Assembly: GCA_000999025.1 (NCBI GenBank)
Contig: LCFM01000011.1
Span: 1,797-44,383 of the forward strand
Source: Parcubacteria group bacterium GW2011_GWA2_43_13
GTDB lineage: Bacteria > Patescibacteriota > Patescibacteriia > UBA9629 > GWA2-43-13
Direction of reading: 5' to 3'
Length of the DNA: 42,587 nucleotides
Below are positions 1-42,587 of this stretch, piece by piece. The translations under genes were made by a program, and so were the position numbers. Below the pieces are notes generated by a model, which searched no databases, was not told the DNA's origin, and saw nothing but the letters and a program-made list of their open reading frames with translations. Within the stretch, counting starts at the first letter, position 1, and every line of letters starts with the position of its first letter.

Positions 1-924
1 ATTTGGCAGGTTGATGAAAAAGTATTTTTGGTTTCTTTGTTATGGAAAATTCCGATAAATAATATCCAGTACGCAAAAGTTGTGCCTGTTGTGTTGAATC
101 AATGTGGCCGAGGCGCTGTGCGTATGGTATGGTCATGGAATCCGTTTATAGACGCGCAATGGTTGAAGAAGCTTTTCCCGTCAACTGTGATGATTTTTGA
201 CGCAGTAGATGATTGGTCTGCTCATCCGGTTTACGCGCGCGTGAAAAAAATGTTAAAACAAAGATACACCAAAATAGCAAAGATGTATGATGTGATTTTT
301 ACTGTGTCAGAGGAGTTAAAAGAGCGATATTTTTCTGGTCATACGCGCGTATATGATATTCCCAATGGCGTTGATTTCCATAGATTTGAACAAGCGCGGA
401 AAGAAAGTATAAAAATAAAAATGCCGCAAGTAGTATATGTGGGGGTGATTCAAGAGCGGTTTGATATTGGGCTTGTAGAAAAATGCGCAACCGCTTTTCC
501 TGACGTTCGATTTGTCATCGCCGGTCCTGTCTGGAAAGGAGTTGACCTTTCCCCACTTGTTCGGTATGAAAATATTGTACTCAAAGGACCTATTGCCTAT
601 GATATGGTGCCTTTCTTGCTTGCCCAAAGTTGGGTTGGGATTGTTCCGCATATAGTTGACGCATTTACACAATCAATGGACCCGATGAAGGTGTATGAAT
701 ATCTCGCAGGTGGAATTCCGGTAGTCAGCACTGCGGTGGTGTCTGTTAATCCATCAGCATCAATGGTTGATATTGCGCAGACCCATGAAGAGTTTGTATT
801 ATGCCTTCAAAAGCGTTTGGATCAGGCGCGTGGCGTCGGACGGGATGATGAATGTGTCAGTAGAGAGTATGACTGGAGCAAGAAGTATAAAAAAATGATA
901 GATTTTATTGCACCTCTCACTTGA
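1..924 (+). CDS. Glycosyltransferase family 4 (group 1), 5' end outside window
   Basis: The reading frame is open from base 1, so the true start lies upstream; a TTG at 28 is the first possible internal start but nothing supports it. The visible protein has the C-terminal half of a GT-B fold: a VSEELKERY segment, then IPNGVDFHRF where GT4 enzymes close the first Rossmann domain, and MKVYEYLAGGIPVVST near the end, the usual nucleotide-sugar binding loop with its Glu. It probably transfers a sugar from a nucleotide donor to a lipid-linked glycan at the cytoplasmic face of the membrane. Acceptor and sugar cannot be told. The downstream GT2 and O-antigen-type genes support a surface polysaccharide role. 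Confidence 0.85.
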   Translation: MWQVDEKVFLVSLLWKIPINNIQYAKVVPVVLNQCGRGAVRMVWSWNPFIDAQWLKKLFPSTVMIFDAVDDWSAHPVYARVKKMLKQRYTKIAKMYDVIFTVSEELKERYFSGHTRVYDIPNGVDFHRFEQARKESIKIKMPQVVYVGVIQERFDIGLVEKCATAFPDVRFVIAGPVWKGVDLSPLVRYENIVLKGPIAYDMVPFLLAQSWVGIVPHIVDAFTQSMDPMKVYEYLAGGIPVVSTAVVSVNPSASMVDIAQTHEEFVLCLQKRLDQARGVGRDDECVSREYDWSKKYKKMIDFIAPLT

Positions 925-928
925 AAAT

Positions 929-962
929 ATTCACATCAATCTATTGATACATTGATGTGAAT
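929..962. repeat. Perfect 12-bp inverted repeat between genes
   Basis: ATTCACATCAAT at 929-940 is matched exactly by its reverse complement at 951-962, with a 10-nt loop. It lies five bases after the stop of the upstream glycosyltransferase gene and twelve before the rlmE start. There is no T-run after either arm, so it is not a classical intrinsic terminator. It could be an RNA hairpin protecting the upstream mRNA end or an operator. Confidence 0.7.
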
Positions 963-973
963 GTCATATATAT

Positions 974-1561
974 ATGTCATATATCATGCATGATCATTAT
1001 TTTAAAAAAGCGAAAGATGAGGGATATCGTGCGCGGTCTGCGTATAAACTGAAGATGATTCAGGAAAAATTACATTTGGTTCACGCGAAAGATCGAATAC
1101 TTGATCTTGGAGCCGCTCCTGGGAGTTGGATGCAGGTAGTGTTGGAATACATAGGACCGCAGGGCAGTGTTGTGGGTATTGATCTTGAAACAATAGAGCC
1201 ATTGCATGACCCACGCGCAGAGGTTATGATAGGGGATGTTTGCGACGCGACCATACAGGATATGATTGTATCGTGCGGGCCGTATCAGGTGGTAGTAAGC
1301 GATATGGCACCCAAAACGACTGGCTCAAAAATTACTGATCAGGCGCGATCCTTGGCTCTTGTTGAGCAGGTGTTTCACCTCGCGGATCGGTGTCTTAATA
1401 AAAATGGATCAGTATGCGCGAAAATTTTTGAAGGGCAAGATGTACAGGCGTTTGTAAAAAGCATCTCGCACAGTTACGCAAAGGTTGCGTTGTTTAAACC
1501 GAAAGCGTCGCGCGGAGAGAGTTTTGAAACATATATTATCGCGCAAAAAAAGAAACTATGA
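974..1561 (+). CDS. rlmE: 23S rRNA (uridine-2'-O)-methyltransferase RlmE/FtsJ
   Basis: RlmE methylates the 2'-OH of U2552 (E. coli numbering) in the A loop of 23S rRNA, using S-adenosylmethionine, late in large-subunit assembly. The SAM-binding motif LDLGAAPGSW is at residues 43-52. The catalytic tetrad of the family is visible as Lys25 (RSAYKL), Asp110 (VVSDMAP), Lys150 (CAKIFEG) and Glu182 (RGESFE). At 195 aa it is slightly shorter than the usual ~205 aa. The ATG at 974 is chosen because it leaves the N-terminal KAKDEGYRARSAYKL block intact; an ATG at 986 would also do so. The stop overlaps the next start by four bases (ATGA), implying translational coupling. Confidence 0.93.
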   Translation: MSYIMHDHYFKKAKDEGYRARSAYKLKMIQEKLHLVHAKDRILDLGAAPGSWMQVVLEYIGPQGSVVGIDLETIEPLHDPRAEVMIGDVCDATIQDMIVSCGPYQVVVSDMAPKTTGSKITDQARSLALVEQVFHLADRCLNKNGSVCAKIFEGQDVQAFVKSISHSYAKVALFKPKASRGESFETYIIAQKKKL

Positions 1562-2418
1562 AACCGCTGATTTCCATTATTATTGTTTCATGGAACGTGA
1601 AAGATCTTCTGCGATTGTGCTTGCGTTCGATTTTTTTATACTACAATCTTGATACTGTTGAAGTGATTGTTGTTGATAATGCTTCGTCTGATGGCTCTGT
1701 CTCAATGGTAGAGCAGGAATTTCCTCATGTCCGCGTATTGGCGCAAGAAATCAATACCGGATTTGCCTCGGCAAATAATATCGGCGCACGCGTCGCAACA
1801 GGGGAATATCTTTTACTCTTAAATCCTGACACAGAATTTTTTGATGATAGTGTATTGTCTGTTGTGTCTTTATTTGATCACAATCCTCGAATCGCAATGG
1901 TTGGGCCAAGATTATTGAATGCAGATAAAACAGTTCAGCCATCAGTCCGGAGATTTCCGCGGTTATCAGATCAGTTGGCGATTGCGTTAAAATTGCATCA
2001 TATATTTCCATCTATGCGCTGTTTAGATCGTTATTTTAGCCGTGATATGGATTATCAAAAACAGCAAGATGTAGAGCAGATTATGGGAGCTTGCATGTGT
2101 ATAAAACGCCCTGTATGGGAAGAGATGCATGGATTTGACGCAGGATATTTTATTTGGTTTGAAGAAGTTGATTTGTGCCGTCGTATTGTATCTGCCGGGT
2201 ATCGCATAATATATTCTCCGGTATGTTCAATTATTCACCACGGTGGTCAAAGCTTTCAACAGGTATTGGGGTACAAAAAACAGCAATGGTTTTTAGCAAG
2301 CCAGAGCAGGTATATGAAAAAATTTTTTCCATGGGGGGCGGTATGTATTCATGCAGTGCTGTCGCCCTTGAGTTTAATCGAGGCATGGGTAGTTCAGTAT
2401 GCAAAAAAACGTTCATAA
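1558..2418 (+). CDS. GT2 family glycosyltransferase (rhamnosyltransferase-like)
   Basis: A 286-aa GT-A enzyme. The N-terminus ISIIIVSWN, then VDNASSDGS (nucleotide contact) and LLLNPDTEF (the NPD form of the metal-binding DxD motif) are the standard blocks of the rhamnosyltransferase/WcaE-like GT2 branch. A later GFDAGYFIWFEEVDLCRR segment supplies the acidic catalytic-base region (E/D-D-V-D-L). It probably adds sugars to a lipid-linked polysaccharide repeat unit. It is coupled to rlmE by an ATGA overlap and overlaps the following membrane gene by 20 nt, so all three are probably cotranscribed. Sugar specificity cannot be read from sequence. Confidence 0.88.
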   Translation: MKPLISIIIVSWNVKDLLRLCLRSIFLYYNLDTVEVIVVDNASSDGSVSMVEQEFPHVRVLAQEINTGFASANNIGARVATGEYLLLLNPDTEFFDDSVLSVVSLFDHNPRIAMVGPRLLNADKTVQPSVRRFPRLSDQLAIALKLHHIFPSMRCLDRYFSRDMDYQKQQDVEQIMGACMCIKRPVWEEMHGFDAGYFIWFEEVDLCRRIVSAGYRIIYSPVCSIIHHGGQSFQQVLGYKKQQWFLASQSRYMKKFFPWGAVCIHAVLSPLSLIEAWVVQYAKKRS

Positions 2419-3904
2419 TTATTTCCCAACGCTCTTTGGTGTTATCCAAAAGCATGGATATGGAGCACTGATATTGAGCGGGTTGTTGATGTATTTTTTT
2501 TCATTTGTTTCGTATTTAGTCCCTATCATTGGCATAGTGATCATGGGGGTTATGGTTGTTGCTGTTGTCTGGGTGACATATCGTAACCTATGGTGGGGCA
2601 TGCTGATTTTGTGCTTTGAATTGATTGTCGGATCGCTTGCCGGAGCGCTCTTTTTTTTCCCGTTCGGAGGAGAGATTTTTTTAAGTATTAGAAAATTTAT
2701 ATGGCTGATTGTGTTGGTTTTGTGGATTGTTAAGGGCTTCAAGCAAAAGAAATGGTTGCCTGAATATATAAGAAGGTCGCCTTTTGTTGTGGTAGGGATT
2801 ATGATTTTTGCCGCGATAGCGTGGGGTGTTATTCGCAGTGTTACGACTGGTATATCTCTGCTTTCTTTGTATCACGATGCTAATGGGTATGCTGTGTTTT
2901 TGATAGTGTTCCCTTTACTGTGGGCGCTTGCGTATGAAAAAGGGTCGTTGCAAGAAAAAGAAGAACAGCTCTATCGCGTTGTCGGCTGGGGGCTTATACT
3001 GCTTTCTTTGTTTTCACTCGCGCTGTTGCTGTTATTTAGTCATGCGGTAGGGGATGCGTTTCCTGCTCTGTATCTGTGGTTGCGCGATACGCGGATTGCC
3101 GAAATAGGCCGGCTTGGAGATACATCGCTGTATCGTATTTTCATTCAAAGCCAGATGCTGTTATTAATTGGATTTTTTGTGTCCGCTATGCGCGCGATGC
3201 AATCATCATTTCATTTTCGCAGGGAGTGGTGGATGTGGGTTGCGATGTGGGCTGGATTGATTGTGAGTTTATCCCGTTCATTGTGGATCGCGACGATGAT
3301 ATCGGGAATGATGATGGTAGTATGGTGTTTTATTTCAAAAAAAGGATGGCGCGCTGTAAAGAATGTTTGTGTGAAAGGATCGACATCATTTGGCGCGGCA
3401 CTGATTGTCCTTGCTATTGTAACAACGCTCGGGCTGAATATTTTTTCTTTATTAGGAGAAAGGTCGCAGTTTACTCTTGAGGAGCCAGCGATTCGAAGTC
3501 GGTGGGATTTGTGGCCTGCCCTTATCAGCAAAATAAAAGAACATCCTGTGTTAGGGCATGGGTTTGGCGCGACTGTAACATATCAGACGTCAGATCCGCG
3601 ATTGAGGGAGCGGGGAATTGTTGATTACACGACATACGCATTTGAATGGGGGTATTTGGATATATGGATCAAAATGGGGTTGATAGGGTTTGTGTTGTTT
3701 GTTGGAGCGCTTATTATGATGATGAAATATGGCTGGGACTGGGCGCGGCAATCGGATATTCGGTTGGGATGGTGGTTTGGCATGCTTGCGATTTTGATTG
3801 TTCATTTTTTTACGCCGTATTTGAACCATCCAATTGGGATTGGGATTATTATTTTTTTTATCGGAATAGTATGTTCCTCTAATAGAAAGATGGTCAGCAA
3901 ATGA
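2399..3904 (+). CDS. O-antigen ligase/polymerase-like membrane protein (Wzy/WaaL type)
   Basis: A 501-aa protein with about ten to twelve hydrophobic segments and a large loop before the last three. That loop contains SRWDLWPALISKIKEHPVLG followed by HGFGATV; the H-P-x-L-G-x-G signature is typical of the Wzy_C/O-antigen ligase superfamily, which polymerises or transfers undecaprenyl-linked glycans outside the membrane. The ATG at 2399 lies inside the preceding glycosyltransferase gene (20-nt overlap), consistent with an operon. Whether it acts as polymerase or ligase cannot be decided; there is no sign of LPS biosynthesis in the window, so attachment to a protein or lipid anchor is equally possible. 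Confidence 0.82.
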   Translation: MQKNVHNYFPTLFGVIQKHGYGALILSGLLMYFFSFVSYLVPIIGIVIMGVMVVAVVWVTYRNLWWGMLILCFELIVGSLAGALFFFPFGGEIFLSIRKFIWLIVLVLWIVKGFKQKKWLPEYIRRSPFVVVGIMIFAAIAWGVIRSVTTGISLLSLYHDANGYAVFLIVFPLLWALAYEKGSLQEKEEQLYRVVGWGLILLSLFSLALLLLFSHAVGDAFPALYLWLRDTRIAEIGRLGDTSLYRIFIQSQMLLLIGFFVSAMRAMQSSFHFRREWWMWVAMWAGLIVSLSRSLWIATMISGMMMVVWCFISKKGWRAVKNVCVKGSTSFGAALIVLAIVTTLGLNIFSLLGERSQFTLEEPAIRSRWDLWPALISKIKEHPVLGHGFGATVTYQTSDPRLRERGIVDYTTYAFEWGYLDIWIKMGLIGFVLFVGALIMMMKYGWDWARQSDIRLGWWFGMLAILIVHFFTPYLNHPIGIGIIIFFIGIVCSSNRKMVSK

Positions 3905-3924
3905 CCATCTCTGCGTGGCGATTG

Positions 3925-4254
3925 TTATGCAGTTACATTGAGCAGGGCATTGAAGCGTGGTGCAGGGATAACCATTTTTAAACGCTCGAATGCGAGCATA
4001 TCTCGTTTTTGGGCAATAGAGAGTTGGGCAGTACCCCAATAGATCCCTCCGGCAAGAAGAAGCGCCCATGGTTCAATTCGCATTTTTCCCTCAGCCAGCA
4101 TTTCTGTGGCAAGCGTAGAGAATGCTGTTATCTCCATTGCTTCTGGGATAGTCACTTCGCAAGCCGCATCACGGATTTGTATGATTGGTGCGTCTGTCGA
4201 GTGAATAAGAGTTATCTCTGTGTCAGTTGTAACACAGTTAAAAATAGTGGGCAA
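3925..4254 (-). CDS. Hypothetical protein, 109 aa
   Basis: I do not recognise this protein. It occupies an otherwise empty 455-bp gap between two plus-strand genes and reads leftwards from a TTG at 4254; no ATG gives the full frame. Codon choice looks like that of neighbouring genes and the amino-acid mix is balanced, with acidic and Thr/Ile-rich N-terminal half and a hydrophobic ALLLAGGIYWG stretch near residue 72 that is too short and isolated to be a confident membrane helix. No ribosome site is visible. It may be a real small lineage-specific gene or a chance frame. Confidence 0.4.
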   Translation of the reverse strand: MPTIFNCVTTDTEITLIHSTDAPIIQIRDAACEVTIPEAMEITAFSTLATEMLAEGKMRIEPWALLLAGGIYWGTAQLSIAQKRDMLAFERLKMVIPAPRFNALLNVTA

Positions 4255-4359
4255 GTATAAAACATTATTATGGATAAGTAATGGTCAGGCGGTTTTTCAC
4301 GGTTGAGAAATACTATTGTAAAAATGATACATATAGTATAAGCTGAGGCGTCTTTTTAT

Positions 4360-6093
4360 ATGGCACAGGTGCGCGTTATTATTGTTACCTATAACAGCGA
4401 GAAAGTATTTTTCCGTTGTTTAGAGGCGCTTGAAAAACAGACATACACGGATTGGAGTTTGACTGTTATTGATAATGCGTCATCTGATGCAAGTGTTGAG
4501 ATTGTGAAACAGATGATGCCATCTGCGACGATTCAGTGTATGGCAGATAATATCGGCTATGCTCAAGCAAATAATTGGGGGATTGAGCGCTCTCAAGAGC
4601 CATATTTGTTTTTGTTAAATCCTGATTGTTTTATTGAAGAAAATTATATAACAGAAATGGTCTTCGCTCTTGATAAAGACGACCGCAGAGCAAGTTGTAC
4701 CGGTATTTTATATCGCAATGATGAAAAAACTGCTATAGACACTACTGGAATTGTTTTAAAGCCGTGGCATGCTGTGTGTGAACGGAAAGATATACAAAAA
4801 GGAGAAATATGGGGTGTATCCGGTGCCGCGCTGTTTTTACGAAGAAGCGCGTTGGATTTGGATAAGGTATCGCCGCCATACGGGTTTGATCCTCGGTTTC
4901 ATAGTTATAAAGAAGATGTTGATTTGGCGTATCGTTTTCGCAACGCCGGATACAGAGCATGGTGTACTGATACAGCCCATGCCATCCATTTGCGTGGCGT
5001 GGGGAGCGGTACAGTGCGCCAAGATCGTTCATTTTTGACTCGCTACTGGTCATATCGCAACCATGTGTGGATGTTGATAAAAAATGTGCGATTTCACACA
5101 TGGCTCACGCATGGCGTTTTGATTATCGGATATGAGATACTCAAAGCGCTGTATTTGTTAGTGAAAGAGCCCCAAGTACTATGGAATGCATGGAAAGATA
5201 TTTTAAAAATTTCACATTTCGTCCGCCAACCGGCGGATCAAATTTCGACTTTCCCCCCTTCTCCTTTACAGGCGTTGATTCACGATGATCCGTCTCTTGT
5301 ATTGAGTATTATTATACTTAATTATAATTCCCGCGGGTTGCTCAAACAGTGCGTGCGCAGTATTGAAATGTCGCACGTGAGCGTGCCGTATGAGATTATT
5401 ATTGTTGATAATGCGTCCCGTGATGATAGCGTTGACATGATTGAACAGGAGCTTCCCCATGTGCGCCTTATTCAGTCGCCTAAGAATTTAGGATATGGAG
5501 GAGGGAATAATATAGGCATTCAGCACGCGCGAGGATCGTATATTCTTATTTTAAATCCAGACGTTACTGTCTTAAACCATTCAATTGAAAAGTTATTAAA
5601 AGCTCTTGAAGATTATCCTGATATCGGCCTTGTTGCGCCTCAACTCCTTCATCCTGATAAGGCGATTCAGTATTCCTGCTATCGGTTTCCTCGGATGTTG
5701 ACGCCTGTATTGCGCAGAACATGGCTTGGAGAAACGCCATGGGGCAAAAAACACCTTAACTGGTTTTTGATGAGGGATTGGGACCACACAACCTCACAGC
5801 ACGTTGATTGGGTTTTGGGTGGAGCGATGATGATGCACAAGGCGCTGATGAGGGATTTAGGCGGGTTTGATTCTCGGTATTTTTTGTATTTTGAAGACGT
5901 TGATTTATGCAGAACTATGCTTATGGCAGGGAAAAAGGTATGGTATTGCGCAGATGCTCAAATGGTTCATTATCATAAGCGCCAATCAGCAAAAAAGAGG
6001 GGTATTTTAGGTATTTTTAATCCGCTTACTCGTATTCATATCCAATCAGGCATTGCCTATTTTAAAAAATGGCGATGGCGTATAAATCCTTGA
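4360..6093 (+). CDS. Tandem two-domain GT2 glycosyltransferase
   Basis: A 577-aa protein made of two full GT2 domains. Domain 1 (about residues 1-240) has VIIVTYNSE, IDNASSDAS and LLNPDCF; domain 2 (about 308-577) has SIIILNYNS, VDNASRDDS and LILNPDV. Each also carries the late acidic block (YKEDVDLAYR in the first, YFEDVDLCRT in the second). The linker around 245-300 holds a hydrophobic WLTHGVLIIGYEIL stretch that may touch the membrane. Two active domains in one chain suggest consecutive sugar additions to the same acceptor. Both look catalytically intact. It follows a short intergenic gap with possible weak -10 sequences (TATAAG, 4337-4342) but no clear -35. Confidence 0.87.
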   Translation: MAQVRVIIVTYNSEKVFFRCLEALEKQTYTDWSLTVIDNASSDASVEIVKQMMPSATIQCMADNIGYAQANNWGIERSQEPYLFLLNPDCFIEENYITEMVFALDKDDRRASCTGILYRNDEKTAIDTTGIVLKPWHAVCERKDIQKGEIWGVSGAALFLRRSALDLDKVSPPYGFDPRFHSYKEDVDLAYRFRNAGYRAWCTDTAHAIHLRGVGSGTVRQDRSFLTRYWSYRNHVWMLIKNVRFHTWLTHGVLIIGYEILKALYLLVKEPQVLWNAWKDILKISHFVRQPADQISTFPPSPLQALIHDDPSLVLSIIILNYNSRGLLKQCVRSIEMSHVSVPYEIIIVDNASRDDSVDMIEQELPHVRLIQSPKNLGYGGGNNIGIQHARGSYILILNPDVTVLNHSIEKLLKALEDYPDIGLVAPQLLHPDKAIQYSCYRFPRMLTPVLRRTWLGETPWGKKHLNWFLMRDWDHTTSQHVDWVLGGAMMMHKALMRDLGGFDSRYFLYFEDVDLCRTMLMAGKKVWYCADAQMVHYHKRQSAKKRGILGIFNPLTRIHIQSGIAYFKKWRWRINP

Positions 6094-6119
6094 CACAAAG
6101 GACTTTCTTGTGGTATATT
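6090..6119 (+). promoter_or_regulatory. Sigma70-type promoter for the DUF4012 gene
   Basis: TTGACA at 6090-6095 and TATATT at 6114-6119 are separated by 18 nt. The -35 overlaps the last codon and stop of the tandem glycosyltransferase gene. Transcription would begin near 6126, giving a leader of about 37 nt with an AAAGGA ribosome site at 6152-6157 before the ATG at 6163. Confidence 0.75.
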
Positions 6120-6162
6120 TTTGTGTGTTTTAATTGTTTTTTAGCTCTCTATAAAGGATTCT

Positions 6163-8106
6163 ATGGATCAAAACAACTTTGAACAAAATTTTTCTTTGCT
6201 TTCTCACTCGCCTGAACAACCGGTTCCTATAAAGGAGAAGGGCAGATTGGGCTGGTATATCGCTGGCGGGGTCGGGCTGATTATCCTCTTGCTTGTGGTT
6301 CTCGCCGGGATTGAGGCCTTAACGCTTGCAAGCGCATTGAAAATATCCCAGCAAGCAAAGAAAGCAGTTGAGCAATCCCTTGAACAAGCCGGGAGTTTTA
6401 ACTTTAGCGAAGCGCACCTTACCTTACAGAGCGGTAAGGATAGTATGAACAAAGCTCAAAAGCAGGTTGAAGGAATTCGGGTGTTAAGAATACTGCCTTG
6501 GGTAGGCACGCAGGTTCGGGGAGCAGACGGCGTTTTGACTGCTTCTGCATATGCCCTTGAAGGAATTGACCGCTCTTTTGTATGGGCTTCGGATATCCCA
6601 TTTCAGTCGCAAGGAGAAACCGTCGCATCTGTTGATCCTGAAAAAAGCAAAAAAGCATTTTCAAGATTACTGGAATTTCCATCGCTTGTGATTATGGTGG
6701 ACAATTTATTTGTGCAGGCATTGAATACATTAAACGAAATTCCTCAAAAAGGAGTGGTGAGCGATATTGTATCTTCTCAACAGACATTGCAAACACAGAT
6801 TGCGACAGTGGAGAAGATTCTTTCGCAGTATGTTCCGCTTGCGCAAACACTGCCGCATGTTTCCGGCGCTACAGAAGATAAAACCTATTTATGGATTTTG
6901 ATGAATAATGATGAGTTACGACCTACTGGCGGTTATATCAGTGGGTATGCGTATACGCATTTTTCAGGAGGAGCGTTGAAAGAATTTTTTGTTGATAACT
7001 CGCGAAATCTTGATAAGGGTATTTCCGCGACAAGCAAGAAAGCGCCTGCGCCTATTCAACAATACGATGCTGAACATAATCTGGGAAGTTCATGGCTGTT
7101 TCATGATGCCACTTGGTCGCCTGATTACCCAACTGCGGCGCAGGATATCATCGCATTGTTTACCGAACAAATGGAAAAGCAGAATAAAACTCTCCAAAGG
7201 ATTGATGGCGTTGTTGCCATCACACCTTCATTTGTGGAAAAATTTTTAGCGTTAACCGGGCCACTTGACATTCAGGGATATCATATTGATGATTCCAATC
7301 TTGCTGATGTGCTTGAGATAGATGCGAATCGCGGTTTTCGAGAGAGAGGGCTTTCTGAAGAACAACGAAAAGAGCTTATTTTTGACTTAGGTACGACACT
7401 GCTTCGCACATTGGGCAAAAAGGGCGTGACTGAATGGGTGCAGGTGATGTCAGCGTTTGAACAGGGGATGAAGGAAAAACAGATGATGGTTTTTCATGCA
7501 GATGAGGCAGTTCAAGAAAAGGTTCGTCAAAAGAGCTGGGACGGTCGTATCGCTCAAACAGCAGGGGATTATTTAATGGTCGCGGATGCGAATCTCGGCA
7601 GTTTTAAAAGTGATATTGGGATTGATCGGTCAATAGAGTACAGCGTTGATCTTACAGATAACGAACCCAAAGTAAGCGTTACGATTACCTATCAGAATAA
7701 AAATACACTGATATGGAAGACACGGCCGGTATACAGAACATATACGCGGGTGTATGCGCCTCAAGGATCGCGTCTTCTTGAAGCAAGGGGGATCGCGAAA
7801 CAAGACATTACAAGCGCTGATGAATTACAGAAAACATCATTTGGTATGCTGATTGATATTCCTATTGGACGAAAAAAGAGTATTACTCTTACCTACACGC
7901 TGGCTCAAGATATTATTCGTGAGCCATATTCGCTTATTATTCAAAAACAACCAGGCACTAAGAACGTACCGTTAACAGTGAGGGTGAAAACCCCGCGCCC
8001 ATTAAAAATAACACCTCAAGCAGGGGAGCGTTTGACAGAAAATAACACTCGTTATGAGGTGAATACCCGACTTTTTACTGACCAAAACTATTCGTTTTCG
8101 TTTTAA
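6163..8106 (+). CDS. DUF4012 domain protein, membrane-anchored
   Basis: A 647-aa protein with a short cytoplasmic N-terminus, one membrane segment at about residues 29-48 (LGWYIAGGVGLIILLLVV) and a long outside region. The hallmark of the family, LMNNDELRPTGGYISGY, lies near residue 247. DUF4012 proteins are common in Patescibacteria and Actinobacteria and sit beside polysaccharide genes; their biochemical role is not established, though an attachment role like that of LytR-CpsA-Psr enzymes has seemed plausible to me from context. The gene has its own strong promoter and a terminator just after it, so it is a single-gene unit. Confidence 0.85.
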   Translation: MDQNNFEQNFSLLSHSPEQPVPIKEKGRLGWYIAGGVGLIILLLVVLAGIEALTLASALKISQQAKKAVEQSLEQAGSFNFSEAHLTLQSGKDSMNKAQKQVEGIRVLRILPWVGTQVRGADGVLTASAYALEGIDRSFVWASDIPFQSQGETVASVDPEKSKKAFSRLLEFPSLVIMVDNLFVQALNTLNEIPQKGVVSDIVSSQQTLQTQIATVEKILSQYVPLAQTLPHVSGATEDKTYLWILMNNDELRPTGGYISGYAYTHFSGGALKEFFVDNSRNLDKGISATSKKAPAPIQQYDAEHNLGSSWLFHDATWSPDYPTAAQDIIALFTEQMEKQNKTLQRIDGVVAITPSFVEKFLALTGPLDIQGYHIDDSNLADVLEIDANRGFRERGLSEEQRKELIFDLGTTLLRTLGKKGVTEWVQVMSAFEQGMKEKQMMVFHADEAVQEKVRQKSWDGRIAQTAGDYLMVADANLGSFKSDIGIDRSIEYSVDLTDNEPKVSVTITYQNKNTLIWKTRPVYRTYTRVYAPQGSRLLEARGIAKQDITSADELQKTSFGMLIDIPIGRKKSITLTYTLAQDIIREPYSLIIQKQPGTKNVPLTVRVKTPRPLKITPQAGERLTENNTRYEVNTRLFTDQNYSFSF

Positions 8107-8140
8107 TACGAGGGTTGTGTAAGGTACTGTGATACTGAAC

Positions 8141-8174
8141 AAAAATAGTGTTCACTTATGTGGGCACTATTTTT
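8141..8174. terminator. Bidirectional intrinsic terminator after the DUF4012 gene
   Basis: AAAAATAGTG at 8141-8150 pairs with CACTATTTTT at 8165-8174; the inner TTCAC/GTGGG bases extend the stem with two G-U pairs to about 15 bp around a TTAT loop. The A-run on one side and T-run on the other let it work on both strands. Confidence 0.85.
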
Positions 8175-8195
8175 AGTAGAGGGTTTATTTATAAA

Positions 8196-8224
8196 TTGAC
8201 TGAACGTCTGTGATGAGGTAATCT
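8196..8224 (+). promoter_or_regulatory. Weak candidate promoter before the first mreB
   Basis: TTGACT at 8196-8201 and TAATCT at 8219-8224 are 17 nt apart. The -10 is poor. If used, transcription would start near 8231, just after the TTG start at 8228, and translation would have to use the ATG at 8249. Confidence 0.35.
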
Positions 8225-8227
8225 TAA

Positions 8228-9262
8228 TTGTCTATTCATCTTGTTTGTATGCCTTTGTGGTCAAAGAAAATCGGCATTGATCTTGGCACAACCTATACGC
8301 TTGTCCATCTTCCCAAGCGAGGAATTGTGATTAACGAGCCATCAGTTGTTGCAATATCTCTTATTGATAAAAAGATTTTAGCCGTGGGAAACGAGGCAAA
8401 AGAAATGATTGGTCGCACTCCGGAATCAATCGTTGCGGTACGGCCATTGAAAGATGGCGTTATTGCTGATTACAGAACCACAGAGGCGATGCTGAGATAT
8501 TTTATTGGCAAAGCGCTTGGCGGAGTTCGTCTTTTTCGGCCCGAGGTTATGGTTGCGGTTCCTGCGGGGATTACTTCAACTGAACGGCGCGCTGTGATTG
8601 ACGCAACGCTTGCGGCTGGGGCAAAGGCCGCATATATCATCAAAGAGCCGATTGCCGCGGCTATTGGAGCCAATATCCCAATCGGATCCGCAACCGGACA
8701 CATGGTTGTTGATATGGGCGGTGGTACAAGCGAAATAGCAGTTATTTCATTAGGTGGGATCGTCTCAAGCACGTCGGTAAGAATAGGAGGGAACCGTTTT
8801 GATGCGGATATTGCAGAACACATTAAAAAGAAATACAACCTTGCAGTGGGGGAGCGGACGTCTGAAGATATAAAAATACAAATCGGATCGGCAATGTACA
8901 TGAAAGAAAAGCTCAAAATGGAAGTTCGTGGCAGAGATATGATTACTGGGTTGCCACGGACAGTTACTGTTACGTCAGATGATATCACAGAAGCACTTCA
9001 GCATAATCTTGAAGGTGTTATTGCGGCTGTAAAATCGGTGTTATTTAATACTCCTCCGGAATTATCAGCAGATGTCATTGATAAAGGGATGGTGCTCTCA
9101 GGAGGCACATCGTTATTGCGAAATATGGATAAATTATTGAGCCAGGCGATAGGTGTTGAGGCCTATGTCGCGGACGAGGCACTGTTATGTGTTGCAAAGG
9201 GGACTGGCGTTGCTTTGGATAACCTTGAGGCATATAAGAGAAGTATTCTCGCATCGCGATAG
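8228..9262 (+). CDS. mreB: Rod shape-determining actin homologue MreB (first copy)
   Basis: MreB polymerises under the membrane and guides the elongation peptidoglycan machinery. The actin-type nucleotide site is clear: IGIDLGTTYT (phosphate 1), VVDMGGGTSEIA (phosphate 2) and VLSGGTSLLRNMD (adenosine region). The length (344 aa) is typical. Start choice is open. TTG at 8228 has a GAGGT ribosome site 7 nt upstream; ATG at 8249 gives the more usual short N-terminus MPLWSKKIGIDLG but has no ribosome site. It follows a terminator, so it has its own promoter. A second, clearly different mreB lies at 13025-14080; this copy is separate from mreC. Confidence 0.93.
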   Translation: MSIHLVCMPLWSKKIGIDLGTTYTLVHLPKRGIVINEPSVVAISLIDKKILAVGNEAKEMIGRTPESIVAVRPLKDGVIADYRTTEAMLRYFIGKALGGVRLFRPEVMVAVPAGITSTERRAVIDATLAAGAKAAYIIKEPIAAAIGANIPIGSATGHMVVDMGGGTSEIAVISLGGIVSSTSVRIGGNRFDADIAEHIKKKYNLAVGERTSEDIKIQIGSAMYMKEKLKMEVRGRDMITGLPRTVTVTSDDITEALQHNLEGVIAAVKSVLFNTPPELSADVIDKGMVLSGGTSLLRNMDKLLSQAIGVEAYVADEALLCVAKGTGVALDNLEAYKRSILASR

Positions 9263-9306
9263 TCATTCTTTCGAAGTTTTGATTTTTTCGGTATACTACT
9301 AATGCT

Positions 9307-10275
9307 ATGCACCCACAGCAGGAAACCCTTGTCGCGGAGATGAGTTCTCTTATTCAAAAAGGGGTGTCTGCTCATGCGTATTTGTTGACAGGGTCTCGTG
9401 GTGTAGGGAAGCGGAATATTGTTGAGGCCATTATTCAAAACGTGATATCGGGTATCAGTGACAGTGTATCAGATGATACGCAGTATCCGTTTTCTTTTAA
9501 AACCCCTCACCCTGATGTGTTGGTGATCGAGCGCGCGCAGGATGCGACGGGTATTGTATTGGAAGATATCCAACAGGCGCATCAACGACTGTTACATCAT
9601 CCGGTTTTTGTCCCATGGAATATCGTGGCATTGTTTGATGTACAACAAATGAACACGCAAGCCGGGAATGCTTTTCTAAAACTTCTCGAAGAACCCCCAC
9701 CCTCTGCTTTGATTTTTTTAACTGCAACAACAACGTCTTCTCTTCTTCCAACCATTGTCTCGCGGTGTCATCGTATAAAAATCCCAACCGTTCCGCACGA
9801 TGCTTTAGCCGAGTATTTGCGTGAAAAAGGAGCAGAACCTTCTCGCGCATCGTGGATAGCCGCTTTGTCTCAAGGAAGAAGCGCGTTTGCTGAAACGTTG
9901 TTAGATGAATCGGTATGGGAAGAAACACTTTCTTTGATTCGGAATATTCTTCCCATCATCAGCAGTGATTTGCCAGCAGGATTTCATGCCATTGAGGCGT
10001 ATTCAAAAGAAAAAGAAGCATATCAACGCGCATGCGGAATTCTTCTTTCTCTTTTACGGGACTTAATTATGTTGAAAATTTCTCCATCTTTGCCTTTAGT
10101 GAACGAGTGGTTGTCATCTGAATTAGCATTGCTCAAAGATAGGTTTTCTCTTGATCGGCTTACAGGATGTATGAGCGCTTTGTTGAAAGAACAGGAATAT
10201 CTTTCTATTGCCCTTCATCGCCGTTTACGGCTTGAAGACGTTTTTCTTTTATTTCATCATCCCGTATCTGTATGA
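9307..10275 (+). CDS. holB: DNA polymerase III delta' subunit
   Basis: A 322-aa clamp-loader ATPase-fold subunit. It has a degenerate P-loop GSRGVGKRN near residue 29, the NAFLKLLEEPP block and the SRC motif (IVSRCHRI) that supplies the trans arginine to a neighbouring subunit. The usual four-cysteine zinc module after the P-loop is absent. Delta' is the rigid stator of the loader that opens the sliding clamp. A TATACT -10 box at 9292-9297 lies only 9 nt before the ATG, so the transcript may be leaderless or nearly so. The stop overlaps the next start by four bases. Confidence 0.88.
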   Translation: MHPQQETLVAEMSSLIQKGVSAHAYLLTGSRGVGKRNIVEAIIQNVISGISDSVSDDTQYPFSFKTPHPDVLVIERAQDATGIVLEDIQQAHQRLLHHPVFVPWNIVALFDVQQMNTQAGNAFLKLLEEPPPSALIFLTATTTSSLLPTIVSRCHRIKIPTVPHDALAEYLREKGAEPSRASWIAALSQGRSAFAETLLDESVWEETLSLIRNILPIISSDLPAGFHAIEAYSKEKEAYQRACGILLSLLRDLIMLKISPSLPLVNEWLSSELALLKDRFSLDRLTGCMSALLKEQEYLSIALHRRLRLEDVFLLFHHPVSV

Positions 10276-11378
10276 AAAAACACATTTCTTTTTTTGCGTG
10301 TATCATTTTTATTCTTTTAGGATTTTCAGGGTGTTCTCCTCTTGGAATTAAGGTACAGACAACTGGTAATGATATACAATCAGGAGGGACCGGTGGAATA
10401 TACCGTTCCCGTGATGGCGGTGCGAATTTTGAGCAAGCGTCGTATGTGAGGACAGTGAACGGCGTTGCTCAAACCATTGGGTACGCAAATATTCGTTTTC
10501 TTATCTCAGATCCTTCGGATACCAGAACAGTGTACGCACTCACTGATGATGGATCAGCGTGGGTTAGTTATGCTTTTGGCGATACATGGAATAAGATTTT
10601 TTCTTCATCTCGACGCATTGAAGCATTGGTTGTTGCTCCCAGTGATCGGTCTCGTCTGTATTTGGCAGGCGGGAGAAGTATTATGGTATCAGAAGACGCA
10701 GGGGCAAATTGGAAACGCATCTACTATGACCCTGGGACTGAAACGGTTATTACGTCATTAGCTGTTGATTATACAAACCCCAAAGTGTTGTATGCAGGCA
10801 CTGCGACCGGTGCTATTCTCCAGACCCGCGATGGGGGAGAGACGTGGTTTGTTCCTGTCCGCTTGTCATATTTTGGCACAAGCGGTAGAGTGCATAAGCT
10901 GATTACTGTTCCTCAAAATCCCAGTAGATTGTATGCTGTCGTGGTTGACGGATTACAATTATCCGGCTTTATTTATATTTCCCATGACCAAGGGAAGTCA
11001 TGGGAAAAGAACAGCGCTTTGGATTCATTGGTTCGTTTATCTAAATATGGCGACTTTGAACGCGATCCCAGATCTGGCGCGTTGTATTATGCGTCATTGT
11101 ACGGATTATTTATTAGTCGGGATGAAGGCAATATATGGGAGCAGGTTCCTTTGCTTACAGCTGATCACAGTTCAATGATTTACAGTATTGCCATTGATCC
11201 TCAAGATCGCAACCATATTATATACGCAACGACAAGTACTATCGTTATCTCACAGAATCAGGGGAAAGAATGGAAATCGCTTCCGCTCCCTTCGTTCGGC
11301 GGGAGAGTTGCTCGTGATATACTGATTTCCAACGATGTGAGTGCTGACGTGTTGATTGCAACCGGAGTTGGATATTAA
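10272..11378 (+). CDS. Lipoprotein with six Asp-box (BNR-like) repeats, predicted beta-propeller
   Basis: The N-terminus is a lipoprotein signal with lipobox LGFSGC (Cys21). The rest of the 368-aa protein contains six copies of the S-x-D-x-G-x-x-W/F Asp-box: SRDGGANF, SEDAGANW, TRDGGETW, SHDQGKSW, SRDEGNIW and SQNQGKEW. Asp boxes close blades of sialidase, VPS10/sortilin and Ycf48-type propellers, so this is probably an exported propeller that binds a partner or glycan rather than an enzyme: no sialidase catalytic Arg triad or Tyr is evident. It overlaps holB by 4 nt and abuts frr, so it is part of that operon; its role there is unknown. Confidence 0.8.
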   Translation: MKKHISFFACIIFILLGFSGCSPLGIKVQTTGNDIQSGGTGGIYRSRDGGANFEQASYVRTVNGVAQTIGYANIRFLISDPSDTRTVYALTDDGSAWVSYAFGDTWNKIFSSSRRIEALVVAPSDRSRLYLAGGRSIMVSEDAGANWKRIYYDPGTETVITSLAVDYTNPKVLYAGTATGAILQTRDGGETWFVPVRLSYFGTSGRVHKLITVPQNPSRLYAVVVDGLQLSGFIYISHDQGKSWEKNSALDSLVRLSKYGDFERDPRSGALYYASLYGLFISRDEGNIWEQVPLLTADHSSMIYSIAIDPQDRNHIIYATTSTIVISQNQGKEWKSLPLPSFGGRVARDILISNDVSADVLIATGVGY

Positions 11379-11393
11379 TTGCGTAAGATTTTT

Positions 11394-11828
11394 ATGAATA
11401 CCTATGTTGCCGGTTTCATCCCGGAATTTGAAAAAGCGATAGATCATTTTTTACTTGAGTTAAGCCAGTTGCGCGCAGGTCGCGCAACCCCAGCTCTTGT
11501 TGAGGGGATTAGTGTTGACGCATATGGAGTTCGTTCTCCGATTGTGCAATTAGCAAGCATCAGTATTCCAGAAATGCGGCAGATTGTTATCCAACCGTGG
11601 GATACATCACTGCTTAAAAATATTGAAAAAGCCATTGCGGAAAGCGGACTCGGATTGAATCCTGCGAATGAAGGGGATTGCCTGCGAATTATGATCCCTG
11701 CCTTAACTGAAGAATTGTCAGAAGATGAACGGTTCCGCATGATTGAGGAATTGGATAAGGTGATAAAGTCATATCAAGAACGTATTGATCAGGAAGCGAA
11801 AAAGAAGGAGGAAGAAATATTGACCTAA
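11394..11828 (+). CDS. frr: Ribosome recycling factor, lacking an internal helix
   Basis: RRF splits post-termination ribosomes together with EF-G. The N-terminal helix with LSQLRAGRATPALVEGI and the hinge/domain II segment (SPIVQLASISIPEMRQIVIQPWD, then GLGLNPANEGDCLRI) match the family well. After IPALTEE the protein jumps directly to LSEDERFRMIEELDKVI, which aligns with the last helix (E. coli residues about 148 on). About 36 residues, the whole middle helix of the three-helix bundle including the Arg132 position, are missing, and the frame is kept. Length is 144 aa against the usual ~185. ATG at 11394 gives the normal N-terminal length; a TTG at 11379 directly follows the previous stop. 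Confidence 0.85.
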   Translation: MNTYVAGFIPEFEKAIDHFLLELSQLRAGRATPALVEGISVDAYGVRSPIVQLASISIPEMRQIVIQPWDTSLLKNIEKAIAESGLGLNPANEGDCLRIMIPALTEELSEDERFRMIEELDKVIKSYQERIDQEAKKKEEEILT

Positions 11829-11832
11829 TTGT

Positions 11833-12939
11833 ATGATACTCACTATTATTGTCTTTTTTTTGATTTTACAGCTCCTGGTGTTTGTGCATGAGTGGGGGCA
11901 TTTTATTACAGCTCGAAGAAGTGGCATTGCGGTGGAAGAGTTCGGATTCGGCTTGCCGCCTCGCATTGTCGGTATCACGAGGAAGGATGTTTTGTACTCT
12001 ATAAATGCGTTGCCCTTTGGCGGATTTGTGCGTTTAAAAGGAGAAGATCAGGAGAACAAAGATGCGGACAGTTTTTCAAAACAGCGGTGGATGAATCGCT
12101 TGGCGGTGTTATCTGCCGGTGTGCTGATGAATTTTTTATTGGCAGTCGTGTGTTATGCTGTTCTTTTTATAACCGGATTTCCTATGAGTGCTGATCGGGC
12201 ACAGACAGCCGATGATACCGGATTTGTTTCTTCTCGTTATCTTGTTGTAACCGGTATTGTAGATGGCAGTCCTGCTGAAGATGGCGATATTAAAGTTGGA
12301 GATAAAATAATGACAGTGAACGGTTTGCCGATTGAGTCATTAAAAAAAGCTCAAGATAGTATTCATGCGAGCGAGGAGGTTACACTCTTTTTAGAACGAA
12401 AAAAAGAGCAGAAGTCGGTTGTGTTAAATCCGGCGATTTTGCCTGACTTTCAAGCAGACGGCCCTATTATTGGAGTAGGGCTTGATGAAATTGCCGTGAT
12501 TCGAACGAATCCTATTATTGCTTTAGCCTTTGGCTTCCGTGAGGCGGTTTCCGTATCTGGAAGAATTTTATCCGCGTTGGGAGATATTGTCAGAGATCTT
12601 GTTGTACGTCGTACTCTTTCGCCTGATGTTGGTGGCCCAGTCGCCATAGCTGTGTTTACTGGCAGGGTTATTGATTTGGGATGGAGTCATGTGTTACAGT
12701 TTATTGCTGTTATTTCTTTGAATTTTTCCATTATTAATTTTTTACCTCTTCCTGCATTGGACGGCGGCAGGGTGTTGTTTTTGATTATTGAACGTATCAG
12801 GGGAAAGCCGGTGGGCCAACGTTTTGAGGGGTTAACTCATCAAATCGGTTTTTTTGTTCTTATTGCTCTTGCGTTTTTAATTACGACGCGTGATATTGCG
12901 CGTTTTGAGCTTTTAGGATGGCTAAAGCGATTGTTTTGA
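11833..12939 (+). CDS. rseP: Site-2 intramembrane metalloprotease RseP (M50)
   Basis: RseP-type enzymes cut transmembrane helices of anti-sigma factors and leftover signal peptides. The zinc motif HEWGH is at residues 19-23 in the first membrane segment, and the third zinc ligand region LPLPALDGGRVLF is in a later segment. A PDZ domain lies between (about 130-205, with SPAEDGDIKVGDKIMTVNG). Four membrane segments and 368 aa are normal. It starts 4 nt after the frr stop; the frr-rseP pair fits common bacterial gene order. A terminator follows. Confidence 0.93.
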   Translation: MILTIIVFFLILQLLVFVHEWGHFITARRSGIAVEEFGFGLPPRIVGITRKDVLYSINALPFGGFVRLKGEDQENKDADSFSKQRWMNRLAVLSAGVLMNFLLAVVCYAVLFITGFPMSADRAQTADDTGFVSSRYLVVTGIVDGSPAEDGDIKVGDKIMTVNGLPIESLKKAQDSIHASEEVTLFLERKKEQKSVVLNPAILPDFQADGPIIGVGLDEIAVIRTNPIIALAFGFREAVSVSGRILSALGDIVRDLVVRRTLSPDVGGPVAIAVFTGRVIDLGWSHVLQFIAVISLNFSIINFLPLPALDGGRVLFLIIERIRGKPVGQRFEGLTHQIGFFVLIALAFLITTRDIARFELLGWLKRLF

Positions 12940-12995
12940 TTAAAGATATAAAGGCGCGCCTCGTGCGTGTTCCTTTATTGAGATGCGTGAGAGGG

Positions 12996-13016
12996 CACCG
13001 TACCGGTGTTTTTTTT
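12996..13016 (+). terminator. Intrinsic terminator directly before mreB2
   Basis: CACCG (12996-13000), a TAC loop and CGGTG (13004-13008) are followed by eight T residues at 13009-13016. It ends the holB-frr-rseP transcript. The T-run lies only eight bases upstream of the ATG of the second mreB at 13025, so it could also act as a leader attenuator. Confidence 0.8.
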
Positions 13017-13024
13017 ACCTCACT

Positions 13025-14080
13025 ATGATTAATGCGATTCTTGGGAGATTTTCTACTGACATGGGTGTTGATTTGGGGACAACATCCACATTGGTATATA
13101 TCAAAGACAAGGGGATTGTTATAAATGAGCCATCGCTTGCTGTTATCAATACGCGATCCGATCAGATTGTTGCGGTTGGAGAAGAAGCGAAAAAAATGCT
13201 TGGGAAAACTCCGCCCCACCTTGTTATCAGTCGGCCTATTGAAAATGGCGTTATTTCTGATTTTGAAGTTACGGAAAAAATGCTTCGATATTTTATAGAA
13301 AAAATTCACCATGACAGTTGGACCCTGGTTCCGCGCCCGAGAGTCGTTATCGCCATTCCCATGGATGTGACAGAAGTGGAGCGCAAGGCAGTCGAAGATG
13401 CGACACTTGCCGCAGGCGCGCGGGAGGTTTCTTTGATTGAAAGTCCTATGGCCGCGGCAATCGGTTCTCGTCTTCCTATTCAGGAACCCAATGGATTATT
13501 TATTGTTGATATTGGAGGCGGTACCATAGAAATTGCGCTTATTTCTTTGGGCGGGATTGTTACCAGAAAAACCATACGGAGCGCAGGCGATGATATGACT
13601 GTTTCGATTATTCAGTACATTCGAGAGAATTTTAATCTTTTAATAGGAGAAAAAACAGCAGAATCGGTAAAGATAAAAATCGGTTCAGTCCTGCCATTGC
13701 GCGAGCCGATGGAAATGAGAATTCAGGGCAGGGACTTATTTTCAGGTCTTCCCAAAGAACTGGCAATTACCGATGCCCATGTTCGGGATGCAATTGAAAA
13801 ACAGGTTCGTCAGGTTATCAATACTATTAAGCAGACAGTGGAACTCTCTCCGCCCGAACTTGTTGCCGATATGTATCGTTCAGGTATTTTATTGACAGGT
13901 GGAGGGTCGTTGTTAAGAGGGCTTGATAAACGTATTTATAATGAAACGCAGATACCGGTTTCGCTTGCTGACGACCCTATCACCGCTGTTGTACGCGGTA
14001 CCGGGATTGTGCTTGAGGATCTTGATTTACTTGGAGATGTTCTGCTTCCGCCTGCTCAAGATATTTCTTCTCGAAGATAG
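13025..14080 (+). CDS. mreB: Rod shape-determining actin homologue MreB (second copy, with mreCD)
   Basis: A 351-aa actin-fold protein with MGVDLGTTSTLVY, the IVDIGGGTIEIALIS phosphate-2 loop and ILLTGGGSLLRGLD. The ATG at 13025 is chosen because an in-frame ATG at 12983 would put an intrinsic terminator inside the coding region and add a non-family N-terminus. No ribosome site is visible. This copy heads the canonical mreB-mreC-mreD-mrdA elongation cluster and shares the family motifs but clearly not recent duplication with the copy at 8228. The two may form mixed or separate filaments. Confidence 0.93.
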   Translation: MINAILGRFSTDMGVDLGTTSTLVYIKDKGIVINEPSLAVINTRSDQIVAVGEEAKKMLGKTPPHLVISRPIENGVISDFEVTEKMLRYFIEKIHHDSWTLVPRPRVVIAIPMDVTEVERKAVEDATLAAGAREVSLIESPMAAAIGSRLPIQEPNGLFIVDIGGGTIEIALISLGGIVTRKTIRSAGDDMTVSIIQYIRENFNLLIGEKTAESVKIKIGSVLPLREPMEMRIQGRDLFSGLPKELAITDAHVRDAIEKQVRQVINTIKQTVELSPPELVADMYRSGILLTGGGSLLRGLDKRIYNETQIPVSLADDPITAVVRGTGIVLEDLDLLGDVLLPPAQDISSRR

Positions 14081-14142
14081 ATTATTGTGTGGTAGTGTAT
14101 CAAGAGGGCATATGGTGGTAGGTCTTTTCATTGCTCGTGTGT

Positions 14143-14940
14143 ATGCCAATACAGCAACGTAACTCGCATATATGGACCTGGGTGATCGCTGGATGCATGG
14201 TAGTCCTCGCGCTTATTTCGCTTGCGACAAAAGGAGCTCCTTTTGAGTGGATGAGAACTTTAGGAAAATCTTCTGTATCATTGTCTATGGGGCCGATTAT
14301 TTCTTTATTCCCTTCATTTCGATCTTCGCACTCCACAGATGTTCAATCGTTATTCCAGTGCCAAGAAGAGGAGAGACGGTTGCGTGAGCAGATAAGCGAT
14401 TTGTTGCAGTTAAAGGCCGAAAATGAGGCGTTGCGTCAAATAGTGGAATTTCGTAAAGAAAAAGAGATTCCACATATTATCGCAACCCTTGTGAGCCGGC
14501 ATGAAAAAGAGGGGGTGAATGCGGTTACTATTGATAGAGGAAGCCGTGACGGCATTGAATCCGGTCAGGCGGTTGTGGATGCAACCGGCGCTCTGATTGG
14601 GACTATTATAGAAACAAGCATTTCTACAGCAACGGTGTTGGATATTAAAGATGGGGGGTCATTGATATCGGCAACCTTTGCAACTCATGACATACCCCTT
14701 GGTATTGCTAAAGGGAAAAAGGGGGCTTCTATTGCCATGGAGCTTATTCCCAAGGAAGTATTAGTAAAAAAAGATGATATCGTTATTACAGCGGGGAGCG
14801 AAGATCATATCCCATACGGTCTTTTCATCGGCAGGATTGATCGGCTTGAACCTCGCGAAAATGATCTTTTTCAGCGTGCGCTTGTGTTTTCTTCCGGATC
14901 GCTTGACAATGAACGGTTTGTGCTGGTTCTTTTAGAGTAA
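14143..14940 (+). CDS. mreC: Rod shape-determining protein MreC
   Basis: A membrane-anchored elongasome scaffold. One membrane segment follows a short N-terminus (WTWVIAGCMVVLALISLA), then a coiled coil of about 45 residues (EEERRLREQISDLLQLKAEN) and a beta-rich C-terminal region with VTIDRGSRDGIESGQAV and VITAGSEDHIPYGLFIGRI, the standard MreC landmarks. The ATG at 14143 is used; an in-frame TTG at 14131 adds four residues. It follows mreB2 by 62 nt and is followed by an mreD-like gene 20 nt on. Confidence 0.88.
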   Translation: MPIQQRNSHIWTWVIAGCMVVLALISLATKGAPFEWMRTLGKSSVSLSMGPIISLFPSFRSSHSTDVQSLFQCQEEERRLREQISDLLQLKAENEALRQIVEFRKEKEIPHIIATLVSRHEKEGVNAVTIDRGSRDGIESGQAVVDATGALIGTIIETSISTATVLDIKDGGSLISATFATHDIPLGIAKGKKGASIAMELIPKEVLVKKDDIVITAGSEDHIPYGLFIGRIDRLEPRENDLFQRALVFSSGSLDNERFVLVLLE

Positions 14941-14960
14941 TAGTGTTTTCTGTAGACCCT

Positions 14961-15491
14961 ATGAGCAATTACGTGCGAACTTCTCTTATTGCCGCGGCTC
15001 TGTTGTTATGGATTTTTTTTGAGACCGCGGTTGTCTCTCAATTTTCACTTCCTGTCTCTGCAGGGTGGTGGGGGATTTTGTTTCTCATGATTATTTCATG
15101 GTTTGTAAGTAGAACAGCTTTTTTTATTCTTGCCGGAGTTGTTGCTTTGGGATATGAAACTGTAACACTTCAGCCATTTGGGATTATTACGATCGCTGTG
15201 TTCGCAACAGGCGTCATTGTTATGTTTCTTGAACAAAAAATGTTTACACGCCTTTCATTTCTTTCATACGGAATAACTATTCTGTGTGGAATGCTGACAT
15301 TTTTAGCTGTCATTCTGCTGATACGAATGGCAGTAGGATTGCTCGCCAATCCTTCTATCCCTTTTGAAACGCCACTTTTTTTAAAGGAACAATCGTTTCT
15401 TTTAATATACTACTTATGTGTTGCTTTCGGGGTATTGGCCTTTAAAAAGGCAGGGACTGCTTTTTTAAGGCGATACTTTGTTTCAACATAA
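14961..15491 (+). CDS. mreD: MreD-like membrane protein
   Basis: About 176 residues with five or six hydrophobic segments and almost no soluble domain, as in MreD. Sequence identity within this family is low, so the assignment rests mainly on size, topology and its place between mreC and the PBP2 gene. MreD bridges MreC and the PBP2/RodA synthase in the membrane. ATG at 14961 is preferred; a GTG at 14943, two bases after the mreC stop, would add six residues. Confidence 0.7.
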   Translation: MSNYVRTSLIAAALLLWIFFETAVVSQFSLPVSAGWWGILFLMIISWFVSRTAFFILAGVVALGYETVTLQPFGIITIAVFATGVIVMFLEQKMFTRLSFLSYGITILCGMLTFLAVILLIRMAVGLLANPSIPFETPLFLKEQSFLLIYYLCVAFGVLAFKKAGTAFLRRYFVST

Positions 15492-15535
15492 TAGGGCAGT
15501 CCCATAATAAGTTTCACTGCTATTGCAATCACTCT

Positions 15536-17428
15536 ATGAAACCTTTTTGGGGGATCACAGATGATGTATCACTCGCTTTCCCAGAGCATCTTCGGAATGA
15601 ACGGTACTCAAAGGAGTTTTTGTTTGATCAATACGGGAAACGCGCGCCAGAATCATTTCGGCTTCCTTCACAGAGAGTCGTCTTGTTTGGATTTTTTCTT
15701 AGTGCGTTTGTGTGCGCGCTCATGATACGCACACTGTATTTGCAGGTATTTCAAGGTATATATTATCGTTCTCTTGCCGAAGGAAACCGCGTCCGCATTG
15801 AACGAGTCAGTGCTCTTCGGGGAGGCATTTTTGATCGTTATGGGGCCGCACTGGTTACAAATGCGCCGGCTTTTACGGTTGCGATTATAAAAGGGGATCT
15901 TCCGCAAGAAAAAGAAGCGCAACAGAGGGTGTACGCAACTCTTGCAGATCGCATACATGTACCTGCCGAGGAAATTGAGGATCTCATTGAGCAATCTCCT
16001 GTTTCCTTGTATGATGACACCCCGATTCAAACGAATCTTTCTTATCAAGAAGCGATTCCGATTATTCTTGAGTCAAAAAATCTTCCAGGCGTTGTTGTGA
16101 GGGAGGGGTTTTTTCGGCAATATCCGTGCAATAGCGTTTGTTCTCATGTATTGGGATATGTTGGCGGTTTGACAAAAGACGAATGGCTTTTTTACAAAGA
16201 AAAAGGATATCAGTATTCTGATAAAGTCGGAAAGACAGGGATTGAGAAGCAGTATGAATCATTATTAAGAGGACGCGATGGCCAAGAGGAAATAGAAGTT
16301 GATGCGTGGGGTAAGTCATTAGAATCGGTTGCGATAACTCCTTCGGAAAAGGGATCAGATATGACTCTTTCTTTGTCTTTGCCATTACAACGCATCGTGG
16401 CTGATGTGTTAGAGAACACATTGAAAGAGTCAGGTACGCGAAAGGCATCAGCTGTTTTTTTAGACCCCAATAACGGAGAAGTGCTTGCGTTGGTAAGCAT
16501 TCCGTCATTTGACAATAATCAATTTATCCATGGCTTGAGTTCGGCGCAATATACCGCATTGACACAAAGTTCTGATCAGCCCTTATTTCAGCGTGCTGTT
16601 GCTGGAGAATATCCGTCAGGATCAACCATTAAACCTATTTTTGCGGCTGGCGCGCTTCAAGAAAAAATTATTACTCCATTATTCACTGTGAACAGTACCG
16701 GAGGATTGCGCATCGGATCATGGGTGTTTCCTGATTGGAAAGCAGGAGGTCATGGTATCACTGATATAAGGAAAGCGTTGGCAGAATCCGTTAATACCTA
16801 CTTTTATCTTATTGGTGGTGGAGATCAAGGATCGCTATCAGGACTCGGCGTTGATGGTATGCGCGAGTACGCGGAATTATTTGGATTAGGATCTCCTACA
16901 GGGATTGATATCCCAGGAGAAGCAAATGGATTTCTTCCTACCCCTGATTGGAAATTAAAAACAACAGGTGAACGGTGGTATCTTGGAGACACGTATCATT
17001 TTGCGATCGGACAAGGAGATGTTTTGGTAACGCCACTGCAAATCGCTTCTATGATGTCAGTGTTTGCAAATAGAGGTATTGTATACAGGCCTCGGCTTGT
17101 TCATGCAATCAATGGTACTGAAAAAGCTCCTGTGATTGTGCGCGAGCATGTGGTTGATCAGGAATTTATTGATACTGTGCGATTGGGGTTACGAGATACT
17201 GTTGTGTGGGGGAGCGCTCGTTCATTATCCCAGCTTCCTTTTTCAGTGGCGGGAAAAACAGGAACCTCTCAATTTTCTACGGAAAAAAATCCTCATGCAT
17301 GGTTTACGGGATTTGCTCCTTTTGACCATCCTCAAATCGCATTTGTCGTTTTAATAGAAGAAGGGGAGAGTAGTAATCTGGCAGTCAAGGCGACTCGGGA
17401 GATTTTGTCCCAATGGCATCCATTTTAG
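15536..17428 (+). CDS. mrdA: Penicillin-binding protein 2 (elongation transpeptidase)
   Basis: A 630-aa class B PBP. One N-terminal membrane helix (about 47-65) is followed by the pedestal domain with RGGIFDRYG and VGKTGIEKQYE, then the transpeptidase domain. The active-site triads are intact: SxxK as S363-T-I-K366, SxN as S418-V-N420 and KTGTS near residue 572. It cross-links peptidoglycan during side-wall growth with RodA, which is not in this window. It closes the mre cluster after a 44-nt gap. The cytoplasmic N-terminus (about 45 residues) is a little longer than usual. Confidence 0.94.
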   Translation: MKPFWGITDDVSLAFPEHLRNERYSKEFLFDQYGKRAPESFRLPSQRVVLFGFFLSAFVCALMIRTLYLQVFQGIYYRSLAEGNRVRIERVSALRGGIFDRYGAALVTNAPAFTVAIIKGDLPQEKEAQQRVYATLADRIHVPAEEIEDLIEQSPVSLYDDTPIQTNLSYQEAIPIILESKNLPGVVVREGFFRQYPCNSVCSHVLGYVGGLTKDEWLFYKEKGYQYSDKVGKTGIEKQYESLLRGRDGQEEIEVDAWGKSLESVAITPSEKGSDMTLSLSLPLQRIVADVLENTLKESGTRKASAVFLDPNNGEVLALVSIPSFDNNQFIHGLSSAQYTALTQSSDQPLFQRAVAGEYPSGSTIKPIFAAGALQEKIITPLFTVNSTGGLRIGSWVFPDWKAGGHGITDIRKALAESVNTYFYLIGGGDQGSLSGLGVDGMREYAELFGLGSPTGIDIPGEANGFLPTPDWKLKTTGERWYLGDTYHFAIGQGDVLVTPLQIASMMSVFANRGIVYRPRLVHAINGTEKAPVIVREHVVDQEFIDTVRLGLRDTVVWGSARSLSQLPFSVAGKTGTSQFSTEKNPHAWFTGFAPFDHPQIAFVVLIEEGESSNLAVKATREILSQWHPF

Positions 17429-17541
17429 CGTACTGGCGTTGTCGTATTGAGTCGCAGGGCGTGGGGATATCGCATGAGAAAATTCTCATCTTATTTTAAG
17501 GTTGGATATGATACACTATTTCTGTTATTAGGTGACAGTAT

Positions 17542-18204
17542 ATGAAGATTCTTATTGTGGAAGACGAGAAGAAATTAGCAGAGGTATTAAAGCGCCGTAT
17601 GGAACGCGAGTCGTTTGTTGTGGACTGCGCTCATGACGGAAAAACAGCTCTTTTTTTTGCAAGAACTAATCCGTATGATGTGGTGGTTCTTGATTTGATG
17701 ATTCCAGAAATGGACGGGATTGAAGTGTGCCGAACACTGCGCAAGGAAGATAATTCTGTTTTTATTATTGTATTGTCAGCGCTTTCCATGACAAAAGATA
17801 AATTAAGGGCTTTTGAAGCAGGGGCGGATGACTATTTGACAAAGCCGTTCAGTTTTGAGGAATTGCGCGCGCGGATTGTTGCAGTTACATCCCGGAGGTT
17901 TCCCCGCAGGACTGATGTGGTCCGTTCTGGCGGCATTACCCTTGATCGTGATAGGCGTTCTGTTAAACGGGGGAAGCATGAGATTCATCTTACTAATAAA
18001 GAATTTCTTCTTTTGGAATATCTTTTAATGAACGCAGGTGCTGTGGTATCTCGTGAAGACGTATTGGCGCATGTGTGGGATTATGAATTTGATTCGTTTA
18101 GTAATATTGTTGATGTGTATATTCGCTACCTGCGCAAAAAGATAGGAGAAGAATGTATTGAAACAATAAAAGGAGTGGGGTATAAATTTAAAAATGGTGT
18201 TTGA
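17542..18204 (+). CDS. OmpR/PhoB-family response regulator
   Basis: The receiver domain (1-118) keeps the acidic pocket (Glu8-Asp9), the phospho-acceptor Asp51 (VVVLDLM), Ser79 and Lys101 (LTKPF). The C-terminal winged helix (about 125-218) ends with the typical VDVYIRYLRKKIGEE and IKGVGYKF blocks. It should bind direct-repeat DNA sites when phosphorylated. No histidine kinase gene is adjacent, so its partner is elsewhere or missing. Upstream (17474-17489) is a palindrome ATGAGAA-AA-TTCTCAT, a possible autoregulatory site or weak terminator. Confidence 0.93.
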   Translation: MKILIVEDEKKLAEVLKRRMERESFVVDCAHDGKTALFFARTNPYDVVVLDLMIPEMDGIEVCRTLRKEDNSVFIIVLSALSMTKDKLRAFEAGADDYLTKPFSFEELRARIVAVTSRRFPRRTDVVRSGGITLDRDRRSVKRGKHEIHLTNKEFLLLEYLLMNAGAVVSREDVLAHVWDYEFDSFSNIVDVYIRYLRKKIGEECIETIKGVGYKFKNGV

Positions 18205-18228
18205 CATCTTGACGTACTGTGATATACT
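18201..18228 (+). promoter_or_regulatory. Sigma70-type promoter for greA
   Basis: TTGACA at 18201-18206 and TATACT at 18223-18228 with a 16-nt spacer; the -35 overlaps the stop codon of the response regulator gene. It gives a leader of about 50 nt before the greA ATG at 18285. Confidence 0.75.
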
Positions 18229-18284
18229 GAATTTCGTTTTTCAAAAATCACAGATACGTTTTTTTTAGACAGTTTTTTAGTGCT

Positions 18285-18749
18285 ATGTCTCCAACATATG
18301 TAACAAAAGAGGGCTACGCAAGCTTAACGAAAGAGCTTGAAGATCTGAAAAAGAATAAGCGTCGAGAGGTCGCTCAAAAGATTAAAGAAGCGAAAGAGTT
18401 GGGTGATCTTTCAGAAAACGCTGAATACTCTGCCGCAAAAGATGAGCAAGCGTTTGTTGAAAGCCGTATCGCAGAACTTGAAGCAATGCTTCAGGATGTT
18501 CAGATTATTAGAAGTTCTGACAATAAAAAGAAAGAGGCCGTTGTTGTAGGATCAACGGTGCGTTTGAAAATGGGGGATCAGGAATTATCATATACTATTG
18601 TTGGTTCATCAGAAGCAGATCCTCTGAATGGGAAGGTGTCAAATGAATCGCCTCTTGGAAAGTCGTTTTTAGGGAAAAAGGTAGGGGATGAAGTAAGTGT
18701 GCTTGTTCCTGTAGGCACGATAACCTATCATATTCTTGAAATACTTTAA
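18285..18749 (+). CDS. greA: Transcription elongation factor GreA
   Basis: GreA enters the RNA polymerase secondary channel and stimulates cleavage of backtracked transcripts. The N-terminal coiled coil (residues about 8-75) carries the catalytic acidic tip in GDLSENAEYSAAKDEQ, and the C-terminal FKBP-like domain has SPLGKSFLGKKVGDEV. At 154 aa it is full length. It has its own promoter and is followed by possible hairpins. Confidence 0.95.
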   Translation: MSPTYVTKEGYASLTKELEDLKKNKRREVAQKIKEAKELGDLSENAEYSAAKDEQAFVESRIAELEAMLQDVQIIRSSDNKKKEAVVVGSTVRLKMGDQELSYTIVGSSEADPLNGKVSNESPLGKSFLGKKVGDEVSVLVPVGTITYHILEIL

Positions 18750-18787
18750 TGTTCCCCTGACTTTTTTTAAAAGTCACCTTCCCTCCA

Positions 18788-18825
18788 GCCCTCTCAATGT
18801 ATTTTGCGAGGGCGTTGAGATTTTT
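18788..18825 (+). terminator. Candidate terminator downstream of greA
   Basis: GCCCTC (18788-18793) can pair with GAGGGC (18808-18813), and CTCAA (18793-18797) with TTGAG (18815-18819); the latter is followed by ATTTTT. The two stems exclude each other. A further hairpin, GACTTTT/AAAAGTC, is at 18759-18775. Together they fill much of the 139-nt gap before the cyclophilin gene. Confidence 0.45.
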
Positions 18826-18888
18826 AAGGAAACAAGGTACGATATAGTTGGCGTTAGTCCCAAAAAATATTTCTTAATTTTTTTGTGT

Positions 18889-19539
18889 ATGAAAAAAATA
18901 GTCCATACAACTTTTATTGTTATGTTATTTTTTATGACTATGTCTGTGTTTACCGGATGTCTCAAAGGAGGGCAATCACAGCCCGTTTCCGAACGCAATG
19001 AACGAGAGGACGTTGCTGGAACAAAAATTTCCTCGCCAGCACCGCGTGTTCGTTTAACTACAACAGAGGGAGAGATTGTTATTGAACTATTCGCAGAGAC
19101 GCGTCCGAAAACGGTGCAAAATTTTATTTCTTTAACAGAGAGCGGATTTTATAACGGGACCAGCTTTCATCGCGTTATAAAGGATTTTATGATACAAACG
19201 GGCGATCCGCTTTCAAAAGATGATGATTGGAGTAATGACGGTACTGGCGGTCCTGGTTATACGATTGAAGATGAATTTCGTTCTGACGATTCTTTGGTAC
19301 GTGGAAGTGTGGCGATGGCAAATACCGGAGTTCCGCATACAAATGGCAGTCAATTTTTTATTGTTACTGCCCAGAGCGTTCCATGGCTGAATGGAAAGCA
19401 TACGTTATTTGGCAGGGTTGTTGAGGGGATGGATGTTGTGGATAAAATAGAATCAGCAGAAGTGAACGGGAATGATCATCCATTAGAAAATATTGTTATA
19501 ACAAGCGCTGATGTTCTTGTTGATAGTGATAAAATATAA
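18889..19539 (+). CDS. Lipoprotein cyclophilin-type peptidyl-prolyl isomerase
   Basis: A 216-aa cyclophilin with a lipoprotein signal ending in lipobox VFTGC (Cys22). The catalytic block SFHRVIKDFMIQTGDP contains the conserved Phe-His-Arg, and NGSQFFIVT and WLNGKHTLFGRV follow in family order. It should isomerise prolyl bonds in exported proteins on the outside of the membrane. The ATG at 18889 is chosen because the longer frame upstream would place the signal peptide internally. Seventeen bases separate it from the FtsQ-like gene. Confidence 0.92.
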   Translation: MKKIVHTTFIVMLFFMTMSVFTGCLKGGQSQPVSERNEREDVAGTKISSPAPRVRLTTTEGEIVIELFAETRPKTVQNFISLTESGFYNGTSFHRVIKDFMIQTGDPLSKDDDWSNDGTGGPGYTIEDEFRSDDSLVRGSVAMANTGVPHTNGSQFFIVTAQSVPWLNGKHTLFGRVVEGMDVVDKIESAEVNGNDHPLENIVITSADVLVDSDKI

Positions 19540-19556
19540 GTATTCTGTGTTCCTTT

Positions 19557-20504
19557 ATGGAGAATAATGGCGAGTCGGAAGATGATACAAAGCCATCTCA
19601 CTCCCGACAGAGTGGGGGAGCTGGTTTTGCGCACATTTTTGGTTATGGAGTTGTGATCGGAATAATAACTGCGATTGTTATTATTTTTTTTTCAGGCACG
19701 GTGAATATTCAAGTTATTGAGTGGAGAAAGAGTGGGGGAGAGGATGATATAAGCCCCTCACTTCCTCAAGAAGTTATTGCTCGCGTCGAGTCGGTACTGG
19801 ATCAGAAAAAATTTGTGTTTTTTTCTCATCGAAATTTTTTTCTCCTTTCTCGTTCAGATATCCAACAATCCTTGGAAGATTTCCCCGCATATACAATCAC
19901 TTCTGTGGATCGGCGCTTTCCTGATACTCTTGTTGTGTATATTGAACAGAAGATTCGTTTTTCATACATTATTCAAGAATACATGATTACTCGTGCGGTT
20001 GAACCGGTTATTTCTGCTGTGCCAGAAGATGGGGCTGACAGTACTGATACAGAGGATGATGGCGTTTCTGAACCTTCTATTGTTCAGCAGATAAAGGTTC
20101 AAAAATATTTTCGTATTTCAGAACAAGGCACGATCCTTGAAGAGGTGTCTCGAGAGAGCGTGGGCGAGGACCATCCATCAATAAAAATTTTAACATCGCG
20201 GCCGCTTGTTGTGGGAGAGAATACTATTCCTGCGAATATGTGGGGGTTTATTATAGACGTGTATGGTGGCTTTGAGCGTGCGACAACGATTCCGATTGAA
20301 TCGTTTGAAATAGGGGACGATCTTCTTCGTTCAGAAGTGCGGGTTGTTACAAAAGAGGGCTGGACTGTTTTTTTTGACTCGGCTCAATTGTTTTCTCATC
20401 AACTTTCTCGATTAGCAATTATTTTAAAAGATGCGATTAAAGAAAAACGTCCTTCGTTGCATTCTATTGATCTTCGTATTCCAGATAAGGTTTTTTACCA
20501 ATAG
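19557..20504 (+). CDS. FtsQ/DivIB-like division protein
   Basis: The 315-aa protein has a hydrophilic N-terminus, one membrane segment at about residues 28-48 and an outer region beginning with a POTRA-like domain. The segment SVDRRFPDTLVVYIEQK is the family landmark (R-x-x-P-x-T-L-x-V-x-I-x-E). FtsQ recruits the septal FtsB-FtsL and FtsW-FtsI proteins. A Glu/Asp-rich insertion around residues 150-170 is unusual and interrupts the region after the POTRA domain. No ftsA or ftsZ follows; a noncoding stretch does. Confidence 0.75.
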   Translation: MENNGESEDDTKPSHSRQSGGAGFAHIFGYGVVIGIITAIVIIFFSGTVNIQVIEWRKSGGEDDISPSLPQEVIARVESVLDQKKFVFFSHRNFFLLSRSDIQQSLEDFPAYTITSVDRRFPDTLVVYIEQKIRFSYIIQEYMITRAVEPVISAVPEDGADSTDTEDDGVSEPSIVQQIKVQKYFRISEQGTILEEVSRESVGEDHPSIKILTSRPLVVGENTIPANMWGFIIDVYGGFERATTIPIESFEIGDDLLRSEVRVVTKEGWTVFFDSAQLFSHQLSRLAIILKDAIKEKRPSLHSIDLRIPDKVFYQ

Positions 20505-20862
20505 CAATTATAAAAAAATACAACTCACCTCTTATGTATATTGTGCGACGCATAAAATAATCTTATAAAAGAGGAGGAGGGAGAGGAGGTAAGAGAGAAA
20601 GAGAGGTGGTATTGATGAACGTACATGGAGGGGAGTATGAGGGGGTAAAATATCCCTATAGTATAATATGTTTATTTTTTTGTTTTTTATAGAATGCGTC
20701 GTATAAGATATATTGTCCGACGCAACTACTCCCCCTCTTTTTGCTTAACAAAGGGCTGTAGGGGAGTATATGTGGCTGAAGAGTTGTTGAGAGAATGCGT
20801 GACGCAACAGGTGTATTACTTCCCTCTTCCCTGCAACAAGGTCGGTTGTAAGTCCATGTATA
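20505..20862. other. 358-bp noncoding region with repeats and a polypurine tract
   Basis: No convincing gene lies here; a 75-codon frame at 20694-20921 runs into the opposite-strand pilin gene and has no family resemblance. It contains a near-pure purine stretch at 20567-20606 (one T), a 16-bp direct repeat with one mismatch (20537-20552 and 20709-20724, core TTGTSCGACGCA), a 7-bp stem TGCGTCG/CGACGCA at 20695-20701 and 20718-20724, an 11-bp palindrome TGCGTGACGCA at 20796-20806, and a TATAAT hexamer at 20662-20667. It separates two convergent genes, so it is not simply a promoter region. Confidence 0.6.
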
Positions 20863-21432
20863 CTAATTTGCAGTTGCAGAGATTGTATATAAAATCATTC
20901 CAGGAGTTGTCGTTGTGCTAAATTTTATTTTGCCGCATGCGCGGGCCGTATCTGTTGTCGGGTCAGTATCTCCATCCAACAGCGTGTTAAGCTGTTTGTA
21001 GTGTTCAATGTCAGTGGATTCAATAAACGCATTTACCCCCGATGTACCGAATGAAGCGCAGGGGGTAGGAGCGGTATCGCCGTCATTATCGTATTTCCAA
21101 ACATTCGAATCAAACGGCCAGCTGGGAGGGGCAGATACATACTGCTTTAAACCAAAGCTTCCGTCCGCGATGAGCGTTGTAATCGTTGGGTTATTTTCAA
21201 CATATCCCCCACATGTCGTTGCTCCTTCGCGAGGCCAACAGCCGCCTCGATCATCTGAAAGTAAGTTTAAAGCTGTCTCGAACTGTTTTAATTCCGCGGC
21301 AACCGCTGTATACCGCGCTTTTTTTCTTGTGCTATTTAAAGACGCGACTCCAATGGCAGAGAGCAACGATATGATAGATATAACGACAAGTAGTTCTATA
21401 AGTGTAAATCCGTGAAAGAGTTTTCGTGCCAT
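20863..21432 (-). CDS. Type IV pilin-like protein (GspG/PilA-type N-terminus)
   Basis: A 189-aa protein starting with a class III signal: short basic leader MARKLFHG, then FTLIELLVVISIISLLSAIG. Prepilin peptidase should cut after Gly8 and methylate Phe. Glu5 of the mature protein is present. The globular part has four Cys, which may form disulfides. Such pilins assemble into surface fibres for attachment or DNA uptake. It lies 11 nt downstream of the M23 peptidase gene on the same strand. Confidence 0.9.
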   Translation of the reverse strand: MARKLFHGFTLIELLVVISIISLLSAIGVASLNSTRKKARYTAVAAELKQFETALNLLSDDRGGCWPREGATTCGGYVENNPTITTLIADGSFGLKQYVSAPPSWPFDSNVWKYDNDGDTAPTPCASFGTSGVNAFIESTDIEHYKQLNTLLDGDTDPTTDTARACGKIKFSTTTTPGMILYTISATAN

Positions 21433-21443
21433 AGGACTATTTT

Positions 21444-22697
21444 TTAAGGAAGGTATGCGAGAGGATCAACAGGAATGCCATTTTTTCGAACTTCAAGATG
21501 CAGATGAGATCCTGTTGTAAGGTTGCCTGATCCGCAACTTCCAGGCGCGGCGCCTGATAAACCGATAATATCACCCTGGCGAACAAATTGATCTTCATTC
21601 ACGCTTATTTGACTTAAATGGCCATAGACCGTTGAAAGGCCGTCAGTATGGACAATCAAGACATACGCATAGGTTCCTTTGCAACCGATATCTCGTTTTG
21701 CTCTGCCAATATATCCCGAAGCGGCGGCGCGTACCGCTGTCCCCTGCGCTGATCGAATATCAACGGCTGGGTGCTCAAAAATATTTCTAAAAGGATAATC
21801 AGGATCATGAAAATAAGCAGTAATTGTGTTTTTGGGAACCGGCCACATAAGTTTTTCGCCTATTAAGTATTCAAGGCCTTCGTTTTTTTCTTTTTTGTTT
21901 AATTCTTCGCGGAGTTTTCTTTCAATAAACACAATGTCAGAGTTAATTTCTGCTTGCTCTTTTTTCAGATGTCCAAGTAGGGTTTGGAATGTTCTTTCAG
22001 AGTTTTTCGTTTCTTCAAGGAGATTTGCTCTAACAAACTGTTTTCCCCTGATACCTTCACGCTGTTCCTCGGTCTCTTGTTTTAATGTTTCGAGTGTTGC
22101 TTTATAGGTTTCTTGTTCAGTTTTAAAGGCAAGAAGCTGTGTTTTGTGTTCTTTCACGCTATCAAGCGTCAGTTGAAGATTCTGCTGGAGTTGGTTGGTT
22201 TTTTCAGCAAGTTGGAAATAATCAGAAAGAGTTGCGTTTTCAAGAATAATTTGAAGTGGTCCTGTTTGATCTAAGGCATAAATCGAGCGCAAGACATATG
22301 CAATATTTTCTTTTTGATCACTGATACGTTCTTCAGCTTTTGTTATTTGCGCCTGTGTTGTTAACAGGGCAAGGTTTTGTTCTTCTATTTCCCTGTTTTT
22401 GATTTGAAGGTCAATACTTGCCTTTTCAACTTCTGATTCTAAAATTGATATTTGGTTTTTCAGCGTAATTGATTCTCTCCTTTTTTGTTCAATGGTTTTT
22501 TGATAGAGCTTGCTTTTTTCTTCCAACTCGTCAATTTTCTTTTTATTTGATTCAAGCTGTTTGTTGAGATCAGTGATGTCGTTTGTTTGGGCTCTGCTTA
22601 CCATTGGTGTGATTGACACCAAAAACATGAGCATAGCAAAAACATATGCATAAGGATTGTAGTGTGTATTGCTCTGATAACGGTTATATCCCCTCAT
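21444..22697 (-). CDS. M23 family peptidoglycan endopeptidase with coiled coil (EnvC-like)
   Basis: A 417-aa exported protein: signal peptide about residues 17-36, a long coiled coil (about 38-270) and a C-terminal LytM/M23 domain. The zinc ligands are visible: HPAVD (first His and Asp), and HLHLEV near the C-terminus; YGHLSQI is the usual helper segment. Two Cys (in GCKGTY and GSCGSG) may pair. It should cut cross-bridges or activate amidases at division. In other bacteria such proteins are controlled by FtsEX, which is also encoded in this window (38598-40699). Confidence 0.92.
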   Translation of the reverse strand: MRGYNRYQSNTHYNPYAYVFAMLMFLVSITPMVSRAQTNDITDLNKQLESNKKKIDELEEKSKLYQKTIEQKRRESITLKNQISILESEVEKASIDLQIKNREIEEQNLALLTTQAQITKAEERISDQKENIAYVLRSIYALDQTGPLQIILENATLSDYFQLAEKTNQLQQNLQLTLDSVKEHKTQLLAFKTEQETYKATLETLKQETEEQREGIRGKQFVRANLLEETKNSERTFQTLLGHLKKEQAEINSDIVFIERKLREELNKKEKNEGLEYLIGEKLMWPVPKNTITAYFHDPDYPFRNIFEHPAVDIRSAQGTAVRAAASGYIGRAKRDIGCKGTYAYVLIVHTDGLSTVYGHLSQISVNEDQFVRQGDIIGLSGAAPGSCGSGNLTTGSHLHLEVRKNGIPVDPLAYLP

Positions 22698-22739
22698 GAT
22701 TGTAGTATACCATACGACAAAAGTGTGTTCAAAGACCAG

Positions 22740-24230
22740 TTATGCTTGTTTTTGCGAAGAGAGGAGGTCTCGCGCTTGATTCAGCCGTACTATTGTCTCC
22801 TTTGAACCGATAATTTGAATGGTTTCATACACTCCGGGCGAATGTTTCAATCGAGTGACGCTGACGCGTAATGGCCAGAGAATCTCTCCCCTTGCGTGTC
22901 CTTGTTGTTCGCGCCATTGTTCAACAATGTTTGTGATTTCTTCACATGGTGTGTTCTCGGAAATATCATTATTTTGGAATAGTTCAATCAAACCGGCAAG
23001 GATGGCGACTGTGTGTTCGATAGAGCTTTTTTTTTCAATAAGTATCAAGGGATCTTGTATTGGTTGTGTATCCCAGAGATAGGCGGTTTCTTCCCCAATA
23101 GCGCTTAAAAAGGATATTCTTTGCTGAGCGATTTTTGTTATCAGTAGAAGCTGTTTTTGAGAGTACTGGTCTGTTGGACATCCTGCTTTTTTCAGCCATG
23201 GCAGAGCACTGTCAAGGAGCGCGGTGTCTGATAGTGTTGAAATATAGTGGTGAGAAAGCCAATTCAGTTTTTCCATATTAAAAATGGCAGGGCTTTTTTG
23301 TACTCGTTCGAGAGAAAAAAGCTCAATGAGTTCAGATGAGGAAAATATTTCTTGGTTCGTTCCGGGATTCCATCCAAGGAGGACTAAAAAATTACGCAAA
23401 GCATCAGGCAGATACCCGAGTTTTTGATAGTCAAGAACGCTTTGGGCGCCATGTCTTTTGGATAGTTTTGATTTACCAGCGCCTAAAATCATAGGAAGGT
23501 GAGCAAAAGCAGGAGGTTCCCAACTGAAAGCATTATAGAGCGAAATATGTTTAGGCGTAGAGGATATCCACTCTTCTCCGCGAATAACGTGTGATATGAG
23601 CATGGCATGGTCATCAATAACAGAGGCAAGGTGATATGTTGGAAATCCGTCTGATTTGAGAATAATGGGATCGTCTTGCAATGAAAGATCAAATGACACA
23701 TTTCCCCGTATCATATCCTCAAAGGTTAGTGTCCCCTCTTTTGGCATTGCAAGTCGTATCGGAAGAGAGCCGATAGCGTCTTTTTTTTGTTCATCGCTCC
23801 ATGAGCGTGTTCTGCATTTTCCATCATATCCCGAGGGAAGGCCTTGAGTTACTTGAGTTTTTTTAAGTTGTTCCAGCCGGGCGTTATCGCACATACAGGG
23901 GTACGCGGCTCCTGTTTCAAGGAGTTTCATGACATGGCCCTGATAGAGAGACAGGCGCTGTGATTGAATATACGGGCCGTAGCGCCCTGTTTCTCCCCCT
24001 TCAGCGCTCATAACACCCTCATCTATTGTAATACCCAACCAAAGGAGCGATTCAAGAATTGCTTTTACGCTCCCGGCTTTAAGACGGGCTTGGTCAGTGT
24101 CTTCTATCCGTAACACAAATTTCCCGTTATGGTGTTTGGCAAAAAGCCATGCAAACAGGGCTGTTCTGATATTGCCGATATGAGGGGCGCCTGTTGGCGA
24201 TGGCGCGAATCGCGTGCGAACGAGGTTCAT
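22740..24230 (-). CDS. gltX: Glutamyl-tRNA synthetase
   Basis: Class I synthetase, 496 aa. The HIGH-type motif is PSPTGAPHIGN near the N-terminus and the KMSKS-type motif is KLSKRHG near residue 256. The order and length match bacterial GluRS. A CMCDN segment near residue 112 may be a remnant of the zinc-binding region. Whether it also charges tRNA-Gln (non-discriminating form) cannot be told; no glutaminyl-tRNA synthetase or GatCAB gene is in the window. The start overlaps the stop of the upstream TagA-NUDIX gene (ATGA). Confidence 0.95.
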   Translation of the reverse strand: MNLVRTRFAPSPTGAPHIGNIRTALFAWLFAKHHNGKFVLRIEDTDQARLKAGSVKAILESLLWLGITIDEGVMSAEGGETGRYGPYIQSQRLSLYQGHVMKLLETGAAYPCMCDNARLEQLKKTQVTQGLPSGYDGKCRTRSWSDEQKKDAIGSLPIRLAMPKEGTLTFEDMIRGNVSFDLSLQDDPIILKSDGFPTYHLASVIDDHAMLISHVIRGEEWISSTPKHISLYNAFSWEPPAFAHLPMILGAGKSKLSKRHGAQSVLDYQKLGYLPDALRNFLVLLGWNPGTNQEIFSSSELIELFSLERVQKSPAIFNMEKLNWLSHHYISTLSDTALLDSALPWLKKAGCPTDQYSQKQLLLITKIAQQRISFLSAIGEETAYLWDTQPIQDPLILIEKKSSIEHTVAILAGLIELFQNNDISENTPCEEITNIVEQWREQQGHARGEILWPLRVSVTRLKHSPGVYETIQIIGSKETIVRLNQARDLLSSQKQA

Positions 24231-25417
24231 AGTGAAGAAAGATAATCAATAAGTTGTGATGCCATCTCTTTTCGTACTGGGTGAAGAGATGCGATTAATT
24301 CTGTTTGTTTAACCCAAGCGCTTCGTATCACTTCTGATGGATCAAGTATAATGCTTTGTTGAGGAGTAAGCGTGGCGATGACAAGTGATTGTTTTTGCCC
24401 ATGGTATCCTCTGTTTAGTTGATGCCATTTGGGCCATGGATAGGTAAAAAAATTTCTCACGATAACTTGAACACTAAAGTTGTTCAATCCGAGCTCTTCA
24501 TGCATTTCTCTTAAAAATGCTTGATAGATACGCTCTCCTCTTTCAATGCCACCTTGTGGTAGTTGCCAGTGGCCATGGGTATCTGATCGTTCAATAATGA
24601 GAATATTTTTGTTTGTATCCATAATACACCCCAGTACGTTTTTTCGGTAACAAAAATGCATGCGAAAGAGATAATATGCAAAGATGGCAGGAAAAAGGAT
24701 AAGAGCGCGTATGATACGTTTGATTCTCCATGGCTCAAGGAAAAGCCGCCACAGCCATTCTATGCCAAGAGCTTGGAGGGCGCGAGGAGCACGGGGTTTT
24801 TTTCCAGCAATCATATCAAGCGCTCCTCCAATGCCGATTGCCAAACGGACAGAAGAAACATGAGAAAGATATTCTGCGATGAATTCTTCTTGATACGGAG
24901 CGCCCAGCGCTACGCATACAATAGAAGGTGGGTTGTTGTGTATTCTTTCAATTGCTTTGGTATATGAGATGGTGTTTTTTTTGAGAATATCAGAGTCGCA
25001 CGAAAAAGTAAGTTTTGGATACTGTGCATGAAGGTATGAGCTCAATGAGTTAAGCGTGCTTTCAGTTGAGCCGAGAAAGAGGATAGATTGATCTGTTTTT
25101 TCCGCGATTGAGCAGATATCATAGAGTATATCTGATCCACATATTCTTTTGGGGATTGGTTCGTGAATGATTTTTGCGGCAAGAAAAGTGCCAATGCCGT
25201 CGCAGAGGGAAAGAGAAGCGCTGTTGATGAGTTCTTGAAGACGGTGATTTCTTAAAGCATTCAGGCAGAGTTCGGGATTGATGGTTGCGATCCATGAAAA
25301 TACATTTGAACACATTTTTTGTTCAATAAAAGATATAACCTCTTTTTTGCTGTATTTATGGATATTCAGGCCAAGTATGTTTGTAACCCTATTGAGGTCT
25401 GTTTCATTGGTGTACAT
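24227..25417 (-). CDS. WecG/TagA glycosyltransferase fused to a NUDIX hydrolase
   Basis: A 396-aa protein. Residues about 10-245 are a WecG/TagA/CpsF (GT26) domain: SWIATINPELCLNA near the start, LCDGIGTFLAAK, and GIGGALDMIAGKKPRAP followed by LGIEWLWRLFLEPWR. These enzymes add ManNAc-type sugars to lipid-linked acceptors. Residues about 255-396 form a NUDIX domain with WQLPQGG and the complete box G-x5-E-x7-R-E-x2-E-E-x-G (LREMHEELGL), most like RppH/Ap4A hydrolases. The frame is continuous with no slippery site. The ATG at 25417 follows a TATACT box by 4 nt, so the mRNA is probably leaderless. It is coupled to gltX. Confidence 0.9.
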   Translation of the reverse strand: MYTNETDLNRVTNILGLNIHKYSKKEVISFIEQKMCSNVFSWIATINPELCLNALRNHRLQELINSASLSLCDGIGTFLAAKIIHEPIPKRICGSDILYDICSIAEKTDQSILFLGSTESTLNSLSSYLHAQYPKLTFSCDSDILKKNTISYTKAIERIHNNPPSIVCVALGAPYQEEFIAEYLSHVSSVRLAIGIGGALDMIAGKKPRAPRALQALGIEWLWRLFLEPWRIKRIIRALILFPAIFAYYLFRMHFCYRKNVLGCIMDTNKNILIIERSDTHGHWQLPQGGIERGERIYQAFLREMHEELGLNNFSVQVIVRNFFTYPWPKWHQLNRGYHGQKQSLVIATLTPQQSIILDPSEVIRSAWVKQTELIASLHPVRKEMASQLIDYLSSL

Positions 25418-25421
25418 AGGC

Positions 25422-25427
25422 AGTATA
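25422..25427 (-). promoter_or_regulatory. -10 box of a probably leaderless promoter
   Basis: On the minus strand TATACT (25427 down to 25422) lies four bases upstream of the ATG at 25417, so transcription should begin at or within the start codon. No good -35 is seen. Confidence 0.5.
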
Positions 25428-25527
25428 TAAGGTTAAGTATGTCATAAGCGATCATTTTCAGCAATATGAAGATCATCTATCCCCTTATTTACAATGATGA
25501 CTCTTATGGAGTATGCTATATATATCT

Positions 25528-26316
25528 ATGATTGTTTTTTCCGCAATTGTTCCTCCATCTCCCCTCCTTATTCCTGTTATTGGCAAGGATCATACGCAAC
25601 AGCTTACAGCAACGCTGAAGGCGTATGCTGAACTCCAAGAACACCTTATTGCATCTCGGCCTGATGTTATTGTCGTTATTACCACGCAGACGGCAGTAGA
25701 GTATGAACGGTTTGAGATCAATCAATCACCCACGCTTGTAGGGACATTATCAGAGTTTGGAGATCTTGATTTTTCACTTGAACGGACAGGCGCTTTGGGT
25801 TTTTGCCACCATTGGAAAGAGCAATTGGAACATTCTGTTGATGTGCATTTATGTACGTTTAACGAGTTACCCTATGATGCGACAGTTCCGCTTTTTTTGT
25901 TAACCAATTCATTAGCGTCGGTGCCTATCGCTGTTACATCATCATCACGTGCTTCGTGGGGTGAGCATTTTCGTTTTGGAAAAGAGAGTCAGCATATTTT
26001 TTTAACTCGAAAAGAGCGTATCGCAGTGATTGTTTCGGGTACTCTTTCTCCCCGTCTTTCTCCTGATTCTCCTGCCGGATTTTCCTTAGCCGGGAAATCA
26101 TATGACAGTATGCTTATAAAGCATTTTCGAAAATGGGATACCGAAGCAATTCGAGCAATGGATCCGCAGTTGGTTGAAGAGGCTGGTGCTCCTGCTCATC
26201 AAGGGATTCTTTTAATGATTGGGATGCTCAATGGGATAGGCATTGCTTCTGATATTTTATGTTATGAATCCCCGTTTGGCATAGGGTATATGACAGCGGA
26301 ATTTAAAATACTATAA
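25528..26316 (+). CDS. LigB/MEMO-like class III extradiol dioxygenase-fold protein
   Basis: A 262-aa protein starting MIVFSAIVPPSPLLIP, like LigB-fold proteins. It keeps a late ISG-type strand (VIVSGTLSPRLSPDSPAG), and an AGAPAHQGILLMIGML segment near the end, as seen in AmmeMemoRadiSam/LigB-like proteins. True dioxygenases use two His and a Glu for iron; here the expected HD/H residues are not all evident, so enzymatic activity is uncertain. ATG at 25528 is preferred over one at 25513, which sits in a TATGCT -10-like sequence. It heads a run of genes ending in def-fmt. Confidence 0.65.
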   Translation: MIVFSAIVPPSPLLIPVIGKDHTQQLTATLKAYAELQEHLIASRPDVIVVITTQTAVEYERFEINQSPTLVGTLSEFGDLDFSLERTGALGFCHHWKEQLEHSVDVHLCTFNELPYDATVPLFLLTNSLASVPIAVTSSSRASWGEHFRFGKESQHIFLTRKERIAVIVSGTLSPRLSPDSPAGFSLAGKSYDSMLIKHFRKWDTEAIRAMDPQLVEEAGAPAHQGILLMIGMLNGIGIASDILCYESPFGIGYMTAEFKIL

Positions 26317-26334
26317 TATCGGCTACAGTCCTTT

Positions 26335-26610
26335 ATGGAGCATATCAGCTCAGGAATTTCACACGCCCTCGCGGGAAAAAAGAAATCATCTTCAAAGCTT
26401 CATTCCGAAGCCCATCTTTTGGCTGATGAAATAACTCGCGCGTGGAATGAACCAAAGCAGTTTGCATTGTATTTGGGAATCATAAAAAGAATCGGGATAG
26501 CCCGCGCACGGAGTATTTTTTCTGATATAAACCAGCAAGCCGGGCTTGCGACCACTTCGCGGGTGAAATTGTTTATGTGGAATGCTCGTAAAGATAATTC
26601 GTCTTTGTAA
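26335..26610 (+). CDS. Small hypothetical protein, 91 aa
   Basis: I cannot assign a function. It is a small basic, mostly helical protein with the pattern HLLADEITRAWNEPKQFALY and KLFMWNARKD near the end; short proteins with this style of sequence recur in Patescibacteria as far as I recall. It starts 18 nt after the LigB-like gene and ends 13 nt before def, so it is probably translated from the same mRNA. No Cys/His cluster, signal peptide or membrane segment is seen. Confidence 0.65.
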   Translation: MEHISSGISHALAGKKKSSSKLHSEAHLLADEITRAWNEPKQFALYLGIIKRIGIARARSIFSDINQQAGLATTSRVKLFMWNARKDNSSL

Positions 26611-26623
26611 TGCTGTTTCTTGT

Positions 26624-27103
26624 ATGATATTTGGCACAAAAATACTTCAGCTGATATATGAACCGGATGAACAATTGCATGTTTCTTGCGCGCCTGTTGA
26701 AAAATCGCAACTTGAAGATAAACAGTTGCGACAGTTTTTTATTCATTTACGCGCAACAATGAAACAAGCGAAAGGGGTTGGTATTGCGGCTCCTCAAGTT
26801 GGCAATCTTATTCGCGCATGCTGGGTTTCCACTCATGGTAAAGATGCGATTCTTTTAATAAATCCTGTCATTGTCGTCCGCTCTCATGACTCGGTATGGG
26901 GCGAAGAGGGGTGTCTTTCTATTCCAGGCGTGTTTGGAGAGGTGTTGAGGGCAAAGACCGTTGATATCGAGTACTGGGATTCTCATGGCGATAATCACCG
27001 TATGTATGCTGAAGATTTTTTAGCTCGAGTTATTCAGCATGAGATAGATCATCTTGACGGCGTACTCTTCACTTCAAAGGCACGAAATGTGTATCATGTA
27101 TGA
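26624..27103 (+). CDS. def: Peptide deformylase
   Basis: Removes the formyl group from new proteins. All three motifs are intact (numbering from the ATG at 26624): GVGIAAPQVG at 51-60, EEGCLSIPG with metal ligand Cys97, and QHEIDHLDG with His139, Glu140 and His143. The length of about 160 aa is normal. A longer frame from TTG/ATG positions upstream (26582) would overlap the previous gene and has no family resemblance. It overlaps fmt by four bases (ATGA), the standard def-fmt pairing. Confidence 0.95.
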   Translation: MIFGTKILQLIYEPDEQLHVSCAPVEKSQLEDKQLRQFFIHLRATMKQAKGVGIAAPQVGNLIRACWVSTHGKDAILLINPVIVVRSHDSVWGEEGCLSIPGVFGEVLRAKTVDIEYWDSHGDNHRMYAEDFLARVIQHEIDHLDGVLFTSKARNVYHV

Positions 27104-28050
27104 CGCACTCATTAGAAATAGTATTTTGCGGAACATCATCTTTTGCAGTGCCGATTTTGGAGGCGCTGTTTTCGACATCAGAGATTACAGTACGCGCTAT
27201 TGTTACTCAACCGGATCGTCCCGCAGGCCGCCATCGTCAATTATGCGCGTCTCCTGTGAAACAGAGCGCGCAACGCTACTCTTCTATTCCTTTGTTCCAG
27301 CCGAAAGAGAAGGATGCATTGGAACAGTGTATTCGCACAATACAGCCGGAGATTGTTTGTGTTGTATCCTATGGCATGATACTGCCGCATGCGGTTCTTG
27401 AGATCCCTCGCTCTGGATGCGTCAACATCCACGGGTCATTGCTTCCGCGCTACAGAGGAGCGTCGCCGATTCAAGAGGCGATTCTATGTGGTGATAATGA
27501 AACAGGGATTTCGTGGATTCTTATGGATGATGCCATGGATCATGGCCCTGTTCTCATGCGAAAAAAGGTCAGCATCACTCTTGTTGATACAACGCCGACT
27601 CTTTCTGATCGGTTATCTCGCACTGCGGCGCTTTTTACTCCAACGGTTCTTCTTCAATGTGTTTCCGGAGAACTTTCTCCTCAAGCTCAAGAACATGATA
27701 ATGCCACATATACGAAAAAAATAACCAAGGATTCCGGTCGCGTAGATTGGAATAACCCCGCAGACAGGATTGAGCGCATGATACGCGCATACTCTTCTTG
27801 GCCGGGAGTATTTTGTTTTTATGGGGCAAAACGATTGCTGATTCACACGGCAATAAGTAGTGGCATACCGGGGGAAAAACATATGCCGTGCGGCACAGTA
27901 TTTCTTTCACCGAATGGGTTCCCTGCTGTGGTATGTGGCAATCATTCTGCTTTGGAATTGGAACAGATTCAATGCGAGGGGAAATCACGAATTTCTGGCT
28001 CTGTTTTTTTGCGAGGATATTCTGATATTATCGGGCATCGTCTTGTATAA
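27100..28050 (+). CDS. fmt: Methionyl-tRNA formyltransferase
   Basis: Formylates initiator Met-tRNA with 10-formyl-tetrahydrofolate. The catalytic Asn and His lie in VNIHGSLLPRYRG, and the catalytic Asp in MDDAMDHGPVL. The loop QPDRPAGRHRQL fits tRNA recognition. The C-terminal OB-like domain covers about residues 205-316. Full length at 316 aa. Its end overlaps the 3' end of the opposite-strand GT2 gene by 23 bp, a tight convergent arrangement with no room for a terminator. Confidence 0.95.
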   Translation: MTHSLEIVFCGTSSFAVPILEALFSTSEITVRAIVTQPDRPAGRHRQLCASPVKQSAQRYSSIPLFQPKEKDALEQCIRTIQPEIVCVVSYGMILPHAVLEIPRSGCVNIHGSLLPRYRGASPIQEAILCGDNETGISWILMDDAMDHGPVLMRKKVSITLVDTTPTLSDRLSRTAALFTPTVLLQCVSGELSPQAQEHDNATYTKKITKDSGRVDWNNPADRIERMIRAYSSWPGVFCFYGAKRLLIHTAISSGIPGEKHMPCGTVFLSPNGFPAVVCGNHSALELEQIQCEGKSRISGSVFLRGYSDIIGHRLV

Positions 28051-29566
28051 AGGATGTTCTTATTTTTTTTGTTACTTTAAAACCGAGGTATTTTCCCAGC
28101 ATGAGCCGTGTTTGCGCGTCTATGGCAGGAATTGAGCCAAAAATAATCATTGTGATGGGGATGAGTATCCATTGAAGACCGATAAGGCAGTATTTCCACC
28201 ACGGTTGAGGTTGAGTTGGTTTTGGTAAGAAGAGTAAGCTAAAGATTCCAACCACAAACATTCCGATCATGGCGCCTGTAAGAAGATAGTGGAGGATGAG
28301 CGGTGCGCTTTGTCGTAAAGCGCTTAATTGAAATTCTCCTTGTCCAAACCAAAACGGCAAACGGCCTAAAATGAAAATAAGGATTGGAACAGTCGCCCAT
28401 GTGTACATACCTTCAGCGAGCGTAGAGAGATAATACCATTGTACAGAACCGGGTATTTTTTTGTTTTTTCTAAAATGATAGATCATGTATGGGAGATGCT
28501 CTATCCCCCACGCCCATCTCCTTTGTTGTTTGTACAGTTCTTTAACAGTGTTCCAGTAATCCCCGACATTGACATTATCCATTGATACAGGGATAAACAG
28601 AGGAACAACGCGGTAATCTCCATTATAGGTAATAAGACATTGTAAAAAAATGCGCGAATCCTCTGTAACAATATCTTTTTGCCAAAACCCGACATCAACA
28701 AGCGCCTGAAAGCTCATGCTGTGCGAAGAAAATGTAAATAAGCGTTGAGGTCGTGAAAGTTCTGCAAGGAGCCAGAACGTGGTACTATTCGCTGTGACGC
28801 GCGCAAATGTTGTTGCATCCCACAGGTTATTGTTAAACATTGCAACCGGTTGATATGATGCGTGCGTCGGACGAGGGGTGGTGCAGTAGGTATAGGTAAG
28901 ATGTGCGAAATAGTGAGGAGATACGACAGTATCAATATCAAAAGAAGATACGATAATACGGTCATAGGGCTGGTTTTTGAGATGGGTATCTACCCATTCT
29001 TTCGCTTTCATGCCTGCCCAATGGGTATTTGATCCTTTGCCCGGGATTTCATTCGGCAGACCCGAGGGATGGATGGTGATGAGAAAATCTTTAAAAAAGG
29101 CGCTGTATTTTTTTTTCAATTCATCAGCAATTGGCACAGCGTTCGCCGAATCCCCCTCTTCAAGCGCAAGAATTGGAATGATTTGTTGGGTTGGGAATGT
29201 TGATTGCGCAAGTGCCTGAATAGTCGGTTCGATGATTTCTTTCCCTTCTTTATAGGTCGGAAGAAAGACAAGGTGGATGATATCATCTGTTTGTATATGT
29301 TCCTCGTCTTTTTTTTGCATCCAATTTATTTTTTGGGATTGATGATATTTTTTAAACGATGCGAATAAGTAGACCAACCAGTAACATACTTTAATCAACC
29401 AGTAAAGATCAAAAAGAATAATCATCACCACTGCCCAGAGCGGAGCAACAATAGAGAGAATAAGAGAGATGACAAAAGTCAGCCACACGAGTATGCCTGG
29501 GATACATTCTAAAAATCGGTACGATGCGGTTTTAGGCGGATTGGTATTGAGCATACTATTCCCCAT
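28028..29566 (-). CDS. Membrane-bound GT2 glycosyltransferase (cellulose synthase-like)
   Basis: A 512-aa processive-type GT2: two N-terminal membrane segments (about 22-70), a cytoplasmic catalytic domain and three or four C-terminal membrane segments. The catalytic landmarks are FLPTYKEG, SFDIDT (DxD), TEDSR (the TED motif with the catalytic base) and QQRRWAWG (QxxRW). It is probably a polysaccharide synthase that polymerises and may extrude its own product. It directly follows the ABC-2 permease gene (stop and ATG abut), which suggests export of a glycan by the ABC pair. Confidence 0.9.
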   Translation of the reverse strand: MGNSMLNTNPPKTASYRFLECIPGILVWLTFVISLILSIVAPLWAVVMIILFDLYWLIKVCYWLVYLFASFKKYHQSQKINWMQKKDEEHIQTDDIIHLVFLPTYKEGKEIIEPTIQALAQSTFPTQQIIPILALEEGDSANAVPIADELKKKYSAFFKDFLITIHPSGLPNEIPGKGSNTHWAGMKAKEWVDTHLKNQPYDRIIVSSFDIDTVVSPHYFAHLTYTYCTTPRPTHASYQPVAMFNNNLWDATTFARVTANSTTFWLLAELSRPQRLFTFSSHSMSFQALVDVGFWQKDIVTEDSRIFLQCLITYNGDYRVVPLFIPVSMDNVNVGDYWNTVKELYKQQRRWAWGIEHLPYMIYHFRKNKKIPGSVQWYYLSTLAEGMYTWATVPILIFILGRLPFWFGQGEFQLSALRQSAPLILHYLLTGAMIGMFVVGIFSLLFLPKPTQPQPWWKYCLIGLQWILIPITMIIFGSIPAIDAQTRLMLGKYLGFKVTKKIRTSFIQDDAR

Positions 29567-30358
29567 TTACTCCAATTTTGTTAATAACCCTTGATCAAGA
29601 ACTTTTTTAAAGACATGCTGGAATACGATAACAGCAAGCCCTACATAGAGGATATTTGCTCCAAATGCTTGTATCATGAGTCCTTGTGAGAATTCACCGG
29701 TTGCTATGACGCTTCGCATTCCTTCGAATACATACGTGGACGGAAAGGCGTAAGAAATAAGTTGAAGTGTTTTAGGTAATACAGCAACCGGGTAAAATAC
29801 CGCTGAAAACGGTTGAAGCAAGAACGCAAAGGAAAATGCCAGAATTTGGGCATCAGTCCCCCACCGCATAATCAAGGTCATGATAAGCAACCCGATAGTC
29901 CATCCGAAAAAAAGCAAATTTAAAATAAACGGCACAAGGGCGATCCCAATACTAAAAATATTGAAGTGATACAGCAGTAATGATAATCCTGTCATAACAC
30001 CTCCAACAATGACCACTTTAAAAACGCTTAAAATGATGAATGAAAAAATATATTCCGTTGCCGTTAATGGCGAAACGAATAAATTAAGCAGATTGCGGTT
30101 CCACACATCTTCTAAAAAATGGATTGAAATATCTTGTTGCGCGCGATTAAAGAGCATCCATAACATGAGCGCTCCCAATATGATTGCGATAATAGAGGAT
30201 GTTGACCCTTGTTGAGTCTTTTGCAAGAACATGCTTAAAAATCCCCATAATAAAATATTGAGAGTAGGCCAGTAAAAAATGTCCATGGTTCGGGGGATGC
30301 TCCGTTTTTGCGTATACAAGTAATGGAGGATTACAGCCCAAATGCGGTGTAATTTCAT
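29567..30358 (-). CDS. ABC-2 type transporter permease
   Basis: A 263-aa protein with six hydrophobic segments and the ABC-2 layout; the FYPVAVLPKTLQLISYAFPSTYVFEG block before the last segment is typical of polysaccharide and drug exporters of this class. It pairs with the ATPase encoded just upstream on the same strand, although a 144-bp repeat element separates the two genes. The ATG at 30358 lies one base from the left end of that element. Confidence 0.9.
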   Translation of the reverse strand: MKLHRIWAVILHYLYTQKRSIPRTMDIFYWPTLNILLWGFLSMFLQKTQQGSTSSIIAIILGALMLWMLFNRAQQDISIHFLEDVWNRNLLNLFVSPLTATEYIFSFIILSVFKVVIVGGVMTGLSLLLYHFNIFSIGIALVPFILNLLFFGWTIGLLIMTLIMRWGTDAQILAFSFAFLLQPFSAVFYPVAVLPKTLQLISYAFPSTYVFEGMRSVIATGEFSQGLMIQAFGANILYVGLAVIVFQHVFKKVLDQGLLTKLE

Positions 30359-30359
30359 A

Positions 30360-30503
30360 GCAATCCTAATCTACGAATGACATCCTAATCTACGAATACG
30401 GAGCTTAGCCCTGTCTCTACAGCGACGCCACAATTCGCATGCCGGTCAACTGTCTATTCGCATCGCTATTCGTAGATTTGGATAATTAGTAGATTAGGAT
30501 TGC
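30360..30503. repeat. 144-bp inverted-repeat element between ABC genes
   Basis: The ends are a perfect 15-bp inverted repeat: GCAATCCTAATCTAC at 30360-30374 and its reverse complement at 30489-30503. Inside, ATCCTAATCTACGAAT occurs twice at the left (30363-30378 and 30382-30397), and ATTCG-beginning motifs (ATTCGCAT, ATTCGTAGAT) recur toward the right. There is no coding frame. The right arm supplies the last two codons and the stop of the ABC ATPase gene. It resembles a small non-autonomous or REP-like intergenic element. Confidence 0.75.
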
Positions 30504-31417
30504 TTTTCTTCTCTGCTAAACTTAATAAACACATCTTCTAAATCAGGTTTATGGATATCAATATCTTTTATAGTTAAACCGCTGGCCATAATGACGTGCA
30601 GAGCAGAAGTCAGCTGGGTATGCTCTGTTGTAATGACAAAATGGCCGGGTGACAATTCTTTGATATTTTTTTCGTTAAAGGATTTTTTAAATGTTTCCAT
30701 TGCATTTGAATGGTTTTCTAACACTATTTCAATGGCATAATGAGGAATGATTTTCATAAGTTCTTGAGGCGTCCCTTGGTGAATAATGGTTCCTTTATGC
30801 AAAAAGATAACCCGTTCGCACAATTCTTCTATCTCCGCCATATTATGCGATGTGTACAAAATTGTCATGCCTCGCTCTTTGTGAATGTGCCTGAGTATGG
30901 TTCTGACTTTATCTGCAATATCAGGGTCTAAACTCGCGGTTGGTTCGTCTAAAAGCAAAATGCGCGGGTCATTGAGTAGTGTTTTTGCCAGTACGACTCG
31001 TGTTTTTTGGCCGGATGAAAGTTTACTGAACAGCTTGTTTTTCATATCGCTTATTTCCATCATATCCAAGAGTTCGGCTATCTTTTTCTTGGGATTTTGC
31101 ACATGATATAATTTTGCAAACACAAACAGGTTTTCCCAAATCGTCAGTTGGCTCATGAATTGGATATACGCGGATGAAAAGTTCATCTGCGAGAGTATTT
31201 CGCCACGATGCTTGGCAAAGTCCTTTCCTAAAATATGGATATCGCCGGATGTAGGGGTGATGATACCAAGGAGCATATGCATGGTTGTTGTTTTTCCCGC
31301 TCCGTTCGGTCCCAAAAAACCAACGATTTCGCCTTGTTTTATCTGAAAAGAAATGTCGTTGACAGCAACGACATTTTTGAATTGTTTTGTAAGGTGGGTT
31401 ACTTCTATACTATTCAT
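30494..31417 (-). CDS. ABC transporter ATP-binding protein (ABC-2 type partner)
   Basis: A 307-aa ATPase. Walker A GPNGAGKT is at residues 36-43, the signature is LSSGQ, Walker B is RILLLDEPTASLD and the H-loop His lies in YTSHNM. A C-terminal extension of about 80 residues (from about 220) is common in drug/glycan ABC-2 ATPases. It energises the permease downstream. Its last codons and TAA lie inside the right arm of a repeat element, so the element has shaped the C-terminus. Confidence 0.93.
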   Translation of the reverse strand: MNSIEVTHLTKQFKNVVAVNDISFQIKQGEIVGFLGPNGAGKTTTMHMLLGIITPTSGDIHILGKDFAKHRGEILSQMNFSSAYIQFMSQLTIWENLFVFAKLYHVQNPKKKIAELLDMMEISDMKNKLFSKLSSGQKTRVVLAKTLLNDPRILLLDEPTASLDPDIADKVRTILRHIHKERGMTILYTSHNMAEIEELCERVIFLHKGTIIHQGTPQELMKIIPHYAIEIVLENHSNAMETFKKSFNEKNIKELSPGHFVITTEHTQLTSALHVIMASGLTIKDIDIHKPDLEDVFIKFSREEKQS

Positions 31418-31419
31418 AC

Positions 31420-32100
31420 TTACGATGCTTGGGATATTTTACAGTGAATGAGAAAAATACGCTCAGCAAGTTCTTCTTTAAGAGATTGTGCTTGTTCATT
31501 GAGATGTGCAAGGATGTGATATTCTTGTTTTTTTAAAAGATGAGCGCGGGCAAGCACTGCAGTAAGTGATTCCATACTGCGGGTAAGGAAGATAATGCTT
31601 AACAAAAGATACCCGAGCATTGTATGGAGATCAAAGCTGTCGTCAGTGTCATAGGGCCCTCCTTGCGCTATTTTTGAAGGAACAAGCGTGCAGTTGATGA
31701 GCGCTCGAAAAACGTCAGTAGTATGAAACGGTTTACTTGAGTAGAGATTCACGAGTATGAGGTGCAATCGTTGCGCCCAAGAGAAACTTGCGGTGTAAAG
31801 ATTATCGTTTTTGAGATCCATGTTTTCCATGTACTCATCAGTGGTATATTGAGTAAAAGAAATCAACGATCCCTGCATGATGTCAGGAAGAAGAGTGTCT
31901 TCGGAATCATCTTCTTCGTAATATTCCAAAAGCTCTTGCTCAAGTTCAAGAGTGGTATCCCGTTCTTTGAGAATTTTTACTTCATACGGAGATGGAGTGG
32001 ATGGAGATAGTTGCTGTGTTTTTATGGTTTGCGTGTGTATGACCTTAAAATACGGGGAATTAAGGTCAGAATGGTCTTTGGAAAAGGTTGAGATATCCAT
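31420..32100 (-). CDS. Hypothetical protein, about 226 aa
   Basis: I do not recognise it. The N-terminal third is polar with an acidic cluster (LLEYYEEDDSEDTLLPD); the C-terminal half is helical, with a hydrophobic MLGYLLLSIIFL stretch that could be one membrane segment or a buried helix, followed by a likely coiled coil. It ends two bases before the ABC ATPase gene, so it belongs to that operon and may be an accessory protein. ATG at 32100 is preferred over TTG at 32109. The dtd terminator T-run ends only 7 nt upstream. Confidence 0.6.
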   Translation of the reverse strand: MDISTFSKDHSDLNSPYFKVIHTQTIKTQQLSPSTPSPYEVKILKERDTTLELEQELLEYYEEDDSEDTLLPDIMQGSLISFTQYTTDEYMENMDLKNDNLYTASFSWAQRLHLILVNLYSSKPFHTTDVFRALINCTLVPSKIAQGGPYDTDDSFDLHTMLGYLLLSIIFLTRSMESLTAVLARAHLLKKQEYHILAHLNEQAQSLKEELAERIFLIHCKISQAS

Positions 32101-32107
32101 AGAAAAC

Positions 32108-32131
32108 AAAAAAAGCCCTGTATTACACAGG
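32108..32131 (-). terminator. Intrinsic terminator after dtd
   Basis: On the minus strand CCTGT, a five-base loop and ACAGG are followed by GC and seven T residues (32114 down to 32108). It ends the dtd transcript and stands immediately before the ATG of the next gene. Confidence 0.7.
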
Positions 32132-32171
32132 TTAGTATATATGATTTTTTGTTGTTTGTGAAGTGAGCGAT

Positions 32172-32618
32172 TTATAGAGCATAAGAGTCCAAAATAATAG
32201 TAACAGGCCCGTTGTTGATAAGCTCAATGTCCATCATTGCTCCGAATTCTCCTGTGCGTACAGGGATGTTTTTTTGCTGTAACATTTGTATAAAATAGTC
32301 ATAGAGGCGTCTTCCCTCTTCTGGCGTGGCGGCAGTGATAAACGACGGCCGTCTGCCACGCCTACAGTCCGCAGAGAGCGTGAATTGGGATATCACAAGA
32401 ATTTCACCGCCTGTTTCTTGTATGGAAAAGTTCATTTTATCGTTTTCATCTGGCATGATTCTTAAAGTGATGAGTTTTTCAATCAGTATGTCTGCATCGT
32501 GTTCTGTGTCATCTTTTCCCACGCCAAGTAATACGCAATAACCATCTTCTATTGATGCTGTTTTTTTGCCATCAATAGTTACAGCCGCATTTCTTACTCG
32601 TTGAATGATCAGTTTCAT
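32172..32618 (-). CDS. dtd: D-aminoacyl-tRNA deacylase
   Basis: Frees tRNA from D-amino acids or misplaced glycine. The two active-site motifs are present: SQFTLSAD (usually SQFTLYAD, so one Tyr is Ser here) and NNGPVTIILDS, carrying the cross-subunit Gly-cis-Pro. GRRPSF is also conserved. The 148-aa length is typical. It lies 11 nt downstream of the large membrane protein gene on the same strand and is followed by a terminator. Confidence 0.94.
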   Translation of the reverse strand: MKLIIQRVRNAAVTIDGKKTASIEDGYCVLLGVGKDDTEHDADILIEKLITLRIMPDENDKMNFSIQETGGEILVISQFTLSADCRRGRRPSFITAATPEEGRRLYDYFIQMLQQKNIPVRTGEFGAMMDIELINNGPVTIILDSYAL

Positions 32619-32629
32619 AATGAGGATTT

Positions 32630-35158
32630 TTATTGTTTAAGTTGTAATACAAAACTTGGCATAAAACTCCCTTGCCCATACCCATCTGATGTAACGATAT
32701 AGGTATGCGTTCCATCAGAGGCGACTCCTTGAACATCGCGATACGATCTGCTTAGTTGGATTATTTTTTCTTGCGTGCCATCGCTTGATATGCGATATAT
32801 TGATCCGGTGCCGTTATCTGAAATGATATACGATCCATCAGTGGTAATATACACATCTTCTGCATGTGAAAATCGGGCTATTTTTTTAATTGATACTTTA
32901 AATACGAGGGAGAAAACAGCGCCAGTGGTATCATCGGTAACAATGAGTTTTTTTTGAGCTGAATCATAGGCAATTCCTTCAGGGGTACGCCAATCAGGGT
33001 GTTCAGGTTTCCATTCAATAGGTTGCTTGCCTGTTTGTAATTGTATGATTGCCATCTTGCTTTCGTCAACCACGTAGATGGTGTTGTCAACAATCACAAG
33101 CGCTTCAGGGAAAGACAGTCCATCATTGCGAGTCCAGAGTTCTGTCCATCCTTCGGGTTCTGTATACTGAAGAATGGCTCCGCGAGCGCCTGATGACGCA
33201 TATACTGCAAAATCATCAGCAGTAACGCTGTCAGTATCACTGACAATATGCCTCGGGTCTGGTAGTTTTTTTAAGATGCCATTTTTGTACTGGAGAACGG
33301 AATGTGCTCCCTCATTGCCAATAATAAGCCCCCAATAAGGGTTGTAAAAAAGATCATCCGCATGCATAAGCCCGTCTTGGGGGCGTGCTATGATGAGATT
33401 TGTTTTTGCAGTACTGATAGTTGATTGTTGTCCCAAAACAATTCCTGCTATCATTATAATAATTCCTATTGTGTATGAAATGAGAGCGCATCTTTGCGTG
33501 AGAGCGCGGGATAGCGTGTCCCTTTTCTCCCTCTTTTTTTGTGTATCATGTTTGAGCTCAAACAGTAGAATGGCAATTGCGGAAAAAAATAACACAGCAC
33601 TTGTGTGTTCAAGCACTTCTTCAAGTCCATTGAAAAAATTATGAGGGGACCAAAGAAGCGCAAACCAATCGCGGAATATGAAATCAGGATTTTGAGATAA
33701 CGATAGAGCTATTTTTTTGAGAAAATGTGTTGCTAATCCATCAAGAGTATCCAGTAGTGTTGAAAGGAAATATATTCCTCCTGCAACCAAAAAAATTCCA
33801 AGCGAAAAAAGATGCTCCCGATAATGCCGGCGAAATAATATGAAAAAGAAAATAAGGGCGATTAATGATACAAACGCATATCCTACTGTAATCAAATCAG
33901 TAGCGACATGTGGCAGGCGCGCGGCGTTTTCAATAACTCCTCCAATCCATTCATGAAATTGAAAGAGTTCATCAAAAGCGCCAAAAAGAAATCCTCCTGC
34001 AAGAAAGACCCATGTTCCGGCAAGTGTTTTCAGGCGCAGACGCCACGCATGAACCGCATGTATAAGCGAACTTGCGCATGCCGCAATTAAAAATCCACTG
34101 GTTGTATAACGAATCCATGAGAATTCTTCCATTAACCGATGGCGCCAATCTCCGGCAAAAATCACGATAAGTAGGATGCAAGAGAAACAGAGTATGTTCC
34201 AGAGCGCGCGGTGATGCCGTTTGTCGCGTTGAGCGATCCATAGTCGGTATCCTATCAACAGAACTATATGTACCCAGATAACGGAAAAACGAATAACTGC
34301 TTCATAGGGGAAAATAACATGGAATAGCGTCTCGATATGAGCAAGGAGTGGCATGGCCGCGGTAAATCCGGCAAATAAGATGGCGATAATCAGTATAAAA
34401 AATACCGCCCATATACTCCAATGGATAAAAAACGATAGAACTGTATTGGAAGGGATTTTAGTGAGAGATTTAATCGTTGAAATCTCCTCGATAGTATCGC
34501 CACGCGCTGTGTAGGATTTTAAAAATAACGCAGTTGCTCCGCCTACAAGTGCGGCTAAAAAAAAGGTTTCCCCAAAAAGGAGGAGTGATTCTTCAACAAT
34601 AATTGATTTTAAATAGAGCGGGACGAGCCCAATGTTTAATAGCTGGCCTCCAATCACCTCAATAAGGAGTGTAAGTACAAATCCAGATAACCCGAGGATG
34701 GCGTATGTCCGTGTTTTGACGCTGATGAAAGCCAAGGAACGGACTGCAAGAATGAACGCAATGCCTCCAATGGCTATGAATGGCAAAAAATACCACAGCC
34801 AATTAAATGACTCGTATGTGCCGTGGAATCCAGAAAGACGATTCAGTACAAAGCCGACACGTTCGTGAATCATCATCATGTCATCGAGTCCGAGATAAAT
34901 AAAGAGCGCGCTAATCATTGCCCATAACGCAATAAAAGGTCGTGATGCGCGAAGGCGCGACGACAGATACGCAATAAAACTGGCAAGAAAGCCGTTGGTC
35001 AGCAACTGCAAACCGGAAAAAACCGATTTTATACTCCCCTCTTTGTCAAGGTCAAAAAATCCCAGCCATTCTTTTAGGTATATATGCGCCATAACAATAG
35101 CGCTATCGCACAATAATAAAAGAATACATGCAATCGTAAAAATGCGTGGTTTTCGCAT
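32630..35158 (-). CDS. Large membrane protein with C-terminal predicted beta-propeller, unknown function
   Basis: An 842-aa protein I cannot name. Residues 1-590 contain some 14-16 hydrophobic segments. They include a repeated motif: FIYLGLDDMMMIHERVG (Asp92, Asp93, His98, Glu99) and FGAFDELFQFHEWIG (Asp396, Glu397, His402, Glu403), with a weaker third, LEEVLEHTS (about 512-520). The rest (about 590-842) has NHL/SMP-30-like repeats (DDLFYNPYWGLIIG, VVDNTIYVVD, EGIAYDSAQKKLIVTD, DGSYIISDNGTGSIYRIS), probably a six-bladed propeller outside the cell. The repeated acidic-His-Glu motif suggests metal binding or catalysis in the membrane. Confidence 0.75.
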   Translation of the reverse strand: MRKPRIFTIACILLLLCDSAIVMAHIYLKEWLGFFDLDKEGSIKSVFSGLQLLTNGFLASFIAYLSSRLRASRPFIALWAMISALFIYLGLDDMMMIHERVGFVLNRLSGFHGTYESFNWLWYFLPFIAIGGIAFILAVRSLAFISVKTRTYAILGLSGFVLTLLIEVIGGQLLNIGLVPLYLKSIIVEESLLLFGETFFLAALVGGATALFLKSYTARGDTIEEISTIKSLTKIPSNTVLSFFIHWSIWAVFFILIIAILFAGFTAAMPLLAHIETLFHVIFPYEAVIRFSVIWVHIVLLIGYRLWIAQRDKRHHRALWNILCFSCILLIVIFAGDWRHRLMEEFSWIRYTTSGFLIAACASSLIHAVHAWRLRLKTLAGTWVFLAGGFLFGAFDELFQFHEWIGGVIENAARLPHVATDLITVGYAFVSLIALIFFFILFRRHYREHLFSLGIFLVAGGIYFLSTLLDTLDGLATHFLKKIALSLSQNPDFIFRDWFALLWSPHNFFNGLEEVLEHTSAVLFFSAIAILLFELKHDTQKKREKRDTLSRALTQRCALISYTIGIIIMIAGIVLGQQSTISTAKTNLIIARPQDGLMHADDLFYNPYWGLIIGNEGAHSVLQYKNGILKKLPDPRHIVSDTDSVTADDFAVYASSGARGAILQYTEPEGWTELWTRNDGLSFPEALVIVDNTIYVVDESKMAIIQLQTGKQPIEWKPEHPDWRTPEGIAYDSAQKKLIVTDDTTGAVFSLVFKVSIKKIARFSHAEDVYITTDGSYIISDNGTGSIYRISSDGTQEKIIQLSRSYRDVQGVASDGTHTYIVTSDGYGQGSFMPSFVLQLKQ

Positions 35159-35204
35159 ATCAAATTACGATACCACCATTAGTAGCGCATAACAAGTTTA
35201 GTCA

Positions 35205-35367
35205 TTATGCGAGTTTACTGCCAATATCTACTGAATTCTTTTTTGGTTCAATCAGCACCCACCCGATACCAGCGTTATGCTTAAAACCAAGGGTAAGCAC
35301 CTCGGATACAAATGGCCCGATTTGCTTTGGTTCAAAATTGACTACGCAATAAACTAATGAATTTACA
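35205..35367 (-). pseudogene. csaA: 3' half of csaA (tRNA-binding-domain protein)
   Basis: On the minus strand the frame reads VYCVVNFEPKQIGPFVSEVL, then LGFKHNAGIGWVLIEP and ends VDIGSKLA-stop. This matches the C-terminal half of CsaA (in Bacillus: IAVVNFPPRRIAGFKSEVLVLGG ending in PNGTKIG). The frame is closed by a TAA at about 35368-35370, right where about residue 60 of 110 would be, and contains no usable start. The N-terminal half is not found nearby. The break lies at the edge of the LexA-methyltransferase promoter, so this gene was probably broken when that module arrived. Confidence 0.75.
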
Positions 35368-35372
35368 AATTA

Positions 35373-35384
35373 TTCTATATAGAA
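35373..35384. promoter_or_regulatory. Candidate operator of the LexA-methyltransferase gene
   Basis: TTCTATATAGAA is a perfect 12-bp palindrome 62 nt before the start codon, similar in form to LexA boxes (AT-rich centre between inverted trinucleotides). Two further half-site copies, TTCTATATA at 35421-35429 and TTCTATAAT at 35432-35440, lie 11 bp apart within the promoter. I infer binding by the fused LexA domain. Confidence 0.55.
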
Positions 35385-35411
35385 AATGATTAATTTGGGG
35401 ATAACTTTGGT

Positions 35412-35440
35412 TTGCAAAGTTTCTATATATTTTCTATAAT
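35412..35440 (+). promoter_or_regulatory. Promoter of the LexA-methyltransferase gene (leaderless)
   Basis: TTGCAA at 35412-35417 and TATAAT at 35435-35440 are 17 nt apart. Transcription would start at about 35446-35447, on the A of the ATG. The -10 region contains LexA-like half-sites, so a bound repressor would block polymerase. An inverted repeat ACTTTG/CAAAGT spans 35404-35420 over the -35. Confidence 0.7.
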
Positions 35441-35446
35441 ATCATT

Positions 35447-36901
35447 ATGATTACAAAAAAACAACAACAGATTCTTGATTTCATAAAAAAATCTCAAGAA
35501 AAATACAAGTACGCTCCATCTTTAGAAGAAATCCGGAGAAATTTTAGACTTGCTTCAGTTTCTACGGCATACTATTATATTCAACAATTAAAAAACAAAG
35601 GGTATCTTTCAAAACAAAAAAATCAGCATAGATCAATAAGTGTTTTTCCAACTGGCCCAATGGTAAAAGTATCTCTTTTGGGAACAATTGCCGCAGGTCA
35701 ACCCATAGAAGCAATGCAAGAAAAAGAATTAATTGCTGTTCCTAAAAATAAACTCCCTAATTCTGGGAATGTTTACGCGCTTAGAGTTTCTGGTACTAGT
35801 ATGATTGACGAAAACATAAATGACGGCGACATTGTTTTAGTAAAACAACAAGAAACAGCAGAGAATGGAGAGAAGGTTGTTGCACTGATAGATAATCAAA
35901 AGGTAACCTTAAAAAAATACTACCGTGAAAAAGGGCATACTCGCTTACAGCCAGCTAATAAAAATATGGAGCCGCTTATCTTTAGAAACGGGTGGGGTGT
36001 TTCAATTCAAGGAGTTGTGCTCGATGTTATTCGTGAAGAAGGAACCACCACAATTCAACTACCAGTATTTAAGAAGCAAGAAAATTATGGGGAGTTACCC
36101 GTTAATAAAATTATTTGCGGAGATGCGATAGAAATAATGAAAAGATTTCCGCCCAATTCGGTAGATATTGTGGTCACTTCTCCTCCATATGACGCTGTCC
36201 GTGACTATAAAGGATTTTCTCTTGATTTACATGCGACGGGGAAAGAAATACATCGTGTTCTTAAGGATGGCGGCGTAGCTGTTATGGTAATTCAAGATCA
36301 AACAAAAAACTTTGGGAAATCATTAACATCTTTCAGAACAATTATTGATTGGTGTGATAGTTTCGGATTTAAACTTTTTGAAACGGTTATTTACCGTAAA
36401 TACGGGGCAGAGGGAGCATGGTGGAATAAACGATTTCGAGTGGATCATGAGTATATTCCAATATTTTTAAAAGGCGACCGCCCGCAACACTTCAACAAAG
36501 AACATCTGAAAATACCATCAAAACATGGCGGTAAAACAATGACAGGAGGTGGCACGCGTCTCACAAATGGTATTCGTATAGCAACTCGTTCAATTAAAAT
36601 TAATCCAATAAAATGTCGAGGAACAATCTGGGAATATCTTACCGCAGGAGACGGAAGTCGTCTTAAGCATCAACATCCGGCGACATTCCCAAATCAACTT
36701 CCTTACGATTTTATCAGGTGCTTTGCACCAAAAAACGGAATAGTTCTTGATCCGTTTGTAGGAAGCGGCACAACGACCGTTGCGGCAAAGAACCTCGGAT
36801 ACAATTATATTGGCATTGATATTGCACAAGAATATTGCTTAATCGCAGAGAAACGCATGAAAGAAGAATGCGTCTCATGTTCGCAAAATAGTTTACTCTA
36901 A
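35447..36901 (+). CDS. LexA repressor fused to beta-class DNA methyltransferase
   Basis: A 484-aa single chain. Residues 1-66 are a LexA winged helix (TKKQQQILDFIKKSQEKY start, helix-turn-helix about 26-50). Residues 75-200 are an S24 self-cleavage domain: site IAAGQP with Ala83-Gly84, nucleophile Ser118 in VSGTSM and Lys156 in VTLKKYY, at nearly the E. coli LexA positions. Residues 218-475 are an N4/N6 DNA methyltransferase of the beta order: TSPPY at 244-248 (catalytic), HQHPATFP at 408-415, then SAM motif DPFVGSGTT from Asp435. All active residues are present. RecA-stimulated self-cleavage would separate the DNA-binding part from the enzyme. The A-rich codon use differs from neighbours, suggesting transfer. 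It converges with the next gene (4-bp overlap). Confidence 0.92.
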   Translation: MITKKQQQILDFIKKSQEKYKYAPSLEEIRRNFRLASVSTAYYYIQQLKNKGYLSKQKNQHRSISVFPTGPMVKVSLLGTIAAGQPIEAMQEKELIAVPKNKLPNSGNVYALRVSGTSMIDENINDGDIVLVKQQETAENGEKVVALIDNQKVTLKKYYREKGHTRLQPANKNMEPLIFRNGWGVSIQGVVLDVIREEGTTTIQLPVFKKQENYGELPVNKIICGDAIEIMKRFPPNSVDIVVTSPPYDAVRDYKGFSLDLHATGKEIHRVLKDGGVAVMVIQDQTKNFGKSLTSFRTIIDWCDSFGFKLFETVIYRKYGAEGAWWNKRFRVDHEYIPIFLKGDRPQHFNKEHLKIPSKHGGKTMTGGGTRLTNGIRIATRSIKINPIKCRGTIWEYLTAGDGSRLKHQHPATFPNQLPYDFIRCFAPKNGIVLDPFVGSGTTTVAAKNLGYNYIGIDIAQEYCLIAEKRMKEECVSCSQNSLL

Positions 36902-37749
36902 AGCACATCATTCTCGTCTATCGTATATTCGATACTATTCCGACTGATAATCGCAAGGGATATAGGATTTTGAGCAAGGAGGGCGTTGTAGCGCGCTTTT
37001 CCTGGTTTTATGCTACCTTTTTTGAATCGAGTAGTTTGGTATGGCCCCCACGACCAATTATTGGGTGTAAATGTCCATCCCGTTTTGTCTGCAAGCATTC
37101 TCAAAAATGTCTCGGCTTGCGACTTGGCCGTTGGTTTTAATTGGTAAGTCAAAGAATCAATATTGGTAATATTTCCTCGGGAATCAGAAAGTTTTATTTT
37201 ATCACCGCCGCGTTTTTCACCACCAATAACGTTGATTTTTGAAAATAAATCTTTCAATTCGACCATCAATTCATATGTTGAATATTGCCGATCCAAAAAT
37301 ACTGCATGGAGGGGGTTATTTGCATTATTTGCACCCAAGAAATCTAACCAATTTAAGCAATTTTCAGGATAGTTAAACTGATTTTTGAAAGTCCCATCAG
37401 TATATAGTAATGGACTTATTGCATTTTTGGGGATAGGAATGGCGTGATTTTGTCCCAAAATCGAAAGTAAAATATGAATTGTCCCGAGTGGATATTTTAG
37501 CTTAAAATTATTTTTGAAGTCATAACTTCTTAAATTATTTGCCGCGATACAGTTATCGAAATTATTCCAGTTGGCAGGTAAGTCCGTTTTGTCATACATG
37601 ATCATGTGTTGTCCTACGCTCCGAATATTTTGACGAAATATTTCCATATCCAAGAAAATGCAGTCCTGCGGGAGAAAAGCATCTTTAATGGCGAGAATTT
37701 TGCCATCATAAAACCCGCGAATTTTCCACCCCAAATAATGAGACATCAA
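36898..37749 (-). CDS. Unknown accessory protein, probably 5'-truncated; DSDG motif upstream
   Basis: The ATG at 37749 gives 283 aa, but the open frame runs on to 37878 without any ATG, GTG or TTG apart from the adjacent TTG at 37752. The upstream codons look coding: YPWVLEREKNCILSPDSDG then LLCGLL lead straight into MSHYLGWKIRGFYDGK. The DxDG element resembles the first acidic motif of DHH-type phosphoesterases, and FLDMEIFRQNIRSVGQHM later could be a degenerate His motif; this is a weak inference. It converges with the LexA-methyltransferase and may be its partner nuclease or effector, now possibly inactive. The 5' edge lies next to tRNA-Gln. Confidence 0.6.
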   Translation of the reverse strand: MMSHYLGWKIRGFYDGKILAIKDAFLPQDCIFLDMEIFRQNIRSVGQHMIMYDKTDLPANWNNFDNCIAANNLRSYDFKNNFKLKYPLGTIHILLSILGQNHAIPIPKNAISPLLYTDGTFKNQFNYPENCLNWLDFLGANNANNPLHAVFLDRQYSTYELMVELKDLFSKINVIGGEKRGGDKIKLSDSRGNITNIDSLTYQLKPTAKSQAETFLRMLADKTGWTFTPNNWSWGPYQTTRFKKGSIKPGKARYNALLAQNPISLAIISRNSIEYTIDENDVL

Positions 37750-37889
37750 TAGTCCACAAAGAAGACCATCGCTATCTGGGCTTAAGATGCAATTTTTTTC
37801 GCGTTCAAGTACCCACGGGTATTTTGTGAGTAATGCAGGGTAGTCAAGGTCTGTTGAAGAATGTTGAGCTATTATATTTCAGTAGCTAT

Positions 37890-37960
37890 CTGGGGGACAG
37901 GGATTCGAACCCCGATCAAAGGCTTCAAAGGCCTCTGTCCTACCATTAGACGATCCCCCA
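37890..37960 (-). tRNA. tRNA-Gln (anticodon TTG)
   Basis: The minus strand folds as a cloverleaf: acceptor TGGGGGA/TCCCCCA, D arm with AATGGTA, anticodon stem GAGGC/GCCTT around CTTTGAA (anticodon TTG), T loop TTCGAAT, discriminator G. CCA is not encoded. Its 3' end faces the accessory region, the usual side for integration, but I found no duplicated 3' tRNA segment at the far end. Confidence 0.93.
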
Positions 37961-38004
37961 ATATGTATAAAATTTGAATCAGAAACACGCTGAATCACAA
38001 TGGA

Positions 38005-38025
38005 TAAAAACGCCTTGAGAGGCGT
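38005..38025 (-). terminator. Intrinsic terminator after the pilin gene
   Basis: On the minus strand ACGCCT-CTCA-AGGCGT is followed by a T-run (38025 down to 38005). It ends the ftsE-pilin-ftsX-pilin transcript about 40 nt after the last stop. Confidence 0.8.
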
Positions 38026-38064
38026 GGAAATTGTAATAGAAGCGGCTTATTTGGTCAAGTAATG

Positions 38065-38601
38065 TTAGTAGGCCTCTCCTCCTGATGAATAGATTGCCCA
38101 TGCCGTAGGTGCTGTACCATCAACAATCGAATTATTTGTTCCTCCATCTCTTCCTGGGTCAACAAGTTGGCGCTGTGAAAGATAATCAGCTGAAGAGAAT
38201 TCACTAATAATATAATCAATAATCTTATACGCTGTTCCTGTATCTGATCGGTAGAGGTAACAGCTTGTATTTGCGGTTATGATCATTTTGGGGTCTGATG
38301 GAAATGTTGCAATATATGTTGGGACTAGTCCTAGGGCAACATTAGCTGGAGTATAAGACCCCCAAGCTGCGCACTCGCTTCGAAATGTGTTTACTCCGGT
38401 TATTGGGTAAGCATTATTGGTATCATAATACAATTCTAAAGCCAGAGAAATTGTTTTAAGATCGCTCATGCGTTTTGCATTGCGCGCTTTTTTGCGCGCA
38501 GAATTAAATGATGCTGTCGCGAGAGAGGAGAGCAGGGCAATGATGGAAATAACCACCAAAAGCTCAACAAGCGTAAATCCGTGTCGTGGGGGATTTTTCA
38601 T
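38065..38601 (-). CDS. Type IV pilin-like protein (GspG/PilA-type N-terminus)
   Basis: A 178-aa protein with basic leader MKNPPRHG followed by FTLVELLVVISIIALLSSL; cleavage after Gly8 and mature Glu5 are as in type IV pilins. SARKKARNAKRMSDLKTISLALELYYDTNNAYP is the typical GspG-like helix and loop. Two central Cys may pair. It overlaps ftsX by 4 nt (ATGA), an odd coupling of a pilin to a division transporter. Confidence 0.92.
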   Translation of the reverse strand: MKNPPRHGFTLVELLVVISIIALLSSLATASFNSARKKARNAKRMSDLKTISLALELYYDTNNAYPITGVNTFRSECAAWGSYTPANVALGLVPTYIATFPSDPKMIITANTSCYLYRSDTGTAYKIIDYIISEFSSADYLSQRQLVDPGRDGGTNNSIVDGTAPTAWAIYSSGGEAY

Positions 38602-39545
38602 ATTTTTAAATATTTTCCTATCGCAAAACTTGTTGCAATAAGATTTAAAAGCGTTATGCCTAAAAATTCATACAGCCCAATCCACAGCGCGTGTTGCCGG
38701 AAATAGGTTGCAAGGTCAAATGAGTTATTAAAAAATGCGCTGATATACGGTGATATCAATGAGAGTAATGGCATTAATATCGCTAATGTAATAAGCGTCG
38801 CGGCAAGCGAGTAAAAAATACTTTCAAAAATAAATGGGCCGCGCACAAACGCATTGGTTGCGCCTACTAATTTCATAATGCTGATTTCTTCGCTATGGGT
38901 GTAAATGGCAATACGGATGGTGTTGAATACAATCAAGGCCGCGATAACAATAAAAATGCCGGATATCACAAGCGCTATCTCTTGCACCCGTTTTGTGAGA
39001 AGGTTCATTTTTTCTAAAATCAGTTCATGCTTTTCAAAGTTTTTATTAAATTCTTGTATTTTATTCTGCATTTCATCTTGCTGAAAGTACGCAATAATAG
39101 AAGGATAATCCTCGATTCGATTTGCTGTGATAACAAGAGCGTTGCCAAGGGGGTTTTCTTCAAGCGCGTTGAGCGATTCCTGAATAGACGGGTCGTCTTT
39201 ATGAAATTCTTTAAATTTAGCAAGGGCTTCTTCTTTTGATATGAACGTGGTTGATTCAATGGGTAATGATGATTTAATCGTTTGATCTATTGAATGGATT
39301 TCATCTGCTGTAATATCTGTTTTAAAAGTGATAGTGAGATCTATGAGTTGTTGAGCTGAAGCGATTGCTTCTTGAGTGAGCACTGAAATGAAAATCAGCC
39401 CGCTTACTGAAATAAGCGTTAAAATAATAATAGAAAGCGTTGCTATGGAAAGCCAAATATTTCGCCAAAAGTTTTGCAAAGCGAATGTGATGATTCTTAC
39501 AAAAGATATAAGCATAGAGAGAATGTCAAAATCCAAAGCACACAT
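38598..39545 (-). CDS. ftsX: Cell division protein FtsX
   Basis: A 315-aa MacB/FtsX-type permease: one N-terminal membrane segment (about 33-55), an outside domain (about 60-190) with DITADEIHSIDQTIKS, and three C-terminal membrane segments. EEISIMKLVGATNAFVRGPFIFES is the conserved cytoplasmic loop of FtsX. With FtsE it activates peptidoglycan hydrolases at the septum; the EnvC-like M23 protein at 21444-22697 is a candidate partner. Start could also be the ATG at 39515 (MLISFVRI), which gives a more usual N-terminus. Confidence 0.9.
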   Translation of the reverse strand: MCALDFDILSMLISFVRIITFALQNFWRNIWLSIATLSIIILTLISVSGLIFISVLTQEAIASAQQLIDLTITFKTDITADEIHSIDQTIKSSLPIESTTFISKEEALAKFKEFHKDDPSIQESLNALEENPLGNALVITANRIEDYPSIIAYFQQDEMQNKIQEFNKNFEKHELILEKMNLLTKRVQEIALVISGIFIVIAALIVFNTIRIAIYTHSEEISIMKLVGATNAFVRGPFIFESIFYSLAATLITLAILMPLLSLISPYISAFFNNSFDLATYFRQHALWIGLYEFLGITLLNLIATSFAIGKYLKI

Positions 39546-39551
39546 GACACA

Positions 39552-40022
39552 TTACCATAGGGTAGCGCCGGTACTTGAGCGCATCCATGCTCCCCCATCC
39601 GTTGAACAGGGGCGTGTTGGATCATTCAGTTGTTGTGCAATGTTTCTATCGCATTGTTCCGGGAATGCGATTATTTTGTAATTTTTGCCATCGGAACGAT
39701 AAGCATACCATTGCGTTGAACAGTTTTGTTGCGGATCTTTCGGCAGGGTTGTGTTGAGGGTTTCTGCAAGCGTTGCCCATTCTTGAGAACAACTCGTTGC
39801 GCCTTGCGCGTTTAACGGCTTATCAGCTAATGGGAATTTTTGATGGCCGATAAAATAGCGCTCAAGGTCTGATTGCAGTGCCATAAGATCAAACGCCCTG
39901 GTAAGATCGCGGTTGACACGAGTGGTTCTGATATGTTCCATGGTGTATCCGACAATGCCGATAACAATAAGGGCGCTTATCAGCGCGAGTGTTATGGCTT
40001 TTTTTTTCATGGCTGAGTTCAT
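39552..40022 (-). CDS. Pilin-like protein without a prepilin cleavage motif
   Basis: A 156-aa protein with one N-terminal membrane segment (ITLALISALIVIGIVGYTM) and a globular part. The segment ending FDLMALQSDLERYFIGHQKFP resembles the helix-loop of pseudopilins, and the end (KNYKIIAFPEQCD) is similar in style. Its start lacks the GFTLIE signal, so it is probably membrane-anchored rather than processed into a fibre. It contains four Cys. It is coupled to ftsE by a 4-nt overlap and ends 6 nt before ftsX, so it is inserted between the two division genes. Confidence 0.7.
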   Translation of the reverse strand: MNSAMKKKAITLALISALIVIGIVGYTMEHIRTTRVNRDLTRAFDLMALQSDLERYFIGHQKFPLADKPLNAQGATSCSQEWATLAETLNTTLPKDPQQNCSTQWYAYRSDGKNYKIIAFPEQCDRNIAQQLNDPTRPCSTDGGAWMRSSTGATLW

Positions 40023-40699
40023 AACATATATTTACCTTTTTTTTGATCAGAGACGATTTCTCCTGCTTCCAAGGTAATAACCCGTTTATGGAGATTATTC
40101 ACAACTTCGCGGTTATGCGTTACCAGCACAACTGTTGTGCCGAATGAATTTATCTTGAGCAGTAAATCAACAATTTCATTGGTATTGATGGCATCGAGAT
40201 TTCCTGTCGGCTCATCTGCTACCAATACTTTAGGCCGATGAGCAAGCGCGCGGGCAATCGCAACTCGTTGTTTTTCACCGCCTGAAAGTTGTTTGGGGAA
40301 CCGATCTTCTTTTTTTTCAAGCCCTACTACTTTGATCAATTGGGGAACAATGGTTTTTATTTTAGTAAACGGCGATCCGGAAACCTGCAAAGCAAAGGCA
40401 ATATTTTCATCCACTGTTTTGCTTGGCAAAAGTTTGAAGTCCTGAAAAATGACACCGATTTGGCGGCGTAAAATTGGTTTTGCGCGGTTTTTGATATGAG
40501 TAATATCCCATCCGCCAATAGTAATAGTGCCGTGCGTTGGCCGTTCTTCGGCAGTAATCAGTTTTACTATGGTTGTTTTTCCTACTCCGCTTTGGCCGAC
40601 AATGGAAACAAATTCTCCAGGCTCAATATGAAGCGTCGCCTCTTTGAGCGCGGAAATATTTGGATGGTATATTTTACTGACATTTTTGAATATGATCAC
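40019..40699 (-). CDS. ftsE: Cell division ATP-binding protein FtsE
   Basis: A 227-aa ABC ATPase from a GTG at 40699, which begins exactly at the family start (IIFKNVSKIY). Walker A is GQSGVGKT, the signature LSGGEKQR and Walker B VLVADEPTGNLD. A longer frame from GTG at 40747 adds a hydrophobic tail not seen in FtsE. A TATACT -10 box (40795-40790) lies upstream within a palindrome TACTTT-AGT-AAAGTA (40779-40793), so the ftsE operon probably has its own promoter, perhaps regulated there. Confidence 0.93.
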   Translation of the reverse strand: MIIFKNVSKIYHPNISALKEATLHIEPGEFVSIVGQSGVGKTTIVKLITAEERPTHGTITIGGWDITHIKNRAKPILRRQIGVIFQDFKLLPSKTVDENIAFALQVSGSPFTKIKTIVPQLIKVVGLEKKEDRFPKQLSGGEKQRVAIARALAHRPKVLVADEPTGNLDAINTNEIVDLLLKINSFGTTVVLVTHNREVVNNLHKRVITLEAGEIVSDQKKGKYML

Positions 40700-40801
40700 A
40701 AGAAAAAAGAAAAGATTAACATTCAAAGAGTAAAACGATAGACGCACTGTTTAAATTTTTATGTGTCATTTTACTTTTTACTTTAGTAAAGTATAGCACA
40801 T

Positions 40802-42040
40802 TTATTCTTTTTTCGATACAGTAATGGAAATTATTCCCACACCTGGGTTTGCAAGTTTTGAAAATGCGCTTTTGGTGAGATCAATAATTCGTCCTTCCAC
40901 AAAGGGACCGGTTGACACAACGGTAACATCAACGTTTTTGTTATTTTCAGTATTGGTAACAATAAGTTTTGTCCCCATAGGGTAATCATTGCTTGCGGCA
41001 CCATAGCGCGCTTTTTTGGTTAATGCGTCAGAAAACCATGATGCTTGCCCTTCATGAAGAACAGTTGATTCAAAGAGTGCTATTTTTGCGTACGGCAGAT
41101 TGATCGGAGCTGTCAGTGAGTTTGTTGATATGTCGCGGGTGGTGGGCAATGGTTCCCATGCAGGAGTTGTTTGATTTAAAAAGTTGATTCTTTTTTGAGT
41201 CGCTGTTTTTTTTATGCCGTAAAACGTAAGCATAAGGGGGCGCGACAGTATGATGTGCGATCCTGATTGCGTTTTTATATCAAATTCATAAATAGGAGAT
41301 GAAAAAACGCGATACGCAGGAGGGCCGTAGATGTTTTCTTTGTTTGTTATTGTAAGCGTTGCTGGTTCCAAAAGCGCGTCAGGGGCAATGGTTACTGAAA
41401 AAAGCCGGTCATCTGAAAAAAATATTTCAGAGTCAAGCGATGTCGCAGAGACAGTATGCGATATTTCCGCACCTGTGGAAGACACGATTGTTTCTGTGTT
41501 TATTTTAGGGAGCGCAATGCGAGCCGGAAGCGATGTTGTTTTTGCGCTGAATACAGCGACGCGTAATACGGAAAAATCAATATGTGTTTTTAGCGCAGTA
41601 CTGGATCGTTTAAATGTTGTAAGTTTTAACCATTCTTGCGTCGGTTCATTCCATAAAAAAATCCCTGATTGTTGCGATATTTTTGGGATAGATACTATTA
41701 ATGGTATTGAAGATGCAAGTATGACTGGTTGAGTGTCTCGCATAAGCGAGATGTCATAGGCCTGGGTGAGAGGTGTAATTTCTTTCGGTACAATCGCATC
41801 TGGAGCCGGAGTGATAGAGATTGTTGTGGGTTTTTTGAGAGCATTTGGGGGTATTGCCATTGTTATGATACCATCGTCAGATGTGGCAGGATATCCGCGT
41901 TCAATCGTTTTTTGATCAAGATACACACCTTCATCAGCCCAAGAAATAGCGGGCATTGCTATTCCTGCTATCTCGGATAGTATCAATAAAAATATGGTAA
42001 TGGGAGTTGATTTTCTCATAGCATTTTCATATACTACCAT
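40802..42040 (-). CDS. RlpA-like exported protein with double-psi beta-barrel
   Basis: A 412-aa protein with a signal peptide (TPITIFLLILSEIAGIAMPAISWA). Two repeated ZU5-like beta regions (about 45-165 and 205-310) share the pattern ITMAIPPNALKKPTTISIT and VTIAPDALLEPATLTIT. The last 85 residues are a RlpA domain: GQASWFSDALTKKARYGAAS, YPMGTKLIVTN and GPFVEGRIIDLTKSAF. RlpA proteins bind or cleave glycan strands at the septum; activity cannot be assumed because the loop normally reading VNDRGPF is VVSTGPF here, so its acidic residue is missing. ATG at 42040 is used; ATG at 42019 is equally possible. TATAAT at 42063-42058 is the likely -10. Confidence 0.85.
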   Translation of the reverse strand: MVVYENAMRKSTPITIFLLILSEIAGIAMPAISWADEGVYLDQKTIERGYPATSDDGIITMAIPPNALKKPTTISITPAPDAIVPKEITPLTQAYDISLMRDTQPVILASSIPLIVSIPKISQQSGIFLWNEPTQEWLKLTTFKRSSTALKTHIDFSVLRVAVFSAKTTSLPARIALPKINTETIVSSTGAEISHTVSATSLDSEIFFSDDRLFSVTIAPDALLEPATLTITNKENIYGPPAYRVFSSPIYEFDIKTQSGSHIILSRPLMLTFYGIKKTATQKRINFLNQTTPAWEPLPTTRDISTNSLTAPINLPYAKIALFESTVLHEGQASWFSDALTKKARYGAASNDYPMGTKLIVTNTENNKNVDVTVVSTGPFVEGRIIDLTKSAFSKLANPGVGIISITVSKKE

Positions 42041-42079
42041 GGACTATACCACAGAAAATTATAGTCGTCTTGTGGATAC

Positions 42080-42151
42080 GCGGGTGTCGTATAATGGCTA
42101 TTATGCAAGCTTCCCAAGCTTGAGAAGGGGGTCCGATTCCCCTCACCCGCT
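42080..42151 (+). tRNA. tRNA-Gly (anticodon CCC)
   Basis: Acceptor GCGGGTG/CACCCGC, anticodon stem CAAGC/GCTTG around TTCCCAA (anticodon CCC), D loop with GG, discriminator T, no encoded CCA. The T loop reads TCCGATT, so position 55 is C instead of the nearly universal T. Confidence 0.9.
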
Positions 42152-42178
42152 TATGATACTATAAGGTATATATTTATA

Positions 42179-42200
42179 GCCGATGTAGCTCAGCTGGTAG
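42179..42200 (+). pseudogene. 5' fragment of a second tRNA-Thr-like gene
   Basis: These 22 bases match the first 22 bases of the tRNA-Thr gene at 42215 with three mismatches (acceptor, D stem and D loop), then end at the left arm of the inverted repeat. No matching 3' acceptor strand is found; a short TTCGTAAAG after the right arm (42302-42310) equals the anticodon-loop region of tRNA-Thr. Confidence 0.65.
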
Positions 42201-42301
42201 CCCCGCACCTTTTAGCCGAGATAGCTCAGTTGGTAGAGCAGCGCTTTCGTAAAGCGAAGGTCGCGGGTTCGAGTCCCGCTCTCGGCTTAAAAGGTGCGGG
42301 G
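42201..42301. repeat. Perfect 14-bp inverted repeat flanking tRNA-Thr exactly
   Basis: CCCCGCACCTTTTA at 42201-42214 and its exact reverse complement at 42288-42301 touch the first base and the discriminator base of tRNA-Thr on either side. In the precursor RNA the arms would extend the acceptor stem from 7 to about 21 bp with one bulged base. Confidence 0.85.
42215..42287 (+). tRNA. tRNA-Thr (anticodon CGT)
   Basis: Acceptor GCCGAGA/TCTCGGC, D arm GCTC-AGTTGGTA-GAGC, anticodon stem GCGCT/AGCGA around TTCGTAA (anticodon CGT), T arm GCGGG-TTCGAGT-CCCGC, discriminator T, no encoded CCA. All canonical positions are intact. Confidence 0.95.
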
Positions 42302-42321
42302 TTCGTAAAGACACTCCAATC

Positions 42322-42350
42322 AAAAAAACAAGGATATTCCTTGTTTTTTT
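42322..42350. terminator. Bidirectional intrinsic terminator
   Basis: ACAAGGA (42328-42334), a TAT loop and TCCTTGT (42338-42344) are bordered by seven A residues on the left and a T-run on the right. It can end the tRNA transcript on the plus strand and the FtsB-like transcript on the minus strand. A GC hairpin GGGGC/GCCCC is at 42366-42379. Confidence 0.85.
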
Positions 42351-42380
42351 GTTGTATTGTCTATTGGGGCTGTCGCCCCC

Positions 42381-42587
42381 CTATTTGAAAAAATAGTTCA
42401 ACCATTTTTTGATATTTGAGTCCTGATTTTTTTGAGGATCATTGGGTAAAGGCGTTATGTCTTTTTGATCTGTGTTATCATAAAAGGTTACAGCTGTCTC
42501 CCCTGCTTTTTTAAGGTTGAGTTTTTGCTTTGCCTGTGTTTCAATAAACGCATCAGAAGACGCCGCGAATTGGCGTTCTTTCATAAT
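42381..42587 (-). CDS. FtsB/DivIC-like septum protein, C-terminal part
   Basis: Only the last 68 or so residues are visible; the frame stays open past an internal ATG to the window edge. The segment FIETQAKQKLNLKKAGE followed by TAVTFYDN is the usual C-terminal signature of the FtsB/DivIC family (E-x-x-A-R/K-x-x-L-x-L-x-K-x-G-E). FtsB binds FtsQ and FtsL to trigger septal synthesis, which fits the FtsQ-like gene at 19557. The N-terminal membrane helix and coiled coil lie outside the window. Confidence 0.7.
   Translation of the reverse strand: MMKERQFAASSDAFIETQAKQKLNLKKAGETAVTFYDNTDQKDITPLPNDPQKNQDSNIKKWLNYFFK

Follow-up and report, generated by a model that had tools for sequence, protein, structure and literature searches.

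In the draft genome of Parcubacteria group bacterium GW2011_GWA2_43_13, the gene for ribosome recycling factor (RRF), frr, as assembled, is missing helix alpha-3 of domain I; the break is clean and keeps the reading frame. The missing helix is probably an artefact of assembly. The draft comprises 971 kb of patescibacterial sequence, with ~6.5% of the genome estimated missing. The stretch that we analysed, here called the window, is 42,587 nt long (positions 1,797 to 44,383 of contig LCFM01000011.1, hereafter C11). The features of the frr locus, in window coordinates, are:

10272..11378, + strand: gene for a BNR/VPS10-like repeat protein, lying before frr (Pfam)
11394..11828, + strand: frr in its assembled form, encoding a ribosome recycling factor of 144 aa (Pfam RRF, 125 bits; sole RRF match of the genome)
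11394..11714, + strand: helix alpha-1 and domain II up to its LTEE end, as in a normal RRF (profile scores inside the spread of 112 relatives)
11709..11715, + strand: junction GAAGAA/T, where 117 nt of relatives are absent and one short-repeat copy AAGAA remains (codon alignment with the relative G001)
11715..11825, + strand: alpha-4, the last domain I helix, as in a normal RRF (60th percentile among relatives by profile score)
11833..12939, + strand: rseP-like M50 peptidase gene, downstream of frr (Pfam; order the same in the G001 locus, L007)

The frr gene as assembled

The frr reading frame was taken as 144 aa; a 149-aa listing of it starts at an upstream TTG. In profile searches its product scored 125.2 bits with Pfam RRF (PF01765), passing the curated cut-off of 29.7, with the best stretch at profile positions 4–89 of 164 and a second, weak stretch at the C-terminal end. 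With the NCBIfam equivalog TIGR00496 it scored 117.1 bits and failed the cut-off of 149.1. Alignment to solved RRFs runs through LTEE and then resumes at the alpha-4 block. Relative to its closest relative, G001, the window protein lacks 39 residues, RRDDFVKQTKKKCEDSKVRIRTTRESIKDAIHKAEKDKE, equivalent to 117 nt. The original prediction had put the loss at about 36 residues, in frame; the frame holds, and the G001 alignment raises the count to 39 codons.

The absent block is alpha-3 of domain I (residues 106–143 are helical in the G001 model), and two of the three helices of the domain I bundle are left, in sequence and model alike. Within it lie, in G001 numbering, E121, R128 and R131, conserved in every complete aligned relative, and R109, conserved in 98% of aligned relatives. 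By position we take R109, E121, R128 and R131 to be R110, E122, R129 and R132 of E. coli. The alpha-3 arginines R129 and R132 (E. coli numbering) are gone from the window RRF along with the helix, and the Arg132 position does fall within the lost block, as had been predicted, its G001 equivalent R131 being in the absent segment. R132 of E. coli RRF is essential for function.

The remaining helices and domain II are ordinary, with no sign of adaptation or of decay, in agreement with the earlier view that domain II and the outer helices are conserved: scores are unexceptional among 112 relatives, with alpha-1, domain II and alpha-4 at the 46th, 92nd and 60th percentiles against the relatives' profiles. 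Among 16 core positions of the helices two are broken; the normal protein of G001 likewise has two breaks. A Glu at column 173, in the alpha-4 core, occurs only in the window RRF among 113 sequences. A protein long without alpha-3 would be expected to show change at the surface that once contacted this helix; no such change is seen here, so we regard the loss as very recent or else as not real. AlphaFold2 modelled domain II of the 144-aa protein with a pLDDT of ~92 and the outer helices at 58–77, against 73–96 for the helices of the G001 control. A fold search with the predicted structure returned only RRFs at E < 0.001, and the domain II fold was recognised.

A BNR/VPS10-like gene also lies upstream of frr in five other genomes (G002, G003, G329, G337 and G359). 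Twenty other proteins of the window, and 10 further proteins of C11, are complete in Pfam. Two full-length MreB paralogues (8252–9262 and 13028–14080) flank frr-rseP within 5 kb. Elsewhere in the window, one ORF at 24227–25417 combines a WecG/TagA-type glycosyltransferase with a NUDIX domain, and one at 35447–36901 combines LexA-like DNA-binding and S24 peptidase domains with an N6/N4 DNA methylase domain.

RRF in related genomes

In G001, from the same family, the corresponding locus ahead of rseP encodes a normal RRF of 183 aa, with 56% identity to the window RRF over the shared part; the frr-rseP sequence of the G001 contig is the same as that of Ca. Jacksonbacteria SI072_bin11 (L032). Normal RRFs were found in all three other genomes of the order. 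Normal-length RRF in relatives was half of what the original prediction had said would count against it, and that half was found. An RRF match was present in 363 of 381 genomes in a class set and in 371 of 380 in a phylum set, the latter all at least 90% complete; the two sets together amount to about 700 distinct genomes. Weak matches were inspected singly, a few at E 1e-39 to 1e-42 excepted, and most strong ones were judged by score; among the about 700 other patescibacterial genomes so screened, there was no comparable internal loss in RRF. The weakest match of the phylum set was that of the window genome itself, and all weaker ones in the class set were cut by contig ends. None of 112 other aligned RRFs had more than five gap positions in the alpha-3 region.

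Several candidate parallels were rejected. The short RRFs of G329, G337, G366, G369 and G213 are truncated at contig ends, and that of G359 is a fusion. In the latter (L115, from 1444), an RRF minus its last helix runs in frame into a glycyl-tRNA synthetase minus its start; the two adjacent genes have probably been brought together by a deletion or a mis-join. Weak matches in G309, G176, G511, G587, G565, G461 and G697 come from divergent but full-length genes, and that in G677 begins at a contig start. Second RRF matches were YbaB-like in G559, G612 and G635, and ATP synthase b-like in G677. A scan of viral contigs gave no relative.

We also rejected the idea that RRF loss is tolerated in the phylum: RRF was absent from 7 of 319 good genomes in the class set and 9 of 379 in the phylum set, at or below the expectation from incompleteness. 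In G055, one of the genomes without RRF, the gene that normally precedes frr is found at the edge of a contig. G008, G120, G516, G547, G575, G621 and G669 gave no RRF match and are assembled in 2–10 contigs at 94–100% estimated completeness; G516 and G547 belong to one family, in which the loss may be true. Our literature search on RRF in Patescibacteria or natural helix loss returned nothing relevant, and a natural RRF of such two-helix form was not found described in the literature searched.

Backup functions in the genome

Profile searching of the whole assembly gave a single RRF match and no second frr. A search across the genome with the missing helix plus alpha-4 returned alpha-4 of the window frr alone. 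No HflX was found in the genome, the best matches being Der and another GTPase, well under the cut-off. EF-G is present as one normal copy of 699 aa, so an unusual or second EF-G was rejected. RRF is essential in E. coli (PMC9067457), and because neither a second RRF nor HflX was found, a broken RRF should either kill the cell or burden it heavily. Ribosome recycling would be expected to be poor or nil in a cell with the 144-aa RRF alone.

Scaffold gaps and the frr junction

Runs of 61, 91 and 6 N in C11 and of 45 N in contig C3 show that the contigs are scaffolds; the window spans precisely the N-free sequence from the 61-N run to the 91-N run of C11. The 45-N run (G000:C3:5063–5107; L130:2535–2579) falls inside der (EngA), which encodes an essential ribosome-assembly GTPase. 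Aligned to TIGR03594, the 5' piece of der ends at ~337–340 and the 3' piece begins at ~393–397. Six relatives have 55–57 residues (~168 nt) in this gap versus 47 nt allotted by the assembly, an underestimate of ~121 nt. Masking was rejected as the cause, since it would not shorten the gene. The assembly therefore contains a join with a wrong gap size, in one precise case.

Der was the one gap at which the bias could be precisely measured. Looking for further N gaps for calibration in 297 kb of C2, C3 and C5 gave one in total. The 61-N gap falls in a glycosyltransferase gene, in a region too variable for calibration. The 91-N gap, just beyond the right end of the window, cuts a DivIC-like gene whose C-terminal fragment lies at window 42384–42587; ~41 profile positions and a membrane segment of this gene are missing, unseen beyond the gap, and correspond to more than 91 nt. 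In another draft, G263 (C10; L146, L153), part of frr is repeated either side of a 100-N run, which is a scaffold duplication artefact.

The frr junction of the window contains no N, and no repeats above 12 nt were found for it in the scaffold. As a proxy for an overlap at the join we used G001, in which the missing segment is bounded exactly by AAGAAA on either side; the window retains one GAAGAA, at 11709–11714. Considering random repeat-bounded deletions across 36 frr genes, about half would keep the frame, and 1.1–1.6% would be both in frame and helix-exact.

Origin of the missing helix

We favour an artefact because the same assembly loses ~121 nt beyond what it reports at the der join. 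Mis-assembly was among the readings originally proposed, and the der result tilts the balance towards it. Two contigs would have flanked ~117 nt of frr that had not been assembled and, the size of this gap being underestimated, would have been joined at a chance 5–6-nt overlap (AAGAA/AAGAAA). With a bias like that at der, 117 nt of truly missing sequence would come out as about −4 nt, at which a scaffolder or gap closer would seek a small overlap. This agreement in size and overlap is the strongest single argument for an artefact, the bias being taken from one gap. The lesion is also unique, the rest of the protein is ordinary, no backup was found, and the G263 draft has a scaffold error in frr as well. 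Against an artefact stand the in-frame, helix-exact loss, the completeness of the other window and C11 proteins, and the junction without N, which means that an N-free merge at 5–6 nt would be required. What we observed is the lesion, the fact that it is unique, and a gap-size bias at one further essential gene; that the same gap-size error acted at frr is our inference. The organism would then carry an ordinary RRF of ~183 aa working in the usual way, domain I sitting in the A/P sites of the large subunit and EF-G pushing domain II against bridge B2a.

The main rival is a real deletion of recent date, present in the cell or in one strain of the population; it would have arisen by slippage between short repeats and left a non-functional or weak RRF. 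The AAGAAA copies flanking the segment in G001 are a classic substrate for slippage deletion, the loss is in frame and helix-exact with no N at its junction, and an undecayed remainder is what a very recent event should leave. We nonetheless consider such a deletion unlikely, given that RRF is essential in E. coli, that neither a second RRF nor HflX was seen, and that a consensus assembly normally shows the majority allele. We give little credence to the idea that the lineage uses a functional two-helix RRF, on its own or as a dimer, whose domain II EF-G still drives. Domain II, with its pLDDT of ~92, and both outer helices are intact, and the Glu at column 173 of the alpha-4 core is found nowhere else among the aligned sequences; yet three residues conserved throughout are lost, the helices are modelled with low confidence next to the G001 control, no relative shares the form, EF-G looks normal, and the alpha-1/alpha-4 core is otherwise kept, with two breaks as in G001. 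The original suggestion that a reduced RRF works thus gained no positive evidence, the lesion being unshared and free of compensating change, and it is very doubtful that a living lineage can dispense with alpha-3 or fill the role of this helix through a dimer or ribosome changes. Almost no probability attaches to a different gene supplying the helix or a full RRF. The ~6.5% of the genome estimated missing could house a second copy, but the genome has a single RRF match, the helix search led back to frr itself, and the second RRF matches that we opened in other genomes were YbaB-like, ATP synthase b-like or a scaffold duplication. The earlier proposal that another protein provides the helix accordingly found no support.

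Comparison with known systems

Were the deletion real and the protein functional, the accepted need for a three-helix bundle and for Arg132 in ribosome recycling would be overturned. The case also carries a warning: where an essential gene in a draft genome seems to have lost a domain, an underestimated scaffold gap can be the cause; der of the same genome shows the magnitude of such a gap-size error.

Compared with bacterial RRF/frr (PF01765, TIGR00496), the window gene is alike in domain II, alpha-1, alpha-4, gene order and sequence, but it is without alpha-3 (R110, E122, R129, R132) and falls under the NCBIfam cut-off. E. coli RRF Arg132Gly (PDB 1ISE), a solved structure matched in the fold search, is altered at the key alpha-3 arginine; unlike the window RRF, it has a single substitution and a complete three-helix bundle. 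The der mis-join of the same assembly resembles the frr lesion in that an essential gene has lost 100–170 nt internally at a join, and differs in that 45 N mark the join in der whereas frr has none.
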